Below, in pieces: positions 1-64,000 of a stretch of 64,000 nt of DNA. The notes beneath the pieces are model-generated. The model made no database searches and was not told where the DNA came from. It saw only the letters and a program-made list of their open reading frames with translations. The stretch is from Paraburkholderia youngii (GTDB lineage Bacteria > Pseudomonadota > Gammaproteobacteria > Burkholderiales > Burkholderiaceae), in assembly GCF_013366925.1 (NCBI RefSeq), contig NZ_JAALDK010000003.1, positions 372,001 through 436,000 on the forward strand, given 5' to 3'. Within the stretch, counting starts at the first letter, position 1. Each line of letters starts with the position of its first letter. A program made the position numbers and the translations under genes.

Positions 1-806
1 GACCAGACCCGGCTGACCAACCGGCTGTGCGACACGCTCAAGCAACATTACCCCCAGGCGCTCGAATGGTTCAGTGATCGTGGCACGGTGCTGTTCTGCG
101 ACTTTCTCGGCCGTTGGCCGACGCTGCGTTCGGTCAGGCAGGCCCGCACGGCGACCCTTGAAGCATTCTTCCATGCGCACCACTGTCGCAGTGCGAGGCG
201 GATCAGCGCCCGTATCGCATCGATCCGCGAGGCGGCACCGCTGACTGAAGATCCGGCGATCATCGGTCCGTGCCGGCTGCACGTGCTGGCACTCGTTGCA
301 CAGCTACGCGCGGTGCTGGCTGCAATCGTGCAGTTCGAGCACGAGATCGCCGCGGTAGCGCCAACGCTGCCGGACTATATGCTGTTCAAGAACCTGCCGG
401 GTGCCGGCGCGCACTCGCCCCCCGCCTGCTGGCTGCCTTCGGCGAGCAGCGGGAACGGTTCCGGAGTGCTGATGAACTGGAGAAGTATGTGGGTATTGCC
501 CCAGTGACCGAGAGCAGCGGGAAACAGAGATGGGTCCGCTGGCGCCTGCAGTGTCCGAAATTCCTGCGCCAGACCTTCGTGGAATGGGCTGCCCAGACCA
601 TCCCGCGCTCATTCTGGGCGGGCGCCTACTACCGGCAGCAGCGCGCGAAGGGCAGCTCGCATCACATCGCCGTGAGGGCCCTCGCATTCAAGTGGATCCG
701 CATTCTGTATCGCTGCTGGCAGACGCGCACGCCGTACCACGAGACCATATACCTCAACGTGCTCAGGAAACGCGGGTCACGCCTTCTGGGCAAGCTGGAC
801 GCTTAG
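1..806 (+). pseudogene. IS110-family transposase, 5' end outside window, frameshifted
   Basis: The reading frame enters at base 1 and runs to about 408, then continues in another frame to the stop near 804. The first part carries the helical middle of an IS110 transposase and ends at a NLPGAGA stretch. The second part has LAPRLLAAFG, the YVGIAPVTESSGK motif and a C-terminal FAVEWAAQT-like region (seen as FVEWAAQTIPRSFWAGAYY), which together form the transposase_20-type C-terminal half. The shift lies in the GC-rich stretch around 405-412, either an extra 'gc' or one lost base. The N-terminal DEDD RuvC-like part lies upstream of the window. Because the frame is broken it is probably inactive unless the break is a sequence error. 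Confidence 0.75.
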
Positions 807-1226
807 GTTAAGACCGTGGCCTGCTCATCTATCTGATTAGGGCAAGCCGCGCAGTGGCGCGTCAGGCCGAAGGCGAAGATCGCGGGGAGCCGGTGGGCAA
901 CGAGGGAACCGCCGTCAGGCGGCTGTCCACAGCCTCGTGCTGTGGGCAGCGTCGTTGTCCACGGGCGGACGCGGGATGATCGTCATAGCGACGTGTAGAC
1001 ATTGAACAAAAACCTTGACCGCCCTTCTCAGGGCATGACTCTACCATCCCCCGCTCGCGGCCAACGGCGGGCTTGCCTGCGGCGTTGGCCTTCGCATACC
1101 GACGGTTCCAGTCGCCGCGCAGCGACTTACCAAAAGCGCGGAAAGCCCCGTCGTTCACGGCGGGGATGGAAAGCGCGGACGCCGCAGGCGTCCTTGACAA
1201 CGTCAGCATGCTGATATCCTGTGCAT
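807..1226. other. Intergenic stretch, left flank of the TnpB element
   Basis: No credible gene is seen here. The stretch holds an 8-bp stem with a 4-base loop at 1146-1165 (CCCCG paired with CGGGG around a TTCA loop). Such subterminal hairpins are common near the ends of IS200/IS605-type elements, so this may be part of the left end of the TnpB element. The exact left boundary cannot be placed by eye. Confidence 0.4.
1194..1220 (+). promoter_or_regulatory. Possible sigma-70 promoter before tnpB
   Basis: TTGACA at 1194-1199 is a perfect -35 box and TATCCT at 1215-1220 is a fair -10 box. The spacer is only 15 bases, shorter than the ideal 17. The tnpB start codon follows at 1227, so a transcript from here would be nearly leaderless. 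Confidence 0.3.
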
Positions 1227-2501
1227 ATGCAACGACTTCAAGCCTTCAAATTCGAACTGATGCCGACCGGTGAACAGGTGCGCAAGATGTGCCAGTTCGC
1301 GGGCGCGTGCCGGTTCGTCTTCAACAGGGCGCTGGCGTTGCAGGTTGAGCGCTACAAAGGCGGCGAGAAGAAGCTCGGATACGCCGGGCTGTGCAAACAG
1401 CTCACCGAATGGCGCAACAGCACAGATACGCCGTGGCTGGCCGACCTGCATTCGCAAGTCGGCCAGCAGGCGCTCAAGGATCTGGAGCGCGCCTACACCA
1501 ACTTCTTCGATGGTCGCGCCAGTTTTCCGCGCTTCAGGCGCAAGGGAGAACGCGATAGCTTCCGGTTTCCGCAGCGTGTCGAGGTCGATTGTGCGAACGG
1601 CCGCGTCAGGCTTCCGAAACTCGGCTGGCTGCGCTATCGCAATAGCCGTGCGGTGCCTGGCGAGGTCCGCAGCGCAACCGTGTCGCTGCACGCCGGCAAG
1701 TGGTACGTCTCTATCCTCACGACGCGTGAAGTCGAGGCGTCTGTGCCTCACGGTCCGGCCGTCGGGATTGATGTCGGCATCACGCGCTTCGCCACGCTGA
1801 GCGACAGCACGTTCATCGCACCGCTCAACAGTTTCAGAAAGCACGAACAGCGTCTCGCAAAGTACCAGCGCCGCATGGGGCGCAAGGTCAAGGGTTCGGC
1901 GAACTGGAAGAAAGCGAAGGCCCGTATCCAGCGCATCCACGCGCGTATCGCCAATGTCCGTTCGGACTTCCTGCACAAGGCCTCGGCCACGATCAGCAAA
2001 AACCACGCGATGATCGCCGTCGAAGACCTGAAAGTGCGCAACATGTCGAAGTCCGCGTCGGGAACGCTTGAAGCACCGGGACGCAACGTGCGTGCAAAGT
2101 CGGGACTCAACAAGGCGATTCTCGATCAGGGTTGGGGAGAGTTTCGTCGGCAACTGGAGTACAAGACGGCGTGGTGCGGCGGATTCTTTGTTGTGGTACA
2201 CCCGCGCAACACGAGCAGAACCTGCCCGTGCTGCGGCCACGTCTCGGCTGAGAACCGCACGTCTCAGGCGAAGTTTCTGTGCGCCGCGTGCGGATACGAA
2301 AATCATGCCGACGTGGTCGGTGCAATCAACATTCTTTCCCGCGGATCGGCTGCATTGCGGGACGAAGGGCAGGACACGGGCGACGCTTCGCCCGGGTGCG
2401 CATGCACAGCCCGGATCGCCTGTGGAGAGCCGGTGCAGTCGGGCCGCTCTGTGAAGCAGGAACCCGCCGAAGTGACTATGCATACAGTTTCTCATGCGTA
2501 G
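1227..2501 (+). CDS. tnpB: TnpB-type RNA-guided nuclease of an IS200/IS605 (IS1341-like) element
   Basis: The 424-residue protein has the TnpB layout: an N-terminal helix-turn-helix region (MQRLQAFKFELMP start), then a split RuvC fold. The acidic residues are in GIDVGITRF (about residue 181), AVEDLKVRNM (about 265) and NHADVVGAINI (about 361). A four-cysteine zinc ribbon (CPCCG then CAACGY) sits at about 333-356. All three catalytic acids are present, so the nuclease could be active. I prefer ATG at 1227 over GTG at 1221 because family members begin MQRLQAFKF. No TnpA transposase is next to it, so the element could move only if helped in trans. TnpB proteins are known to cut DNA guided by a right-end RNA. 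The last 45 or so residues are basic and low in conservation and overlap the presumed RNA region. Confidence 0.88.
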   Translation: MQRLQAFKFELMPTGEQVRKMCQFAGACRFVFNRALALQVERYKGGEKKLGYAGLCKQLTEWRNSTDTPWLADLHSQVGQQALKDLERAYTNFFDGRASFPRFRRKGERDSFRFPQRVEVDCANGRVRLPKLGWLRYRNSRAVPGEVRSATVSLHAGKWYVSILTTREVEASVPHGPAVGIDVGITRFATLSDSTFIAPLNSFRKHEQRLAKYQRRMGRKVKGSANWKKAKARIQRIHARIANVRSDFLHKASATISKNHAMIAVEDLKVRNMSKSASGTLEAPGRNVRAKSGLNKAILDQGWGEFRRQLEYKTAWCGGFFVVVHPRNTSRTCPCCGHVSAENRTSQAKFLCAACGYENHADVVGAINILSRGSAALRDEGQDTGDASPGCACTARIACGEPVQSGRSVKQEPAEVTMHTVSHA

Positions 2502-2570
2502 CGCCGTAGGAATCCTCCCCCTTCCCGCGAAAGCGGCGACCGAAGGTCGAGGGGGAGGAGGATGTCGACT
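2502..2570 (+). ncRNA. Predicted right end / omega-RNA hairpin region of the TnpB element
   Basis: CCTCCCCC at 2514-2521 pairs with GGGGGAGG at 2551-2558. Inside it, CTTC (2521-2524) can pair with GAAG (2542-2545), and CCGC-GAAA-GCGG at 2525-2536 is a small hairpin with a GNRA tetraloop. In the TnpB family the guide RNA overlaps the 3' end of the gene and ends at the element's right end. The guide would then lie just past about 2565, but the exact end is not determined here. Confidence 0.5.
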
Positions 2571-2618
2571 TGTTCTGTAAGGGACTGCCGGGCTTTTCAG
2601 GAGCGACTCAACCACATG

Positions 2619-2648
2619 GCAAAGCGCCGCACGGAGGCGGCGCTTTGC
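2619..2648 (-). terminator. Strong hairpin downstream of the serine protease gene
   Basis: A perfect 12-base inverted repeat, GCAAAGCGCCGC and its complement, surrounds a 6-base loop. CTTTTCAG and CTGAAAAG lie further out on either side. It sits about 110 bases past the stop of the minus-strand protease gene, where a terminator would be expected. There is no clear U-run directly after the stem on the minus strand, so it could instead be a mobile-element end. Confidence 0.4.
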
Positions 2649-2757
2649 TGACTGAAAAGCTACTTCCACTACCCACACGGAATGCTGACGACACAGTCCG
2701 ACGTCATGAACGCCGACCCGCTCGCCTTCATCCGGCAGTGGGTCGCGACGGGGCACC

Positions 2758-3663
2758 TCACTCGTCGTCGGTCGGCGCCAGTTCCCAACCGGCGTTTTCA
2801 CCGTTGCGGGATAGCGGATTGTCCTCGCCGACATCGGTGGGTAGGTCGGCCGGGGCGAGACTGTAGCTGTAAAGCTCGTACAGCACCTGTTGCATTGGCG
2901 TGTAGTAGACGATGGAGCGGCCGACAGGCTCGCCGGAGGAGATGATCCCGATCAGTTGCCGTTCGTACGTGACGACCGGTCCGCCGGAGTCGCCGTTTTC
3001 AATGCTCTCGAGCTCGGACGAGTGCGCGGCATTGATGTGCTCATAATTCGGTGTATAAACTCCCGCCTCGACAGACATGCCTCGCCACACGCAGCGGACG
3101 CCGGTGCGCCAACCGCTTGTGCAGAACTGTTCATACGGCGCGTCCGCCCACCCGGTAACAGCAAGGCGCGCTTCCTGCCCGGCGCGCGGCATGAAGACCT
3201 GGTTATTCGCAAGGGGCGTATAAGTCTGGATCGGACTGCAGAAGGCTGCGCTGTGGTGAGAGGAGGCGCATTGCAAGGACATCGGATTCGGCTTGGGCGA
3301 TACCCGCACAAGCTCGATGTCCGAGGCAGCCGACTGCCACACGACGTTGCCGATGGCAACGGTACCCACCTGGATGGTCGCGTACATCGGCGCGCAGTGC
3401 TTGGCAAGCACGAGCCATCGTGTGGCACGTTGGTAAGGCGTCAGTCTGTGGAGGATGCTCTTGGGCACCAACACCGCCCCTACGCTGCATGATCCAGAGG
3501 GAACGCTGACCTTCGAGCCAGAGATGACCGGCAGGACGGCGCGGTCGGGATTGCGAGGCTGCACGACGTCCGGGGTTTGCGCTGTGGCGACCGAGGATGC
3601 GAGGTTGGTGGCGATGGCCATTGCGAGGGGTGCCACACGCTTTTTCAGTGGTAGGGTTTTCAT
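2758..3663 (-). CDS. Secreted trypsin-like serine protease
   Basis: This 301-residue protein starts with a signal peptide (MKTLPLKKRVAPLAM..., cleavage near VATAQ). The chymotrypsin-fold triad can be read. The histidine is in VLAKHC (about residue 89), the aspartate in SDIELVRV (about 115) and the serine in NGDSGGPVV (about 225). Several cysteines suggest disulfide bonds, as expected for a periplasmic or secreted enzyme. The start at 3663 is supported by a GAGAGGA ribosome site about 9 bases upstream. No partner gene is adjacent. The hairpin at 2619-2648 may end transcription. The family (S1) is uncommon in beta-proteobacteria. The substrate cannot be told from sequence. Confidence 0.82.
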   Translation of the reverse strand: MKTLPLKKRVAPLAMAIATNLASSVATAQTPDVVQPRNPDRAVLPVISGSKVSVPSGSCSVGAVLVPKSILHRLTPYQRATRWLVLAKHCAPMYATIQVGTVAIGNVVWQSAASDIELVRVSPKPNPMSLQCASSHHSAAFCSPIQTYTPLANNQVFMPRAGQEARLAVTGWADAPYEQFCTSGWRTGVRCVWRGMSVEAGVYTPNYEHINAAHSSELESIENGDSGGPVVTYERQLIGIISSGEPVGRSIVYYTPMQQVLYELYSYSLAPADLPTDVGEDNPLSRNGENAGWELAPTDDE

Positions 3664-4021
3664 CAGGGATCGAGTCCTCTCAGGGATGTCGGGATCGGGG
3701 AAAGTGGCGGTTCGCGAGGCCCATTTCAGGCCTCCGGCTCGCCTTCGTCGGCACCATGTCGGCCGGGGCCGCGTCCGGGCCCATCTCGCGGGCTTGGGTT
3801 CAGCAGGTTCGTCTGCACGTCTCGCTCCTCAGGGGCATGGATTTTTTGCCACCTTTATCGGCGTTGTTGCATTTAGTCCCCACGCAGCGGCTTACCTTGA
3901 CGACGAAGGTAGGCACAGCGCTCCAGCACCCGTTCGGGGGAAACGTACCTTTGGTGCAAAAAATGGCGGTTGCGTCCGAAAAGATTCAAAAAATCAAAGG
4001 TCCTGAGGCCCGGCGCTGTTA
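3664..4021. other. Intergenic, no gene recognised
   Basis: This contains the leader of the protease gene at its left end. The rest shows no reading frame with recognisable protein content. Confidence 0.4.
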
Positions 4022-4333
4022 TGCGTCTACGCGCTGGGCGACGAACTGAAACGGCTGTGCTTCTGCCGCAAACCCGCCTCGGCACAAAAGGCCTACGAGC
4101 AGTGGTTCAAGCAAGCCCGGCAAAGCGGGATTGCCGCTCTGACATTGTTCGCCCAGCGTCTGCAAGGCTATTAGCCGGGCTTGGCGGCCCGTTGCCGGCG
4201 TCCGTTCAATACCAGCGTCGTCGAGGACATCAACAACACCATCAAGGTCATTAAACGTCGCGCTTACGGGTACCGCGACGAGAAATATCTCTTCCTCAAA
4301 ATCCGCGCTGCGTTCCCCGGTAATCCTCGAGGA
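4022..4333 (+). pseudogene. ISL3-family transposase, C-terminal remnant
   Basis: One frame reads DELKRLCFCRKPASAQKAYEQ and, after a TAG at about 4172, continues as RRPFNTSVVEDINNTIKVIK and YGYRDEKY. The NNxIKxIKRxAYGYRD signature belongs to the C-terminal end of ISL3 transposases. The natural stop after PGNPR seems changed to CGA, so the frame runs on. The N-terminal three quarters are missing. Non-functional. Confidence 0.75.
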
Positions 4334-4356
4334 ACCAGAAACTTGCCAGTAAGTCC

Positions 4357-4388
4357 CTGCAATTCCTACACCCCGATTTCCACCGGAA
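4357..4388 (-). repeat. Orphan IS5-type end, matching 29164-29195
   Basis: Read on the minus strand, these 32 bases (TTCCGGTGGAAATCGG...) differ from 29164-29195 at only four positions. The 29164 copy lies just before an IS5-type transposase pseudogene, so this looks like a solo end of a related element, left beside the ISL3 remnant. Confidence 0.5.
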
Positions 4389-4645
4389 GCCTGAATGTTC
4401 AACATTCCGCGAATTGTTATGAGCCAACTTGATAGAAGCACTGCGTAGATGCGCGGGTCGTGCAGAACACGTCCGCCGAGGACTGCTTGCTCCAGCCTCA
4501 GTAATCTCGCTAAGATAAACATCGACTTGGTGAGTCAGTTTGGCCAGCGCACCTTCGCCTCGGACATCGGCCAATGTCACATTTCACCTCGCGCCGCTGA
4601 TGAATGTGGGATTTCATTTTGTCATTGCCTAGTTTCTCGTAGGCA

Positions 4646-4861
4646 TTATGCGAAGCTCAATGACCAGTCGCTTTGCTCCGCCGCGTGACTCCCATGCCCA
4701 TCTTCCCCGCCGGGCCCGCAGTAGTAGGTAGAAGTATCGAAAGGGTCCGCAGGACTTGGAATTGAGTACATTTGGATCGGAACCTCGGTAGCCTGCGCCG
4801 CCACCCCCATTAGAGCAACGGACAGCAGGCCACCACATAGCACTCGCTTCATATTTTTCAT
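4646..4861 (-). CDS. Small secreted protein, unknown function
   Basis: The 71-residue product starts MKNMKRVLCGGLLSVALMGV, a good signal peptide with likely cleavage after AAQA. The mature part is about 48 residues and acidic to polar, with one cysteine and a GPGGEDGHGSHA stretch. I chose the ATG at 4861 because GGAG lies 7 bases upstream; a start seven codons earlier has no such site. No family is recognised. It stands alone between IS debris and a gene-free stretch. Confidence 0.5.
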   Translation of the reverse strand: MKNMKRVLCGGLLSVALMGVAAQATEVPIQMYSIPSPADPFDTSTYYCGPGGEDGHGSHAAEQSDWSLSFA

Positions 4862-6205
4862 AGACACTCCATATCGGAACACGTTAATACACCGTAATTT
4901 ATTTGCCCTCGCCGCACTGGCCGCCGCAGGTTACGTATCGTACGAAATTCTCTACGCAATCACTAGAAGGAATGGGTATCAAATATATTGATGCCGATGC
5001 TGCTCATCATGGAGGTCGGTGCTGAGGGGTCGCGGCGGGAGCTTGTCGTTCGAGGCATGAGGAAAACCAAAGGTATCCGTACGTCCCCTATCCACGTCTT
5101 TGCAGTCTTGGCGGTCCTTTTTCATGATCTTCGAGGTTCCTTTGCCTGCACTAATGCTGGCTTAGGCCTCCTGCCGCTCCCAGTATCCGGCTGTCTGAAT
5201 TGCTCAGGCACCTCTTCGCGATGCTTCCGGGGTGGCGGAACACGGCCCCTACTACAGGGCTCCCGCATACCATTCATAACGCTTGTGAAGTCGGGGGACT
5301 TGAGATTCCCATCAAAGATTTTCCTGTGGGCATAAATTGTCTTTATTTGATATCGCCCCTGCTATTGAGGTATAACGTACGACAGCGGTTTATTGGGGAT
5401 CAGAAAATGCAGCCTATTCAAAAAATAGGACATTGTTATCACCTAAGCAGTGGTCACTTTCCGCAGAAAAACGTAGCATTGAATGTCTTACTGCGCGTTT
5501 TTGTGATGTATATCGACATGGCATTTTGCAACATAGAGGAATGCAGGCAATGACGAAGAGCCGGCCAGTTGCTGTCCAGCATTAACCGTGAAAAAGGGAG
5601 TTTCCACACGATCTCACCCCTCAACTGCCGATCGAGTAGCCTGCGTTGCAAAGGTAGGGATATTCGAGTGGAATAGTGGTTCTCAACTGCTGCCGCGGCA
5701 CATCACAGCGGCTCATCGGCCGTTCCGTTGGAGCGCAGGGAATCCTCGCTAGTCAGTGCCTGATTGTCATATCCAGCGGCAGGCCCTACGATCAACGAAA
5801 CTTGGGATCCCGCGATTCTTCTGTTGTTCCGTCGACAGTGTGCATCGCCGTTAGTGACCAAATGATAACTACATTTTTCCATCGAACGAAAAGGGAGGCA
5901 GCGCGGTCGCGCCACTGTGTCTGTCCTGGCATTCTCCTGCCTGTGGCAGGAGTCAGATCTCTTTTCGTTCCTGTATCGGACAAACCGGGGTGCGAAACCC
6001 CATGGAGCCGCACATGAACGTCACAGTCACCTCCTGGCGCCAGCCTTTGCGGCTGGCAACATCATCCGGATCCCGCCGTCAATCGATCTGCCGATCTGAC
6101 TAGCTTCGATCCGTCGGCATTTTACCGGCAATCTCGCGTGGCACCCGTGTGCCTTCGCATTGGTGCGTTCGGCATTTTCCGCCCCAATACCCCTTCTTTT
6201 TGATC
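4862..6205. other. Long gene-poor stretch
   Basis: Nothing here reads as a convincing protein on either strand. Short open frames exist but lack ribosome sites and recognisable motifs. Base composition is lower in GC than the flanking genes. The right end must hold the porin leader and promoter, but no clear -35/-10 pair was identified. Confidence 0.4.
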
Positions 6206-7300
6206 ATGAACCAACTTCACTACTGCTCGGTGGCCGGCGCATTGCTAGCGCCCCTCAGTTCTACCTGCTCAGCCCAAAGCGTCACGTTATACGGTGCACT
6301 CGATGCGGGCCTCGCCTACGTCAGCAACGTGGATGGACATGCGCAATATCGCGCGACGTCGGGATTGATAGATGGCAGTTTCTGGGGCTTGCAAGGTACC
6401 GAAGATCTGGGCGGCGGAGCCCGAGCACTTTTTCGCATGGAGCGTGGCTACTCGGTGACCTCGGGCGAAGGATTCAACGATCGTCCGATGTACGTGGGAC
6501 TTCAATCCGAGACCCTCGGTACGCTGACCCTCGGCCACCAATACGACCTGATTCACGACTATTTCGCGCCGTTCACGCTGACAGGGGGAACCGGCGGTAC
6601 CGCGTTCGCGCATCCGTTTGACAACGACAATGCCAACAACTCCTACCTCGCCGCGAACTCCGTCAAATATGCAAGCGCCTCTCTGAACGGGTTCAGCTTC
6701 GGCGGCATGTATGCATTCTCCAACACTGCAGGCCGGTTCGCGCAGAACCGCGCATACAGCATTGCTGCGAACTACGGCAATGGCCCATTCAATGCCGGTG
6801 TCGCATGGATGCACAACAACGGACGCGGCCTCAACGAGGTCGGTGCCTACTCGCCATCGGCATTGCCCGGCAGCGGTCAGGCAGTGATCGACGCCAGTGT
6901 GCAAAAGCAGGATGCGGTCGCCGCCGGCGCGAGTTATGCGCTCGGCGATGTGACTCTGGCAGGGGCGTGGTCGCGTTCGATCTACACAGGCGTTGCCGAT
7001 GCGGACAGCGGCAGCGTTTTGCCGTCGATCGGGTTCAGTAACTACGAGATCAGCGCGGTCTGGCAAGCTTCGCCCGCCCTCTCGCTAGCGGGTATGTACG
7101 TGTTCTCCGACGCTTCTTCGGCGCATTGGCACCAGGGCGCGCTGCAGGCCGTCTATCAGCTGTCGAAGCGTACGGACGTGTACGCGGAGACGATCTATCA
7201 GCACGCGTCATCGGGCGCGCCTGCCGTGATCAACATCAACGATCCGTCAAGCAGTCAAAACCAGTTGCTCGTTGGCACGGGCATCCGGCACCGCTTCTAG
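6206..7300 (+). CDS. Outer-membrane porin, Gram-negative (OmpC/Burkholderia) type
   Basis: The 364-residue protein has a signal peptide ending SSTCSA, and the mature chain begins QSVTLYGALDAGLAYV, the first beta strand typical of Burkholderia porins. It contains the WGLQGTEDLGGGARALF strand-turn region, a long loop with negative residues, and ends in phenylalanine (TGIRHRF), the outer-membrane assembly signal. It should form a trimeric 16-stranded barrel for small solutes. The start at 6206 is chosen because the signal peptide begins MNQLHYCSVAG; the upstream in-frame codons read poorly. No operon partner is seen. Substrate preference is unknown. Confidence 0.92.
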   Translation: MNQLHYCSVAGALLAPLSSTCSAQSVTLYGALDAGLAYVSNVDGHAQYRATSGLIDGSFWGLQGTEDLGGGARALFRMERGYSVTSGEGFNDRPMYVGLQSETLGTLTLGHQYDLIHDYFAPFTLTGGTGGTAFAHPFDNDNANNSYLAANSVKYASASLNGFSFGGMYAFSNTAGRFAQNRAYSIAANYGNGPFNAGVAWMHNNGRGLNEVGAYSPSALPGSGQAVIDASVQKQDAVAAGASYALGDVTLAGAWSRSIYTGVADADSGSVLPSIGFSNYEISAVWQASPALSLAGMYVFSDASSAHWHQGALQAVYQLSKRTDVYAETIYQHASSGAPAVININDPSSSQNQLLVGTGIRHRF

Positions 7301-7349
7301 GGCTGGATGATGTCGGCTTACGACGCCGCGAAGCGCGCAGCACACGACG

Positions 7350-7560
7350 CTACTCCGCAACCAGTTGTTCGTTTTGAGCTGAACCGGTCGCTTGCCGGAT
7401 AGAACGGACGCTGCATATGCGGTCAACGACTCGGCGCGCCGCGCTGAATTCGCCCGTCAAGGCATCGACTTCCGTGTTGAACGGCCGGCCGCTGCCGATA
7501 TCGAAGCGCGGCGCAAACGCCGCTGCGGTGTTCCCCCTTTTGCTGGCCGCTCTCGTCAAA
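7350..7560 (-). pseudogene. Possible C-terminal gene remnant, unidentified
   Basis: The minus strand reads RFDIGSGRPFNTEVDALTGE and SAARRVVDRICSVRSIRQ, ending in a stop at 7350. The composition looks coding, but no family was recognised and the upstream part of the frame is low in quality. It may be the tail of a lost gene. Confidence 0.25.
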
Positions 7561-7644
7561 TGAATTGAAAAAATTGCGACTGACACGCAGTTGTCTCTAA
7601 ATCTTTGGGCGTTGTCGCCGGTTTTGCATAGCCGGGGTGGCCGG

Positions 7645-7863
7645 TTACTGCTCGATGAACATGCGCCACTCCGGGAACTGCTCGAAAAAGCTCTCGCCCA
7701 CATAGACATGATAGACAACGGGCGAATTCGTGCTCGACAAGGTAGGGGGCGTACTGAAGGTGGAAAGCCCTGGGTCAATGCCGCTGGTGCTCGCCCATGC
7801 AGTCAAATCGTCCAGCAGGTTGCCCGCTTCGTCGCGCGATACTCGCAATTTGATCGGCTTCAT
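7645..7863 (-). CDS. Hypothetical 72-residue protein
   Basis: The product begins MKPIKLRVSRDEAGNLLDDL and ends YHVYVGESFFEQFPEWRMFI. It has no signal peptide or membrane segment. A GGAA lies about 8 bases before the ATG. No family is recognised. It may be intact or a fragment of a longer gene. Confidence 0.35.
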   Translation of the reverse strand: MKPIKLRVSRDEAGNLLDDLTAWASTSGIDPGLSTFSTPPTLSSTNSPVVYHVYVGESFFEQFPEWRMFIEQ

Positions 7864-8243
7864 CGCCAGTTCCGCAGATGCTCAAGATCGTCGGATGGAT
7901 ATCATAATCGAAGCGCCGGGTAAGTCATACGCGGGGCAACCGGGAGATGCCCGTGGTGCTCGATCGCGCGCTTTCCGGCATTCGCCTACCTCAGGCAGGT
8001 CCGCCGGCTCCTCATTTGATCGCGGTCCGTGTCAGCCGAACAATTCGCGGGATTGGTGCAGTGCAGCAAATGGTGTTACATTGCTAGCCTTTCCTCCTCG
8101 CGCGCCACGTTTTGCGCTTCCCTATCGCACGCTGGTTCTGCGGGCCGTGTTCATTGCCCGTTGCGATCCTTCATCTCGTGCCTGCCCCGCAGCCGGCAAC
8201 CGCTGGTTTCGCGATCGCCGGGCAAACCCATTCAGGAGAATGT

Positions 8244-10238
8244 ATGGCAAAGGTTGATCCGTGCAATTCAGGTCCAGATACAGCTGCATCAGCGCCGAAA
8301 GCGTCGGCCCGGCGCGCATCGAAGAGCAAGGCAACCGCAGGCCTGCTGCCGGTGGATACAGTGTCGCCGGACGAAGAGCAGCAGCGTCAGATGCGCGCAC
8401 TCATTCAGCTCGGCAAGAAGCGCGGCTACCTGACTCATGCCGAAATCAACGATCACCTGCCGGACAACTTCGCGCAGACCGCTGCCATTGAAACCATTGT
8501 CAGCACCTTCAATGACATGGGCGTCGCGGTCTACGAACAGGCGCCTTCAGCGGAGGTGCTGCTTATGAACGATGCGGCGCCGGCAACCATGTTGGATGAC
8601 CAGGCCGACGAGGAGGCGGAAGTGGCGCTTTCCACCGTCGATTCGGAATTCGGGCGTACGACCGATCCCTTCCGCATGTATATGCGTGAAATGGGCGCGA
8701 CCGGATTGTTGACTCGCGCGGGTGAGATCGAGATTGCGAAGCGAATCGAAGGCGGCCTCCAGGAAATGATCCGGACGATTGCTGCGTGCCCGGTTACCGT
8801 CTCCGCGATCCTTCTGAGCGCGAAGCAGATTGAAGCCGGTGAACTGCGCATCGACGAACTGGTTGACGGTATCAATGAGGAAACCGAATCGGTCGAACAG
8901 TCGTCGACGGATTTCGCTGAAGCGCCGCACACCGAGCAGGCCACAGCTGACGATGACGACGACGACGGCGATGAGCACAGCGAGATTGAAGACCGGGACA
9001 CGGCGAGGGCGAACGAAGCGCGCCTGAAACAGCTCACGAGCGACAGCCTCGTTATTTTTGCCCGGGTGCGCGAGCTGTTCGAGCAGATTTCTGGTTCCCA
9101 TGCTGTGCAGGGTATGGGGCGGGTAGCTGGCGCGGACCTGCGTGAAGCGATCCAGCGCGAGTTGGCACCCATTCGCTTCACGGCGCGGACCATCGATCGG
9201 CTATGTAACGATGTGCAACAACAGGTCGCACAGGTGCGCGCAGTCGAGCGCCATATTCTGCAAATTGCTGTTGACCGATGCGGCATGCCGCGCGAGAAGT
9301 TCGTCAAGTCGTTTCCGGGACGCGAAACTGATCTCGCGTGGACTGAAAGGACGGCGGCGGCGTCGCGCGAGTACGGCGCCGCCCTCGAACGTAGTCTGCC
9401 GGCGATTCAGGCTGAACAGCGGAAGCTTCTCGATATCGAAACGAAGGTCGGACTGCCGTTGCAGCAGCTGAAGAAAATCAACCGGCAGATGATGGCGGCG
9501 GAGTCGAAGATGCGGCAGGCAAAGCGCGAGATGATCGAGGCCAACCTGCGCCTCGTGATCTCCATTGCGAAAAAATATGTGAACCGCGGCATGCACCTCC
9601 TGGATCTCATCCAGGAAGGAAATATCGGCCTGATGAAAGCCGTCGACAAATTCGAATACCGACGCGGCTGGAAATTTTCAACTTATGCGACCTGGTGGGT
9701 GCGGCAGGCAGTCACGCGTTCGCTTGCGGATCAGGCTCGCACGATCCGGATTCCTGTTCACATGATGGAGTCGATCAACAAGCTGAACCGGATTTCCCGC
9801 GAGATCCTGCAACAAACCGGACGCGAGGCTCATCCTGCGGTGTTGGCGCAGCGCATGGAATTACCGGAAGAGAAGGTTCGCGCCATGTTGAAGATTGGAA
9901 GGCAGCCCTTATCGCTTGAGACGCCAGTGGGTGACGATGCTGATGCGACACTTGGCGATATGATCGAAGATCCGACGGCGACGTCGCCCGCCGATGCGGC
10001 CGTGCAGGCGAATCTGCGCGCCGCGATCAATACGGCGCTCGACGCATTGTCGCCGCGTGAAGCGAAGGTCTTGCGGATGCGTTTCGGGATCGATACCGCA
10101 TTTGACTGTACGCTTGAGGAACTGGGCAAACAGTTTGACTTGACACGCGAACGGATCCGGCAGATCGAAAGCAAGGCGATGCGAAAACTGACGCATCCGA
10201 ACCGCACCGCCAAGCTACGACCATTTCTCGACCATTAA
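8244..10238 (+). CDS. RpoD-like group 1/2 sigma-70 factor, divergent paralogue
   Basis: The 664-residue protein has the full primary-sigma layout. Region 1.1 lies at about 40-90 ([20 protein letters not shown]). Region 1.2 is marked by [12 protein letters not shown] non-conserved insert is interrupted by a run of acidic residues ([16 protein letters not shown]). Region 2 starts at about 430 ([36 protein letters not shown]), region 2.4 is near 500 ([15 protein letters not shown]), and region 4 has the [23 protein letters not shown] at about 622-645. ATG at 8244 has AGGAG six bases upstream. It differs from the housekeeping RpoD of this group at many normally fixed positions, for example MHLLDLIQ for LQFLDLIQ. 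It is therefore more likely a second RpoD than the main one. The flanking gene is convergent. Confidence 0.9.
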
Positions 10239-10397
10239 GGCGCTGACGCGTGTATTGGAGGCTTGTGCCGTTTCGAAGGGGGGGCGTGAGCAGTCAGTTG
10301 TCGACCGGATAGTTGCGGTCCGATACCTCTGGGTCAGGGCGGGCCCGATGCGCGTCGGGCTCCGCGGGACAGTGTGTCATCGTCCGCTAGCGCCGAC

Positions 10398-11780
10398 TCA
10401 CAACAGGACTGCCTGCTGCAAAAGTTCCAGAGCCTCCAATTCGTCCAGCCGTCCTGTGCGCGCCTTTCCTGCCAACGTCTTGATCAATGCTTCCGCGATT
10501 GGCGCGATGCCGTGGAGATTTTCCAGACTGGTGACCGAAGCGGGGAGTGGGACGAGGTTTTGCTGGGAGATTGCGGCGGGCTCAAGTGCCTCAGGGGTTG
10601 CCGATATGACTGTAGGCAGCTCGCCGTCATTTCCTTCAGAAGAGCGACCGGCGGCCTCGGCATGCGCATTGCTTATATGATCAGGCGGGCCGACGACCAT
10701 TGCCGTATTCTCATCTGCGACGTCCGCTGAAGCTGGCGAGACATTTTCCGGCTCGACCGGGACGCCCGTCCGCGCGCGCCGCGTGTGCGCCTTTGGATAT
10801 GCGGGTTTGCCTGGCGCACCTTTCTTCGTCGCCGGCTCGACCGACTCCTGTTGTGCAACGGATCCCCGACTACGCGAAGCAGGGGTCAGCAAACGTAACA
10901 CCGACTCGGGAATTTCCATTTCCGAGCGCGGTGTGTCCAGCCAGCCAGTCGGCAAACCAAGACGCTCCGTGAAACGGTTCGCCTCGGCATCGTCCATGCG
11001 CTTCTTGCCATATAGCCGATGGACGGTATTGGACTTAGTCATCGACATGACGACACCAAGGCGCGCCTTGGAGCCGTTGCGACCCGTGAGGACGTGGAGG
11101 TTCTGCCGTCGAATGTTTTCAAGCGTGGCGCTGTCGTCTAACGCCAGCGGTTGCTGCCGGGTCGCTTGAGAAGAGGCTCTGGGTTTCGATGATGAACGTT
11201 TTCCTGCCGCATGGGCGCCTGTCGGTCTGGTCAACTGGCCTCGACTCTTTTTGACGGTCGCCGGCGACCCGCCCGTTGCTTTCTTTGGCATTTTCGTTTC
11301 CTCGGACAGGTTGTCTGCAAGAATGGATTGTTGGCCGCCGTTCGGGGCGGAAGCCGGTATGCGCGTTTGAGACGCAACCTCGGGCTCGCTGTCTGTTTTG
11401 ATAAAGTCGAGCGGTGACTTCAGACGGGCGATGGTTTCGGGCGCGAGGGCAGGATGGGGCTGGTCAAAGAAACCATGCGGCAGTCCAAGCGTGGTTTCCA
11501 TATGAAAAGCGGTCTCGGGCGTGAATCTTTCACCCTTCATCAATTCAGCAACTCGCGTCATGTTCGAGTCGAGTCCGAGCGCGATATTCTCTGCACCCAC
11601 CGCATCGACGAGAAACTGGAACGACCGTGTTTTGAAGATCGACGCAGTCTGAGTGGGGTCTCGAGGAGGCGCCTTCACGTATGGTTGTCCCGGCCGGTTG
11701 GATGGAGACTTTTTCGCGTGGCGAGGTTGGCGTTGTCCGCTGTCCCGAGGTCCCGCAAATCGTCCGCGGGGTTGATCCAT
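10398..11780 (-). CDS. Putative DNA-binding protein with two XRE-like segments
   Basis: This 460-residue protein has two related segments. The first, at about 50-108, ends in METTLGLPHGFFDQPHP. The second, at about 225-285, ends in TERLGLPTGWLDTPRSE. Both resemble the compact Cro/XRE-like helix-turn-helix seen in many Burkholderia regulators, which end in 'LGLPxGWLD'. The linker between and the C-terminal 170 residues are rich in Ser, Ala, Lys and Pro and probably disordered. A GGAG lies 10 bases before the ATG. It is convergent with the sigma factor gene, with 159 bases between the stops. A nucleoid or regulatory role is inferred, not shown. Confidence 0.6.
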   Translation of the reverse strand: MDQPRGRFAGPRDSGQRQPRHAKKSPSNRPGQPYVKAPPRDPTQTASIFKTRSFQFLVDAVGAENIALGLDSNMTRVAELMKGERFTPETAFHMETTLGLPHGFFDQPHPALAPETIARLKSPLDFIKTDSEPEVASQTRIPASAPNGGQQSILADNLSEETKMPKKATGGSPATVKKSRGQLTRPTGAHAAGKRSSSKPRASSQATRQQPLALDDSATLENIRRQNLHVLTGRNGSKARLGVVMSMTKSNTVHRLYGKKRMDDAEANRFTERLGLPTGWLDTPRSEMEIPESVLRLLTPASRSRGSVAQQESVEPATKKGAPGKPAYPKAHTRRARTGVPVEPENVSPASADVADENTAMVVGPPDHISNAHAEAAGRSSEGNDGELPTVISATPEALEPAAISQQNLVPLPASVTSLENLHGIAPIAEALIKTLAGKARTGRLDELEALELLQQAVLL

Positions 11781-12009
11781 AAAATGTGGCTCCGTGCGAT
11801 CGTTGATGTTTTGGCTCGTGAATTATAGACGAGAGGCAATGTTCGCATCGGATGCGCCAGCCTGCCGATATAGGGACGGTATACGAGCCGGAAGCGAGCT
11901 TCGGGACCGCAACGATGAGCATGGGTGGGTTCAACGAATCTACCTTGGCCGTGGCCGCCCATCGATCTGCAATGCGAAAACGATCGCAATCGGGCACCCA
12001 TCTATGCCG

Positions 12010-12310
12010 CCAAGGCGCGATGTTCAGATATCGGCGCGCACTGTGTCTGTATCAGACGCCGGAGAATTCGCGCATCGGACTGTCTGCGTTGCAGCAGGAC
12101 ATGCCGACGCAGCATTGCTGCCCAGCATAGTTCGACGGCATCCCGACGCGCCGCAATGACATTGCGTACAGCATCTGGGTGTCGTCGGCCGCCGCCTCGT
12201 CGACTGATAGAGCGTAGTCGATAAGAAGCTCGCCGCCGGTTCGATATGGACGCGAGCGTGAATGAACACCCGGTCGCCCGTTTCGATGGCTTCGCTGCTG
12301 CAAAGACGGG
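12010..12310 (-). pseudogene. SET-domain protein (lysine methyltransferase) remnant
   Basis: On the minus strand one frame gives EAIETGDRVFIHARVHIE. A second gives GGELLIDYALSVDEAAADD with QMLYA. A third gives CHCGASGCRRTMLGS. In order these make the end of a SET domain (RVFIHA..IxxGxELxIDY) followed by a post-SET cysteine cluster (CxCGAxxCRxTML). At least two frameshifts separate the parts and the N-terminal half is not clear. An ATG at 12482 starts MTTPHAKVAIVVTR, which may be the original beginning. Bacterial SET proteins of this form are common in Burkholderia. Confidence 0.55.
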
Positions 12311-12523
12311 CTCCGGTCTCGAACCTTGGTGGGTGGGTATTTTCAGGGATTTCGGAAATATTCCGGGGTTTCCATCCAACACCCGATCCAACAGTCGGCC
12401 CGGAAGCGCGAGATTACTTACCCCCAACCGCCGTCCGAACTCGTGTCACCACGATGGCTACTTTCGCATGAGGGGTGGTCATCCGTCCGCCGAGCTGTCC
12501 TCAAGCGCCTGGCGATAAACAGG

Positions 12524-12772
12524 CTAACCTGAAATCGAAAGCGAACTCGGGATACAGACGCTGAAACTCGTCCCGTGCCCGGTTGATTTAACACCTATTG
12601 TTCCGGGATGGGCCTTGGCAATGCAGCGGCAGTGTAGAGGCCAAGGCCCATGCCTGCCGCAGTCCCCGCCAGATTGTGAGGGATCGCTCGTGTCATCGGA
12701 TCAAACAGCGTAGGCAGCGCTCTTTCCGGTATCTGGTTAACGCGGATGAAAACGGTTGGTGCTGGTCGCGCT
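12524..12772 (-). pseudogene. Histidine kinase HATPase remnant
   Basis: The minus strand reads RALPTLFDPMTRAIPHNLAG and then GMGLGLY, the F and G2 boxes of a HATPase_c domain. After a frameshift it continues IAKAHPGTIGVKSTGHGTSF and SVCIPSSLSISG, ending at a stop at 12524. This is the last part of a two-component or hybrid sensor kinase. The dimerisation domain, N box and sensor are missing, so it cannot work. Confidence 0.55.
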
Positions 12773-12804
12773 CTGCCACGCGGCGGAGGGCGACCAGCGA
12801 TCGC

Positions 12805-15800
12805 CTAGGCGCACGCGACGCCTCCGAACGCAGGAAACCCGGATCGCGATTTGTCGCTGCTGGTCAGGCGCCGATCCAACGCCGCAGCCACGACCTGCAC
12901 ATTCGGCTCGGCGATCATCTCGAAGTGGTCGCAAGACACATCGACGACATCCAGCCCGCCGCGAGCGACGTGCTGCCACAGCGTCAACTGATTATTACGG
13001 TAAGACAGCGTGGACGTCGCGTGCACATAGACGATCGGTCCAGCGTGATAGGGCCTTGGCCGATACGTCGTCATCGCTACCCGTAACGTCTCGCGCACCG
13101 TCCGTAGTGCCGGCGGCATCATCGCGTTGTGGCTGTTTGGGCGGTGTGCCATGCGTCCATTGCGCATGCGCAAATAATCTACGACATTCGCGAGTCTGTC
13201 CTTCACGTAGTGCGTAAGTTGCGCCTTGGGGACGGCGCGCAGCCTGCGCCAGTGCCAGCCCAGGAAGTCACGGTTGTGCCGCAGCCAGGCCCGCCACGGG
13301 AGGCAACGCTCGTGCGCATAGGTATCGATCAGGCACAGCAATTCCATTTGCTCGCCGGCGCGGCTTAGCTGTTGCGCAATCTCGACCGCAATCAATCCGC
13401 CGAACGAGTAGCCCGCCACCGCGTAGGGTCCCGTCGGTTGCACGCTGCGCATCTGTCCGATGTAGCTGGCCGCGATGTCGTGAACGCGCCGTTGTGCCGG
13501 CTGCTCGCCGTCGAGGCCTCGTGCCTGCAGCCCGAACATCGGGCGCGGCGTCTGCATCGCCGCGATGAGCGCCGAGCATTCCATGACGGTGCCGCTCACC
13601 CCGTGTACCAGGAAGAGCGGTGTACCCGTGCCAGCTCGTATCGGTACGACCGTCGGCGAAGATTGCGGCACTCCGGGCTCGTCGATTGCCGCGGCGAGGC
13701 GCGCAATGGTCGGTGCGATGAATAGTGTCGCGAGCGGCAGCGTGCGCCCCGTCGACTCATTCACACTGGCAAGTAATCTCGCCGCCAGCAACGAATTGCC
13801 ACCTAGTTGGAAGAAGTTGTCGTCGCGACCGATCGGAGCTATGTCGAACAGTCTTTCCCACTGCGACTGCAAGTGCCGTTCGAGATCCTCCCGGGACTGG
13901 CCCACCGGCGCCAGTTCGCGCGTTGCCGAGTTCAGCGCCGGGTGACGCCGAATCGCGTCCAGACACTCGGGATTGCGCAGCGCCGCCGTGTTGCGCACCG
14001 GCAGGCCGCTGATCGCGTTGCGTGCGGCCGCTTCCGACGGCTTGCCATTGTGCGTAACCGGCAACGCATCGACGGCGATGATGCGGTCGGGCACGTGCGC
14101 CGGAGATGTGCGACGTGCAAGGTCGCGGCGCACACGGGCGGCCAGCGCTGCGTTCAGCTCGAAGCCTTCGCGCAGCACGAGCATCAACACCGTACGCTGA
14201 TCCGTTGGGGCTGCGTTCGAAGAGCCAGCCGTCATATTGCGCAACGACTGCTGAACGACCATCGCGTCGCGGATTTCCTCGATGTCATCCAGTACGCGAT
14301 AGATCTCGACCGGCCCGACGTTGACGCCGCGCACGTTCAGGACGCCATCGGTGCGGCCATGCAGTCTCGCAGTGCCTTGCGGCGAAAACTCGATCAGATC
14401 GCCGTGAGTCCAGACGCCCGGATTGCTCGCGAAATAGGCGGCGTGAAAGAGGGTGCCGTCCGTGTCGCCGAAGAAGCCGAGTGGACGTGACGGAAACGGG
14501 TTTGCGCACACCAGTTCGCCGATCCCGTCGACGGACTCGCCCTGCGAGCGGGCCTGAACGTCAAGCGCAAGACTCTTGCATTGGGCTTCGCCTGCGTAGA
14601 CCGGCAGGTTGGGATTGCCTAGCACAAAGCAGCCGATGATGTCCGTGCCGCCCGAAATCGACTGCAAAGGCAGCGGCTTCACGTGATCACGCACCCAAGT
14701 GAACTGTGGGTCGAACAGTACTGCGGCCGTCGACATCATCGCGCGCAGGGCGCTTAGATTGAACTGCCGCCCTGGCATCAGCCCAGCGTCTTCGCTCATC
14801 TTCAGATAAGCGGGGCTTGTGCCGAACACCGTGGCGCGCTCGTCGGCAACAAGGCGCCATAGCGTATCGACCGTCGAGATCGGGCCATCATAGGTGACGA
14901 TTTCGACGCCGGACGCAAGCGCCGACAACTGCCAGTTCCACATCATCCATGCGCAGGTGGTATGGAAGTACATCCGGTCGCCGGCCCGCAGATCGCTATG
15001 CAGCCGATGCTCCTTCAGGTGTTCCAGCAAAGTGCCGCCCGCACCGTGCACGATGCACTTGGGCTTGCCGGTGGTGCCCGACGAGAACATGACAAAAAGC
15101 GGGTGGTTAAACGGGAAGCGCCGCCATTCGAACGATGCGGCGTCGCTGTGCTCGACCAGTTCATCGAGCGAATAGATTCGTTGCTTGACCGCATCTGGTA
15201 GGGCGCCGTCGTCGAGACGGACAATACATTCCAGCGACGGCAAAGCAGCCGCCAGCTCGCCGATCTTGGTCGCGACCGGTACGCCCGTGTCGAAAGTCTG
15301 CGCCGCTGCGTGCGCGAACAGCAGGCGCGGCGAGAGCGGTGTGAAACGATCGAGGAGCGTCTCGACACCCATCTCCGGTGCAGCCGTCGACAGCGTTGCA
15401 CCGAGCGCGGTGACCGCCAGCGCAGTGACGACCGCTTCAGCGTCGTTGCGCATCACACACACTACGCGATCCCCCTGGCGCAGTCCCAATTCCGTGAGTG
15501 CATGCGCGAGACGCGATACGCGATCGCGCAGCTCACCGCGAGTCAGATGTACTCGCCGGCCATCGGCGTGACAGGCTGTCAGCGCAGGTGCCTCGGCCCT
15601 TGCTACCGACAAGCTCAAGAGGTTGTCGGCGTAATTCAGTTCGAGTTCCGGGAAGAACTGTGCGTGCTCGCATTCGTCGCCGACGCACACGGGTTTGAGA
15701 CTGCCGGACCAGTCAAGACCTTCAGACCATTGCACGAAGACTTGCCAGAACGTTCGATATGCCCGTACCGAGAAATCGTGCAGCGTTTCGTAGCTGTCGA

Positions 15801-15948
15801 AGATCTGGCCCGTGTGCGCCTGCAAGGCCGCGGTGAACGCGGTCATTTGAGAAGTGGCGGCGCACTCGGGGGTATTGGTGAAAATGGGGGCGCGTTCCGG
15901 GATTGCACCGGGGTAAGGCGACGCACAGGGCAATTGCAGGCGATCCAT
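12805..15948 (-). CDS. Three-domain A-T-TE enzyme with acetoacetyl-CoA-synthetase-like adenylation domain
   Basis: The protein has 1047 residues. Residues 1-650 are an ANL adenylation domain. WSEGLDWSGSL and LNYADNLL near 75-112 resemble acetoacetyl-CoA synthetase, the P-loop FSSGTTGKPK lies at 288-297, THGDLIEF and GRTDGVLNVRG lie near 490-520, and the C-terminal lysine motif is VTHNGKPSE. A carrier domain follows, with DDNFFQLGGNSLLAARLL (phosphopantetheine serine near 720). A thioesterase is last, with GYSFGG (serine near 848) and CDHFEMI (histidine near 1004). There is no condensation domain. I chose ATG at 15948 because GGGAGGAA lies just upstream. It should activate a carboxylic acid, tether it and release or join it. 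A-T-TE enzymes such as furanone or quinone synthetases do this with alpha-keto acids. The substrate is not known. No tailoring genes or phosphopantetheinyl transferase are adjacent. Confidence 0.85.
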   Translation of the reverse strand: MDRLQLPCASPYPGAIPERAPIFTNTPECAATSQMTAFTAALQAHTGQIFDSYETLHDFSVRAYRTFWQVFVQWSEGLDWSGSLKPVCVGDECEHAQFFPELELNYADNLLSLSVARAEAPALTACHADGRRVHLTRGELRDRVSRLAHALTELGLRQGDRVVCVMRNDAEAVVTALAVTALGATLSTAAPEMGVETLLDRFTPLSPRLLFAHAAAQTFDTGVPVATKIGELAAALPSLECIVRLDDGALPDAVKQRIYSLDELVEHSDAASFEWRRFPFNHPLFVMFSSGTTGKPKCIVHGAGGTLLEHLKEHRLHSDLRAGDRMYFHTTCAWMMWNWQLSALASGVEIVTYDGPISTVDTLWRLVADERATVFGTSPAYLKMSEDAGLMPGRQFNLSALRAMMSTAAVLFDPQFTWVRDHVKPLPLQSISGGTDIIGCFVLGNPNLPVYAGEAQCKSLALDVQARSQGESVDGIGELVCANPFPSRPLGFFGDTDGTLFHAAYFASNPGVWTHGDLIEFSPQGTARLHGRTDGVLNVRGVNVGPVEIYRVLDDIEEIRDAMVVQQSLRNMTAGSSNAAPTDQRTVLMLVLREGFELNAALAARVRRDLARRTSPAHVPDRIIAVDALPVTHNGKPSEAAARNAISGLPVRNTAALRNPECLDAIRRHPALNSATRELAPVGQSREDLERHLQSQWERLFDIAPIGRDDNFFQLGGNSLLAARLLASVNESTGRTLPLATLFIAPTIARLAAAIDEPGVPQSSPTVVPIRAGTGTPLFLVHGVSGTVMECSALIAAMQTPRPMFGLQARGLDGEQPAQRRVHDIAASYIGQMRSVQPTGPYAVAGYSFGGLIAVEIAQQLSRAGEQMELLCLIDTYAHERCLPWRAWLRHNRDFLGWHWRRLRAVPKAQLTHYVKDRLANVVDYLRMRNGRMAHRPNSHNAMMPPALRTVRETLRVAMTTYRPRPYHAGPIVYVHATSTLSYRNNQLTLWQHVARGGLDVVDVSCDHFEMIAEPNVQVVAAALDRRLTSSDKSRSGFPAFGGVACA

Positions 15949-16041
15949 ATTTCCTCCCATGCAAATGGATTTAAGATGCCCGTTTATAGTCAAATTAATG
16001 CTATTGAGCCGCCTTCTTTTTCTATTTGCGAAAACGTACTT

Positions 16042-16341
16042 TTAGAAGCGTTTATTGGGCACCTGAACCTTGATAAAAGCACTGTAACCTGGCACGCCGG
16101 AGAACGGTGCTAAAAGGTAAATTTGCCAACGCTTTTCGCGTACGTGTTGCTTCAGATCAATCTTCCCGTACGCTCTCAAACGGGCAAGCACGCGGGAAAA
16201 TGCGCCGACCATCTGAACCCAATTGATCCCTTTAGCATGGAGGCCCGGATGCCGCGGCTCATAGAAGGTGACGATCACCGGGAGGCGGCGAGGCCAATCC
16301 AAAGGCGTCTCAATTGCCCAAAGATAGCGCTGTATGACCAT
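16042..16341 (-). CDS. Hypothetical protein of about 99 residues
   Basis: The frame reads MVIQRYLWAIETPLDWP at its start and FSGVPGYSAFIKVQVPNKRF at its end, with the aromatic and basic content of a globular protein. GGGAGG lies directly before the ATG with no gap, so the true start may be upstream, though no better codon is visible. No family recognised. Confidence 0.35.
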   Translation of the reverse strand: MVIQRYLWAIETPLDWPRRLPVIVTFYEPRHPGLHAKGINWVQMVGAFSRVLARLRAYGKIDLKQHVREKRWQIYLLAPFSGVPGYSAFIKVQVPNKRF

Positions 16342-16906
16342 CCTCCCGATTGGGACGCGGTGTAAGCGGGTGTCAACGGGAGATGAAGCGGTGACACAAC
16401 TGGCTCAAGCACGCGACGAGTCTTGTCCAATTCAATTTTCGGCGCTTGCGCCGCTTCCAGTACGCGAGGTCGAGCGTGCTCGCCAAATCTGTCAGCAAAC
16501 GAATCTGTATTATCCACCGACGAGATCCTTGGATTAACCTAAACTACCGCAGGTAAAAATTCGTTATCCATCACCTTGCATTTTACCGGACGGTACGGGT
16601 CTAAACTTTGACTTAATGAAACAATGGATGCATCCAATGCGTCGTTGCAGTGAGGAAGACCGATTATGGTCGCGTTGGAATAATATTTGAACTGTTGCTA
16701 ATATATTAGGTCGTTACGTTATTGACTTTGGCCTGACCCACGAAGAGTTCCTGAGGTGTTAGTGACATCAAAGTCAACTACATGTTCGCGCAGACATCGA
16801 CAGGGTGGAGCTTGCCAGAGTGACGAAGAGCGCGGGCTTTCACCAAGGCCAAGGAGGAATTTAGCCAGCTACCTCAAGGACTAAATTAACTGCCGCTGTG
16901 CCCGAT
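16342..16906. other. Intergenic stretch without recognisable genes
   Basis: The central part (about 16540-16760) is AT-rich compared with the neighbours. No protein, RNA gene or repeat could be identified. Confidence 0.4.
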
Positions 16907-18163
16907 TCACGACTGAATGCGAGACGCCAGTGCTCTGAAGCGAGCAATGAGGGCCGCTGCGGGCATGGCTTTGCCATAGAGGTAGCCCTGCAAGTAGTCG
17001 ATGCCCATGTCCTTCAAAGCGTGCGCCACCGAGGCGGTCTCAACGCCTTCAGCAACCAGACGAAGGTTGAGTGTCTTGGCCGCTCCGACCAACGCTTTGA
17101 CCACGACTCGCGAAGTCTGGTCGACCTCAATTGCCTGGACGAACGAACGGTCCAGCTTGACCGTCGATATTGGGAAGGACGTCAGGTAGGTCATGTTCGC
17201 AAAGCCGGTGCCGCAGTCATCCAACGAGATGCGAACCCCCGTGGCCACAATCCGGTGCAGAATCGCCGGGTCTCCTCGACATCTAGCACCATCGCGCCTT
17301 CAGTCAATTCCAGTGAGAGCCGCCCGGGATGCACACCCGTTTCGGCGAGCGCGCGCGAGGATGTCTTCGAAATCATCGTGCTCGAGCTGGCGTGGGCTGA
17401 CGTTCACGCTCATGAAGAGTTTGTCCAGCCCTGCCTTTTTGAATTGCTGCAACTGCGCGAGTGCTTCGCGTAACGTGAACGCACCCAGCTCAATGAAAAA
17501 GCCACTGCGCTCAGCCACTGGAACGAAGTCTACCGGCGAAACAAAGGTGCCGCTGGGCTGCCGCCACTGCATTAGCGCCTCGCAACCCTTAAGCTCGCCG
17601 TCGGGGCTCACCAAGGGTTGGTAGTACACCATGAACTCGCCGTTCCGGTACGCCGCCGTCAAGACTTCCTGCTCGGCCACCGCGCCCTGCGGCTCGTACT
17701 TAGCCAGCTTGTCCGTTTTCGAGAGGTCAAGCCCGACTATCCAAAGTTTGTGCGAGTCGACGGCCCGAAACACCTTCGCCTGAAACGGCACCCTGCCGCC
17801 ATTTTTCGCGCGGAACACCACCATCATTTCCGCCAGTTGGCCCGTGCGGGCGCGGCGAATCGCGTCCCGGAAGCGGGGCGCGCTGCTGACCTCGACGAGC
17901 GACACGACGTCGCGCCCCCGTGCGAGGGCGCCGGGCGCCATCATTGCAAATGCTCCTGCGCTGGCGTACTCAATTGCACCTTTTTCGGAGACGAGAAAGG
18001 CCGCGTCCGCCGCACACTCCGCGAAGTGAAAGTGAACGTTCAGTGCGCCGACCCAGGAGCGCTCCACCGAAAGCCGGCCCGCAGCGGGGCACGACCAGAC
18101 ATGAGTACGGTTCACGGGTGGCTTCCGACCGTTGATTTGTCTGACTATAACCCATTTCATCAC
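16907..18163 (-). pseudogene. PAS-EAL cyclic-di-GMP phosphodiesterase, frameshifted twice
   Basis: Three frames in order rebuild one protein. The first has a PAS-like part (FLVSEKGAIEYASAGAFAMM) and the start of an EAL domain: YYQPLVSP, CEALMQWRQP and SVNVSPRQLEHDDFEDIL. The second has GRLSLELTEGAMVLD. The third has ISLDDCGTGFANM, STVKLDRSFV, AEGVETA and GYLYGKAMP. The EAL metal and catalytic motifs are all present apart from DDFGTG reading DDCGTG. Breaks lie near 17305-17375 and 17200-17250. As sequenced, no full-length enzyme can be made. It would have degraded cyclic di-GMP. Confidence 0.8.
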
Positions 18164-18380
18164 TGTACCGCACAGAGCGGGGGCAACTCGCTGTCCGCCG
18201 GCCTGAGTACAACCAACGGCAACGTGGCATCACTGTCGACGTTGAAGTTGACGTTCGCTAAAGTCAGTTCTCTGGCCACAAGGCCAGCATCAACCACCAA
18301 ATGGGGTCATTGTTCCCGTCAACCCCTGTTTTGCCGCTATTCGGGTGAGGCCCACGTTTGAAGCGTAAGGTTGCAGGCGG

Positions 18381-18728
18381 GTGCGCTATGTCGGTGTACC
18401 CGCCGATCATGTTCTCTACGGCGTCGATCGTCTCGATCTGGTGCCGTTCGCCGACTCATGGCGCGATGGTCACGTCGTCCCCGACGAACAGGGCATCGTG
18501 AATTTCTTCCTCTCGATGTTCAGCGACGCCGGGAACGAGATACCCGAGTCGCACGCACCGCTCGCGATGCTCCTTACTGCGCATGGTGGCCTGAGCTTCG
18601 CGGGTAGGCTCACGTCATGGCCCGCCCTGTGGTTCTTCGGCTTCGACTGCGGCCATGCCAGTGACTATTCGCTGGGGCTGCACGAGGTCCACTGCAACAC
18701 AGGGTACTGGCGTCCGTCAGGTTGTTGA
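18381..18728 (+). CDS. Conserved hypothetical protein, probably 5'-truncated
   Basis: The 115-residue frame starts at GTG (RYVGVPADHVLYGVDRLDLV) directly after an in-frame stop. It contains HGGLSFAG and FFGFDCGHASDYSLG. The pattern 'YVGVPxxHxLYG ... HGGLxFxG ... WxFGFDxxHxxD' is known from small phage and plasmid proteins of unknown function. No ribosome site is obvious, so the original beginning may be lost. Confidence 0.5.
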   Translation: MRYVGVPADHVLYGVDRLDLVPFADSWRDGHVVPDEQGIVNFFLSMFSDAGNEIPESHAPLAMLLTAHGGLSFAGRLTSWPALWFFGFDCGHASDYSLGLHEVHCNTGYWRPSGC

Positions 18729-19186
18729 TCTTGCGCATCGTGCAGCCTTGTTCTTGGAAGGGTCGTTTTCCATCCAACAACTGGTCAATTCCCCCTTGTA
18801 CTCGATGACCCTGTAGCTCGCGGCGATCGGTTGCAGCGCGAACAGTCCTCTGCCATGCATGGGAGAACGTCGCGTGGGGATGCGGCGCAATCGCATGATG
18901 TCGCCTCCATCGGGTGCGTCGGTCAGTCAGGGCGATTGGTGGCGCGCGGAAGCACATCGCTTTCCCCATTTTCATTCATTGTCTTTCCTGGCAATAGTGC
19001 AACTAACGGTCAAGACCGCCATACCACCATGTTCGGGCTTCGCCGCAAGACCCAGCTGACAAAAAGATCACCAAGCCGGGTTGCAGTCGCGCCGGGATGC
19101 ACGTGGTTAGCACCAGTTAGCGAGGCCTGATTGCTCAGGTCGGGCGGCCGAAGCAACGAGAAGGTCGCACGCCACTGCGCGCACGC
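18729..19186. other. Intergenic, no gene recognised
   Basis: Short frames only. No motif, RNA gene or repeat could be assigned. Confidence 0.35.
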
Positions 19187-19500
19187 CTAGCGGTTCATCG
19201 ACCGTAAGCCGTAGATCTTCTCGACCGCCAGGAGAAACACGATTGCTATCAGCATCTGCACGTACTGATCGCGGCGATGGAAGGATCGAACTAGTTTTGC
19301 AAATACGACAGCATGACGACAGGCTGCGTCGTTGTGTTGGCGCTGCCGAGAAAGTAGGGCACGCCGAGGTTGTCGAGCGAAATCAGCACCGAGAACAGCG
19401 CGCCGGCGAAGACACCCGGCGAAATCAGCGGCAAGGTCACGTGCCAGAAGCGTCGCCAGATGCTTGCGCGCTGGCCTCCGCGCCGGAATGAACAGTTGAG
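19187..19500 (-). pseudogene. ABC transporter permease (polyamine type), C-terminal remnant
   Basis: The minus strand reads RRFWHVTLPLISPGVFAGAL, SVLISLDNLGVPYFLGSANT and TTQPVVMLSYLQN. A TAG follows, then, after a frameshift, VQMLIAIVFLLAVEKIYGLR. The TLPLISPGxxxGAL stretch followed by the TTxPVxMLS segment and the last membrane helix match PotB/PotC-like permeases for spermidine or putrescine. The stop and the shift make it non-functional, and its partner genes are absent. Confidence 0.65.
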
Positions 19501-19703
19501 CGGCGGTTCCGTCCACGCTCAATGCGGCTCTGGCAGCAATGCTAACCCGCGCTTACAACCGCGCGGCGGCCAGCCTTGCCAAACGGAAATGGAATGGACG
19601 CCTCCCGCACGCGAGCGGTGACCCCGCTCGTACACGAGGAGCTTCAACGTGTTCGAAACCGAGGATTATTAAGGTCTTCAGAGCGAACCGGAGGTGAACA
19701 GCC

Positions 19704-20724
19704 ATGAACCCCATCCCCGTAGGTGTCGACATTGCCAAAAGCGTCATTCAGGTCCACTGGGTAGACCCGAAGAGTGGTGAAGTCATCAACAAAGCAATCA
19801 GGCGGGACCGGTTTCTCGAATACTTCGCAAACCGCCCCACTTGCCTGATCGGAATGGAAGCATGTGGCGGTGCGCACCATTGGGCGCGGCAACTGATGAA
19901 GTTGGGGCATCAGGTGAAGTTGATGCCCCCGAAGTTCGTCAAGGCCTTCAACATCGGCAACAAGAGTGATCCGGCCGATGCGCGCGCCATCTGGATGGCC
20001 ACGCAGATTCCCAGCAAGGCAGTGGCCATCAAATCGGATGGCACAACAGGCAGTCCTCGCACTCCACCGCATGCGGCAGCAGTTGGTCAAGTTCCGCACG
20101 ATGCAGATTAACAGCCTGCGTGGTCTGCTTGCCGAGTACGGTGAAGTCATGGGCCGCAGTCGGGAAGTGCTTGACAAGGCGATACCCGGCGTTCTTGCGA
20201 AACTATCGGAGCGTCTGCCTGCCATGCTGATCGATACATTGCGTGCGCAGTGGAACAGCCTGACGGTGCTCGACAGGCAGATTGCTGAGATCGAGCAACG
20301 CCTGCGCATCTGGATGAGAGAGGATCAGGCCTGCAAGACGATCGCCGCCGTGCCTGGCGTTGGCTTGTGGACCGCTACCGCGGCGGTCGCCACGATGGGC
20401 GATGCGACAGCCTTTCGCTCCAGCCAAGAATTTGCAGCCTGGATCGGCTTGGTACCGAAACAGACCGGTTCCGGCGGAAAGGTGCAGTTGCTGGGGATCA
20501 GCCGGCGAGGTGATACCGATTTACGCACGCTACTCATCCACGGCGCGCGCAGTGTTCTGCGACATCCAGAAAAGGCTGGCGCATGGATAGAGCAGCTCGC
20601 CAAACGCCGCCCGTTCAACGTGGTAATCGTGGCTCTCGCCAACAAACTGGCCAGGACCATCTGGGCGCTTCTCGCCCACAACAGGCAATATCAGAGGGAA
20701 CACGTCAGTTCCAAACCCGCGTAA
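19704..20724 (+). pseudogene. IS110-family (IS1111 group) transposase, one frameshift
   Basis: The N-terminal part reads MNPIPVGVDIAKSVIQVHWV, then MEACGGAHHWARQL and NKSDPADARAIW, giving the RuvC-like acidic residues. Near 20042-20050 one extra base shifts the frame. The rest reads QQAVLALHRMRQQLVKFRTM, TIAAVPGVGLWTATAAVATM and GLVPKQTGSGGKVQLLGISR. Apart from the shift the gene is full length. It lies just left of a second, inverted relative at 21000-21545. Confidence 0.85.
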
Positions 20725-20999
20725 GGGAGCACAAATCAGAGGAAACGATTCACAAGGACGGTAGGTCAAAAGGTTGCGCTGGCAATCGCGTGTGATGACG
20801 AGATAGGTTGGACCGGGACCCACCAAACCTGAGTATGACGGAGAGCCTCGAGCTCGACACGGAAATGAGGTGTGGGTCAGCGGATTTCATCGGGGCCTGC
20901 AGCATCGAAGCTGCATCAAGGGCCGGATATAAAGGCGCAGCCGTCTCATCCGTCACAGCGTGCGAAAGCCTTCGCAAAATGGGAGGCGTCCATATAGAG
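20725..20999. other. Right-end DNA of IS110-type element
   Basis: No gene. The stretch lies between the stop of one IS110 gene and the broken end of an inverted relative, and is likely their terminal DNA. Confidence 0.35.
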
Positions 21000-21545
21000 T
21001 CATACTGACTTGCTGATGCCTAACAGGTTCACCTTGCCGCCCGAGCCCGACTGCTTCGGTACCAAACCGATATACGCGGCAAACTCTCGGCCTGATCGGA
21101 ATACCCTGGCGTCTCCCATCGTGGCGACTGCTGCCGTGGCGGTTAGTAGCCCAACGCCCGGTATTTCCGCAATGGCCTGGCATCCCTTGTCTCGCCTCAT
21201 CCACACCTTGAGTCGTTGCTCGATCTTGTCGATCTGTTGATCCAGCTTTGTTAGATCGCTGTACCGTTCGCGCAACGTCTCAATCAGCATCGCGGGCAAT
21301 CGGTCGGCCAGTTTCTCCAGCACGTCAGGCATCCCTTTATCCAAAGCCGCACGACTCGCGCCCATAACCTCGCCGTACTCGGTCAGCAAGCCACGCAGCG
21401 CGTTGATCTGCATGGTGCGGATCTTGACCAACTGCTGCCGCACTCGGTGCATGGCCAGCACTGCCTACTGGTCTTCCGTCTGACCGCGACTGCCTTGCAA
21501 GGTTGCTGCACCGCCAGCCAGATTGCTTTGGCATCCGCTGCATCG
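21000..21545 (-). pseudogene. IS110-family (IS1111 group) transposase fragment
   Basis: From 21545 downward it reads DAADAKAIWLAVQQPCKAVA, then, past one missing base and a TAG in place of a glutamine codon, AVLAMHRVRQQLVKIRTMQI, EIPGVGLLTATAAVATM and KQSGSGGKVNLLGISK. It stops short at LGISK. The N-terminal part was cut by the IS1111 element starting near 21546. Confidence 0.8.
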
Positions 21546-21614
21546 TAATGGGATGGTCCTCCCCACCTGACAGTGGGTTACGCTGTATCGGCTCGTTCAA
21601 CCGGAGGCAATGCC

Positions 21615-22640
21615 ATGCAAGACGTAACAGTCATTGGAATCGATCTCGGCAAACGTTCGTTTCACCTACACGGCCAGGACAAGTCTGGTAAGGCTGTGTT
21701 CCGCAAGAAGGTATCGCGACAGCAGCTGATCGAATTTCTAAGTAACTTTCACGCTTGCACGGTAGTTATGGAAGCCTGCGCCGGCGCCCACTTCATGGCA
21801 CGCAAACTTGCAACCTTCGGGCACCAGATCAAGCTCATCTCACCGCAGTTCGTTCGCCCATTCGTAAAATCAAACAAGAACGATTTTGTTGACGCCGAGG
21901 CAATCTGCGAAGCTGCCTCACGGCCGGCCATGCGATTTGTTACTCCGAGGACGGAATCGCAGCAGACGCTGTCCGCACTACACCGGGTACGCGATTCACT
22001 GATTCGCGATCGCGTATGCACAACGAACCAGTTACATGCCTTCCTGCTTGAGTTCGGCATCAGCCTGCCGATTGGCAACGCGGTCGTCAGGCGACTCCCG
22101 GCCCTGCTCGCTGAACACTCATTGCCACCGCGTCTGGTTACCATTCTCGAACGCTTACATACCCACTACAAGTATCTTGCGCAACAGATCGCGGAGCTCG
22201 ACAGGGAAATTGCACAGCAACTCGCCGACGACGACCTCGGCCGGCGTCTGTTGACGATCCCTGGGGTCGGCCCGATCACCGCTAGCGTCCTTACAGCAGA
22301 GATGGGCGATGGCAAACAATACGCCCGCAGCCGTGATTTCGCGGCCTCGATAGGTCTGGTTCCGCGTCAATACAGTACAGGAGGCCGAGCGAACCTTCTG
22401 GGCATCAGTAAAAGAGGCGACAAGAATCTCCGCCGGCTGCTGGTTCAATGCGCGAGAGTGTTCATGCAGAGAATTGACAAGAATTCAGGCCCATTGGTCA
22501 CGTGGACGCGGCAAATGCTCGCGCGACGACACTCCAATGTTGTGGCCTGCGCATTGGCCAACAAATTCGCGCGAATCGCATGGGCGATCGCAGCGCGCAA
22601 GACGAGTTTTAACGCTGGGGCTGCAGCCATGCCCGCATAG
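21615..22640 (+). CDS. IS110-family (IS1111 group) transposase, intact
   Basis: The 341-residue protein carries the DEDD RuvC-like N-terminal domain (VIGIDLGKRSFHLHG, MEACAGAHFMARKL, NDFVDAEAICEAA) and the C-terminal transposase_20 domain (TIPGVGPITASVLTAEMGDG, SIGLVPRQYSTGGRANLLGI). The start ATG at 21615 has GGAGG seven bases upstream. It cuts into the fragment at 21000-21545, so it arrived later. IS1111 members use subterminal repeats and leave no clear target duplication, so the ends are estimated at about 21546 and 22700. Confidence 0.88.
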   Translation: MQDVTVIGIDLGKRSFHLHGQDKSGKAVFRKKVSRQQLIEFLSNFHACTVVMEACAGAHFMARKLATFGHQIKLISPQFVRPFVKSNKNDFVDAEAICEAASRPAMRFVTPRTESQQTLSALHRVRDSLIRDRVCTTNQLHAFLLEFGISLPIGNAVVRRLPALLAEHSLPPRLVTILERLHTHYKYLAQQIAELDREIAQQLADDDLGRRLLTIPGVGPITASVLTAEMGDGKQYARSRDFAASIGLVPRQYSTGGRANLLGISKRGDKNLRRLLVQCARVFMQRIDKNSGPLVTWTRQMLARRHSNVVACALANKFARIAWAIAARKTSFNAGAAAMPA

Positions 22641-22895
22641 CGAGTTTCACACAGCACCAAACAAGTTACCCAACTGGTTTTGCGACCGCTGACACCTGAT
22701 GACGTGAACGGCACAGTGGCCCGACGAGGAACCCGAAACAAGAATGGGCTCATATGAAGCCGCCATCGTTCTGAGGTTCGTCGGGCGCGACTCTCATCGT
22801 GGCGCGGGGAGTGATCCCCTTCAAGACGCCGAATAGATTCACGCAAGCCAACCACAAAATCGGAATCAGCGTTGCAAAAACGGGGAGGACCATAG

Positions 22896-22925
22896 ATTCT
22901 TGTTGCCGATGTTGAATGCCTTGAC
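22896..22925 (-). pseudogene. Ten-codon relic of an IS110-type transposase
   Basis: The minus strand reads VKAFNIGNKN, the same stretch found in the IS110 gene at 19704. It is cut at 22925 by the IS5 element, so the IS5 copy inserted into an older IS110 copy whose other part is gone. Confidence 0.5.
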
Positions 22926-22928
22926 TAG

Positions 22929-24109
22929 GGAAGGTCTGCAAAAGTCCTGGCGTTGACGTCTCGGTGGACTAACCTGGGAGAAGGCAGGTTTAAGGGGTAC
23001 CTCGATGACACAGCTTGGTCTTGGTCTGGATCTTTCAACGAAACGCACGCGCAAGCGGGAATTTCTCGATGAGATGAGGCGCGTTGTGCCATGGTCGAGG
23101 TTGATTGCGTTGATCGAACCGCACTATCCAAGGGGTAAGACTGGAAGGCCGCCGTTTCCTATTGCGACGATGCTGCAGATCCACTTCATGCAGCAGTGGT
23201 TTGGTCTGTCAGACCCGGCGATGGAAGAGGCGCTTTATGACGTGCCGCTGTATCGTGAATTTGCTGGGCTGGACGAGGGTATGACGCGTTTGCCGGACGA
23301 GAGCACGATTCTCCGGTTCCGTCACCTTCTCGAAACGCACGGCCTGGCTGCGCAGATGCTAACGCTGGTCAATGAGATCCTGAGCGAGAAAGGCTTGATG
23401 CTGAAGGTGGGGTCGGCGGTCGACGCTACCTTGATTTCCGCACCCACTTCGACGAAGAACGGCTCTGGTACACGGGACCCGGAAATGCACCAGACGAAGA
23501 AGGGAAATCAATGGTACTTCGGGATGAAAGCGCACGTCGGCGTGGACGCAGAGTCGGGCCTGGTCCACACGGTCATCGGCACAGCCGCCAACGTTCATGA
23601 CATCAATGCGGCCGAAGCGCTGTTGCACGGCCAGGAAATGGATGTGTACGCTGACGCCGGATATCAGGGTATCGAAAAGCGCTGCCAGGTAAGCGCGGTT
23701 CGCTGGCATGTCGCGATGCGACCAGGCAGGCGCAGACAACTGGACCTAACCGATCGGCTGGACGCGATATTCGATCAGATTGAACGCCTGAAGGCCGGCA
23801 TCCGCGCCAAGGTTGAACATCCGTTCCGCGTCCTCAAACAGCAGTTTGGCTATACGAAGACCCGGTACCGGGGGTTGATGAAGAACACCGCCCAGATCAC
23901 GACACTATTTGCTCTGGGCAACCTGTGGATGGCACGCAAGGCTTTGTGGAACGCTTGAAACGCTCGCAGATTCAGGCCGCGAATCTCGGCAAACAGTGGT
24001 CGTCACGCTTCAAAAAGCCAGGCGACCAACCTGCCAGCAGACTCTCATGGCTGATACGACGCAAGTGGCAAACGGCCAACTCTCTGAACACGAGTTGTGC
24101 AGACCTTCC
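22929..24109 (+). mobile_element. IS5-family element, copy 1, complete
   Basis: The element begins GGAAGGTCTGCA and ends TGCAGACCTTCC, perfect 12-base terminal inverted repeats. It is flanked on both sides by CTAG (22925-22928 and 24110-24113), a 4-base target duplication usual for this subgroup. Length is 1181 bases with one transposase gene. A near-identical copy in the opposite direction lies at 39316-40496 and a truncated relative at 50169-50577. Confidence 0.9.
23005..23958 (+). CDS. IS5-family transposase, copy 1
   Basis: The 317-residue DDE transposase begins MTQLGLGLDLSTKRTRKREF, with a DUF772-type N-terminal domain (PFPIATMLQIHFMQQWFGLS). The catalytic residues are in VDATLISAPTS (first D), YADAGYQGIEKR (second D) and KVEHPFRVLKQQFGY (E). 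It is full length and intact, so the element may still move. Confidence 0.92.
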   Translation: MTQLGLGLDLSTKRTRKREFLDEMRRVVPWSRLIALIEPHYPRGKTGRPPFPIATMLQIHFMQQWFGLSDPAMEEALYDVPLYREFAGLDEGMTRLPDESTILRFRHLLETHGLAAQMLTLVNEILSEKGLMLKVGSAVDATLISAPTSTKNGSGTRDPEMHQTKKGNQWYFGMKAHVGVDAESGLVHTVIGTAANVHDINAAEALLHGQEMDVYADAGYQGIEKRCQVSAVRWHVAMRPGRRRQLDLTDRLDAIFDQIERLKAGIRAKVEHPFRVLKQQFGYTKTRYRGLMKNTAQITTLFALGNLWMARKALWNA

Positions 24110-24910
24110 CTAGATATCGATGTCGCGACTTCTTCTATTGTTGTGGATCGCATGAGTCTAGGCCGTGTATGCGTCACTTCTTTTTGCTTATTACGGCCTT
24201 CCTTTTGAAATCTTAACCGCAGCGCGCGTCCGGCTCGATCCCCCCAGCGCCCATCCATTGGAGAATCTGCATGAAAAGCCTGGCGGGTCAGGCCAGGGGT
24301 CATAGGATGCCGTTCTTGTCACTTCCTTTTCGATGGTGCTGGGCTAGGCTTTTTTTGGCCTGACTCAGATCCGAACCGGCAACGGATTTCTGTGCCGGCG
24401 TGCTCTACTTGTTCGACAGCTGCTTGCTTGCCAGTGACGCGTCTTTCTTACCCGGAGCCATAACCAACTCCCGTAGATGGTTGTCTGTGCACTGCTCAGG
24501 TAATGTAGGATGATTTAAACGGCTTCCGCGACTAGCGTTCATCCGCCACCTCCACGCCGCGCTCAGCGAAGCTTTTTCGGCGCACACGAATATGCGCGAA
24601 ATCTGGAAGGGTGCAACGGACAGAACGGTCGGCGAGGTCCCGGGCGGGCAAGTCATCGACAGCTGATCGCGACCGAGTTTCGATGCCGCACGGTGCAACA
24701 GTTCCCGGTGTACCAGCCTCGTCAGCATCGTGCTGACTATTCCGTATTTAAAATCTGATTTTGCAGAAAGCATTGAAAATCATTTTTCTTTTCGTTCATG
24801 CGGCTATGTTTGATGCACGCTAACGCATATCAAGTAAACCTCGGTTGCACCTGCAGTTCCATATCATTGATCATACAATATCAAACTCCATCATAAAGAT
24901 TGGAGGTTTT
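24110..24910. other. Intergenic stretch and leader of the first DUF3892 gene
   Basis: About 800 bases without a credible gene. A 122-codon frame on the minus strand (24405-24773) has no ribosome site or known motif and is not called. The last 40 bases (CAATATCAAACTCCATCATA followed by AAG) recur before the second DUF3892 gene at 26692-26716. Confidence 0.4.
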
Positions 24911-25273
24911 ATGGCAATGCGTATTGAGGTTTTCTGCATCAGCAAGACAAATAAGGAGAGTAGGCACGAGGCCATTTCGCATATCGGCGGAAAGAATGCC
25001 GACGGGAGTCGGTGGAAGATCAGCGAAAAAGACGCGGTTAAGGGGATTGAGACGGGTAAGTGGAATTTCTATGTTGGCGGAGATGGCCAGACTGCTGATG
25101 TGCTCGTCTGGCAAACCCCGCAAGGCCACAAATTCCTCAGGACCGGGCGCGACTTGACCACTGCGGACGATCTTCTCAGCCTGCCCGAGTGCCCAATAAA
25201 TGCCTCTCCTTGTTTCCAATTACGGGAGTTTCCCGTATCGGTCAGCGCCGCGCCGTCTAGTCTGCGGCGCTAA
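24911..25273 (+). CDS. DUF3892 protein, paralogue A with altered C-terminus
   Basis: The protein starts MAMRIEVFCISKTNKESRHE and contains ISHIGGKNADGSRWKISEKD and VLVWQTPQGHKFLRTGRDLT. This is the compact DUF3892 fold of unknown function, about 93 residues. Compared with paralogue B (26728-27015), an indel near 25190 removes the normal stop after LLSLPEC and adds about 27 unrelated residues. GGAGG lies seven bases before the ATG. The family is common beside phage and plasmid genes. It has no operon partner here. Confidence 0.75.
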   Translation: MAMRIEVFCISKTNKESRHEAISHIGGKNADGSRWKISEKDAVKGIETGKWNFYVGGDGQTADVLVWQTPQGHKFLRTGRDLTTADDLLSLPECPINASPCFQLREFPVSVSAAPSSLRR

Positions 25274-25652
25274 ATACCGCGGACGTAAAGGAGTCAGGCC
25301 GATAAAGCCGCGATCGCGGTGCACAGGCCAGAAATGGCGTCTGCACCGGCGGCTTCGGTTCGCGGCGGATCGGCTATCAGCGTGCACGTGACGCTGTCTC
25401 GCAACACCGCAAAGGAGGCGTGAAACGCCGCATCCCCACCTCGACGGTTTCCGCCAGTCACCCTCCGCGACCCTTTCTTTTCCCTCTCCGGTTACCCTGT
25501 TTTTTTCGGTTACCCTCCTTATCTGGCGAGGGTTTGCCGGTGACCGAAGGCTTTTCTGGCGGGTTACGTAACTGATCATCAGTTACCTCGAAACCCGATG
25601 CAGGGGGTATGCCTAAATTGGGCACACCCCCAAGGTTTCCGCCACGGGCCAA
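25274..25652. other. Intergenic, low-complexity GGTTACC/GTTACC repeats
   Basis: The stretch around 25480-25590 has several short copies of GGTTACC or GTTACC in pyrimidine-rich DNA. On the minus strand this gives a Lys/Arg/Gly-rich open frame that looks like repeat DNA, not a gene. Confidence 0.3.
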
Positions 25653-25864
25653 TCAGCGCAATTTTGCGCGCATCCGCTCGACGAAGGCTGCGCCGCCGTA
25701 CCACTCCTGCGACTCGGGATCGAGCTCATCGAATAGCGCCAGCGCCAGCGCGAATTCCTCGCGGGTCGGCGGGCTCCAATACCTAGGAAAATGGGCGCGG
25801 TCAGTGGCTTAAATCGACTTCCGCGCAGGTTGGGCGGCAACGGGTTGATATTAACTTCGCGCAT
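25653..25864 (-). pseudogene. Small hypothetical gene, frameshifted
   Basis: It begins MREVNINPLPPNLRGSRFKP with AAAGGAG five bases before the ATG, a good start. The frame that continues sensibly is a different one: YWSPPTREEFALALALFDEL, then DPESQEWYGGAAFVERMRAK, stopping at 25653. The shift lies near 25795-25815. Restored, it would be about 70 residues. No function is known. Confidence 0.45.
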
Positions 25865-25866
25865 TT

Positions 25867-26727
25867 TTCACTCCTTTGGATAGCGTCGGCGCGCTTTTCC
25901 CAATCTGACTCTGCTGCATGCTTTTCCTGTAGTCGAGGAAACCGCAAACTACCATGGAATTGCGGCGAGACGATGCGACGCCTTGACGCCGACGAAAACG
26001 TGTGAATTGAACTCACCCCTGGGGGCTCTAACTCGAGCGGCTCCTCGATGGCCGGCGCCAACCGTGTCGGAGGCGTTGCTCTTGCCGACGCATAACCGAC
26101 GGATCGTCGGTTTTGGACGGCGCGGCCAGGCCGTTTCGGGCTGCGTTTTTCTCTGCACGCACCCCCGCGGCACTGACAAAACTGACAGAAGCCCGTTCGA
26201 TGCGGGTCCGCTTTAGCCATCTGGAAACTGCGCAAATCCCTCCAGATAGGTTTCCTTCACGTTCGTAGAAAACATAGTCGCTCGTTACTCCCATGCAGTG
26301 CGACCAGGTGGTCATACCGCATCAAAGGGTGCATCACTTTGACAATCCCTTTTTGCAATGCGGCATCAACCGAATAGGCCGGGGCGTCGCGAGCATCCGA
26401 TCCGATAGTGCGCGCGGTCGACGACGGCGCTGTTCGAAATAATCTTTCATCAGCCCTGCAATTGGGGCGCGTTTCACGACCCCCGGTGAAAATGACCCGA
26501 ATCGTCGACACCACCGATTCGGTGGCTCCGGAGAAATCGGTTGGCGAGCCTCGCGGGTCGGCTTTCAAGTCTTATTTCTCGGAAGGATTGAAATAACTTG
26601 TGTTTTAGTAAATCTAGATCCGTTTGATCTGCGCCAATACATATCGCATAAATCACGGGTAAACGTGAAATTCCTTAATATGATGGATTGTGCAATATCA
26701 AGCTCCATCATAAAGAGCGAGGGTTTT
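25867..26727. other. Intergenic, no gene recognised
   Basis: About 860 bases between the small broken gene and the second DUF3892 gene. Open frames on both strands lack motifs and ribosome sites. The right end carries the conserved leader shared with the first DUF3892 gene. Confidence 0.4.
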
Positions 26728-27015
26728 ATGGCGCAGCGTATTCAGGTTCTCTGCATCAGGAAGACAAAAAAGCAGAGTAGGCACGAGGCCATTTCGCATA
26801 TCGGCGGAAAGAACCCCGACGGGAGCCGGTGGAAGATCAGCGAGAAAGACGCTATTAACGGGATTGAGACGGGTAGGTGGAGCTTCTATGTTGTCCGAGG
26901 TGGCCAGACTGCTGATGTGCTCGTCTGGCAAACCCCGCAAGGCCAAAAATTCCTCAGGACGGGGCACGACGTGACCACTGCGGACAACCTTCTCAGCCTG
27001 CCCCAGTGCCGGTAA
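26728..27015 (+). CDS. DUF3892 protein, paralogue B
   Basis: The 95-residue protein begins MAQRIQVLCIRKTKKQSRHE and ends NLLSLPQCR. It matches paralogue A over nearly all of its length, with changes such as NADGSRW to NPDGSRW and VGGDGQ to VVRGGQ. A GAGGG lies about eight bases before the ATG, and the leader ATATCAAGCTCCATCATAAA resembles that of paralogue A. Being the normal length, it is probably the functional copy. Function unknown. Confidence 0.8.
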   Translation: MAQRIQVLCIRKTKKQSRHEAISHIGGKNPDGSRWKISEKDAINGIETGRWSFYVVRGGQTADVLVWQTPQGQKFLRTGHDVTTADNLLSLPQCR

Positions 27016-27356
27016 ATGCTTTTCTTTGAGCATGGCGAATTCGACGGGCCGGCCACCGCCTTGAGGCGTCTTGGCCAACTCGCGTTTCAAACGCGAGTGG
27101 ATTAAGCGGGGAAATCTCATTTATTGTCGAGACCCTCACTTTGGGGCCCTCGTTTCGTTCAACATGGCGATTTCCGTCGACGAAGACGGAGCGGGACGGA
27201 AATCGTTGCCGTAGGGGTGTCCGCCGTGGTTTCACGCCTCGCAGCGATCGATTTTGTCCGGCTTGCCGAAAGGGCGAGCCAGTCGTTTGGCTTGGTCAGA
27301 TTTAAAATCCGGGCAAGGCGCGCTGCAGACCTGGCTGGAGAGTTGCGAATTGAAAA
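27016..27356. other. Intergenic, no gene recognised
   Basis: Nothing identifiable on either strand. Confidence 0.35.
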
Positions 27357-27617
27357 TTACTCGCCTTCCAGCGGATCGCGTTCACCGAGTGCCTCGTCAA
27401 TTAGCCGTCTGACTCGTCGCATGGCTTCGCCGACGGCCGCAGTTGCGGGGTGCACCGAGTGGTAATGCTCCGGTTTTGCGAGCGGCGCGCCGGTGCGCAC
27501 GTCGTCCCGGTGGGAAAAGATGCGCTCGACAAGCAGGGTGACATTGGAGCCGCCGCGTACGTCGTCGCGCGCTGTCACCGTGATGCTGAAGCCTCGGTGC
27601 GTCTGTCTATCGAACAT
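27357..27617 (-). CDS. Hypothetical 86-residue protein
   Basis: The product reads MFDRQTHRGFSITVTARDDV and ends MRRVRRLIDEALGERDPLEG with a final E. The beginning, 'TxRGFSITVTA' followed by a basic and acidic mix, is typical of small Burkholderia cytoplasmic proteins of unknown function. The ribosome site is weak. Codon content is like the neighbours. Confidence 0.55.
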   Translation of the reverse strand: MFDRQTHRGFSITVTARDDVRGGSNVTLLVERIFSHRDDVRTGAPLAKPEHYHSVHPATAAVGEAMRRVRRLIDEALGERDPLEGE

Positions 27618-27963
27618 GTCATGTCTCGGCGGTACAAGCGATAGGTCAAGTCTAGCTCAGTGGGTATCTGGTTCTTCGCGCGACCCGGGCTCCCAAAGTG
27701 TGTGCCTAGGTCTCGGCCGCACTGAGTCGTGCAGCATCCGTCAGCCCCTGACAAGCCGAACTGCCGGCAGACCGTCTCGGATATTTTGCGCAAGCGGGAT
27801 GACGACTAGCAGGATGCGGAAATACCCCCGCCCGGAATCGGCCTTCCACGATTTGAGCGCCCACCGTCGCTAAATCTTTCGCATTGTGCAATTTCAACGC
27901 GCATCAACCTTTTTAAAGCACTGTGAGGCCGGCTTCTGGCCTCATTGCCGCCTTTTCCAGCCA
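27618..27963. other. Intergenic, includes the left end of an IS5-type element
   Basis: No gene. The part from about 27890 is probably the terminal DNA of the following IS5-type element. Confidence 0.35.
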
Positions 27964-29061
27964 CTATGGGCGGATTTGTGCCAGGGATCGCATGCGCACG
28001 AGGTTATAGGCCGTCATGTTCAACACGAACATCTGGTCCACCTTCTTCAAGCCGCGCACCATCACCTGGCGCATGCGCCCTACGGTCTTGGCCCAGCCGA
28101 AACCTTGTTCGATCAACTTCCGCTTTTGCTGCGAAATGGCGTAGCCCGCGCTCGAGGCAATCGTATCGGGCACTGCCGAACGTCGCCCCGAGGCGTTTTG
28201 CGCAACGTGCGGTGTGACCTTCATCTGTTGGCACGCCTCGATGAATTCCTGAGCGTTGTAACCCTTGTCTGCACCCAACGTAATTTCTACGTTCGGATCC
28301 TCTGCCGCTTGCCGCGCGTCGTGGATCATGATCTTGGCGGCTTCACGCTCTGCATGCCCGTCGGCGCGTGTCACGCGCGCATTGACCACCAGGCCGTGCC
28401 GGTTATCGGTCAGCGTATGGCCCCTGTACCGCAATTCGCTGGCCGTTTTGCCTTTGCGATAGAGCTGCGCATCTGGATCGGTCCTCGACTGATGTGTCTC
28501 GTTGCTGCGTTTCTCGCCCTTGAAGTCGCCCGCGCCGCTACCATCGTTGTCCTGATCGTCACCGTTCTTGCGTACGAAGCTCTTGTGTCCGGCCCACGCC
28601 TGGATCAACGTGCCGTCCACGCTGAAATGCTCCCCCGAGAGCAGGCACTTCTTCTCGGCGATGGCCACTACGGCGTTGAAGAATTCGATCACGGCATCGT
28701 GCTTGATCAGACGCTCCCGGTTCTTCGTGAAGACCGTGGGCACCCACACCTCGTCATCCATGGCCAGGCCGATGAACCAGCGAAACAGCAGGTTGTACTG
28801 CACCTGCTCCATGAGTTGGCGCTCCGAGCGGATGCTGTAAAGGATCTGGATCAGCATGGCTCGCAGCAACTTCTCTGGCGCGATGCTCGGCCGTCCACCC
28901 TTTATGTCAGCTTCGTACATCCCCGCGAACAGTCGATCCATCTTCGCCAGCGCTTCGTTCGCCATCACGCGGATCGAACGCAACGGATGCGACTTGGGCA
29001 CGAAGTCGTCGAGCTTGCGTACGGAAAACAAACTCTCGGTGAACGTGTCGGCGCCGCGCAT
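27964..29061 (-). CDS. IS5-family transposase (MRGADTF type), intact
   Basis: The 365-residue protein begins MRGADTFTESLFSVRKLDDF and has PSIAPEKLLRAMLIQILYSI (DUF772-type), HFSVDGTLIQAWAGHKS (first catalytic D), LGADKGYNAQEF (second D) and KLIEQGFGWAKTVGRMRQ (E). Length and order are normal. Relatives of the same branch appear as fragments at 36466-36699 and 46076-47018. The element ends were not located exactly. Confidence 0.88.
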   Translation of the reverse strand: MRGADTFTESLFSVRKLDDFVPKSHPLRSIRVMANEALAKMDRLFAGMYEADIKGGRPSIAPEKLLRAMLIQILYSIRSERQLMEQVQYNLLFRWFIGLAMDDEVWVPTVFTKNRERLIKHDAVIEFFNAVVAIAEKKCLLSGEHFSVDGTLIQAWAGHKSFVRKNGDDQDNDGSGAGDFKGEKRSNETHQSRTDPDAQLYRKGKTASELRYRGHTLTDNRHGLVVNARVTRADGHAEREAAKIMIHDARQAAEDPNVEITLGADKGYNAQEFIEACQQMKVTPHVAQNASGRRSAVPDTIASSAGYAISQQKRKLIEQGFGWAKTVGRMRQVMVRGLKKVDQMFVLNMTAYNLVRMRSLAQIRP

Positions 29062-29163
29062 GATCTCCAGTGGGCAAGTGGTGGTTCATCTATCAACGCT
29101 TCACGAACTCTGCGCGATGACGTGTTTCAGCGGTACTTCAGCAACCTGTTAAGCGTTGGGGGT

Positions 29164-29195
29164 TTCCGGCGGAAATCGTGTTGTTGGAATTGCAG
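29164..29195 (+). repeat. IS5-type left end, matched by 4357-4388
   Basis: TTCCGGCGGAAATCGTGTTG and the following 12 bases lie 50 bases before the transposase pseudogene and match the minus strand of 4357-4388 with four differences. This is the likely left terminal repeat. The right end of this element is not found, in keeping with truncation near 30566. Confidence 0.5.
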
Positions 29196-29244
29196 AGACC
29201 TGGCATATTGCTGGGTATAGCCTGCAAATTCTGACGAGGTTTAG

Positions 29245-30566
29245 ATGGGTCCGAAGGCGCCTGTAACGGAGAAGGATTTGTTCCGGCATCCACTGCGCGA
29301 ACAGATCAATCTCAAGCATCCACTGGTACGGCTGGCCGAGCTGATCAATTGGGAGCGGCTCAGTGCATCGATGAGCGCGAGTTTCGTTTCGGGTAAAGGC
29401 AGACCTGCGAGTTCGCCTCGACTGATCGCTGGTCTGCTGTATCTGCAGCACGCCTTCGACCTCTCGGACGAGGATGTTGTGTGGCAATGGGTTTAGAACC
29501 CGTACTGGCAGGTTTTTACGGGCGAGACGTACTTGCAGGCCGAACCGCCGATCGATCCGTCCAGCCTCACGCGATGGCGCAAACGGTTGGGAGAAGCCGG
29601 TGTCGAGGAGTTGCTCGCCGAGACGATCGACGCGGCGAAGCGTGCCGGAGTGATCAAGGCGTCGAGCGCGAAACGCGTAATCGTTGATACGACCGTGATG
29701 CCCAAGGCGATCGCACATCCGACTGACTCGCGACTGCTGGAGCGCTGTCGTGAACACCTCGTGAAGGCAGCTGCGCGGCACGGCCTGAAACTGCGTCAGA
29801 ACTACAACCGCGAAGCACCACGCCCGCCACCCAGATCAGCCGCTACGCGCACGCGAAGCAGTACCGGCGGATGAGCAAGGCAGTGCGCACCCTGCGCTCG
29901 CGTGTCGGCCGCGTCATGCGCGATGTCCAACGGCAACTCGACACGGTGGTTGATAACAGGCGAGCTGAGCTGCAGGAACTGATTGCCCGCACGAAGCGAA
30001 TCCTGACGCAGAAGACGAAGGACAAAAATAAGCTGTATGCGCTGCACGCGCCGGAAGTCGAGTGCCTGGCCAAGGGTAAGGCGCGCACGCCATACGAGTT
30101 TGGCGTCAAGGTGTCGATCACGACGACACACCGGGAAGGGCTGTTGGTGGGTGCCCGCTCGATGCCGGGCAATCCGTACGATGGACATACGCTGGAAGAA
30201 GCGCTGGAGCAGGCAGCGATTCTCAGCGATGTCAAACCTGAAATCGCGATCGTCGACCGTGGTTACCGGGGCGCTGAGCCAGACGGGGTGAAGGTCTACC
30301 ATCCCGGCCTGCGACGCGGCATCACGCGCACGTTGCGCGCCATGATCCGGCGGCGCAGCGCGATTGAACCAGCGATCGGTCATATGAAGGCCGACGGCAA
30401 ACTCGACCGGAACTGGCTCAAGGGCGCGCTCGGGGATGCGATCAACGCAGTGCTATGTGGTGCCGGCCACAACCTGCGCATGATCCTCAGAAAGCTGCGG
30501 CGTTTTTACGTCCTTGTACTTGTCGCATTGCTCAACCGCTCCGCGGCTTCCGCTTCGACACCATGA
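29245..30566 (+). pseudogene. IS5-family transposase, stop and frameshift
   Basis: It begins MGPKAPVTEKDLFRHPLREQ and reads SPRLIAGLLYLQHAFDLSDE. A TAG at 29494 lies where WVENPYWQ is expected. The frame goes on through DPSSLTRWRKRLGEAGVEEL and VIVDTTVMPKAIAHPTDSRL, then shifts near 29820 into YAHAKQYRRMSKAVRTLRSR, IVDRGYRGAE (second D) and RSAIEPAIGHMKADGKLDRN (E). Two lesions make it inactive. Its right end is missing and joins an integrase remnant. Confidence 0.85.
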
Positions 30567-30603
30567 ACGGCGTCGTCGCCGAAAACGAATTATTCAGGCC
30601 CGA

Positions 30604-30741
30604 CTCGCTAGCGGGGCCAAACTGACCAGCGTGCGCGACAACCTGCGCCATGCATCGATCGCGACGACATCGATGTACCTGCACGGCGACGAAATCCAGC
30701 GTGCGAGGGATATGGATCAGGCCTTTGCCGCCCGAAAATAG
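30604..30741 (+). pseudogene. Tyrosine recombinase, C-terminal remnant
   Basis: The frame reads LASGAKLTSVRDNLRHASIA, TTSMYLHGDEIQRARDMDQA and FAARK before the stop. LRHASxxTTSMYLH is the end of a phage-type integrase, with the catalytic tyrosine in MYLH. Everything upstream is replaced by the IS5 pseudogene. Confidence 0.7.
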
Positions 30742-31131
30742 CCGCTAACCTATTGAATCGAAGGATTTCGGAAAAATCGGCGGTTCCAGCTTATAACCCC
30801 TACAAGCGAATGATCTCGTTGGCATCCCAATGGCCGTGCCACTTTCAATCCTCAGGTCCAAGACCGCTGAGGCGAGAAATTTTTCAAGCGCCAGAGCGAG
30901 TACGATCGCCAACGCGCAACGGCATTGACCCCACTGCTTTCGGCGTAGCGCCTGAACGACGGCGACGCTCAGCGACCGGCGATGACACTGCGCCGGTCTC
31001 CCACACGAATCTTGCGGGCTTGCATTCAACGAAGGCAAACAATAGCAGTCCTGAGCCCAACGTAAACGATTGAATGTGACTATAGAAAAATCCTACGAAC
31101 TCAATGTCACGGCGATCAGTATAAAGGATCA
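30742..31131. other. Intergenic, no gene recognised
   Basis: No protein or RNA gene seen. It would hold the terminator of the minus-strand peptidase, but no clear hairpin was found. Confidence 0.35.
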
Positions 31132-33399
31132 TCAACTCGACGGAAAATGCGTCGATGTGGCATTCCAATTAGGCGGGTCTTGCCCGAAAACATTGCGAAC
31201 GAAGAAATCCATGAGCTTACGCTCGGTGAAGATACCGGGGGCTCCATGATCAGCACCAGGCACATAGACCATTTCGAATTCCTTTCCCGCCTTAATGAGA
31301 CTGTCGGCGAGCGCAAAGGTGGAGGCCGGATCGACATTGTGGTCCATTTCGCCCACGACAAGCATAAGTTTGCCGCGCAGATTGTCGGCATTGTCGATGG
31401 CGGAGGACTGTGAGTATTCGATGCCGACGGGCCAGCCCATCCACTGTTCGTTCCACCATATCTTGTCCATACGGTTGTCATAGCAGCCGCTGTTGGCTAC
31501 CGCAACCTTATAGAAGTCCGAATGGAATAGCAGTGCATTAATGGCGTTCTGGCCGCCAGCTGATGTACCGAAGATTCCCAAATTCGAGATGTCGTACCAG
31601 GGATATACAGAGGCAGCCGCCTTATGCCACAGAATGCGATCGGGATGGCCTGCATCTTTCAGATTCTTCCACGCGACGTCATGGAAAAGGCGTGAACGGT
31701 TGTTAGTGCCCATTCCGTCGATTTGCACAACGATAAAACCTAACTGGGTAAGGGGCTCTGTTGTGGTTGTGAATGACTTTGGGACGTGAGAGCCTTGCGG
31801 GCCGGCATATATATGCTCCACCACAGGATACTTCAGATGTGGATCGAATCTATCTGGTAGATGAATGATTCCCCAAATATCGGTCTTACCATCGCGCCCT
31901 TTGGCAACAAAATTGATTGGTGCTCTCCATCCATTAGATTCGAGTTGGGAGATGTCGGTGCTCTCGATCTGCATCAGTTTAGCGTTGTCGCTAGACCGGA
32001 AAAGCGCCATGCGTGGGGGAAGGTCGATACGCGACCAGAGGTCGACGTAGAATCTACCGTCCGGAGAAAACTCGATGTGATGATTGGCCGGTTCTGGCGT
32101 AAGTGATGTCAGCCCCTTTCCGTCGAAGCCAATTCGGTAGGCATGAACGAAATATGGGTCCTCACCGAAATTCATTCCGCTTGCTTCAAACCAGATTTCC
32201 CTTCTGACTGGATCGATGTGGGCCACCCCGCGGACAATCCAGTCACCTTTGGTGATTTGGTTTTCTAAAACACCGGTACGGCCATTAAAGAGGTACAGAT
32301 GTTCAAATCCATCGCGCTCGGATGCCCAGATAATTTCCTCTCCATCATTAACATTGTAACGAAAGTGTTTTCCGGCACTTCTTTGGTTATTTCTTAAATC
32401 TCTATAATCGACGAACGTGGAGCTGACCTCATCGATCAAAGAGCGCGTACGGCCGGTGGCTGCCTCCACCTCGATTACTCGGTAGAGCTGATGGCCGCGT
32501 TGGTTGTACTCAAATGTAAAGCCTCTCCCATCCTTCCACCAATTAATTTGGGAAAGCACAAAAGGATTCGGGAACAAGGCATTGTCGATATTGACCGTGC
32601 GCTTGTTGACTATGTCGAATAGTACCGGTTGCGGTCGCGGAAGAATATCTCCCGCTTTGGGATACGCTAATGGCTCATACCTGGCTTGATGGTTTGTTGC
32701 TGAGGAATTGACAAGCATGATTTGACGCGGTTGGCCGACGGCTGCACGGTAACCTGCGAGGTGATGCGAGTCAGGGGACCACTTTAGGGATGAGAAGACG
32801 TAATTGTTCGCTTCTGTCCCGTCCGAACTTAGCGGTACATTTACTGACCCGTCCTTACTCATTAGAAAGACGTTGTAGTTTTTGATATATGCTTTCCACT
32901 TGCCGTCCGGTGAATCGCTTGTTATTCGACTATCGCTTTCAGCCGTTGGCGTGAAGTCGTTATGAAATGACAAGATTTCGCCCTGAGAGATCCTAGTGCA
33001 GATGTAGCTTGAAAGATCACAACTCCACTGAACGGAATCAATGGAGAACAGCAACTGGTTGCCGTCTTGTCCGATTTCGAAGCGGCCAAAGGGCAGCGAA
33101 GTGCCTCGGAAATTGGAGGAGGCCGCCTTACTTAATGCTTCGGCAAGGCGACTATGATCGAAAGCCTGTTGCTTCTTCCCAGTTTTGACATTGAATTTAA
33201 TGAACTGGCGCTCGCCATGTGTCGTCCGTCGGTAGGCAAAGGTCTCGGGCGAAAGCCAGAAAGGGGGGGTATCGACGAAATTGACAATTTTATCCGAGTA
33301 TTGATAACGAACTGTGAGAGCCCGCTGAAAGTCTGAGGGGGTAAGAGCAAAGGGGGGGGGCATGGTTCCGTTCCCTTGGTTGTCAGCAGCCGATAGCAA
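31132..33399 (-). CDS. S9 family (dipeptidyl peptidase IV-like) serine peptidase
   Basis: The frame of 755 codons has an N-terminal beta-propeller region (DPPIV_N type; for example SPDGKWKAYIKNYNVFLMSK, SSLKWSPDSHHLAGYR) and a C-terminal alpha/beta hydrolase. The catalytic serine is in IFGTSAGGQNA, the aspartate in GEMDHNVDP and the histidine in PGADHGAPG. It should cut short peptides from the amino end, probably in the periplasm. The visible start is a TTG at 33399 (LLSAADNQGNG). In-frame codons above it spell a signal peptide, NKIVTIFLILVSYCTL, but no ATG precedes it in that frame. An ATG at 33446-33448 is one base out of frame. The gene may have lost its proper start. Confidence 0.82.
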   Translation of the reverse strand: MLSAADNQGNGTMPPPFALTPSDFQRALTVRYQYSDKIVNFVDTPPFWLSPETFAYRRTTHGERQFIKFNVKTGKKQQAFDHSRLAEALSKAASSNFRGTSLPFGRFEIGQDGNQLLFSIDSVQWSCDLSSYICTRISQGEILSFHNDFTPTAESDSRITSDSPDGKWKAYIKNYNVFLMSKDGSVNVPLSSDGTEANNYVFSSLKWSPDSHHLAGYRAAVGQPRQIMLVNSSATNHQARYEPLAYPKAGDILPRPQPVLFDIVNKRTVNIDNALFPNPFVLSQINWWKDGRGFTFEYNQRGHQLYRVIEVEAATGRTRSLIDEVSSTFVDYRDLRNNQRSAGKHFRYNVNDGEEIIWASERDGFEHLYLFNGRTGVLENQITKGDWIVRGVAHIDPVRREIWFEASGMNFGEDPYFVHAYRIGFDGKGLTSLTPEPANHHIEFSPDGRFYVDLWSRIDLPPRMALFRSSDNAKLMQIESTDISQLESNGWRAPINFVAKGRDGKTDIWGIIHLPDRFDPHLKYPVVEHIYAGPQGSHVPKSFTTTTEPLTQLGFIVVQIDGMGTNNRSRLFHDVAWKNLKDAGHPDRILWHKAAASVYPWYDISNLGIFGTSAGGQNAINALLFHSDFYKVAVANSGCYDNRMDKIWWNEQWMGWPVGIEYSQSSAIDNADNLRGKLMLVVGEMDHNVDPASTFALADSLIKAGKEFEMVYVPGADHGAPGIFTERKLMDFFVRNVFGQDPPNWNATSTHFPSS

Positions 33400-33570
33400 C
33401 GTGCAGTAGGAAACTAGAATCAGAAAGATGGTGACAATTTTGTTGCATGAATGTTTGGCCTTGAGTATGTAGGTTACGTCGTCGGCCTACCTTGGAGCAA
33501 TTTTTATGCCATCAGTGAATGCGAGTGGGTATGATCAGTGTCCGCTGATCGCAAGCGAGGCGACCGGTGA

Positions 33571-33587
33571 GGTTCTGTCGCGATAAC
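33571..33587 (+). repeat. Orphan IS6-type end
   Basis: GGTTCTGTCGCGATAAC is identical to the terminus at 45697-45713, where it bounds an IS6-family transposase fragment. No IS6 gene is next to this copy. Confidence 0.45.
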
Positions 33588-33654
33588 GGGAAGTAGAGTG
33601 GCCGGTCTTGGAAACTGCAAGTCGGCAGATGAATAAGCCAGCGAAGACGCCGCG

Positions 33655-33821
33655 ACAGGTGGCCTCGTTCGTTCAGACAGGATCCGCGAGTTTTTAAGTG
33701 GAATCGCTGAGGCAATCAGGCTGCCGATTTTATCGCTGGCAGCGTGGCGAAGTATGCTTCATCCAGTGTCTGGCCGGCCAGCCTGGCATCAGGCCGGTTC
33801 TGGTTATACCCGTTCAAGTAA
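33655..33821 (+). repeat. Inverted repeat arm 1 (pairs with 34947-35113)
   Basis: These 167 bases are the reverse complement of 34947-35113 with two visible mismatches. The repeat covers the end of an IS3 orfB and about 60 bases beyond it. Confidence 0.8.
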
Positions 33822-33901
33822 TCGCCGATTGAGCTGCGGGCGTGGCTGACCGAGTCATAGGCTTTCAGATAGACCTCTTCATATTTGACGCTGCGCCACA
33901 C
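33716..33901 (-). pseudogene. IS3-family orfB, C-terminal piece
   Basis: The frame reads MWRSVKYEEVYLKAYDSVSH, then IGDYLNGYNQNRPDARLAGQ and TLDEAYFATLP. WRSVKYEEVYL and the YNxxRPxxxLxGQTPDxAY end are typical of IS3-group integrase cores. The catalytic part before it is missing, and an orfA piece follows directly upstream. Confidence 0.75.
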
Positions 33902-33934
33902 GCGATTGGTAATAGGCGCTCGCCCGGCTGATGC

Positions 33935-34294
33935 CTACCAGCCGCCACGATCAATCCTCGCCTTACGCCCAGCAATCCCGGCCTTGCTGAGCGCGCTTTC
34001 TAAAAAATCATTCTCCAGCGTTAACTGCCCGATCTTCGCGTGCAGTACCTTCACGTCGACTGGCGGTGCCGCTGGCGCCGAGTTGCCCGCTTCGAACACA
34101 TCGGCAACCCGCTCCTGCAGTTGCTTCTTCCAGTCCGTGATCTGATTCGGATGGACATCAAACTGCTGGGCCAGCTCTGCCAGCGTCTTGTCGCCCTTGA
34201 GCGCCGCGAGTGCCACCTTTGCCTTGAACGCTGCTGAGTGTGTCCGTCGGTATCGTTTCGTTGCGTCATCTTCTGGTTCCTTGTTGCCGCCCAT
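33935..34294 (-). pseudogene. IS3-family orfA
   Basis: It begins MGGNKEPEDDATKRYRRTHS and reads KVALAALKGDKTLAELAQQF, DVHPNQITDWKKQLQERVAD, the helix-turn-helix of IS3 orfA, followed by a leucine-rich coiled coil (LHAKIGQLTLENDFLESALS). The frame is open to the end, but most of orfB behind it has been deleted. Confidence 0.75.
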
Positions 34295-34439
34295 TATGAC
34301 CGACTCACGCCCCTGCTTTTCCACTCAACGAACTGTCCGAATTCTCGGCGCCACCTCTGTTTGTCCGCAACCCAACATTTCCTACAACCGTCGGCCCGAT
34401 TGGCGGAAATGCGTCACTGCACACGGAGATGGCCAGCCC

Positions 34440-34545
34440 CCGTTGACTAAGTCGTGCTCGTATGCAGCGCCAGCGACCTTGAGCCGTACGTCTACCTCGT
34501 GCACAGGCTCACTGAATGGCCACCGCGCAACCTGCTGCGATTTGT
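34440..34545 (+). pseudogene. Possible IS66 transposase C-terminal relic
   Basis: The plus strand reads CSASDLEPYVYLVHRLTEWP, similar to the 'GxEPYxYLxxxLxxLP' end of IS66 TnpC. Nothing else of the gene is present. Confidence 0.4.
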
Positions 34546-34568
34546 CCGAACGCGTACCGCTCCGCATC

Positions 34569-34946
34569 TCAAAACTCGCACCATCGCGGGCATTGAATTC
34601 GACTGCGGCCCAACGGGGTAGTTGTCGTTCGCATGAAGCTTCCCTGCCAGTACGGCCCCACGCCGTGCAGGCCCGCGAGCTCAAGCAGGCTGACCATCGT
34701 CTTGCATGCGTCGCGTTGTGACAGGCGGGCATCGCGTTGCTCCCACGTTCTGCGGTAAGCCTCACGCGGGAACAGTGCGTCACGAAACGCGAGCCCCTTG
34801 AATGCCTGGGATTTGCGCTTCAGGGCGTCAATGAAGTGGCGGTAATCGAGCGCGTGGCGGTTCGTGCGCACGTGAGTCCCGAGCGGTGCTGTGGACCAGC
34901 ACGCCGGACAGGTAACAGTCGAGCCGATCGCCGTAGATGCGCACGC
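34569..34946 (-). pseudogene. IS21-family istA fragment
   Basis: Two frames give VRIYGDRLDCYLSGVLVHST and then ALDYRHFIDALKRKSQAFKG, LAFRDALFPREAYRRTWEQR and LLELAGLHGV. They closely follow the second half of the intact istA at 42280-43779 but come from a different, diverged copy. Both ends are cut. Confidence 0.75.
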
Positions 34947-35113
34947 TTACCTGAACGGGTATAACCAGAACCGGCCTGATGCCAGGCTGGCCGACCAGAC
35001 ACTGGATGAAGCATACTTCGCCACGCTGCCAGCGATAAAATCGGCAGCCTGATTGCCTCAGCGATTCCACTTAAAAACTCGCGGATCCTGTCTGAACGAA
35101 CGAGGCCACCTGT
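34947..35113 (-). repeat. Inverted repeat arm 2 (pairs with 33655-33821)
   Basis: On the plus strand this reads LNGYNQNRPDARLADQTLDE, the same IS3 orfB end as at 33716-33901 in opposite direction. Confidence 0.8.
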
Positions 35114-35667
35114 GATGAACTCGGGCAGCTGTTCCAAGCGGTCGAAGCGCTTAACGGTTACCTGCTTGACGGACGGCCGTCCCGATTGGACATGATGCTC
35201 CAGGATGCCGCGGGATTTATTCATGGCTGGTTCCTAGATCGGAAAGGGCGCCCTGATGTACAGATGGGCTCGTGTCCGGAAGTCGTTGCGGATCTCGTGG
35301 GGCGCTGCTAAAGCTCGCTCAATACGACGAGGGTTGGAAAGCGACATTAGAGCGGCGCGCAGGAAGTCTGTCTTGCCTCCCTTGTCCGACTGGCAAGGGA
35401 GAAGACAGAAGTTCATCCGAGGGGGAAAATTGCGTCGCGGGGTTGGCTGAAGAAGAAGCTCACATCCCTGGCCAATGTGGAACGCGAACTCCTGTCACTT
35501 GGATTCCGCTAGATCTCCGATCGCACACAGTGGGTCGACGCGCAGGCAGTCGAGCGGCTTCTCGTCCGTGCTGGCCAACTCGAACTGCGAGCAAGCCTGG
35601 CTGATTGGACACCAGATCCTCGAACGCCTACAACTTCACGTAGACATCGCGAGTCTGGAGGGAACCA
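35114..35667. other. Mostly gene-free; possible broken upstream part of the next gene
   Basis: In the frame of the gene at 35696 the plus strand reads WVDAQAVERLLVRAGQLELR after a TAG at 35511-35513. This may be the decayed N-terminal part of that gene. Nothing else is recognised. Confidence 0.3.
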
Positions 35668-35695
35668 TGAACGAGGACCCCGGACCGTTATCGGG

Positions 35696-36058
35696 GTGGT
35701 GAACTGGCTGATTATTTTCGCGATGGCAGTGACCGCCTCTAACATTGGCGCAAAGATCGTGTCACCGGCGCCGCAGGACTCTCCTGCCAAACTCGCGGAA
35801 GCGTTAGAAAATGTCCGGATCGCCCAAGAGCAACTTGAGCAATCACGGCAGCAGATCGGAACAACGGTCGTCCAGTTGCAGCAGACTGTCGACGCTCATA
35901 AGAGCAAACATATTTACGAATGGTCAGCACTGCAACAGCCCATTCAACAGGTCACAAAGCACGCGGATGCATTGAACGCGACGCAACAGGATCTGAACCG
36001 GGTTGCTGAGGCCTTGTCCAGCGTGAGCCCCCGCCAAGGGTTTTTTAGGCATTGGTAG
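35696..36058 (+). CDS. Small membrane-anchored coiled-coil protein, unknown function
   Basis: The 120-residue frame starts at GTG (VVNWLIIFAMAVTASNIGAK), giving an N-terminal membrane segment. A polar coiled-coil part follows (ALENVRIAQEQLEQSRQQIG, TTVVQLQQTVDAHKSKH). An ATG at 35668 has a better ribosome site (GGAGG) and reads MNEDPGPLSGW, but it is in another frame, so one indel between 35680 and 35690 may separate the true start from the body. No family recognised. Confidence 0.4.
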   Translation: MVNWLIIFAMAVTASNIGAKIVSPAPQDSPAKLAEALENVRIAQEQLEQSRQQIGTTVVQLQQTVDAHKSKHIYEWSALQQPIQQVTKHADALNATQQDLNRVAEALSSVSPRQGFFRHW

Positions 36059-36060
36059 CC

Positions 36061-36391
36061 TGAACGCCGACTGTGGGAGCGTTCATGGAGGCTTCGCAAT
36101 CAGATTCCGAGGTCGCGATGAGTAGCTGTTGAAGTCCGTAGATGCTGCTATCGCGTCCATTAAGGCGCTAATCGCATCCACTAACGAAGGGTTGGGCGTC
36201 GTTGACAGTGACAAGTCACCTCAAATACACAGGACTTCCAACCCGTGCAACTCTCCGATTAATGGAAAGCTCGTATCACGGCATCAGGACCAACGAATAT
36301 AGGGCGGATTCAACCGGTCGTCGCAACACTCGATTATTGAGCAGACCTCAGGTGTGCAATTCATAGACATCGTTTCAACTAAGATGAAGCG
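36061..36391. other. Intergenic, no gene recognised
   Basis: No motif or RNA gene seen. Confidence 0.3.
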
Positions 36392-36468
36392 ATGGACCGA
36401 GAGATCGCCGCGCGATTACGGTGGGTGCGCATGTATCACGAGACCGGCAATGCCGGCCTGCGCACCGA
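36392..36468 (+). pseudogene. N-terminal relic of an HTH transposase/integrase
   Basis: The frame reads MDREIAARLRWVRMYHETGN followed by AGL, the usual beginning of an IS481-type integrase, and is cut by the IS5 fragment that follows. Confidence 0.45.
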
Positions 36469-36699
36469 GTAGAACACCTGCAACAGCAGCGCCCGCATCA
36501 GCTTCTCAGGCGCAATCGAGGCACGACCGGTGTCCGCGTAGATGACGCTGAACAGCCCGTTGAGCCGGTTCAACGCATCATTCACCAGCAACCGGACCGG
36601 TCGCAACGGGTGATCTGCCGGGACGAAGTCCTCGAGCTTGACCGTCGTGAACAGGGGTTCCTGCATCTCATCCATTCCGCGCATCGCATCCGCTGCCAA
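36469..36699 (-). pseudogene. IS5-family transposase, N-terminal fragment
   Basis: It reads MDEMQEPLFTTVKLEDFVPA, DHPLRPVRLLVNDALNRLNG and RASIAPEKLMRALLLQVFYS, then is cut. It is a close relative of the gene at 46076, and its intact CCCC run shows where that copy is shifted. Confidence 0.8.
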
Positions 36700-36857
36700 A
36701 GATCATGAACACGATATCCATAACGCCCGTCCCTCAAACCCCGTTTACACGGGACCCAAATTCAACAGCCTGCTAGGTAACTAAGGCTCAGTATCGAAGG
36801 GAAAGGCGATGTGGAAGAAATTTTTCGACCGGAATCATAGCTGATAGGGTCATCAGA

Positions 36858-37250
36858 TTGGAGTCGGACGACAACGGAGACAACTTTTACGAAGACGCGG
36901 ACAGCTGGGTGGTGCGCATAGAAACGTGGCCTTGGGCTGACCGCCGCCACAACGCGGAGCTAGCGATTGGGAAGACCGACCCGGACGGAGCCGACGACGC
37001 GACCGTGAAGTTCGAAACCGGCACGGCAGAAGAGATAGAACGCCTGCTGATTGAACGGGCGAGCTTCACTCCGTCTGACGCAAAAGAGATCGCGCGTGTT
37101 GCTGGCCTGACAGACGAGGATTCCTATGGCGATGAGCCGCAGTACCTGCGCAGCCGTCTCGTTACCGGAGTTGCCGTTGCGTCGTTCGATGCCGACCTGG
37201 TACGTGGACTCCGGCTCAACACTGTTGACAAGTGGCTGGAATATCCGTAA
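36858..37250 (+). CDS. Hypothetical acidic protein of about 130 residues
   Basis: The frame reads LESDDNGDNFYEDADSWVVR, IETWPWADRRHNAELAIGKT, PSDAKEIARVAGLTDEDSYG and ends NTVDKWLEYP. It is acidic, without membrane segments, and resembles a small immunity-type or cytoplasmic protein, but no family was recognised. The first usable codon is TTG at 36858. An ATG upstream (MWKKFFDR) is out of frame, so the start may be broken. Confidence 0.45.
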   Translation: MESDDNGDNFYEDADSWVVRIETWPWADRRHNAELAIGKTDPDGADDATVKFETGTAEEIERLLIERASFTPSDAKEIARVAGLTDEDSYGDEPQYLRSRLVTGVAVASFDADLVRGLRLNTVDKWLEYP

Positions 37251-37321
37251 GCGATCCATTATCGACGTCCCTCTGCGAGTGGAGTTGAGGGCCATGAATC
37301 GCAGAGAGGCGTGGCGTGTGC

Positions 37322-37553
37322 TCAGCGCAGGGAAGCAGGCATTTTCCTGGGCAGAAGCGCGTCGTAGTCGTCTACACATGGTCGCCATGTGCCTGAACAG
37401 CCAGTGGAGGTAGCGGTACGGGTCGATTCGACAGGCTTTGCAGGTTTCGAGCAGAGAGTAAAGATTGGCGCTCGCAGTCGCGCCATCAACCGTGTCCGAG
37501 AACAGCCAGCCGCGGCGCCCCATTACAAACGGGCGGATCGAATTCTCACAGTC
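37322..37553 (-). pseudogene. IS66-family transposase C-terminal remnant
   Basis: It reads NSIRPFVMGRRGWLFSDTVD, LYSLLETCKACRIDPYRYLH and WLFRH, then, after a frameshift, VDDYDALLPRKMPASLR and a stop. This is the standard end of IS66 TnpC. The catalytic core is absent. Confidence 0.75.
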
Positions 37554-37683
37554 GTTATGCCGACTCCCCGATTATGCCGCGTCATGTATGCGCGTGGCGG
37601 TGGGTATGGCCTTTCATGATCCCTGTGTCGGCATAAACGTATGATTTCTCAGGCTGGCTATCGGGCTGGCCAGGAGAGATCAG

Positions 37684-38917
37684 ATGAATGCGACACGCAC
37701 AGTCAGCGAGTCCGGCGGGCTGCCGGCCCATCACATCGATGCATTTCTTGATCGTCTTCGGACGGCACACTACTCCGAGATATCGCTTCGCAAGAAACGA
37801 AGAGTCCTGTGTGCGCTCTCTGGGTGGATGAAGAACAGAAACATCGACCTGATTGATCTCGATGAGTCTGTCACGGCTCGTTTTTATGAAGCGCATGATC
37901 GACGCATCACGAGACCGCGTCCAGCGTGCGCGTCCCACACTACGGCAGTTTCTCGCCTATCTGCGTGCCGAAGCCATTGTGTGCCCGCCGACGTCGGGCC
38001 GCCAATCCGCAATCGCGCACATCTATGGTCGATACCTGGACTATCTGAGGCAGGATCGTGGACTCGCGAAGAACTCTCTGCTCGTCTATGGCCCGTTCAT
38101 TCGCGACTTTCTCGACAGCCACTCGGCCGGCGACGGAAGTTTATTGCCAGATGCATTCGACGCGGTAACGATCCGGAATCATCTTCTTGCCCGCAGCAAA
38201 GGCCGATCGGCGGAGTACACGCGGCTGATGGCAGTTGCGCTTCGCTCGTTCTGCCATTTCCTCTTTCTGCGTGGCGATACGGCCCGTGACCTGTATGAGT
38301 CAGTGCCCTCGGTTCGTAAGTGGCGACGGTCGACTGTGCCAACGTTCCTCACGCCTGAGCAGCAAGAAGCTCTCATTGCATCGGCAGACCAGTCGACCAC
38401 GACTGGGCTTCGTGACTACGCAATCCTGCTGTTGTTGGCGCGGCTTGGCTTACGTGCCGGAGAAATCGTCGCAATCGAGCTCGACGACATTCACTGGCGT
38501 TCGGGGGAACTCGTCGTTCATGGCAAGGGGCAGATGGTCGAGCACGTCCCGCTGCCATCGGAGGTCGGAGAAGCAATCGCAACATATCTCCGCGATGGTC
38601 GCGGAGCGAGTGCATCGCGGCGCATCTTCCTTCGCAGATTGCCACCTCGGGTTGGTTTGGCGCGGCCGGCGGCGATTGGCAAGATTGTTTGTCAGGCCTT
38701 CGCACGTGCCGGTTTCCGCCCCGCGTGCCGGGGCGCCGCACATCTGTTCCGTCACGGTCTGACGACGACGATGATTCGCCACGGGGCCTCGATGGCAGAA
38801 ATAGCCGAGGTCTTGCAGCACCGCTCACCGGACAGTACCGCGATCTATGCAAAGGTCGCGTTTGAGGACCTGCGCGAGGTCGCGCGCCCGTGGCCCACGG
38901 CTGGAGGTCCAATATGA
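37684..38917 (+). pseudogene. Tyrosine recombinase, one frameshift
   Basis: The N-terminal core-binding part (LPAHHIDAFLDRLRTAHYSE, LRKKRRVLCALSGWMKNRNI) is in one frame to about 37890. The rest is in another frame, from SRDRVQRARPTLRQFLAYLR through the catalytic domain: LGLRAGEIVAIELDDIHWRS (first R), AHLFRHGLTTTMIRHGAS (HxxR) and DSTAIYAKVAFEDLRE (Tyr). The last codons overlap an ATG at 38914 (ATATGA) that starts a short MTAIRENR frame, as in tandem recombinase gene sets where genes overlap. Without the shift it would be about 410 residues. Confidence 0.8.
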
Positions 38918-39092
38918 CTGCGATCCGCGAAAACCGCTGACGCGGTAGTGGGAGGGAAGCGGAGGTCTGTGGCTGGCGTTCGGCCAGGACGGTTGTCGGA
39001 TGCCGGGCCACGACGAGCGGACGTGCAGGCGGCCAGGAGCAGCATGGGGATGCCCGACCGGGCAGCCATCCACCGTTTCCTGGAGGTCCACC

Positions 39093-39260
39093 ATGGCACC
39101 GCTCCGCGAACGCATGCAGCACGACATGCTGATCCGCAATCTCGCAGACAACACCCAGAAGTCCTACCTGCTGCAGGTTTCCTGTTTCGCCCGGCACTTC
39201 GGCCGCTCGCCTGAACTGCTCGGCCCCGAAGAGTACGACGATGCGGCGCGTGAACCGGGG
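39093..39260 (+). pseudogene. Tyrosine recombinase N-terminal fragment (IS91-associated type)
   Basis: It has a good ribosome site (GGAGG) and reads MAPLRERMQHDMLIRNLADN, TQKSYLLQVSCFARHFGRSP then ELLGPEE. This is the SAM-like core-binding domain of the integrases that travel with IS91 elements. It is cut off after about 50 codons, near the IS5 copy that begins at 39316. Confidence 0.65.
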
Positions 39261-39315
39261 CCCAGCGGCGCGTTCGACTGCCTTCGCAGCCATCACGACG
39301 CCGACGAGAAGCTAA

Positions 39316-40496
39316 GGAAGGTCTGCACAACTCGTTTTCAGAGAGTTGGCCGTTTGCCACTTGCGTCGTATCAGCCATGAGAGTCTGCTGGCAGGTTGGT
39401 CGCCTGGCTTTTTGAAGCGTGACGACCACTGTTTGCCGAGATTCGCGGCCTGAATCTGCGAGCGTTTCAAGCGTTCCACAAAGCCTTGCGTGCCATCCAC
39501 AGGTTGCCCAGAGCAAATAGTGTCGTGATCTGGGCGGTGTTCTTCATCAACCCCCGGTACCGGGTCTTCGTATAGCCAAACTGCTGTTTGAGGACGCGGA
39601 ACGGATGTTCAACCTTGGCGCGGATGCCGGCCTTCAGGCGTTCAATCTGATCGAATATCGCGTCCAGCCGATCGGTTAGGTCCAGTTGTCTGCGCCTGCC
39701 TGGTCGCATCGCGACATGCCAGCGAACCGCGCTTACCTGGCAGCGCTTTTCGATACCCTGATATCCGGCGTCAGCGTACACATCCATTTCCTGGCCGTGC
39801 AACAGCGCTTCGGCCGCATTGATGTCATGAACGTTGGCGGCTGTGCCGATGACCGTGTGGACCAGGCCCGACTCTGCGTCCACGCCGACGTGCGCTTTCA
39901 TCCCGAAGTACCATTGATTTCCCTTCTTCGTCTGGTGCATTTCCGGGTCCCGTGTACCAGAGCCGTTCTTCGTCGAAGTGGGTGCGGAAATCAAGGTAGC
40001 GTCGACCGCCGACCCCACCTTCAGCATCAAGCCTTTCTCGCTCAGGATCTCATTGACCAGCGTTAGCATCTGCGCAGCCAGGCCGTGCGTTTCGAGAAGG
40101 TGACGGAACCGGAGAATCGTGCTCTCGTCCGGCAAACGCGTCATACCCTCGTCCAGCCCAGCAAACTCACGATACAGCGGCACGTCATAAAGCGCCTCTT
40201 CCATCGCCGGGTCTGACAGACCAAACCACTGCTGCATGAAGTGGATCTGCGGCATCGTCGCAATAGGAAACGGCGGCCTTCCAGTCTTACCCCTTGGATA
40301 GTGCGGTTCGATCAACGCAATCAACCTCGACCATGGCACAACGCGCCTCATCTCATCGAGAAATTCCCGCTTGCGCGTGCGTTTAGTTGAAAGATCCAGA
40401 CCAAGACCAAGCTGTGTCATCGAGGTACCCCTTAAACCTGCCTTCTCCCAGGTTAGTCCACCGAGACGTCAACGCCAGGACTTTTGCAGACCTTCC
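39316..40496 (-). mobile_element. IS5-family element, copy 2, inverted
   Basis: Same 1181-base element as at 22929-24109, in the opposite direction, with the same 12-base ends. The flanks differ: CTAA at 39312-39315 and CTAG at 40497-40500, so no perfect target duplication is present. Confidence 0.9.
39467..40420 (-). CDS. IS5-family transposase, copy 2
   Basis: The 317 residues match copy 1 except for one visible change (IATMPQIHF for IATMLQIHF). The catalytic motifs (VDATLISAPTS, YADAGYQGIE, EHPFRVLKQQ) are unchanged. Confidence 0.92.
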   Translation of the reverse strand: MTQLGLGLDLSTKRTRKREFLDEMRRVVPWSRLIALIEPHYPRGKTGRPPFPIATMPQIHFMQQWFGLSDPAMEEALYDVPLYREFAGLDEGMTRLPDESTILRFRHLLETHGLAAQMLTLVNEILSEKGLMLKVGSAVDATLISAPTSTKNGSGTRDPEMHQTKKGNQWYFGMKAHVGVDAESGLVHTVIGTAANVHDINAAEALLHGQEMDVYADAGYQGIEKRCQVSAVRWHVAMRPGRRRQLDLTDRLDAIFDQIERLKAGIRAKVEHPFRVLKQQFGYTKTRYRGLMKNTAQITTLFALGNLWMARKALWNA

Positions 40497-40500
40497 CTAG

Positions 40501-41393
40501 ATCGCGATTCATTTTGCGTGCGTGCCAAGGAAGAAACGGTGCGCACGAAGACGGTCGTCATCGGTGTGGGCCGGGAACCGTTCGTTCCTGACTTCGCACG
40601 CCTGATTGGCGGAAAGAACGTTTTTCATAGCGGCGCATTCCTGAGTGAAAAGCGGAATTTTTCAGGTTGGAGCGTGGCGGTGGTGGGCGGCGGCCAAAGC
40701 AGCGCCGAAGTCGTCAGCGCGCTACTGCGCGGGTCACATGGAGAACCGGCATCGATTACGTGGGTGTCGCGTCGGCCAAATCTGTTTGCCCTCGAAGACA
40801 GCCCATTCGTCAATGAATGGTTCTTTCCCCAACACAGCACGTGGTTCCAACGGTGTTCACGCGAGGCGCGTGAACGATTTCTGATGGGGCAGGAACTGGC
40901 GGGCGATGGCGTCAGCGCCTCGACGCTTCGGGAAATCTATCAGCTCTTGTACGAGCGCGAAGTGGCGCATAAGGCAAGGCCGGGCGCCTGCGAGATACGG
41001 ATCGATTCGTCGGTCGAGGCAATGAGTCTCGACGGGCCTGGTTATCTGTTGACAGTGCGTGACCGCGTGAACGGCAATGTGATGCACGCATATGCGGATG
41101 TCGTCATTCTCTGCACAGGGTACAGATCCTTGCTGCCGCGGTTACTCGAGCCTTTACGAAGCCGGCTGTCGTTTGTGCAAAACACATTAGGAGATACGGA
41201 GCTTGAGATACGCGATGATTTTTCCGTAGTCCTGGATGGGCCGCCCGGCTGTCGGCTCTATCTGCAAAACGGCGCACGCTCGCAGTATGGGGTCGCAGAT
41301 CCCTACCTCAGTCTGCTCTCATGGCGCAGTGCGCGAATCTTGAACGCCATTCTCCGTATGGAGCGCTTCGATTGCGGTGTAATGAGCGTGTAG
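40501..41393 (+). pseudogene. Siderophore-type N-hydroxylase (lysine/ornithine monooxygenase), 5'-truncated
   Basis: The fragment begins inside the protein (RTKTVVIGVGREPFVPDFAR). It has the NADPH-binding site WSVAVVGGGQSSAEVVSALL, the substrate-side stretch YQLLYEREVAHKARPG and the late CTGY motif (VVILCTGYRSLLPRLLEPL), ending MSV at 41393. These belong to the IucD/PvdA/SidA flavoenzymes that hydroxylate a side-chain amine for hydroxamate siderophores. About 140-150 N-terminal residues, including the FAD-binding motif, were removed by the IS5 copy. It cannot be active. IS21 begins only 27 bases after the stop. Confidence 0.82.
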
Positions 41394-41461
41394 AGCGTCA
41401 AGCATGAAGTCCGGCCGAACGACAATTATCTTGTCCGGTCAGCGGGGGTAATTGTCGCTGT

Positions 41462-42283
41462 TCAAGAGGTCATAGTTGTCGCTCCTTGTGACTCGGGATC
41501 CGGTAGTTGACGCCGCCGTGCAGCCTTGTTGTCGGTGGCGTTCCGACGCCGGTAGCTCTCGACGTTCAGTTCGAAGATCGTCGAGTGATGGACCAGGCGA
41601 TCGATGGCGGCCACGGTCATGGCCGGGTCGGGGAAGACGTCATTCCAGCCGGAGAACGGCTGGTTGGCTGTGATCAGAAGGCTGCGCCGCTCATATCTCT
41701 CGGCGATCAGCTCGAACAGCACGCTGGTTTCGGCCTGATCCTTACGGACGTATGAGAGGTCGTCGAGGATGATCAGATCGAAGTGATCGAGCTTCGCGAG
41801 CATCGACGGCAACTGCAGGCTCTGGCGTGCAACCTGTAGCTTCTGCACGAATTCGCTGGTGCGCGTGAACAGCACCCGGTAACCGGCGTCGATCAGAGCG
41901 TGGCCGATGGCGGAACCGAGATGTGTCTTGCCGCCGCCGGGCGGCCCGAACAACAGGATCGTGGCACCTTTCTCCAGCCACGAATCGCCGCTGGCCAGCG
42001 CCATGACGTGCGCCTTCGAGACCATTGGCACCATGCTGAAGTTGAAGGTATCGAGCGTCTTGGTCGGATCCAGATGCGATTCGACGCGGTGCCGCTCAAT
42101 ACGCCGTTTCACACGCTCGGCGAGTTCGTGTTCGAGCAGCGCACCAAGTAGCCGCGTGGCCTGCCAGCCTTCCTTGTCGGAACGCTGGGCAAATTCAGGC
42201 CACAGCCGGCCGATGGTCGGCAGCCGCAGTTCATTGAGCATCAACCCCAGACGGGCGGCATCGTAGGTAGCAGCGGTGTTCAT
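41462..42283 (-). CDS. istB: IS21 helper ATPase
   Basis: The 273-residue protein has Walker A GPPGGGKTHLG, Walker B DLIILDDLSYV and the sensor region LLITANQPFSGWNDVFPD of IstB, a DnaA/DnaC-like ATPase that remodels target DNA for IstA. It overlaps istA by four bases, so the two are probably translationally coupled. Confidence 0.93.
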   Translation of the reverse strand: MNTAATYDAARLGLMLNELRLPTIGRLWPEFAQRSDKEGWQATRLLGALLEHELAERVKRRIERHRVESHLDPTKTLDTFNFSMVPMVSKAHVMALASGDSWLEKGATILLFGPPGGGKTHLGSAIGHALIDAGYRVLFTRTSEFVQKLQVARQSLQLPSMLAKLDHFDLIILDDLSYVRKDQAETSVLFELIAERYERRSLLITANQPFSGWNDVFPDPAMTVAAIDRLVHHSTIFELNVESYRRRNATDNKAARRRQLPDPESQGATTMTS

Positions 42284-43779
42284 ACCGGCACCTCGTCATC
42301 GAGCAGCGTGTCGTAGAGTGCCGCCGATGGCGTCGCAACCACCACTTCAGGACACTGGGGCTGACGCGGTGCAAATTCGTGACGCAACTGCTCCAGGTCG
42401 GGTAACTTGCCGGCAGCGAGCAACGCATCGAGCCGTTCGGCAAGGATTGCCTCGACGCCGTGATACGCGGCCAGCTCGAGTAGCCCGACCATGAGCTTGC
42501 AGGCTTCGCGTTGTGCCAGTCTCGCCTCAAGCTGCTCCCAGGTGCGGCGATACGCTTCGCGAGGAAACAGGTCGTCGCGAAACGCCAGGCCCCTGAAGGC
42601 CTGCGGCTTACGTCTGAGTGCATCGATGAAGTGTCGGTAGTCGAGGGCGCGACCGCGGCCGTAGGGCACACGCGAGCCCCGCTGGGTGCTGTGCACCAGT
42701 GCGCCGGACAGATAGCAGTCGAGTCGGTCGTTATAGAGCCGTACCCGCAGGCGGTGGCCGATCAGGCGCGATGGTGCGCTGTAGAGGATCCCGCGCACGG
42801 TAAAGGTGCCACAGCGGGTCACGCGCGCTTCTTCCTCGACGAAGTCGGTCGTGCGACGCTCGGGCAGATCGTGCAGATGCTCGCGCTCAACGTTGAACCC
42901 AGCAGCATTGCGCCGGTTACGGCGCATGACGACTTCGCGAACGAACCCGTCATAGGCAGCACGTTCTGCAAAGTCGCGATGACCCCGCAGCATCAACGCC
43001 TGATCGATTGCCTCCTTCAGGTGACGATGCGATGACTCCACGCTGCCGTTCTCGTGGCCCCGGCCGCGGTTGTTGCGCGTGCCGACCATGCCGTAATGCT
43101 CGAGCAGCGCGGTATAGCGGACCGTGAAGTCGTCCTGTTCCTGCAGATTCCTGAACCCCGCCGACAGACTGTCGGTGCGGTGTTCCCGTGGGCATCCGCC
43201 GGCCTGCCACAATGCATTCTGCAAGCCTTGGGAGAGCGCTTCAAAGCTCTCGCCCCCATCGACGACACAGGCGTATTCCCAGTGCGAGAACGCGAGCACA
43301 AAGTGGTACAGCCGGTGGGCGAACGGCACGCCGGTGATCGTGATACCAAGGCCGCCCATATCGGTGAAGTCCGACAGCCCCTGTGCGCCAGGCAGATGCT
43401 CCTGGGGAAAGAAGACTTCCTTGCCTGGTCCCTCAAGGGCACGCCACTGGCTAACGCGTCGCTCCAGCGTACGCCGCATGCTGTCAGGAAACTCGCCCGG
43501 ATGCGTCTCCTGCAGTTTGCCCAGCAGCGTGATGGCCTTCAGCCCGGGGACGCTGCGCAGCAGAGGCAGCACTTCACTCTCCCAGACCTCGGCAAATGGA
43601 TCGGGGCGAGTGCGCCAATCGCGATGCGGCTTCTGCGACGGTAACCGGCCATCGCGTTCGATTCGCCGTGCCGTGCGCGAACTCATGCCCGACTTGGCAG
43701 CAGCGACTTCCTGAGTGTGATGTTTGCGCTTGCTCATATAGAGGCGGACCTGCTGGTCCGTGATTCGGGTTCCGGACAT
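42280..43779 (-). CDS. istA: IS21 transposase
   Basis: The 499-residue protein has an N-terminal helix-turn-helix (EVAAAKSGMSSRTARRIERD), then an rve-type integrase core with LSDFTDMGG (first D), REHRTDSLSAGF (second D) and HENGSVESSHRHLKEAI (E), and a C-terminal part with DRLDCYLSGALVHST. Full length and open, so the element may be active. Confidence 0.93.
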   Translation of the reverse strand: MSGTRITDQQVRLYMSKRKHHTQEVAAAKSGMSSRTARRIERDGRLPSQKPHRDWRTRPDPFAEVWESEVLPLLRSVPGLKAITLLGKLQETHPGEFPDSMRRTLERRVSQWRALEGPGKEVFFPQEHLPGAQGLSDFTDMGGLGITITGVPFAHRLYHFVLAFSHWEYACVVDGGESFEALSQGLQNALWQAGGCPREHRTDSLSAGFRNLQEQDDFTVRYTALLEHYGMVGTRNNRGRGHENGSVESSHRHLKEAIDQALMLRGHRDFAERAAYDGFVREVVMRRNRRNAAGFNVEREHLHDLPERRTTDFVEEEARVTRCGTFTVRGILYSAPSRLIGHRLRVRLYNDRLDCYLSGALVHSTQRGSRVPYGRGRALDYRHFIDALRRKPQAFRGLAFRDDLFPREAYRRTWEQLEARLAQREACKLMVGLLELAAYHGVEAILAERLDALLAAGKLPDLEQLRHEFAPRQPQCPEVVVATPSAALYDTLLDDEVPV

Positions 43780-44016
43780 GGCTGTTCGCTTCTTCTTGAA
43801 CGCGACCAGCCATCCTATGACCCCATCATCCCGGCGCCGCCGGTGGTGCGTCGTCTCCGGCGGCTACGCCGCCTTCGACTCCGCACCACCGGCCAACACA
43901 ATCGTCAATCGACCGGACAAGATAATTGTCGGCGCCCAGAGCGGTGCTATCACGTGGTCAGGCGAAACCTTGGCGGCGTCGCGGAAGCCATCGCAAGAGA
44001 TGACGGAGAAAATTTC

Positions 44017-45237
44017 ATGACTCGAAAGCACGGTTTCACCACGATAGATCTCGCCGGAATGTCTCATGCGTCGTTGCCGCCGGAGCTGCAGAAGGCGCCT
44101 AACGTCGTCAATGCATTTGCTGATGACCGCTTTAGTGGCAATCCCGCGGGTGTTGTTATCTTGCGTGAATTTCCTCCGGCCGAGCAATTGCAAGCGGCTG
44201 CTCACTATGCGAAGCTGCCGACCACTGCCTTTGTGGCACCATCATCGGACCACGACGAATTCGCGTGCTTCGACATACGATGGTTTACGCCTAGTGCCGA
44301 GCTTGAGCTGTGTGGTCATGCGACGCTCGCGGCGGCGCATTGGCTCTTTACTCGAGGGAAAGTGCCGGGCCACGCGCTGACATTCAGATCAAGGAGCGGC
44401 GTGCTTGCTATTACGCGCGCTGGCGATGCGATCACCATGAGCTTCCCTCGCATTCTCAGCGTCGCCGCTGACAAGACCACGGCGCGCACCGTGTCGGACG
44501 CGCTTGGTGTGCCGCTGGTCGAATGCCGGCGTGCTTATGATGATCTGATTGCCGTGGTCGCGGAAGAGTCTATCGTCACGCGTTTTGTGCCGGATCTCGC
44601 TGCAATTCACGGCCTTGAATGTCGTGGCGTCGTGCTGACCGCACGTACCGATCCAAACGGTTCGCTCGCGGAATATGACATCGTGTCGCGGTTTTTCGCG
44701 CCAGCGATTTCCATCGACGAGGATCAGGTGTGTGTGTCCGCGCATTGCAAGCTTCAGCCGTACTGGTCCGAGCGCTTGGGCCGCTCGAATCTGCGTGCGT
44801 TGCAAGCCTCAGCTAGCGGTGGGCGGCTAGGACTGGACGCAAGGGGCGATCGTGTCTTAATCGAAGGTAGCGCGCGCTTCGGAGACATTGACGGCATTCG
44901 ACATGGAACGGTTGCGTGCGGCCCAGTTACCACCTGTGCTATCGGTGTGACCATGCGTGAGTTCGATGGCTTGGCGAGTGAACATTCCAAGGCGCCTTTC
45001 CGGCTTGCGTCATTTCGCGTCGCTCCTGGTTGCGCCACCGTTGCGGAAGCGCATGACGTGGCAGAACTTTGGCATCTCTCCAGGGGACATGGTCGTGCGG
45101 TAGTCGACGGCCGGAGCATCGAGTTGAAGGCAGGCGACTCGGTTCAATTCGCCCCTCGAGAGCGTCACCAGTTGCACAACGTCGGAGATGAGGCTATAGA
45201 GGCCGTTTCGATTTGGTGGGGGGTGCCCCGGTCATGA
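44017..45237 (+). CDS. PhzF-family isomerase fused to a C-terminal cupin
   Basis: The protein has 406 residues. Residues 25-310 are PhzF-like: NVVNAFADDRFSGNPAGVVI at the start, DIRWFTPSAELELCGHATLA (the acidic residue near 93 and ELCGHATLA are family hallmarks), SRFFAPAISIDEDQVCVSAH. The last 90 residues are a small cupin: RGHGRAVVDGRSIELKAGDS and QFAPRERHQLHNVGDE. PhzF proteins isomerise or epimerise small metabolites. A cupin fused behind is unusual and might bind a metal or substrate. ATG at 44017 has GGAG eight bases upstream and overlaps the stop of a short frame left of it (ATGA), so an upstream gene was once coupled to it. The IS21 end is 86 bases away. Confidence 0.82.
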   Translation: MTRKHGFTTIDLAGMSHASLPPELQKAPNVVNAFADDRFSGNPAGVVILREFPPAEQLQAAAHYAKLPTTAFVAPSSDHDEFACFDIRWFTPSAELELCGHATLAAAHWLFTRGKVPGHALTFRSRSGVLAITRAGDAITMSFPRILSVAADKTTARTVSDALGVPLVECRRAYDDLIAVVAEESIVTRFVPDLAAIHGLECRGVVLTARTDPNGSLAEYDIVSRFFAPAISIDEDQVCVSAHCKLQPYWSERLGRSNLRALQASASGGRLGLDARGDRVLIEGSARFGDIDGIRHGTVACGPVTTCAIGVTMREFDGLASEHSKAPFRLASFRVAPGCATVAEAHDVAELWHLSRGHGRAVVDGRSIELKAGDSVQFAPRERHQLHNVGDEAIEAVSIWWGVPRS

Positions 45238-45341
45238 CCATGTGCTTCTGGCTCTGATGTGATGGACGACTCCCGCTAACCAGCGAGCGGTTTATGCCAA
45301 AGTGGAAAAGTCGTGACGTCCACGGCAAAGGAGCGTTCATC

Positions 45342-45696
45342 ATGAATATAGCGACTGTTGGACTGGATCTGGCCAAGAGCGTGATGCAGGTTCACGCAGT
45401 GAATTCGCAAGGCGAAATCGTTGTGCGCAAACAGCTCAGACGCGCGAATGTACTTCGGTATTTTGCTACGCTCGAACCGTGTGTAATCGGCATGGAAGCG
45501 TGCGCCTCGTCGCACTACCGGGGCCGTGAGCTCACCAAGCTCGGACACACCGTTCGACTGATCGCCCCGCAGTTCGTCCGGCCTTACGTAAAGAGCAACA
45601 AGACCGACGCGGCCGACGCCGAAGCAATCTGCGAGGCGATAACGCGACCGAACATGCGCTTTGTACCGCTCAAGACGCAGGCGCAACAGACAGTGC
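45342..45696 (+). pseudogene. IS110-family transposase, N-terminal third
   Basis: It begins MNIATVGLDLAKSVMQVHAV and reads IGMEACASSHYRGRELTKLG and NKTDAADAEAICEAITRPNM, then ends at QAQQTV, where an IS6 terminus starts at 45697. The C-terminal two thirds are gone. Confidence 0.85.
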
Positions 45697-46075
45697 GGTT
45701 CTGTCGCGATAACGATGGCAGATCAAATGAGTGGATGTACATAGGATTGCTTACATAGCCAGCAAGTAGAACTGCCCGGCAACCGTTCGGGCGACGCGAT
45801 CGTCTTGCATCTGTCCCTTGCGGATCATATGCATCACTTCGATGCCAGACAGAATGATGCGGGCACAGCGAAAGTCCTTGAATCCCATCATCGGTTTGAT
45901 GATGCGTTTGATCGCTCGGTGGTCCTGCTCGATGATGTTGTTCAGATACTTGTTCTGGCGGATTGATCGGCGTGTCGCGCCCGGCGTTGAGAGCCTCGAG
46001 CGCAGCCAGATTCGCACCGCTCTTGTCCACGGTAATCGTCTCGGGCTCGCCGTTCTGGTCAGTCGCCTTCTCAAA
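45697..46075 (-). pseudogene. IS6-family transposase, C-terminal fragment with terminus
   Basis: The terminus GGTTCTGTCGCGATAAC is at 45697-45713. The minus strand reads PETITVDKSGANLAALEALN and, in a second frame, KYLNNIIEQDHRAIKRIIKP, MMGFKDFRCARIILSGIEVM and GQFYLLAM. This is the end of an IS6/IS26-type transposase with one frameshift near 45965. The N-terminal half is replaced by an IS5 gene at 46076. Confidence 0.85.
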
Positions 46076-47018
46076 ATGCAGGAACCCCCTGTTCACGACG
46101 GTCAAGCTCGAGGACTTCGTCCGGGCAGATCACCCGTTGCGACCGATCCGGTTGCTGGTGAATGACGCGTTGAAACGGCTCAACGGGCTGTTCAGCGTCA
46201 TCTACGCGGACACCGGCCGTGCCTCGATTGCGCCTGAGAAGCTGATGCGGGCGCTGCTGTTGCAGGTGTTCTACTCGGTGCGCAGCGAGCGCATGCTGAT
46301 GGAGCAGATGCGCTACAACCAGCTGTTCCGCTGGTTTGTAGGGCTGGCGATTGAGGACGCGGTGTGGGACCACTCGGTGTTCTCGAAGAACCGCGACCGG
46401 CTTCTGGAGCATGAAGTCGTGGAAGCGTTCTTCACCGAAGTCATGAGCCTGGCGGACAAGCGGGGCTTGCTCTCGAGAGAGCATTTCTCGGTGGACGGCA
46501 CGCTGATTCAGGTGTGGGCCAGTCACAAGAGCTCCCGCCGCAAGAACGGCCCGGACGATGGTCCGCCAGCCGGCGGTGGCCGCAACGCCGACACTGACTG
46601 GAAAGGCGAGCGACGTAGCAATGCCACGCACGAGTCGACTACTGATGCGGAGGCGCGATTGTTCAAGAAGAGCCGCAAGAGCCCGGCCATCCTGTGCTAC
46701 CACGGGCACATCCTGATGGAGAATCGCTCGGGGCTGGTGGTCGGCGCCGTGGTCAGTCATGCAGATGGTTTCGCCGAGCGGGCCAGCGCATTGCAATTGC
46801 TCGATTGCGTGCCAGGCGCTCATGCGAAGACAGTTGGTGCCGACAAGGCGTATGACACCCGCGACTTCGTGAACGATTGCCGCGCTCGCAACGTGACACC
46901 GCATGTCGCGCGCAACGATGAGCGTTGGGGCGGCGGCGCAATCGACGGTCGCACTTCGCGGCACGCGGGCTACCGGATTAGCCAGATCATCCGCAAACGA
47001 ATGGAAGAGACGTCCTTG
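46076..47018 (+). pseudogene. IS5-family transposase, start shifted and C-terminus lost
   Basis: The ATG at 46076 should read MQEPLFTTVKLEDF, but the run of C after GAA has five instead of four bases, so the frame is lost at once. The body is open in the next frame: HFSVDGTLIQVWASHKSSRR (first D), VGADKAYDTRDFVNDCRARN (second D), ISQIIRKRMEETSL. It joins another IS5 fragment at about 47017, before the expected glutamate region is complete. Confidence 0.85.
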
Positions 47019-47429
47019 TAGATGCCAACGGGGTCCCGGTCAGCGTGATTCTGACCGGCTCAAACCGTAACGACGTCGCCCAGTTGCTGCCGTTGGGTCG
47101 ATGCCATCCCGCCGATCCGGGGCACGCGTGGCCGACCACTGCGCAAGCCAAAAGTCATCTACGGCGATCGCGGCTACGACTCCGACGCACATCGCCAGCG
47201 CTTGCGAGATCGTGGCATCAGGCCAGTAATCGCGCGGCGTCGAACTGAAAATGGCAGTGGTCTGGGGAAATTCCGCTGGGTGGTAGAACGAACTCAATCG
47301 TGGCTCGACAATTTCCGTCGGCTTCGCATTCGCTTCGATCGCCGTAGCGACATTCCCGAAGCATTCCTCAAATTCGCTTGCTCGCTCGTGTGCTGGAATA
47401 TATTCAAACGAGCGCAGTCGGCTTTTTGA
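47016..47429 (+). pseudogene. IS5-family (IS427 group) transposase, C-terminal half
   Basis: It reads LVDANGVPVSVILTGSNRND and VAQLLPL, then, after one extra G near 47094, VDAIPPIRGTRGRPLRKPKV, IYGDRGYDSDAHRQRLRDRG and FRWVVERTQSWLDNFRRLRI. The GDRGYDSDAHRQ and VVERTxxWL motifs are those of IS427-type transposases. The N-terminal orfA part is missing. It ends within a few bases of the broken encapsulin gene. Confidence 0.8.
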
Positions 47430-47437
47430 ACTGGCCT

Positions 47438-47752
47438 CTAAGCGGGCTGCCAGTCGGAGTCTTCAGCGCCGCGTTCGACGTCGTCGACAGCGTGGCGTGA
47501 CAGCGCGAAAGGCACCCGCAGCTCGACGAGCGGTTTGACTTCGCGTTGGCTCGCGCGAATTCCTTCGAGCGGCGCCTCGATGCCGTTCTGATGCCCCGTG
47601 CCGACGCCTGCCAGATCGGCGCCGCCCAATCCCGTAACGTCTACGACTCGGCGGCCTGCGACTAGGCGCTTGAACGTGCGCGCGACTTCATCTTCGATCT
47701 GCGACCAGGCCGCGCTGGAAATGGGCGCCAGCTCGCGGTGGAGATTATTCAT
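47438..47752 (-). pseudogene. Encapsulin shell protein, N-terminal 104 codons only
   Basis: The frame begins MNNLHRELAPISSAAWSQIE, then DEVARTFKRLVAGRRVVDVT and VKPLVELRVPFALSRHAVDD followed by VERGAED. This is the start of a family 1 encapsulin (linocin/CFP29-like, HK97 fold), where the N-terminal helix binds cargo and the P-domain follows. A full protein has about 265 residues; here the frame ends at a TAG (47438-47440), right where an IS427-type fragment begins. The ATG overlaps the last codons of the DyP gene by eight bases (ATGAATAA), with AAGGAG upstream, so the two were made together. The shell cannot assemble from this piece. Confidence 0.82.
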
Positions 47753-48833
47753 ACCTTGGTGCTCCTTTAAGTGATCTGATGGCAAGCGAGCCGTCGCCGG
47801 ACGGCATGTTCTGGGTTGTCTGCGCGTCCGCAGTGTCCCGGGAGGATGCGGACGCAACGGTAATGGTGTGAGCGATTCCTGGTTCGCGCTCGGCAAGCGC
47901 CTTGAGCAGAGGCTCGGACGGCACGAAGAACAGTCCGCCCGTCACGGCGCGGCTGAAGTCGAGCAGGCGGTCGTAGTTGCCAGCCGGTCGGCCGACGAAC
48001 ATGTTTTCCAGCATCTGTTCGATGGGCTGCGGCGAGCGTGCATAGCCGATGAAATACGTGCCAAATTCGCCAAAGCCGGGCCTGCCGAACGGCATGTTGT
48101 CACGGAGAATCTTGATCTCGTCCCCGTTGGCATCTTCGAGCGTCGTCAGGGAACTATGCGACCAGCTCGGCTTCACCGAATCGTTCAGCTCGATGTCCCG
48201 GAGCTTCGTGCGGCCGATGATGTGCTCCTGCGCTTCTACTGACAGCGCACCCCAGCGTCTCATGTCGTGGAGGTACTTCTGCACGAGCACGTAGCTGCCG
48301 CCCGCGAAGTTCGGGTCTGTGTCGCCGATCACCGTGAAATGGACGGCCTCTTCACCGACCGGATTTTCCGTGCCGTCGACGAAGCCGATCATTGCGCGCA
48401 TATCGAAGTTGCGAAAGCCATGGACTTCATCCACGGTCGTCGCCGCTCCTTCGAGGCGGGCCATCAATTCTGTGGCGAGTTCGAAGCAGAGGTCCATGTG
48501 GTTGGCACGAATGTGCAGGAGCAGGTCCCCCGGTGTCGCCATCGCTACACGCCCACCGGCGCCGAATTTGCGGAACGGGTGCAGTTCAGCCGGACGAGGC
48601 GCACCGAAAAGCGCGTCCCACGCGTGCGAGCCGAACCCAACGACGCATGTGAGATTGCCTGATGGCACACGCTTGCCGATGGCGCGCGTGAGATTCGCGA
48701 CATCGGCGCACCAGGCGCGCACGTTGGCCCGGCTCGCGGCGTCATCGTTGATGGTCACGACGATGAAAATTGCGTTGTGCGTGACCGGCGAGAAGACGGC
48801 TTGCGGAGACGGCGGTACTGAGGATTGGGTCAT
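47745..48833 (-). CDS. DyP-type peroxidase with encapsulin-targeting peptide
   Basis: The 362-residue protein has the DyP fingerprint GFVDGTENP (catalytic Asp153), the proximal haem ligand in KPSWSHSSL (His226) and the distal arginine in KILRDNMPFG (Arg244). Total length and order fit the class B/P DyP peroxidases. After residue 335 a flexible tail ends with DGSLAIRSLKG (347-357), the pattern known to dock DyP cargo inside encapsulin shells. It uses hydrogen peroxide to oxidise bulky phenols or dyes. The gene looks intact, and its stop lies inside the truncated encapsulin gene. The ribosome site is weak. Confidence 0.92.
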   Translation of the reverse strand: MTQSSVPPSPQAVFSPVTHNAIFIVVTINDDAASRANVRAWCADVANLTRAIGKRVPSGNLTCVVGFGSHAWDALFGAPRPAELHPFRKFGAGGRVAMATPGDLLLHIRANHMDLCFELATELMARLEGAATTVDEVHGFRNFDMRAMIGFVDGTENPVGEEAVHFTVIGDTDPNFAGGSYVLVQKYLHDMRRWGALSVEAQEHIIGRTKLRDIELNDSVKPSWSHSSLTTLEDANGDEIKILRDNMPFGRPGFGEFGTYFIGYARSPQPIEQMLENMFVGRPAGNYDRLLDFSRAVTGGLFFVPSEPLLKALAEREPGIAHTITVASASSRDTADAQTTQNMPSGDGSLAIRSLKGAPRYE

Positions 48834-48915
48834 TTTCTGATGTACTGTTCAGTGGACGAAGACACCGGACGACCGGTGCGCCTGTGACTGGTTTCAGCAA
48901 TTTTGCAAGAGCCCG

Positions 48916-49017
48916 TTAGGGTCGGCCGAAATCGCCGATGCGGACGACGGATCCCGCTTTCAACGATTTGGCTGCCTGATAGGCCTTTTGGAGATCGACG
49001 ATCACATCATTGGTCAT
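48916..49017 (-). CDS. Possible 33-residue small protein upstream of dyp
   Basis: The minus strand reads MTNDVIVDLQKAYQAAKSLK and AGSVVRIGDFGRP before a stop. GAGGG lies about ten bases before the ATG. It runs the same way as the peroxidase gene, 82 bases ahead of it, and could be a small leader gene or the broken start of a larger one. No family recognised. Confidence 0.35.
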   Translation of the reverse strand: MTNDVIVDLQKAYQAAKSLKAGSVVRIGDFGRP

Positions 49018-49830
49018 TTTTCAATCCCTCACGGTTTAGCCTGCGCTTTACCGGTTCGCGTTCGCAGGCGACGAACTTTTTGCGTACCGATGGAAAGACA
49101 CTACGCGTAAGATCAGAACGCGGTGTCGGCTTTTACTCAGAAATCCATATGAAGGAGCAGGGCGTGCCGCAGCTTGCCCCCTCAAAACACTCTGCTACGA
49201 AAGAGTCCAGCGACTTTGTCGGTGATCTGGACGCCGTGCTGAGCCACAAAGGCTTTCGTTTGTCCTGCGTGCGATAACTCAGACGGGGAATCGTTGCCTT
49301 CCATTCCATCTGTGCTAACAGCCATATCATTACTCAATTCTGATAGAAGCCACGTGCTGTCCTGTCATCGAGTGAATCTGTGGGACTTGATCTTCATTGA
49401 TGGGCAATACCACACCCTGTTCACTCATTCGTCTGCTCCTGGAAGTCAAAGAAAACATTGAAACATCACGACGAGCCGGAACACCCGCAGCTCCTTACAT
49501 TGGCACGCGCAAAACTTCCCCCACGTCCGTCTTATGGCGCTGGAACTTGAGAGCAGAGCAACATTTCTCAAATCGAAAAACTGCATACTCGCATCCTCAA
49601 CTGCCAGTGAGTTGGGCGTCTGCAACTGACGAGCAATAGTCGCGCCAGACGGAAAGCGAGGTAACACGACTAGTCGGTGGAATCGGCTGTCGCAAATGTC
49701 CCGACATTACATTGTCGTACATCGAACAATATCAAGCGACATCGAGCTGCTGTTCACCGCCTGGTGGCGAAATGAGGTTCCGTCGAGCATCTGAACCGCC
49801 CCGTATTTTGAGGAGATACCGTCTTGTCGG
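49018..49830. other. Intergenic, no gene recognised
   Basis: A short plus frame near 49149 (MKEQGVPQLAPSKHSATKES) has a purine-rich lead but no known match and is not called. Nothing else could be assigned over about 800 bases. Confidence 0.35.
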
Positions 49831-50164
49831 TCAAGCGCTCGCGAGGTACTTCGCGCAATAAGGCGGTCGTGTTTCCAAGATGCTGATACGCACTTGTACG
49901 AGCTTACGCATGGCTACGCCGCGCACCGACATGGCGGACTTCCCACGCGCCGTTAAGCGCTCGCACAAAGCCTTGATGTAAGAAGGTTATATCGCTTGGC
50001 GAGAACGGTCGCCATATAGAGTGTTGCCCGAGCCCTGGCGGGTCCGGCCTTCGACAAAGGTGATGGGCCTTGCACAGACGATAGCGACTGCCTCTGCACC
50101 GTCACGAAGCCCAAGTATGCCGCCAGTTGTTCGGCTGAATCGAAGCGTCGCACGTACATGCTGG
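49831..50164 (-). pseudogene. IS110-family transposase, C-terminal remnant
   Basis: It reads VRRFDSAEQLAAYLGFVTVQ and LSKAGPARARATLYMATVLA, then, after a shift, IKALCERLTARGKSAMSVRG and VAMRKLVQVRISILETRPPY before a stop. These are the last 100 residues of an IS110 transposase. An IS5 copy interrupts it at CTAG (50165-50168). Confidence 0.75.
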
Positions 50165-50168
50165 CTAG

Positions 50169-50577
50169 GGAACGTCTGCACAACTCGTTTTCAGAGCGCT
50201 GTTTTTTGCCAGTGAGTCGTAACAGCCGTAAGACCCTGCTGGCAGATTGTCGTCCGGCTTTTGAAGCGTGGCTGCTTGAGCACGCGGAACGGATGTTCAA
50301 CCTTGGCGCGGATGCCCGCTTTCAGGCGTTCAATCTGGTCGAATATCGCGTCCAGGCGATCGTTCAGGTCCAGTTGTCGACGCCTGCCTGGTCGCATCGC
50401 GACATGCCAGCGGACCGGGTTCGCCTGGCGTCGCTTTTCGATACCCTGATAGCCGGCGTCGGCGTACACATCCGTTTCGTGGCCGTGTAACAACGCTTCG
50501 GCCTCGTTGATGTCATGAACGTTGGCCGTTGTGCCGATGACGGTGTGCACTAGGCCTGACTCTGCATCCACGCCAAC
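50169..50577 (-). pseudogene. IS5-family element copy 3, C-terminal part, diverged
   Basis: The element end GGAACGTCTGCACAACTCG is at 50169. The minus strand reads VGVDAESGLVHTVIGTTANV, DVYADAGYQGIEKRRQANPV and AGIRAKVEHPFRVLKQ, then leaves the frame. It is a diverged sister of copies 1 and 2 (for example ETDVYADAG for EMDVYADAG). At 50577 it meets the 3' end of a group II intron. Confidence 0.8.
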
Positions 50578-50652
50578 GTCGGATAGCGGTGGCGCATTGC
50601 TGCGCCGCCGCCCCCTGAGAACCGGACGTGCGAGTCGCCCCGCATCCGGCTC
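50578..50652 (-). ncRNA. Group II intron 3' end (domains V and VI)
   Basis: The minus strand reads GAGCCGGATGCGGGGCGACT and then CGCACGTCCGGTTC. This is the domain V hairpin with the AGC triad, closed by CCGGATGCG and CGCACGTCCGG. A second hairpin (GGCGGCGCAGCAATGCGCC) and the 3' end CTATCCGAC follow. The next base begins IS5 transposase coding sequence (GTTGGCGTGG). No reverse transcriptase is found upstream, so the intron is truncated. Confidence 0.7.
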
Positions 50653-51164
50653 AAGCCATTCGCCAGCACCGACGTTGGTACCGGGCAATCAATCATCAGT
50701 CGCAGCTCGACGACGGGCAAAGTAGGACGACCACGTAGAGTCAAACGGATGGGCCTGGCCACGTATAGGCAAGGTAGTTTTCGGCGCGCGTCCTAAGTCT
50801 TCTTCCGAGTCGTAACGGTTGTTGGACAGCGACTGCGACAGAAACTTCCGCACTACGTAGGGCGTATGCTTGTCGACTCTGTAAAAGGTGCCAGCTACTG
50901 TGGCCGTACTGAAGCTGGGAACCAAACGCATCCGTCCGATGCCGTTGGTGTCAACTGTCGAGCTGCACGGAGACATTTCTTCAGAAATAGCCGTCTCCGG
51001 AGCGTGCGATATCGCGAGGTCCGGTGTCTCGCATTCCGATGTGAAAACAGGATTCTGGGTGATGCGAGGCGATACGGGATCGTAATGACTTCCGTAACGG
51101 AAAAGCACGAATACACACGTTGCAGGGTGGAGTTGCCTCTGTAACCTAGGACACGCGGACACCG
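50653..51164. other. Unassigned, possibly intron interior
   Basis: Open frames occur on both strands (a 157-codon one on the minus strand) but none shows reverse-transcriptase, maturase or transposase motifs. Confidence 0.3.
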
Positions 51165-52165
51165 TTAGATTGATGACTCCGCTGCCTGCCTGAACTCGCG
51201 CGGCGAGCGATATTTCAGTGCTTTGTGCGGGTGGCGTTCATTGTAGTGTTCAAACGCAGCGGCCAGATGCGAGAGTGCCGTCGGCGCGTCACGCTTATCC
51301 ATATAGGCGACGTAATTGTGCTTCATCGTCTTCACGAACGATTCAGCCATACCATTGCTCTGCGGCGAGCGTACCGGCGTGGTCAGCGGCCGCAGGCCCA
51401 GTTCGCGCGCAAAGCTGCGCGTGCGATGGTCGATGTAGGCCGAGCCGTTGTCCGTCAACCATTCGATGGGCTGTGCGGCCTGCGTAGTGCCGAAGCGCTG
51501 TTCAACGGCAGCCAGCATCACGTCGCGCACCACGTCGCCGCTATGGCCTCCAGTTGTCGCAGCCCAGCTGATCGCCTCCCGGTCGCAGCAGTCCAGCGCG
51601 AACGTTACGCGCAGCGGCGTGCCATCGTCGCACCGGAACTCGAAGCCATCGGAGCACCAACGGGTATTGCTGCAGTCCACGGCAACGCGACCGTCATGCC
51701 GCCGCGTGTCTCGCCGTACGCCGGGACGACGCAGCAGCAACCGGTGCTCACGCATAACCCGATACACGCGCTTGTGGTTGATGCACGGCGCGCTGGTCTC
51801 TTCGCGACTGCGGCGCAGCAGTGCCCAGATGCGTCGGTAACCGTAGGTCGGCAGATGTGCTACGTGGGCCCGGATTTCTTCGACCAATTCCGCGTCATCG
51901 CTCGGCCTGGCGCTACGGCCATCTTGCCAATCGGACGAGCGAGCCTGTTTCGCTGCTACGCCAGAGCGCGCCACGCCGAGAACTTCACAGACCGTTTTCA
52001 ATGGTCGTCCCCCGGCAGCAAGGGCGAGCGCGCAATCAGGTTTTTTGAGCGCCCCCAATCCACGGCTTCCTTCAGGATTTCGACTTCCATCGTCTTCTTC
52101 CCGAGTAGTCGTTGCAGCTCCTTGATTTCCTTGATGGCTGCGGCGAGCTCTGATGCCGGCACGGG
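51165..52165 (-). pseudogene. IS3-family (IS2-like) element, orfB complete, orfA truncated
   Basis: The orfA part begins only at [20 protein letters not shown] and [20 protein letters not shown], the coiled-coil end, and stops at 51998. The orfB part has AHLPTYGYRRIWALLRR, NTRWCSDGFEFRCDDG (first D), EWLTDNGSAYIDHRTR (second D), PQSNGMAESFVKTMKHNYV (E) and the end HKALKYRSPREFRQAAESSI. The helix-turn-helix of orfA is missing, so transposition would need help in trans. Normally a -1 frameshift joins orfA and orfB. Confidence 0.82.
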
Positions 52166-52504
52166 TGCTCTGTCGCCAACAGAACCAGTGTCGCCGCTTC
52201 CCAATAGGCCGGCACGAGAATTTCGAAAACGCCGCGCCGCAGAGCTGTAACGTGCGTTGGGGTCGCGCCGGGCGCATGCGCTTCGCGATACCGCGGCATT
52301 GGATCATGCTGGATACCGTCGGTATAACGGCCGGCCGTGGGGGTCGCGCAATTCGAACCAGAACCCCGCCTTGCCTTCGGAGCTGCACAGCTCATGCGAG
52401 GGTGGCAGGGTCATTTCGACCAGATGCTTTGAGGCGAGCGATAGCGCGTCGCCGTCGTAGGCAAAGATCAGGCGTAGGATGCGGCGGTACGGTGGACTAG
52501 GCAT
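52166..52504 (-). pseudogene. Conserved hypothetical protein, frameshifted and cut by IS3
   Basis: It begins MPSPPYRRILRLIFAYDGDA and reads EMTLPPSHELCSSEGKAGFW, FELRDPHGRPLYRRY. After a one-base shift near 52325 it goes on [40 protein letters not shown] and VLLATE, where IS3 sequence starts. It resembles Burkholderia proteins of unknown function built from short beta repeats. Its C-terminal end is lost. Confidence 0.45.
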
Positions 52505-53253
52505 CGGCGAACATTGCGATCCGGCAGTGGTGCCACTATTTTCGAGAATGCGTCGAGCTGGTCGACCAGCTCGGACGTTGCGGTGGTGCCCGGCGACCTC
52601 AATCTGCTGCTGCTCGCTTGTGCCGGCGGGTCGACTGTACACCAAGGCCGACGTCCTCAAACGTCCATCGCTGCAATATTCCCAACACGTAGCTTGGCCG
52701 CATGTACTGCTCACCGATGACTGTCGCTGGCAGCGGTAGAATCATTTCCTTCTCGCATCTTGTTGCATAACGGGGATGTCGACAGCGAAGCCTCGTCGGG
52801 CTCATTGCGGCCAGCAAAACTAAGCCACCGTTATGGCCACAACTACCCTCAGTAACGCGTGTCTGCACCCTTTACATCGACTATTTCAACGGAAAATAGC
52901 TGACTGGTCGCCGGTGCAGGAACAGCAATCGCAAGGTCGTTGTTCAGCTCAATTGCAATAGAGTGTGTGACCTTTCGAGCATGTCGCCAAAAGGCCAACA
53001 TGAGAACGATCCAGCTCGTCTGCGCATCCCTCTGCTGTCGGGGAGATGATAACGGCATTCGTACGCGCGATATGACTCGATATTGTTTAAGTGCGCATAA
53101 GGAAAGTTGATGGAACCTTTGCGAGTATCTGCGCTTTTATTGCTGCGAGTATTGATTCCTGATCAATGTCAATCTGATTCAAATTCCTAAATGACAGCCG
53201 CACCATTCTGCTAGCCGGACGATAAAGAATCGATACATTTGTTGAACATAGAC
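52505..53253. other. Intergenic, no gene recognised
   Basis: No convincing gene. The right part (53070-53250) is AT-rich and probably contains the promoter of the lipoprotein gene. Confidence 0.35.
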
Positions 53254-54900
53254 ATGATGACGAAAACATTAAAAAAGATTCGCGTTTTAGGGGCTCTTTT
53301 GATTGCGGTCGCGCTGAATGGTTGCGGTGGCTCGGACGGCGGTTCAGTCACCGACCCGACTCACGCGTCGGTTGGTTCCAGCGCGGATGATGAACTAACG
53401 CCATACTACGTCCAGTCAATAACTTGGCATGCCTGCGGATCTGACAATTTTCAAATTGTCAACAAAGACCTGCTGGGTCCGCTATCGACTAGGGCTAGTT
53501 GTACTACGGGAAAGGTGCCGTTGGATTACGATGATGCTTCCAAAGGTAGCGTCGGCATTGGCGTACTGCGAGTGATTGCCGGTAAGCCTGCAAACCGGCT
53601 TGGTGGCATATGGATGAATCCTGGTGGGCCCGGTCGGAGAGGGCTGGCGATGCCTTTGCGCTTGTCGACGCTATGGCTGCTTGTGAATTCGGCAAATCCT
53701 GTAGGTCAAAGCTCTTGCAATTGTCGGATGCCTACGATCTGATCGGATTCGATCCACGCGGCGTCGGTTCAAGCGCCCAGTTGGTATGCAGTTCTAGCGC
53801 CCCGGCGAGAGCAATTTCTTTCACCGACAGGTCCCCCGCTGGAGTCAGGGCACAGATGATCCAAAGCCGCGACCTCGCATCAGCTTGTGGTGGCACGCCC
53901 ATGACGCCCTACATTAACACCGAATACACAGCTCGTGACATGGAGGTGATACGTGCGGCGCTTGGATACGACAAATTGAACTACTATGGTACGGCTCTTG
54001 GGGCTCGCTATGCCAGCCTGTTTCCCGGTCGCACAGGTCGTCTGGTTCTCGATAGCGTCGTAGATATCACCCTTCCGTTTGCCGAGGTCGGCCCTCAGGC
54101 TCCAGCATTTCAGCGCACATTTGATGGCATCATTGCTCCTTATGTCGCCGCACAAAACGAGCTTTTCGGCCTCGGTTCGAACGCGGACGATGTCAAAGAG
54201 ATTACTAGGAACGGTCCCCTTGGCTCACAAGTTGGCTTGGCCGAACCATTTGATTCACTGTATGCTCAATGGCAAATTGATGCTGTGGTAGAAAAGTTGG
54301 CAGTGGCCAAAAGAATAGAGAGGGTTTTGGCAGAAAACCCGCAGATTTCCCCTAATGACCTTCATCGCGAGGTAGTCTCGCTGCCTTTCTTTCCGAGTTG
54401 GAACAGAGCCGTGGAAAATGCCACGCAAAAGATTGCCGGAGAGGCGGTCGCAAGATATGCTGAAGTAGTTTCCGGTAGCACAAGGTCCCTGGAGGACCCA
54501 GAGGAGGCCCAAGTGTCCGTGATCTGCAATGATGGAGCCTTGATCCACTCAAGCGAGGAGTACTGGGCAGATCATGGAAATTCGCTCGCCATGTCTGCGC
54601 CGCTTGGTGGGGGGGTTATCTTCCGGTCAGCCCTGTCTTTACCGGCCGTTTAGCACGCGCAGGCTGCCGTCGGTCGACAGTGCCGCGACGCTACCTATTC
54701 TCATGCTGCAGGGTGAGGACGATGGTCCAACCCCTCTGCCTGGAGCGCGCGCCACTGCAGCCACATTGAAAAATTCAAGACTTGTAGTTCAGGAGACGAC
54801 GTACGACCATGGTGCATTCTTTTCTGGCAGCGAATGCATTGGCGGCTATTTCGCAGACTATCTGCTTGAGGGCGCCTTGCCGGAGAAGGGCGCCACGTGA
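53254..54900 (+). pseudogene. Lipoprotein S33 peptidase (tripeptidyl aminopeptidase type), broken
   Basis: The first frame has a lipoprotein signal (VLGALLIAVALNGCGGSDGG, lipobox LNGC) and GGIWMNPGGPG, the oxyanion region. A shift near 53630 leads to DAYDLIGFDPRGVGSSAQLV. The nucleophile region reads YDKLNYYGTALGARYASLFP; family members have a GxSYGT-like elbow here, so about four residues including the serine are missing in frame. A second shift near 54600 leads to LPILMLQGEDDGPTPLPGAR (Asp) and QETTYDHGAFFSGSECI (His). It would have been an outer-membrane-anchored or periplasmic exopeptidase but cannot be active. Confidence 0.8.
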
Positions 54901-55195
54901 GCAGGAAACGCTGTAACAGAAGAGTACCGGACTGACATGTACACCGATCGCCTCGAAGCAGAAAAGGTTCTGCAGGACCTCCGAGAAATCATGAGATAGT
55001 TCGTCAATGCAGTCTTGGATGTAGAGGATTTCATCGCCATGGAGAATTAAAGACAGCTATTGGCAGCGGTTGCATGCGGCCGACTGTTATTCGGTGCGTG
55101 ATGCTTTTCGCCAAATCCCTCGCACCAGCACGGAAAGTCTAAGTATCAACGGGCACTCGAAGCTGAATTGGAGACTAGGCTGCCTCGGCCGAACC

Positions 55196-55618
55196 CTAAC
55201 ATAAAAGTGCGCCGCGCAATTGATGGCGCCCCCCAGAGAATGATCGATGTGACGCGATTTGAAATGCGATCGGTGGCGCAGGCGCGCTGCCACGAAAGTC
55301 GAGTTGGACCGCGTAATGAAGTCCGCACTGTCTCGATCCGCACAATAAGATCCCCGTAGCTTTCGACTGATAGTAGAACGTACTGCGCGCCAACTTCGCC
55401 GCCTCGAGCGGCGCGGGTAGCCGGTGATGCCGCCGCAGTTGCGGCACTATTTGCGTTTTTCTCTTGCGCCGCCCGTTTCTTCGCCTGAAGACGGGTCGAG
55501 ATTTTTTTAGGTACCCCACGCCCGCGCGCAGATGCTCATTTTCCTTGAGCAACTGATCACGCGTACCCTCATGCGGCGCATTTTCTTCGGTTGGCCTTTC
55601 GTGATGTGGGCGGAGCAT
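55196..55618 (-). pseudogene. IS3-family (IS150-like) orfA/orfB junction fragment
   Basis: It reads PHEGTRDQLLKENEHLRAGV, the orfA coiled coil, then RKTQIVPQLRRHHRLPAPLE and AAKLARSTFYYQ, the usual start of orfB. The catalytic core is missing and several residues look shifted. Confidence 0.6.
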
Positions 55619-55789
55619 TTAAGGGCACCCTCATGGACGGCTCCCTACCCGACGCGATGAAAGGGATCACTCGGCAGTCACAGTGAAATTTTTGGACGCA
55701 AAGCTCAGGTTCCGGCACGCCATCATATGGGGGCCCCTATCTAATTCGTCAAGCGTTAGGGGCTGACTTGGGTTTGGAGCTGACTTAGG

Positions 55790-56851
55790 TTCGTAAAAGG
55801 TGCCATCGCGCAGGATGGCGAACAGGACATCACAGCGTCGCCGTGCCAGCGCGATGAGTGCCTGGTTATGTCGCTTGCCGTGCTGGACCTTGCGTGCGTA
55901 ATACGCTCGCGAATCGGGGGGTCTCGCGAGGCCGCGAAGGCGATAGGAACAAGGCGCGCTTGAGTACCTTGTTGCCGCGCTTGGACGGATGCTCGCCACG
56001 GATAGATGAGCCTGAGCGCCGGGTAACTGGTGCGAGGCCAGCGTAGGCCGCCAGGTGACCTGCCGAAGCGAAGGCTTGGTGCGCGACCTCGGTGAGGAGT
56101 CTGGCTGCGGTCCTGACGCCGACTCCCCGCCATGCTGGTCAGGACCGGCCAAAGAGGGTGAGCAAGCCCAGCCGCTCTACTTCGGCGGCGATTTCGTCGC
56201 GCTGCCTGCGTAAGGCAGCGAGCTGCTGAGCCAGGCCCGGCATGACGATGGTGGCGGTTTGCGTGCCGGGCACCCTCACGGCCTGTTCGCCCAGCGCTTG
56301 AACGATTTCGGCCCCAATCCCGTGCCGATGCGTGGCGCGAGCTTGGTCAGGCGGTTCGCAAGCGTCTTCTCGTCGGTCGCTGCAAGCGCGGCTGGAGACG
56401 GGTAGCGCTCGAGTAGATCGAGCACGGCGGGATGCTCGAGGCGCGGTCCGAGAACGCGCTCAAGCGCGGGATGGATCTGGGTGAGCAGGCCGCGAATCCC
56501 GTTACTGGTTTGGGTAATTTGAGCGGCGAGATCGTCGTCGAAGCCGCACAGCATGGGCAGCTCGGCGAGCGGTTCATCAGCCAACCGAAGCGAGCGCAGC
56601 GTATGCGGCATCGAACCGGCGGCCTCGGCGATGATTGCGGCGTCGCGGGCGTCTGTCTTGGCCTCACCGGCATGCAGGTCGGCAATGCGGCGCATCGCCA
56701 GTCCGGGCAGATCGGCAAGCAGAACGCCTTCATCGCGTGCGACGGCCAGCGGCAATGCGCCGATGGTGGCGGGCTGGTCGACAACGAAGAGAAGACGGCC
56801 ATGGGTCTTGAATTCGAGTGGGCCTGCGACAACGGTGGCAAATCTCGGCAT
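55790..56851 (-). pseudogene. IS110-family transposase, N-terminus lost, frameshifted
   Basis: It reads GALPLAVARDEGVLLADLPG, RRIADLHAGEAKTDARDAAI with the acidic KTDARDA motif, SNGIRGLLTQIHPALERVLG, then loses the frame near 56280. Later frames contain the end ITHARSS or YARKVQHGKRHNQALIALAR and RRCDVLFAILRDGTFYEP. Multiple shifts make it inactive. Confidence 0.75.
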
Positions 56852-57139
56852 CCACGTTACGGACGGCCTTGGAATATCCCAGCCGAGTCCCTATTAGCGA
56901 TCACCTGCCACCCACCAGGCCCGGTGACAACACCCCCCGGATCAGAAACTGCGACTGGGGGCGAGAATCATGCCGGGCCTGGCTGGCCAAAGCTTCAATT
57001 ATCGAGGCGGGAAGATAGTAACTGGGGGCTGCAACCGGGGAAATGTTTGGCAGTCACATGTTACATGTGTGAGTTTGTAGACGAAAGCACGGTCCCGATC
57101 AAGGTCATTTTGTGGCGTTCGAATTTTACATAGATGCGA
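56852..57139. other. Intergenic, no gene recognised
   Basis: IS-derived or decayed DNA before the P450 stop. No terminator was clear. Confidence 0.3.
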
Positions 57140-58426
57140 TCATTGCAACACGCAACGTATTGGGAGGTGCTTTGGCCCACTTACGAAATTAGACGTCGTG
57201 AATTCGATATCTCCCACCGGTTCGACGAACTGCAACTTCGGGACCAGTTCCTCGAACAGGACCCGCATCTCCATGTTTGCGAGATGCTGACCAAGACATA
57301 CGTGAGCACCTGCCCCAAACGCAATGTGCCGATTCGGCCTTCGGTCGATATCGAATATGAAAGGGTCGGGGAAAACTTCCTCATCGCGATTGGCCGACCC
57401 GTAGCAGAGCATCAGCCAATCGCCCTTGCGGATAGTCCTGCCTCGCAAATTCGTGTCGGCTGCCGCCGTACGCATGAAATGACGCACTGGCGATGCGTAG
57501 CGGAGGCTCTCATCGATGAATTGCGGAATGAGCGACGGGTCAGCCTTAAGCCGCGGCAGCAATTGGGGGAATTGACACAATGCCCACATCGCAACCGATA
57601 TGGAAGACGAGACGGTGTCATGTCCGGCGGCGGCGATAATCACGTAGTAGCCGAGTCGGGTTGCCTCATCAATAGGCTGTCCATCGACAACCGCGTTGGC
57701 GAGCAAGGTGGCGATGTCGTTACGCGGTTTTTTGCGGCGATCTTCGGTCAGGCGATCAAAGTAACCCTTGAAGTCTACTACAACTGACAGCAGCGCCTTG
57801 CCGATCGCACTTCCGGCGTCGCCCTGGCGACCGATCTCGCGCTTGTATTCGGCATCCTCGCTTCCAAACATCTCCTGTGTGAGTCTCAACATACGGGGAG
57901 ATTCTTCCTGCGGAACTCCGAGAATATCCATGATCACGTTCAGCGGATAGTGCGAGGCGAAATCGTTCGCAAAGTCAATTACGGAGCCGCTCTTTTGCAG
58001 AAGTTCCCCGATCATCAAATGTGCCAATGATCGGATGCGAGCCTCAAGCTTAACGACACTGTTCGGCATAAACCACGACTGTGTCAGTGCGCGCAAACTC
58101 TTGTGTTCGTCGCCGTCGACGTGGACGAGCGAACGGACGATGTTTGGACTACCGGTGGCCCCTATAACATGCGCGATAGATGCTTGCGGACGGCAGACGA
58201 CGGAATACTCGCCGTTGCGAAACAGGGCATTGTTCCGGGAAATCATTGAGACGTCGGCGTGTTTTGTTACCACCCAGAATGGGTCATGCGCGTCCGCCAT
58301 TGCTCGTCCAACTGGGTTGTTTGCACGCGCCCACGCGTATATCTCATGGAGCCCGTCGAGGTTTGTATACGACTGCGGATCAACCAGACGGTTTGCTATG
58401 TCTTTCGGTAGGTCGTAATTTGTCAT
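57140..58426 (-). CDS. Cytochrome P450 monooxygenase
   Basis: The 428-residue soluble P450 has the I-helix motif IIAAAGHDTVSSSISVAMWA (AGxDT form), the K-helix ESLR in FIDESLRYASPVRHF, and the haem loop FGAGAHVCLGQHLANMEMRV with the cysteine ligand. It uses reduced ferredoxin to insert oxygen into a small organic molecule. No ferredoxin or reductase gene is adjacent, so partners must come from elsewhere. ATG at 58426 (MTNYDLPKDIANRLVDPQSY) gives the usual length; the longer frame upstream has no ribosome site. The fold suggests a bacterial class I P450 for a terpenoid, lipid or steroid-like substrate, but that is a guess. Confidence 0.93.
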   Translation of the reverse strand: MTNYDLPKDIANRLVDPQSYTNLDGLHEIYAWARANNPVGRAMADAHDPFWVVTKHADVSMISRNNALFRNGEYSVVCRPQASIAHVIGATGSPNIVRSLVHVDGDEHKSLRALTQSWFMPNSVVKLEARIRSLAHLMIGELLQKSGSVIDFANDFASHYPLNVIMDILGVPQEESPRMLRLTQEMFGSEDAEYKREIGRQGDAGSAIGKALLSVVVDFKGYFDRLTEDRRKKPRNDIATLLANAVVDGQPIDEATRLGYYVIIAAAGHDTVSSSISVAMWALCQFPQLLPRLKADPSLIPQFIDESLRYASPVRHFMRTAAADTNLRGRTIRKGDWLMLCYGSANRDEEVFPDPFIFDIDRRPNRHIAFGAGAHVCLGQHLANMEMRVLFEELVPKLQFVEPVGDIEFTTSNFVSGPKHLPIRCVLQ

Positions 58427-58994
58427 GCTCACGATATTGCAGAAAAATTGACATGTGAAATCGAGGCAAGCAACGTGTATCGACGTATCCACTCATGGCT
58501 GGGATTGGGGTCGACCGACGTTTGCGGATCGCTCGCCAGTTGATGCGCACCGAAGCCGTCGCGTCGGCAAAAGAGGCGAACGGGCCGGGCGCATGCGTGC
58601 GCTCGTCGGATATTGTCCTTTCATACTATTCACGACTTTCGTCTTTCGCCTTAATGCATGTCAACTTTTCTTGATCACGTGATCATGTATTTGAGCCTCG
58701 AAGGTACCCCCAACACAGGTTTGCGAAGCTTCTCAAAGCGATGACGAAATAGGTTGAACCAGCATCCTGAAGCCTGTTTTTCGTGCCGGCTGCCACTTGT
58801 AGCAAGCCGCGATTTTGCTAAGGACGGGGTGCGCGGATCTCATCGAGGCTGCGGGCGTGCTTCGGCAACCGCCCATCTGGCAAGCCGGATACATGCATGC
58901 AGACCGTTTCGACATCAGGAAAAAGAGGCTTGCAAAAGGCGTCGGGTCCATACATACGATTCGAACGATTACCCCACAAAGGAGGAGGACGTTT
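58427..58994. other. Intergenic, no gene recognised
   Basis: No gene. TTGATCACGTGATCA near 58670-58684 is a perfect palindrome (TGATCACGTGATCA) that could be an operator for either neighbour. Confidence 0.4.
58671..58684. promoter_or_regulatory. Perfect 14-base palindrome, possible operator
   Basis: TGATCACGTGATCA lies about 245 bases upstream of the P450 start and 310 bases upstream of the next plus-strand gene. A dimeric regulator site is possible, but there is no regulator gene nearby. Confidence 0.25.
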
Positions 58995-59257
58995 ATGGCG
59001 ATTTCAGGAATGTCGTTGAGAAGCATGGTTCAGGACTGGCTGGCGCCCGACCCGAAGCGAGGATTCCGGGTCAGCCATTACGAAAGATCCAGTGCGGGAC
59101 GTTACGTTTGGTTGTCTCAGACAACGGAGGTGGGTCAAAGGCGATGTTCTTTTTTCGTCATCCAGACGGCAAATGGTGCATTTATCCTCCCGGTCCAGAG
59201 AGGCCTGCAATGCACGGTGAAGTCTCGTGCACGCAGACGAGTGGTGCAAGCGTCTAG
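58995..59257 (+). pseudogene. Small hypothetical gene, frameshifted
   Basis: ATG at 58995 follows a very strong ribosome site (AAAGGAGGAGG) and reads MAISGMSLRSMVQDWLAPDP then KRGFRVSHYERSSAGRYVWL. The sensible ending is in another frame: AMFFFRHPDGKWCIYPPGPE, RPAMHGEVSCTQTSG. A shift between 59115 and 59145 separates them. Restored, it would be about 85 residues, like small Burkholderia proteins ending in FFRHxDGxWxxFPP. Function unknown. Confidence 0.5.
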
Positions 59258-59341
59258 ATGCTATGTGGGAGGGCAGTGGCAGTAAGCCCGACTGGAGTAA
59301 AACGGGATTTGCACACTCGTTTTCTCCGAAGGAGCACGCAA

Positions 59342-60494
59342 ATGGACGCGCCTGACACAGCCCTCCGTGGGCAGAATACGACGACGGTTAGCCGCCTGTA
59401 CATGGCTTTTGAACTGGGCGATAAGAGCTGGAAGCTCTCACTGGCTGATGGACGGCGCGCGCCCAGCCGCTGTGCGGTCGCTGCGGGCGATACCACAGCC
59501 GTCCTCACCGCCGTCGCGAACGCAAAGGCGCGCTGCCATCTCAGCGCCGACGCGCCAGTCTATAGCTGCTATGAGGCGGGGCGCGATGGCTTCTGGATTC
59601 ATCGCTGGCTGACTGGACAGGGCATTGCCAATCTCGTGGTGGATTCGGCCAGTATCGAGGTGAACCGCCGTGCGCGTCGTGCCAAGACGGACCGGCTCGA
59701 CAGCGACAAGCTGCTGTCCATGCTCATCCGCTATCACACCGGCGAGCGGCGCGTATGGGCTGTGGCACGTATCCCTACTCCCGAGCAGGAAGACGACCGG
59801 CGGTTGCACCGCGAACTTGAACGCCTGCGGCATGAACGTACCGCGCACACCAACCGGATCCGTTCCCTGCTTGTACTGCATAACCTTCGGGTCAGGTACG
59901 TCGGCGGCCGCGTCTGGACGCACTGGTGGACCCGGCAGCGCGATCTGCTCGCGCCCGGTCTGCGCGGCGAGATTGACCGTGAATGTGAGCGGCTCGCGCT
60001 GGTGCGCCAGCAGATCCGCTCGCTCGAAGTGCAACAGGAGCGGCAGGTGTGCAGCGGAGCGCACCCCGGCATGGCGTTGCTGGCACAGCTTGCGGGTATC
60101 GGTAGCGGCAGCGCGTGGACCCTGGTCAGGGAGCTGTTTGGCTGGCGACAGTTTCACAACCGCCGGGAACTGGCTGGTTGTCTGGGCCTGACGCCCACGC
60201 CGTACGCCAGCGGTACCAGCGAGGTTGAACTCGGTATCAGCAAGGCGGGTAACCGGCGATGCCGGTGGCTGATGGTGGAGCTCGCCTGGAGCTGCCTGCG
60301 CCTGCAGGCCCGACAGCAAGCTCAGCCACTGGTTCAACGAGCGCTTTGCCGGTGCCGGCAAGCGGCTGCGGCGCATCGGTATCGTGGCGCTCGCGCGGCG
60401 TCTGGCGATCGCCCTGTGGCGTTTTATCGAGCATGGCGAAATCCCCGAGGGTGCGATACTCAAGCCGGGAAAGGTGAACACCGTGAAGGCATGA
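59342..60494 (+). pseudogene. IS110-family transposase, C-terminal frameshift
   Basis: It starts MDAPDTALRGQNTTTVSRLY and reads YSCYEAGRDGFWIHRWLTGQ, RRARRAKTDRLDSDKLLSML (acidic motif), LLAQLAGIGSGSAWTLVREL and GLTPTPYASGTSEVELGISK. Near 60310 one extra G shifts the frame. The original end reads DSKLSHWFNERFAGAGKRLR and KPGKVNTVKA and stops at 60494. The shifted frame gives a different tail instead. The lesion removes about 60 native residues. Confidence 0.8.
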
Positions 60495-60499
60495 ACGAC

Positions 60500-60535
60500 A
60501 TGAAGTACAGCAACAACATGAAGTACAGCAACAGC
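60500..60535 (+). repeat. Two tandem copies of an 18-base unit
   Basis: ATGAAGTACAGCAACAAC is followed directly by ATGAAGTACAGCAACAGC, right after the IS110 stop. One base differs. Confidence 0.7.
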
Positions 60536-60923
60536 ATGTAAAGGTCAACGCGCCCGGAACACCTTCGGGTCACCCCTTGCGGGTGACCGAGTACCTAGAT
60601 GGCGCGTCGGTAACAGGGTGGCGCCAGCGCTTCGCGCATGCGGCATGAGGTGACCGGCCCGCCGGGCCGGCACGGATAGAAGGTCGAACCCGGCACTGGC
60701 CGGGCACCAGCCCCCTGACCTGAATGACATCGACATGCCAGACTGCATACGGTATAGGTCGTAAGTGTCGCACCTCCGAATCACAGGTTGTCCGCGCCAG
60801 TCTGCGTCTGGTCGTAGCAGGCGACCACGCAAACTGGCACGGACAACGGGCAAGGAGATTTCCTTCGCATAACAGAATATTTACCTCGGGACGGACTTGA
60901 CTTCTGGTTCCCCATAGAAGAGG
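60536..60923. other. Non-coding DNA between two IS genes
   Basis: No gene. It contains a GC palindrome (CCGGCCC-GCC-GGGCCGG, 60654-60670) that could be an IS110 end structure. Confidence 0.35.
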
Positions 60924-61772
60924 GTGTTAGGCGCTTTTGTTAAGGGTTGCAAAGTGAACAAGCATAAGCACGGAGAAGACAACGAAGTGCAAGCCAGCCA
61001 GAGTTTCGGGCAATCGCTCGTAGTCTCTTGCGAGTCGGCGGAAGCGGTTGAGCCAGCCGAAGCTGCGCTCAACCACCCAGCGGCGCAGCGACAGCACGAA
61101 GCCTTTTTTCGCCTCCGGCAGCTTGATGACCTGAAGTCCAATCCCCTCGTCAAGCGCCGCCTGTGCGGGCCCTTCGCGGGTATATCCCTGATCCGCGAAC
61201 GCCACCTTGACCGTCTGGCCCGTGGCCTGCTGAACCTGACGCGCCAGTTCTCCAACTTGCGCGCGCTCCTGCTCGTTGGCCGGCGTCACATGCACCGCGA
61301 GCAGTTGTCCCAACGTGTCCACCGCCATATGTACCTTGCTGCCTTTCTTGCGTTTGTATCCGTCGTAGCCTGCGCGTGCGCCGCTTTCGCACGTCGATTG
61401 GAGGGTACGGCCATCGAGGATGACCGCGCTGGGTTGACCGCGGCGGTCTTGCGCGACCCGGATGATCGAACGCAAATCGCTCACCATAGCCTCGAAGCAG
61501 CCCGCCTGAATCCAGCGTTGCGTCTGCTGGTAGACCAGTTCCCACGGCGGAAAGTCATTGGGCAACAAACGCCACGGGGCGCCCGCACGTACGATCCAGC
61601 GCAGCGCGTTGAACATCTCACGCAGTTCGTAGCGGCGCTGCGGAGCGTCCTTGTTCATCAAGGTCAGATACGGAGCCGCAAAGTACCACTCTTCATCCGA
61701 CACATCCGTTGGGTAGGGCCTGCGTTTTTTCATTCCGCCAGGATACCAGGTCTCAATCGAAGTTCCTAACAC
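60924..61772 (-). mobile_element. IS5-family (IS1031-like) element
   Basis: GTGTTAGG at 60924-60931 and CCTAACAC at 61765-61772 are inverted ends around a single transposase gene. The total of about 850 bases is normal for this subgroup. The exact outer bases are uncertain by a few positions. Confidence 0.7.
60927..61733 (-). CDS. IS5-family transposase (IS1031-like), intact
   Basis: The 268-residue protein starts MKKRRPYPTDVSDEEWYFAA with a DUF4096-type N-terminal domain (YELREMFNALRWIVRAGAPW). Catalytic motifs are AVILDGRTLQST (first D), VAFADQGYTRE (second D) and WVVERSFGWLNRFRRLARDY (E). The ATG at 61733 is chosen over an upstream codon because the family begins this way. Confidence 0.9.
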   Translation of the reverse strand: MKKRRPYPTDVSDEEWYFAAPYLTLMNKDAPQRRYELREMFNALRWIVRAGAPWRLLPNDFPPWELVYQQTQRWIQAGCFEAMVSDLRSIIRVAQDRRGQPSAVILDGRTLQSTCESGARAGYDGYKRKKGSKVHMAVDTLGQLLAVHVTPANEQERAQVGELARQVQQATGQTVKVAFADQGYTREGPAQAALDEGIGLQVIKLPEAKKGFVLSLRRWVVERSFGWLNRFRRLARDYERLPETLAGLHFVVFSVLMLVHFATLNKSA

Positions 61773-62103
61773 GCTACAAGGGCTTCCCCGTTGAGCACAA
61801 GCTCAATCGAGGTTCGCTGTTGATACATGCTGCAATGCCGCGCTGGTGCGTGTGAGAAGGTGAAGGACTGCGGTTCTACAACCGGTCATGTTGGACCAAT
61901 GGTCCGGACCCTGATGAAAGACGCGCGCAGAGGCCTCATTCTCTAGCCGGGAATGGATATCCCCGCCGTGTTATTCAGGTACGCTCCGCGCGGGTCCAAC
62001 CCGCTTCACATCACCGCTGGCAGTGCAAAGTGATCGTTTCTATGTGCTCATGATGTCTGCGCCCGTTTCCCGTTGCAGGTTGGCCGACAGCCTCGAATCG
62101 GAG
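61773..62103. other. Intergenic, no gene recognised
   Basis: Terminal DNA of neighbouring IS elements; no gene seen. Confidence 0.3.
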
Positions 62104-63129
62104 TCAGTCTGCCACTGGTTCGAGCTTGAAGTCATCACCATATTTCAGCACAGCCCACGCCAATCTCGCGTTCTTTGCGGCTATCGCGATGGCTGCCCGC
62201 CAGTAGCCCCGGCGCTCGACTAGGGTTCGGGCCCATCGGCTGAAGCGATCCTGTTTCTCGCCGAGGTTAGCAATGACAGCGCGGGCACCGTTGACCAGCA
62301 GGCCGCGCAGATAGGCGTCACCTGCTTTCGTAATGCTGCCCAGCCGCGCCTTACCGCCGCTGCTATATTGACCGGGCGTAAGTCCGATCCAGGCTGCCAC
62401 CTGTCGGCCGTTTCTGAAGTCGTGCCCGGCACCAATACTGGCGAGCAGCGCACTTGCCGTGGTTGGGCCGATGCCGCGCAACTGCATCAGCCTCTTGCTA
62501 CGCGCGTCCTCACGCGCGATCTCAGCGATCGCACGGTCGTATTCGAGCAGGCGATCCTCGATATGGCCGGCATGCTCAAGCAGATCGCTGATACTGCGCT
62601 TTGCCCAGCCAGGCAATGTGTCCAGATGTTCCGTGATGTACCTGCGCAATTTGTCCGGGCTCTGTGGCAGCACCACGCCGAATTCCCAGAGCAGGCCTCG
62701 CAACCGGTTGTAGGTCGCTGTCCTCTCTTCGACGAAACCTTGTCGTGTCCGATGCAGGCAAAGCGTTGCCTGCTGATGTTCGTCCTTCAGCGGCACAAAA
62801 CGCATGCTCGGGCGCGTCACCGCTTCGCAGATTGCAGCAGCATCCGCCGCGTCGTTCTTGCCGCGCTTGCCCGACATGCGATAAGGCGCGACAAGATTGG
62901 GCGCCATGAGCTTGACCGTATGGCCGTGCCGCTGGAACATGCGGGCCCAGTGATGCGCGCCGGAGCACGCTTCCATGCCAATGAGGCACGCAGGCAACTG
63001 TGCGATCAACGTCGCCAGCTGATCGCGCGGAACACGCGGCTTGATCAGCATCGCCTTACCGGTCTCGTCCACACCGTGAACGGCAAATACATTCTTGGCA
63101 AGATCGATTCCGACAGTGATAATAGCCAT
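62104..63129 (-). CDS. IS110-family (IS1111 group) transposase, intact
   Basis: The 341-residue protein reads MAIITVGIDLAKNVFAVHGV, LIGMEACSGAHHWARMFQRH, RGKNDAADAAAICEAVTRPS in the DEDD half and MQLRGIGPTTASALLASIGA, IGLTPGQYSSGGKARLGSIT in the C-terminal half. GAGGGGAAG precedes the ATG at 63129. The frame is open throughout, so it may be active. Confidence 0.9.
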   Translation of the reverse strand: MAIITVGIDLAKNVFAVHGVDETGKAMLIKPRVPRDQLATLIAQLPACLIGMEACSGAHHWARMFQRHGHTVKLMAPNLVAPYRMSGKRGKNDAADAAAICEAVTRPSMRFVPLKDEHQQATLCLHRTRQGFVEERTATYNRLRGLLWEFGVVLPQSPDKLRRYITEHLDTLPGWAKRSISDLLEHAGHIEDRLLEYDRAIAEIAREDARSKRLMQLRGIGPTTASALLASIGAGHDFRNGRQVAAWIGLTPGQYSSGGKARLGSITKAGDAYLRGLLVNGARAVIANLGEKQDRFSRWARTLVERRGYWRAAIAIAAKNARLAWAVLKYGDDFKLEPVAD

Positions 63130-63330
63130 GGACTTCCCCTCTCGCTGGTGTCGATGAACGTTCGCAACTTCATCCTGGCACATTGATGCCGACTCGCGGC
63201 TTCCGCCGCAGCCTCGGGACGGGGAAGTCCCTTTCATTCTCTAGGTCGGGAAAAGTACCGGCCGACCTGCGAAACGGCAATTGGCCTGTGGCTGTTCCAA
63301 TCTGCAAGATACCGGTTACGGTTTTCGGTC

Positions 63331-63669
63331 ATGGTTAGTTATGCAACGGATTACCCGCTGGTCTTGCCCACCAGGCGCCTGCACGGGAGGAACATCGACA
63401 CCGCGCCAATACCGCACGCTGTGTCGCGTTGGCGTCCCCGTGTCAGATGCGCTATCGAAGAGCGAGGGCTAAAGTTGGATGCTCGAATGGTAGGCGACGA
63501 AGCTGTGTCGAAGCGCATATCCAACATCGCGAAGGGTCGACGCATTGTGGCGATAGGGCTAGGCGACGGAGGGATTTGGACGCACGGGGTGGACGCTCAC
63601 TCCCCGATCGATGCATTTGCGTCGCGGCTAATGCTACTCTTGTTTAGGTATATAGGTGGGATTGACTGA
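63331..63669 (+). CDS. Hypothetical protein, overlapping the next gene
   Basis: The 112-codon frame has a plausible second half (ISNIAKGRRIVAIGLGDGGI, DAFASRLMLLLFRYIGGID) and a poor first half, so its start may be further in. Its TGA overlaps the next ATG (TGATG), a sign of coupling. No family recognised. Confidence 0.4.
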   Translation: MVSYATDYPLVLPTRRLHGRNIDTAPIPHAVSRWRPRVRCAIEERGLKLDARMVGDEAVSKRISNIAKGRRIVAIGLGDGGIWTHGVDAHSPIDAFASRLMLLLFRYIGGID

Positions 63670-63878
63670 TGCTTGATAAGTCAGAGCCAATTGCGCTCGA
63701 ATATCTTCGGGAACTGGAACTGTGGACGTGCGCTTGGTACGATGAAGCCGTCGCAGCGAATCACGTGCGTCCGCCGTATCATCCTGATGCAACAGTCATA
63801 GAGCGTATCAGGAGATATTTTCACGCAGGCCTGTCGCCGGCGGAAGCCGCAGATGCATGTTTTGGAATGATCCATTAA
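63669..63878 (+). CDS. Hypothetical 69-residue protein
   Basis: It reads MLDKSEPIALEYLRELELWT, CAWYDEAVAANHVRPPYHPD and YFHAGLSPAEAADACFGMIH. AGGTGGGA lies upstream at a fair distance. It is acidic and helical in look and has no membrane segment. No family is recognised. It overlaps both neighbours in the same direction. Confidence 0.55.
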   Translation: MLDKSEPIALEYLRELELWTCAWYDEAVAANHVRPPYHPDATVIERIRRYFHAGLSPAEAADACFGMIH

Positions 63879-64000
63879 TAGGTGCTGAGGCCGGTCTCGA
63901 TAAGAATGGCGAACCCATTCGGCAGTGCCAAGAACGCGAGCGTCGACTCATCGATGCTTGCGATGCTTTACCGAAGATGAGGGCGGCACCTGCAGACCCA
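63857..64000 (+). CDS. Partial hypothetical gene running off the window
   Basis: An ATG inside the end of the previous gene starts MFWNDPLIGAEAGLDKNGEP followed by IRQCQERERRLIDACDALPK, open to base 64000. The 22-base overlap and amphipathic content suggest a third coupled gene, but only 48 codons are visible. Confidence 0.35.
   Translation, partial: MFWNDPLIGAEAGLDKNGEPIRQCQERERRLIDACDALPKMRAAPADP

Follow-up and report, generated by a model that had tools for sequence, protein, structure and literature searches.

Among described systems, the acetoacetyl-CoA synthetases (AACS; equivalog model TIGR01217; S. lividans AacS, PDB 4wd1) and the NRPS-like single modules composed of an adenylation, a carrier and a thioesterase domain (A-T-TE) are the ones to which the protein described here is best compared. 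This protein is encoded in the window, that is, the whole 64,000-nucleotide stretch of a Paraburkholderia youngii contig that was analysed, whose positions are used throughout. It shares with AACS the fold, the acid-pocket columns and the catalytic lysine, but it is fused to a carrier and a thioesterase (TE), belongs to a separate clade and is devoid of the residues of the presumed CoA region that are conserved in the stand-alone enzymes. With the A-T-TE modules, of which RalA of ralfuranone and the atromentin synthetases are examples, it shares the domain order and a Ser/Asp/His TE, whereas its adenylation (A) domain is AACS-like. In the D-alanylation pair DltA/DltC, an adenylate is formed, passed to a carrier and transferred to an acceptor in the cell envelope, and this system employs separate proteins, an amino-acid substrate and a different transferase. 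The window protein may resemble this pair in its inferred working scheme, and no membership is claimed. Closer relatives, found in Methylobacterium, Bradyrhizobium and the Acetobacteraceae, are of two kinds: in one, an A domain of the same clade and the same carrier are followed by a GNAT acyltransferase-like end instead of the TE (AACS-T-GNAT-like proteins), and the other has a hexapeptide acyltransferase-like end in that place (AACS-T-hexapeptide proteins); both are called acetoacetate--CoA ligase where they are named.

The reading frame of the window gene is intact, and all catalytic residues of the A, carrier and TE domains are present in a single chain:

12805..15948, minus strand: AACS-T-TE gene, 1047 amino acids (ATG at 15948, stop codon at 12805-12807)
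13930..15891, minus strand: AACS-like adenylation domain, residues ~20-673 (TIGR01217; 4wd1; catalytic Lys636)
13684..13872, minus strand: carrier (PP-binding) domain, residues 693-755 from the ATG, attachment Ser719 (PF00550, 3.5e-11)
12886..13620, minus strand: type I thioesterase domain, residues 777-1021 from the ATG, triad Ser848/Asp875/His1008 (PF00975, 7.3e-28)

The protein scores 576.1 bits against TIGR01217, above the curated cut-off of 520.9, and 87.6 bits against the amino-acid adenylation model TIGR01733, for which 317.4 are required. Because the latter value lies below the cut-off, the protein represents an A-T-TE variant with another class of A domain; judged by its sequence, it is an NRPS-like single-module A-T-TE enzyme in architecture and AACS-like in A-domain class. 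The description of an AACS-like A domain joined to a carrier and a type I TE with complete motifs, which had been given in a sequence-only reading, is thus borne out by TIGR01217, PF00550, PF00975, the match to 4wd1 and the conserved catalytic residues. The attachment serine of the carrier occurs in 180/180 aligned TE-type rows, and the TE triad is complete in 177/180 (170 of the 180 being distinct). The full triad is missing in L056, whose row was cut at 1200 residues in the alignment, and in L017 and P0022, which have Gln at the position of the His. All three domains are under purifying selection.

The acid pocket was compared in two alignments, the first comprising 180 TE-type rows (170 distinct), 6 rows from Methylobacteriaceae and 60 stand-alone AACS, and the second including 120 GNAT-type proteins and two related synthetases of the host (frames chosen by BLAST). 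Trp337 and Asn338 are found in 180/180 TE-type, 6/6 Methylobacteriaceae and 57/60 stand-alone rows, and Asp436 in 180/180, 6/6 and 56/60, respectively; Cys440 and Phe441 are present in all 180 TE-type rows, and Gly433, Gly434 and the catalytic Lys636 in every row of the first alignment. When AACS-specific columns are defined as the 61 of 147 stand-alone-conserved columns that are not common to the two related host synthetases, 38/61 are retained at ≥90% in the TE-type and 38/61 in the GNAT-type proteins, with 32 retained in both. This conservation speaks for the short beta-oxo or beta-hydroxy acid substrate proposed in the sequence-only reading, the activation of such an acid remaining a prediction. 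Other positions of the active site differ: residues 409-410 are mostly Ser-Pro in the stand-alone and mostly Ala-Val in the TE-type rows; residue 408 is Ala in the window protein and Gly in nearly all rows; and Arg543 of the A8 motif, found in 60/60 stand-alone and 6/6 Methylobacteriaceae rows, is Arg in only 6/180 TE-type rows, where it is mostly Asn. Since Arg543 is so rarely kept, the TE group seems to have changed beyond losing the use of CoA. These substitutions would fit an AACS scaffold that had been turned to the activation of another small acid, in which case product guesses based on acetoacetate would be wrong; against this stand Trp337, Asn338, Gly433, Gly434, Asp436, Cys440 and Phe441, kept in 180/180 TE-type rows, and we consider a different acid improbable.

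A further departure from AACS lies in the presumed CoA region. Position 611 is Arg or Lys in 60/60 stand-alone rows, in 1/180 TE-type rows and in 0/6 Methylobacteriaceae rows, and position 617 is Arg in 60/60, 0/180 and 0/6, respectively. In the second alignment, the stand-alone rows again show Arg or Lys (60/60) and Arg (60/60) at these columns, and Ala is the commonest residue in both fused groups. The window protein has Ala611 and Ala617 and is without the loop motif Y.Y.G[KR], which, counted free of any alignment, occurs in 52/60 stand-alone proteins, in 0/125 TE-type and 0/120 GNAT-type proteins, and in 1/180 of the other TE-type set. A second alignment-free motif, [ST][PA]RHVP, is present in 55/60 stand-alone proteins and in none of the TE-type or GNAT-type. 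Positions 216-221 of the loop are aligned in the first alignment, but in the second the stand-alone rows are gapped there, which makes the column counts alignment-dependent; therefore, only the motif count is used for this loop. Residues R191, R194 and R584 of Acs are what we take to be its contacts with CoA, and mutant structures of Acs R194 and R584 appear, by title, among the PDB matches. Position 611 was equated with Acs R584 by counting along an Acs alignment, but the two host synthetases, which speaks against it, show Gly and Asp there in the second alignment. From the Acs residues and the Acs alignment we infer that positions 611, 617 and those of the loop contact CoA, and the fused A domains would then seem to have lost their CoA-binding residues. 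A tree built from 70 adenylation domains has 47 carrier-fused rows on one side of a branch and 23 stand-alone rows on the other (support 100/100; split found in 100% of 200 bootstrap trees). The domain search and phylogeny called for in the sequence-only reading gave an A domain that passes the AACS model and a fused clade of its own beside the stand-alone enzymes.

The family is distributed widely, and where databases give its members a name, this is usually acetoacetate--CoA ligase or acetoacetyl-CoA synthetase. Among 144 Paraburkholderia genomes, 57 have a TIGR01217 match with an E-value of at most 1e-120; taking frame length as a proxy for architecture, the match lies inside a frame of at least 1030 amino acids (A-T-TE length) in 34 of the 144 and in frames of 667-739 amino acids (stand-alone AACS length) in 28, with five genomes common to both sets (G022, G072, G110, G115 and G121). 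Of 299 genomes drawn from the phylum, 62 matched TIGR01217, mostly in frames of the stand-alone length. The search of named genomes gave 77 loci, the weakest of which match only parts of the query. The loci include Cupriavidus, Caballeronia, Glaciimonas, Acidisphaera, Siccirubricoccus, Pseudoroseomonas and a deltaproteobacterial bin, and some Alphaproteobacteria are among the holders of relatives; among plasmids, 7 of 113 matching records contain 80% or more of the query at a single location. The database and literature searches made yielded no characterised full-length relative of the window protein, and no paper on an AACS-like A domain fused to a carrier or TE was found in the literature searched, most subscription journals lying outside it. 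As to the suggested new small metabolite, no characterised full-length relative emerged from these searches, yet genes of this family are common and already carry a ligase name.

This name, taken literally, corresponds to an alternative in which the protein is an unusual acetoacetyl-CoA synthetase that serves acetoacetate or hydroxybutyrate metabolism, its carrier and TE either handing the acyl group on to CoA or simply releasing it by hydrolysis. In its favour, the A domain exceeds the AACS equivalog cut-off and is the only one in the host genome to do so, and 29 of the 34 long-form Paraburkholderia genomes are without a stand-alone AACS match. However, the residues conserved in stand-alone AACS are gone across the fused clade, the remaining 5 of the 34 genomes carry both kinds of gene, and hydrolysis would waste ATP; a role as such a synthetase appears quite unlikely. 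As databases list these enzymes as plain acetoacetate--CoA ligases, metabolic models that adopt this label would assign to the bacteria a reaction that they may not have.

The end domains provide a different line of evidence. In proteins of Methylobacterium and Enterovirga, the same carrier is followed by ~300 residues with weak GNAT matches (E 0.01 and 0.0066), the strongest GNAT match in such an end domain being 1.3e-7 (P0167). The model of the GNAT end domain is of low confidence (pLDDT 55.9; 11 sequences); most of the 50 Foldseek matches listed for it are titled acetyl- or N-myristoyl-transferases, a result used only alongside the weak Pfam GNAT matches. A search with a GNAT-type protein returned a GNAT-like end in all of the best 120 of 7997 matches, and one with the window protein a TE end in all 120 matches listed, both lists favouring full-length likeness. 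None of 297 genomes of one order chosen blind contained a GNAT-type relative. In Bradyrhizobium, the GNAT-type protein P0208 was matched in 10 of 117 genomes, six of which encode the GNAT type (one with two broken copies) and two a protein of stand-alone length at 39-40% identity. In the remaining two genomes, the similarity to P0208 ends after residue 773, beyond which lies a hexapeptide transferase domain (PF00132, 2.4e-10 in L173), with NCBIfam matches to WbbJ and NeuD-type acetyltransferases under their cut-offs. The hexapeptide type is 79-80% identical to P0208 over residues 2-773, and its end alone, used as a query, retrieved three database proteins, two of them named Bradyrhizobium. On the tree of A domains, which does not include the hexapeptide type, the TE and GNAT-like rows need two changes each, and the GNAT rows are monophyletic in 38% of bootstrap trees; these changes of end state are compatible with an exchange of end domains.

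We prefer a scheme of three steps. First, the AACS-derived A domain would adenylate a short beta-oxo acid, with acetoacetate as the most likely and 3-hydroxybutyrate as a possible substrate. Second, the acyl group would be loaded on the phosphopantetheine arm of the protein's own carrier at Ser719 and not on free CoA. Third, the TE would take it onto Ser848 and pass it to the hydroxyl or amine of an acceptor, either a small molecule or a glycan, a transfer that in the sister proteins would be performed by the GNAT-like or hexapeptide acyltransferase domain. The conserved residues, the clade and the neighbouring transferase genes make the first two steps highly probable; for the third, to which the domain exchange points, the chances are about even; and the whole scheme of a self-loading, carrier-tethered acyl transfer enzyme comes just short of an even chance.

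The main competitor for the final step is a TE that links at least two of the loaded acyl groups, giving a Claisen-type dimer (from acetoacetyl units, a dehydroacetic-acid-like pyrone) or a cyclic ester (from 3-hydroxybutyryl units, a diolide or triolide), so that a single protein would release a small diffusible lactone. The sequence-only reading had likewise proposed that a dimer, lactone or ester may be released. EntF and those A-T-TE enzymes that join loaded units are examples of this chemistry, and among solved TEs the best match by sequence is to the TE of an NRPS 4, with the EntF TE also among the matches listed; in addition, no pathway partner other than a phosphopantetheinyl transferase is widely common. 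However, this TE likeness, as well as that to plasmid-borne PKS/NRPS TEs outside the family (~34% identity or less among the 50 matches listed), is too generic to indicate which reaction is catalysed, and the sister proteins have acyltransferase-like domains in the place of the TE. To our knowledge, GNAT-like and hexapeptide domains do not perform such condensations. Their presence in that place favours transfer to an acceptor without settling the matter, and self-condensation is regarded here as unlikely but worthy of attention.

It is tempting to extend the acceptor-transfer scheme to the family as a whole. An AACS may once have been fused to a carrier, lost the use of CoA and become the loading half of modular carrier-tethered acyltransferases, whose TE, GNAT-like or hexapeptide ends would place acetoacetyl or 3-hydroxybutyryl groups on differing acceptors (amines, sugars, glycans) while bypassing CoA; we offer this history tentatively, with the balance somewhat against it. 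Should the three-step scheme hold, single-module synthetases would gain a new way of activating acids, and the family would lend itself to the study of the change from a CoA ligase to a carrier loader and of the swapping of end domains.

A carrier partner was sought in 56 A-T-TE loci, not all of which have long flanks or a complete gene. A phosphopantetheinyl transferase gene adjoins the A-T-TE gene in 17/56 (profile, E below 1e-24), five of the 17 matching by construction because the profile was built from them. A weak match was found in L021 (1.4e-6), and a partial copy follows the gene on the C. necator plasmid pENH92. Pfam confirms the family in L046, L051 and L031. In 14 of the 17 loci the transferase gene follows the A-T-TE gene on the same strand; in Glaciimonas (L031) it is located upstream, again on the same strand, and in Acidisphaera and Siccirubricoccus (L051 and L056) the two genes are divergent. 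Within Paraburkholderia, an adjoining transferase was found in 2/20 regions, compared with 0/40 control regions. The profile search found no such gene beside the window gene; the host has two PF01648 genes, a 163-amino-acid frame on contig C1 and a 329-amino-acid frame on C3, the contig of the window.

Neighbours were clustered over 68 loci and the window. In the 40 largest clusters, which were those considered, and setting aside the gene itself with the frames within it, the neighbours that recur comprise the phosphopantetheinyl transferase, a block of Caballeronia synteny, a 191-amino-acid Cupriavidus neighbour (6 loci, without a Pfam match) and two families of no assigned identity (6 and 5 loci, at scattered distances). 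No acceptor pathway gene conserved across the loci was found, and the AACS-T-TE gene seems to need few partners. Polysaccharide genes are within reach in 21/56 loci, a count for which the probes were partly drawn from those same loci. In a matched control the figures were 4/20 and 2/40 (Fisher p 0.089, not significant), and the association, a suggestive count only, was dropped.

Genes and frames near the window gene include the following:

6149-7300: porin gene
8112-10238, plus strand: RpoD-like sigma factor gene, a full-length sigma-70 with six Pfam regions
16907-18163, minus strand: EAL-domain gene, split into same-strand frames of 113 and 287 amino acids that match different parts of PF00563
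21000-22640: IS110-type transposase frames

Among the loci compared, L009 alone has a match to the sigma-factor frame; it also matches the porin, as does L070, and the EAL frames, one of which is matched in L024 as well. An extended match to the upstream stretch 16000-17250 was found in a single further genome, G010, among the 144 searched, the other matches listed being short pieces, and Rfam gave no match over 12000-18500. The sigma-70 gene, located on contig C3, is possibly an additional copy, and the split EAL gene is probably a decayed c-di-GMP phosphodiesterase gene.

Several relatives show peculiarities of their own. In Bradyrhizobium, the hexapeptide domain of L173, L164 (G720) and L163 (G814) comes after an apparent short GNAT-like remnant, as if one end had replaced the other, and genome G781 has two GNAT-type gene copies, each split into two overlapping frames (L165, L168, L169 and L170). 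A MurJ-like gene adjoins the AACS-T-TE gene on the opposite strand in 11 Caballeronia-type loci (L029, L030, L032, L036, L037, L044, L045, L048, L049, L050 and L066); Pfam confirms MurJ in L030, and a family with a pectate-lyase-like match (L048) lies further along. In P. piptadeniae (L017), a condensation-adenylation-carrier-thioesterase gene at 13684-18480 of that locus, on the minus strand, adjoins the AACS-T-TE gene, whose own TE is the one with Gln at the catalytic His.
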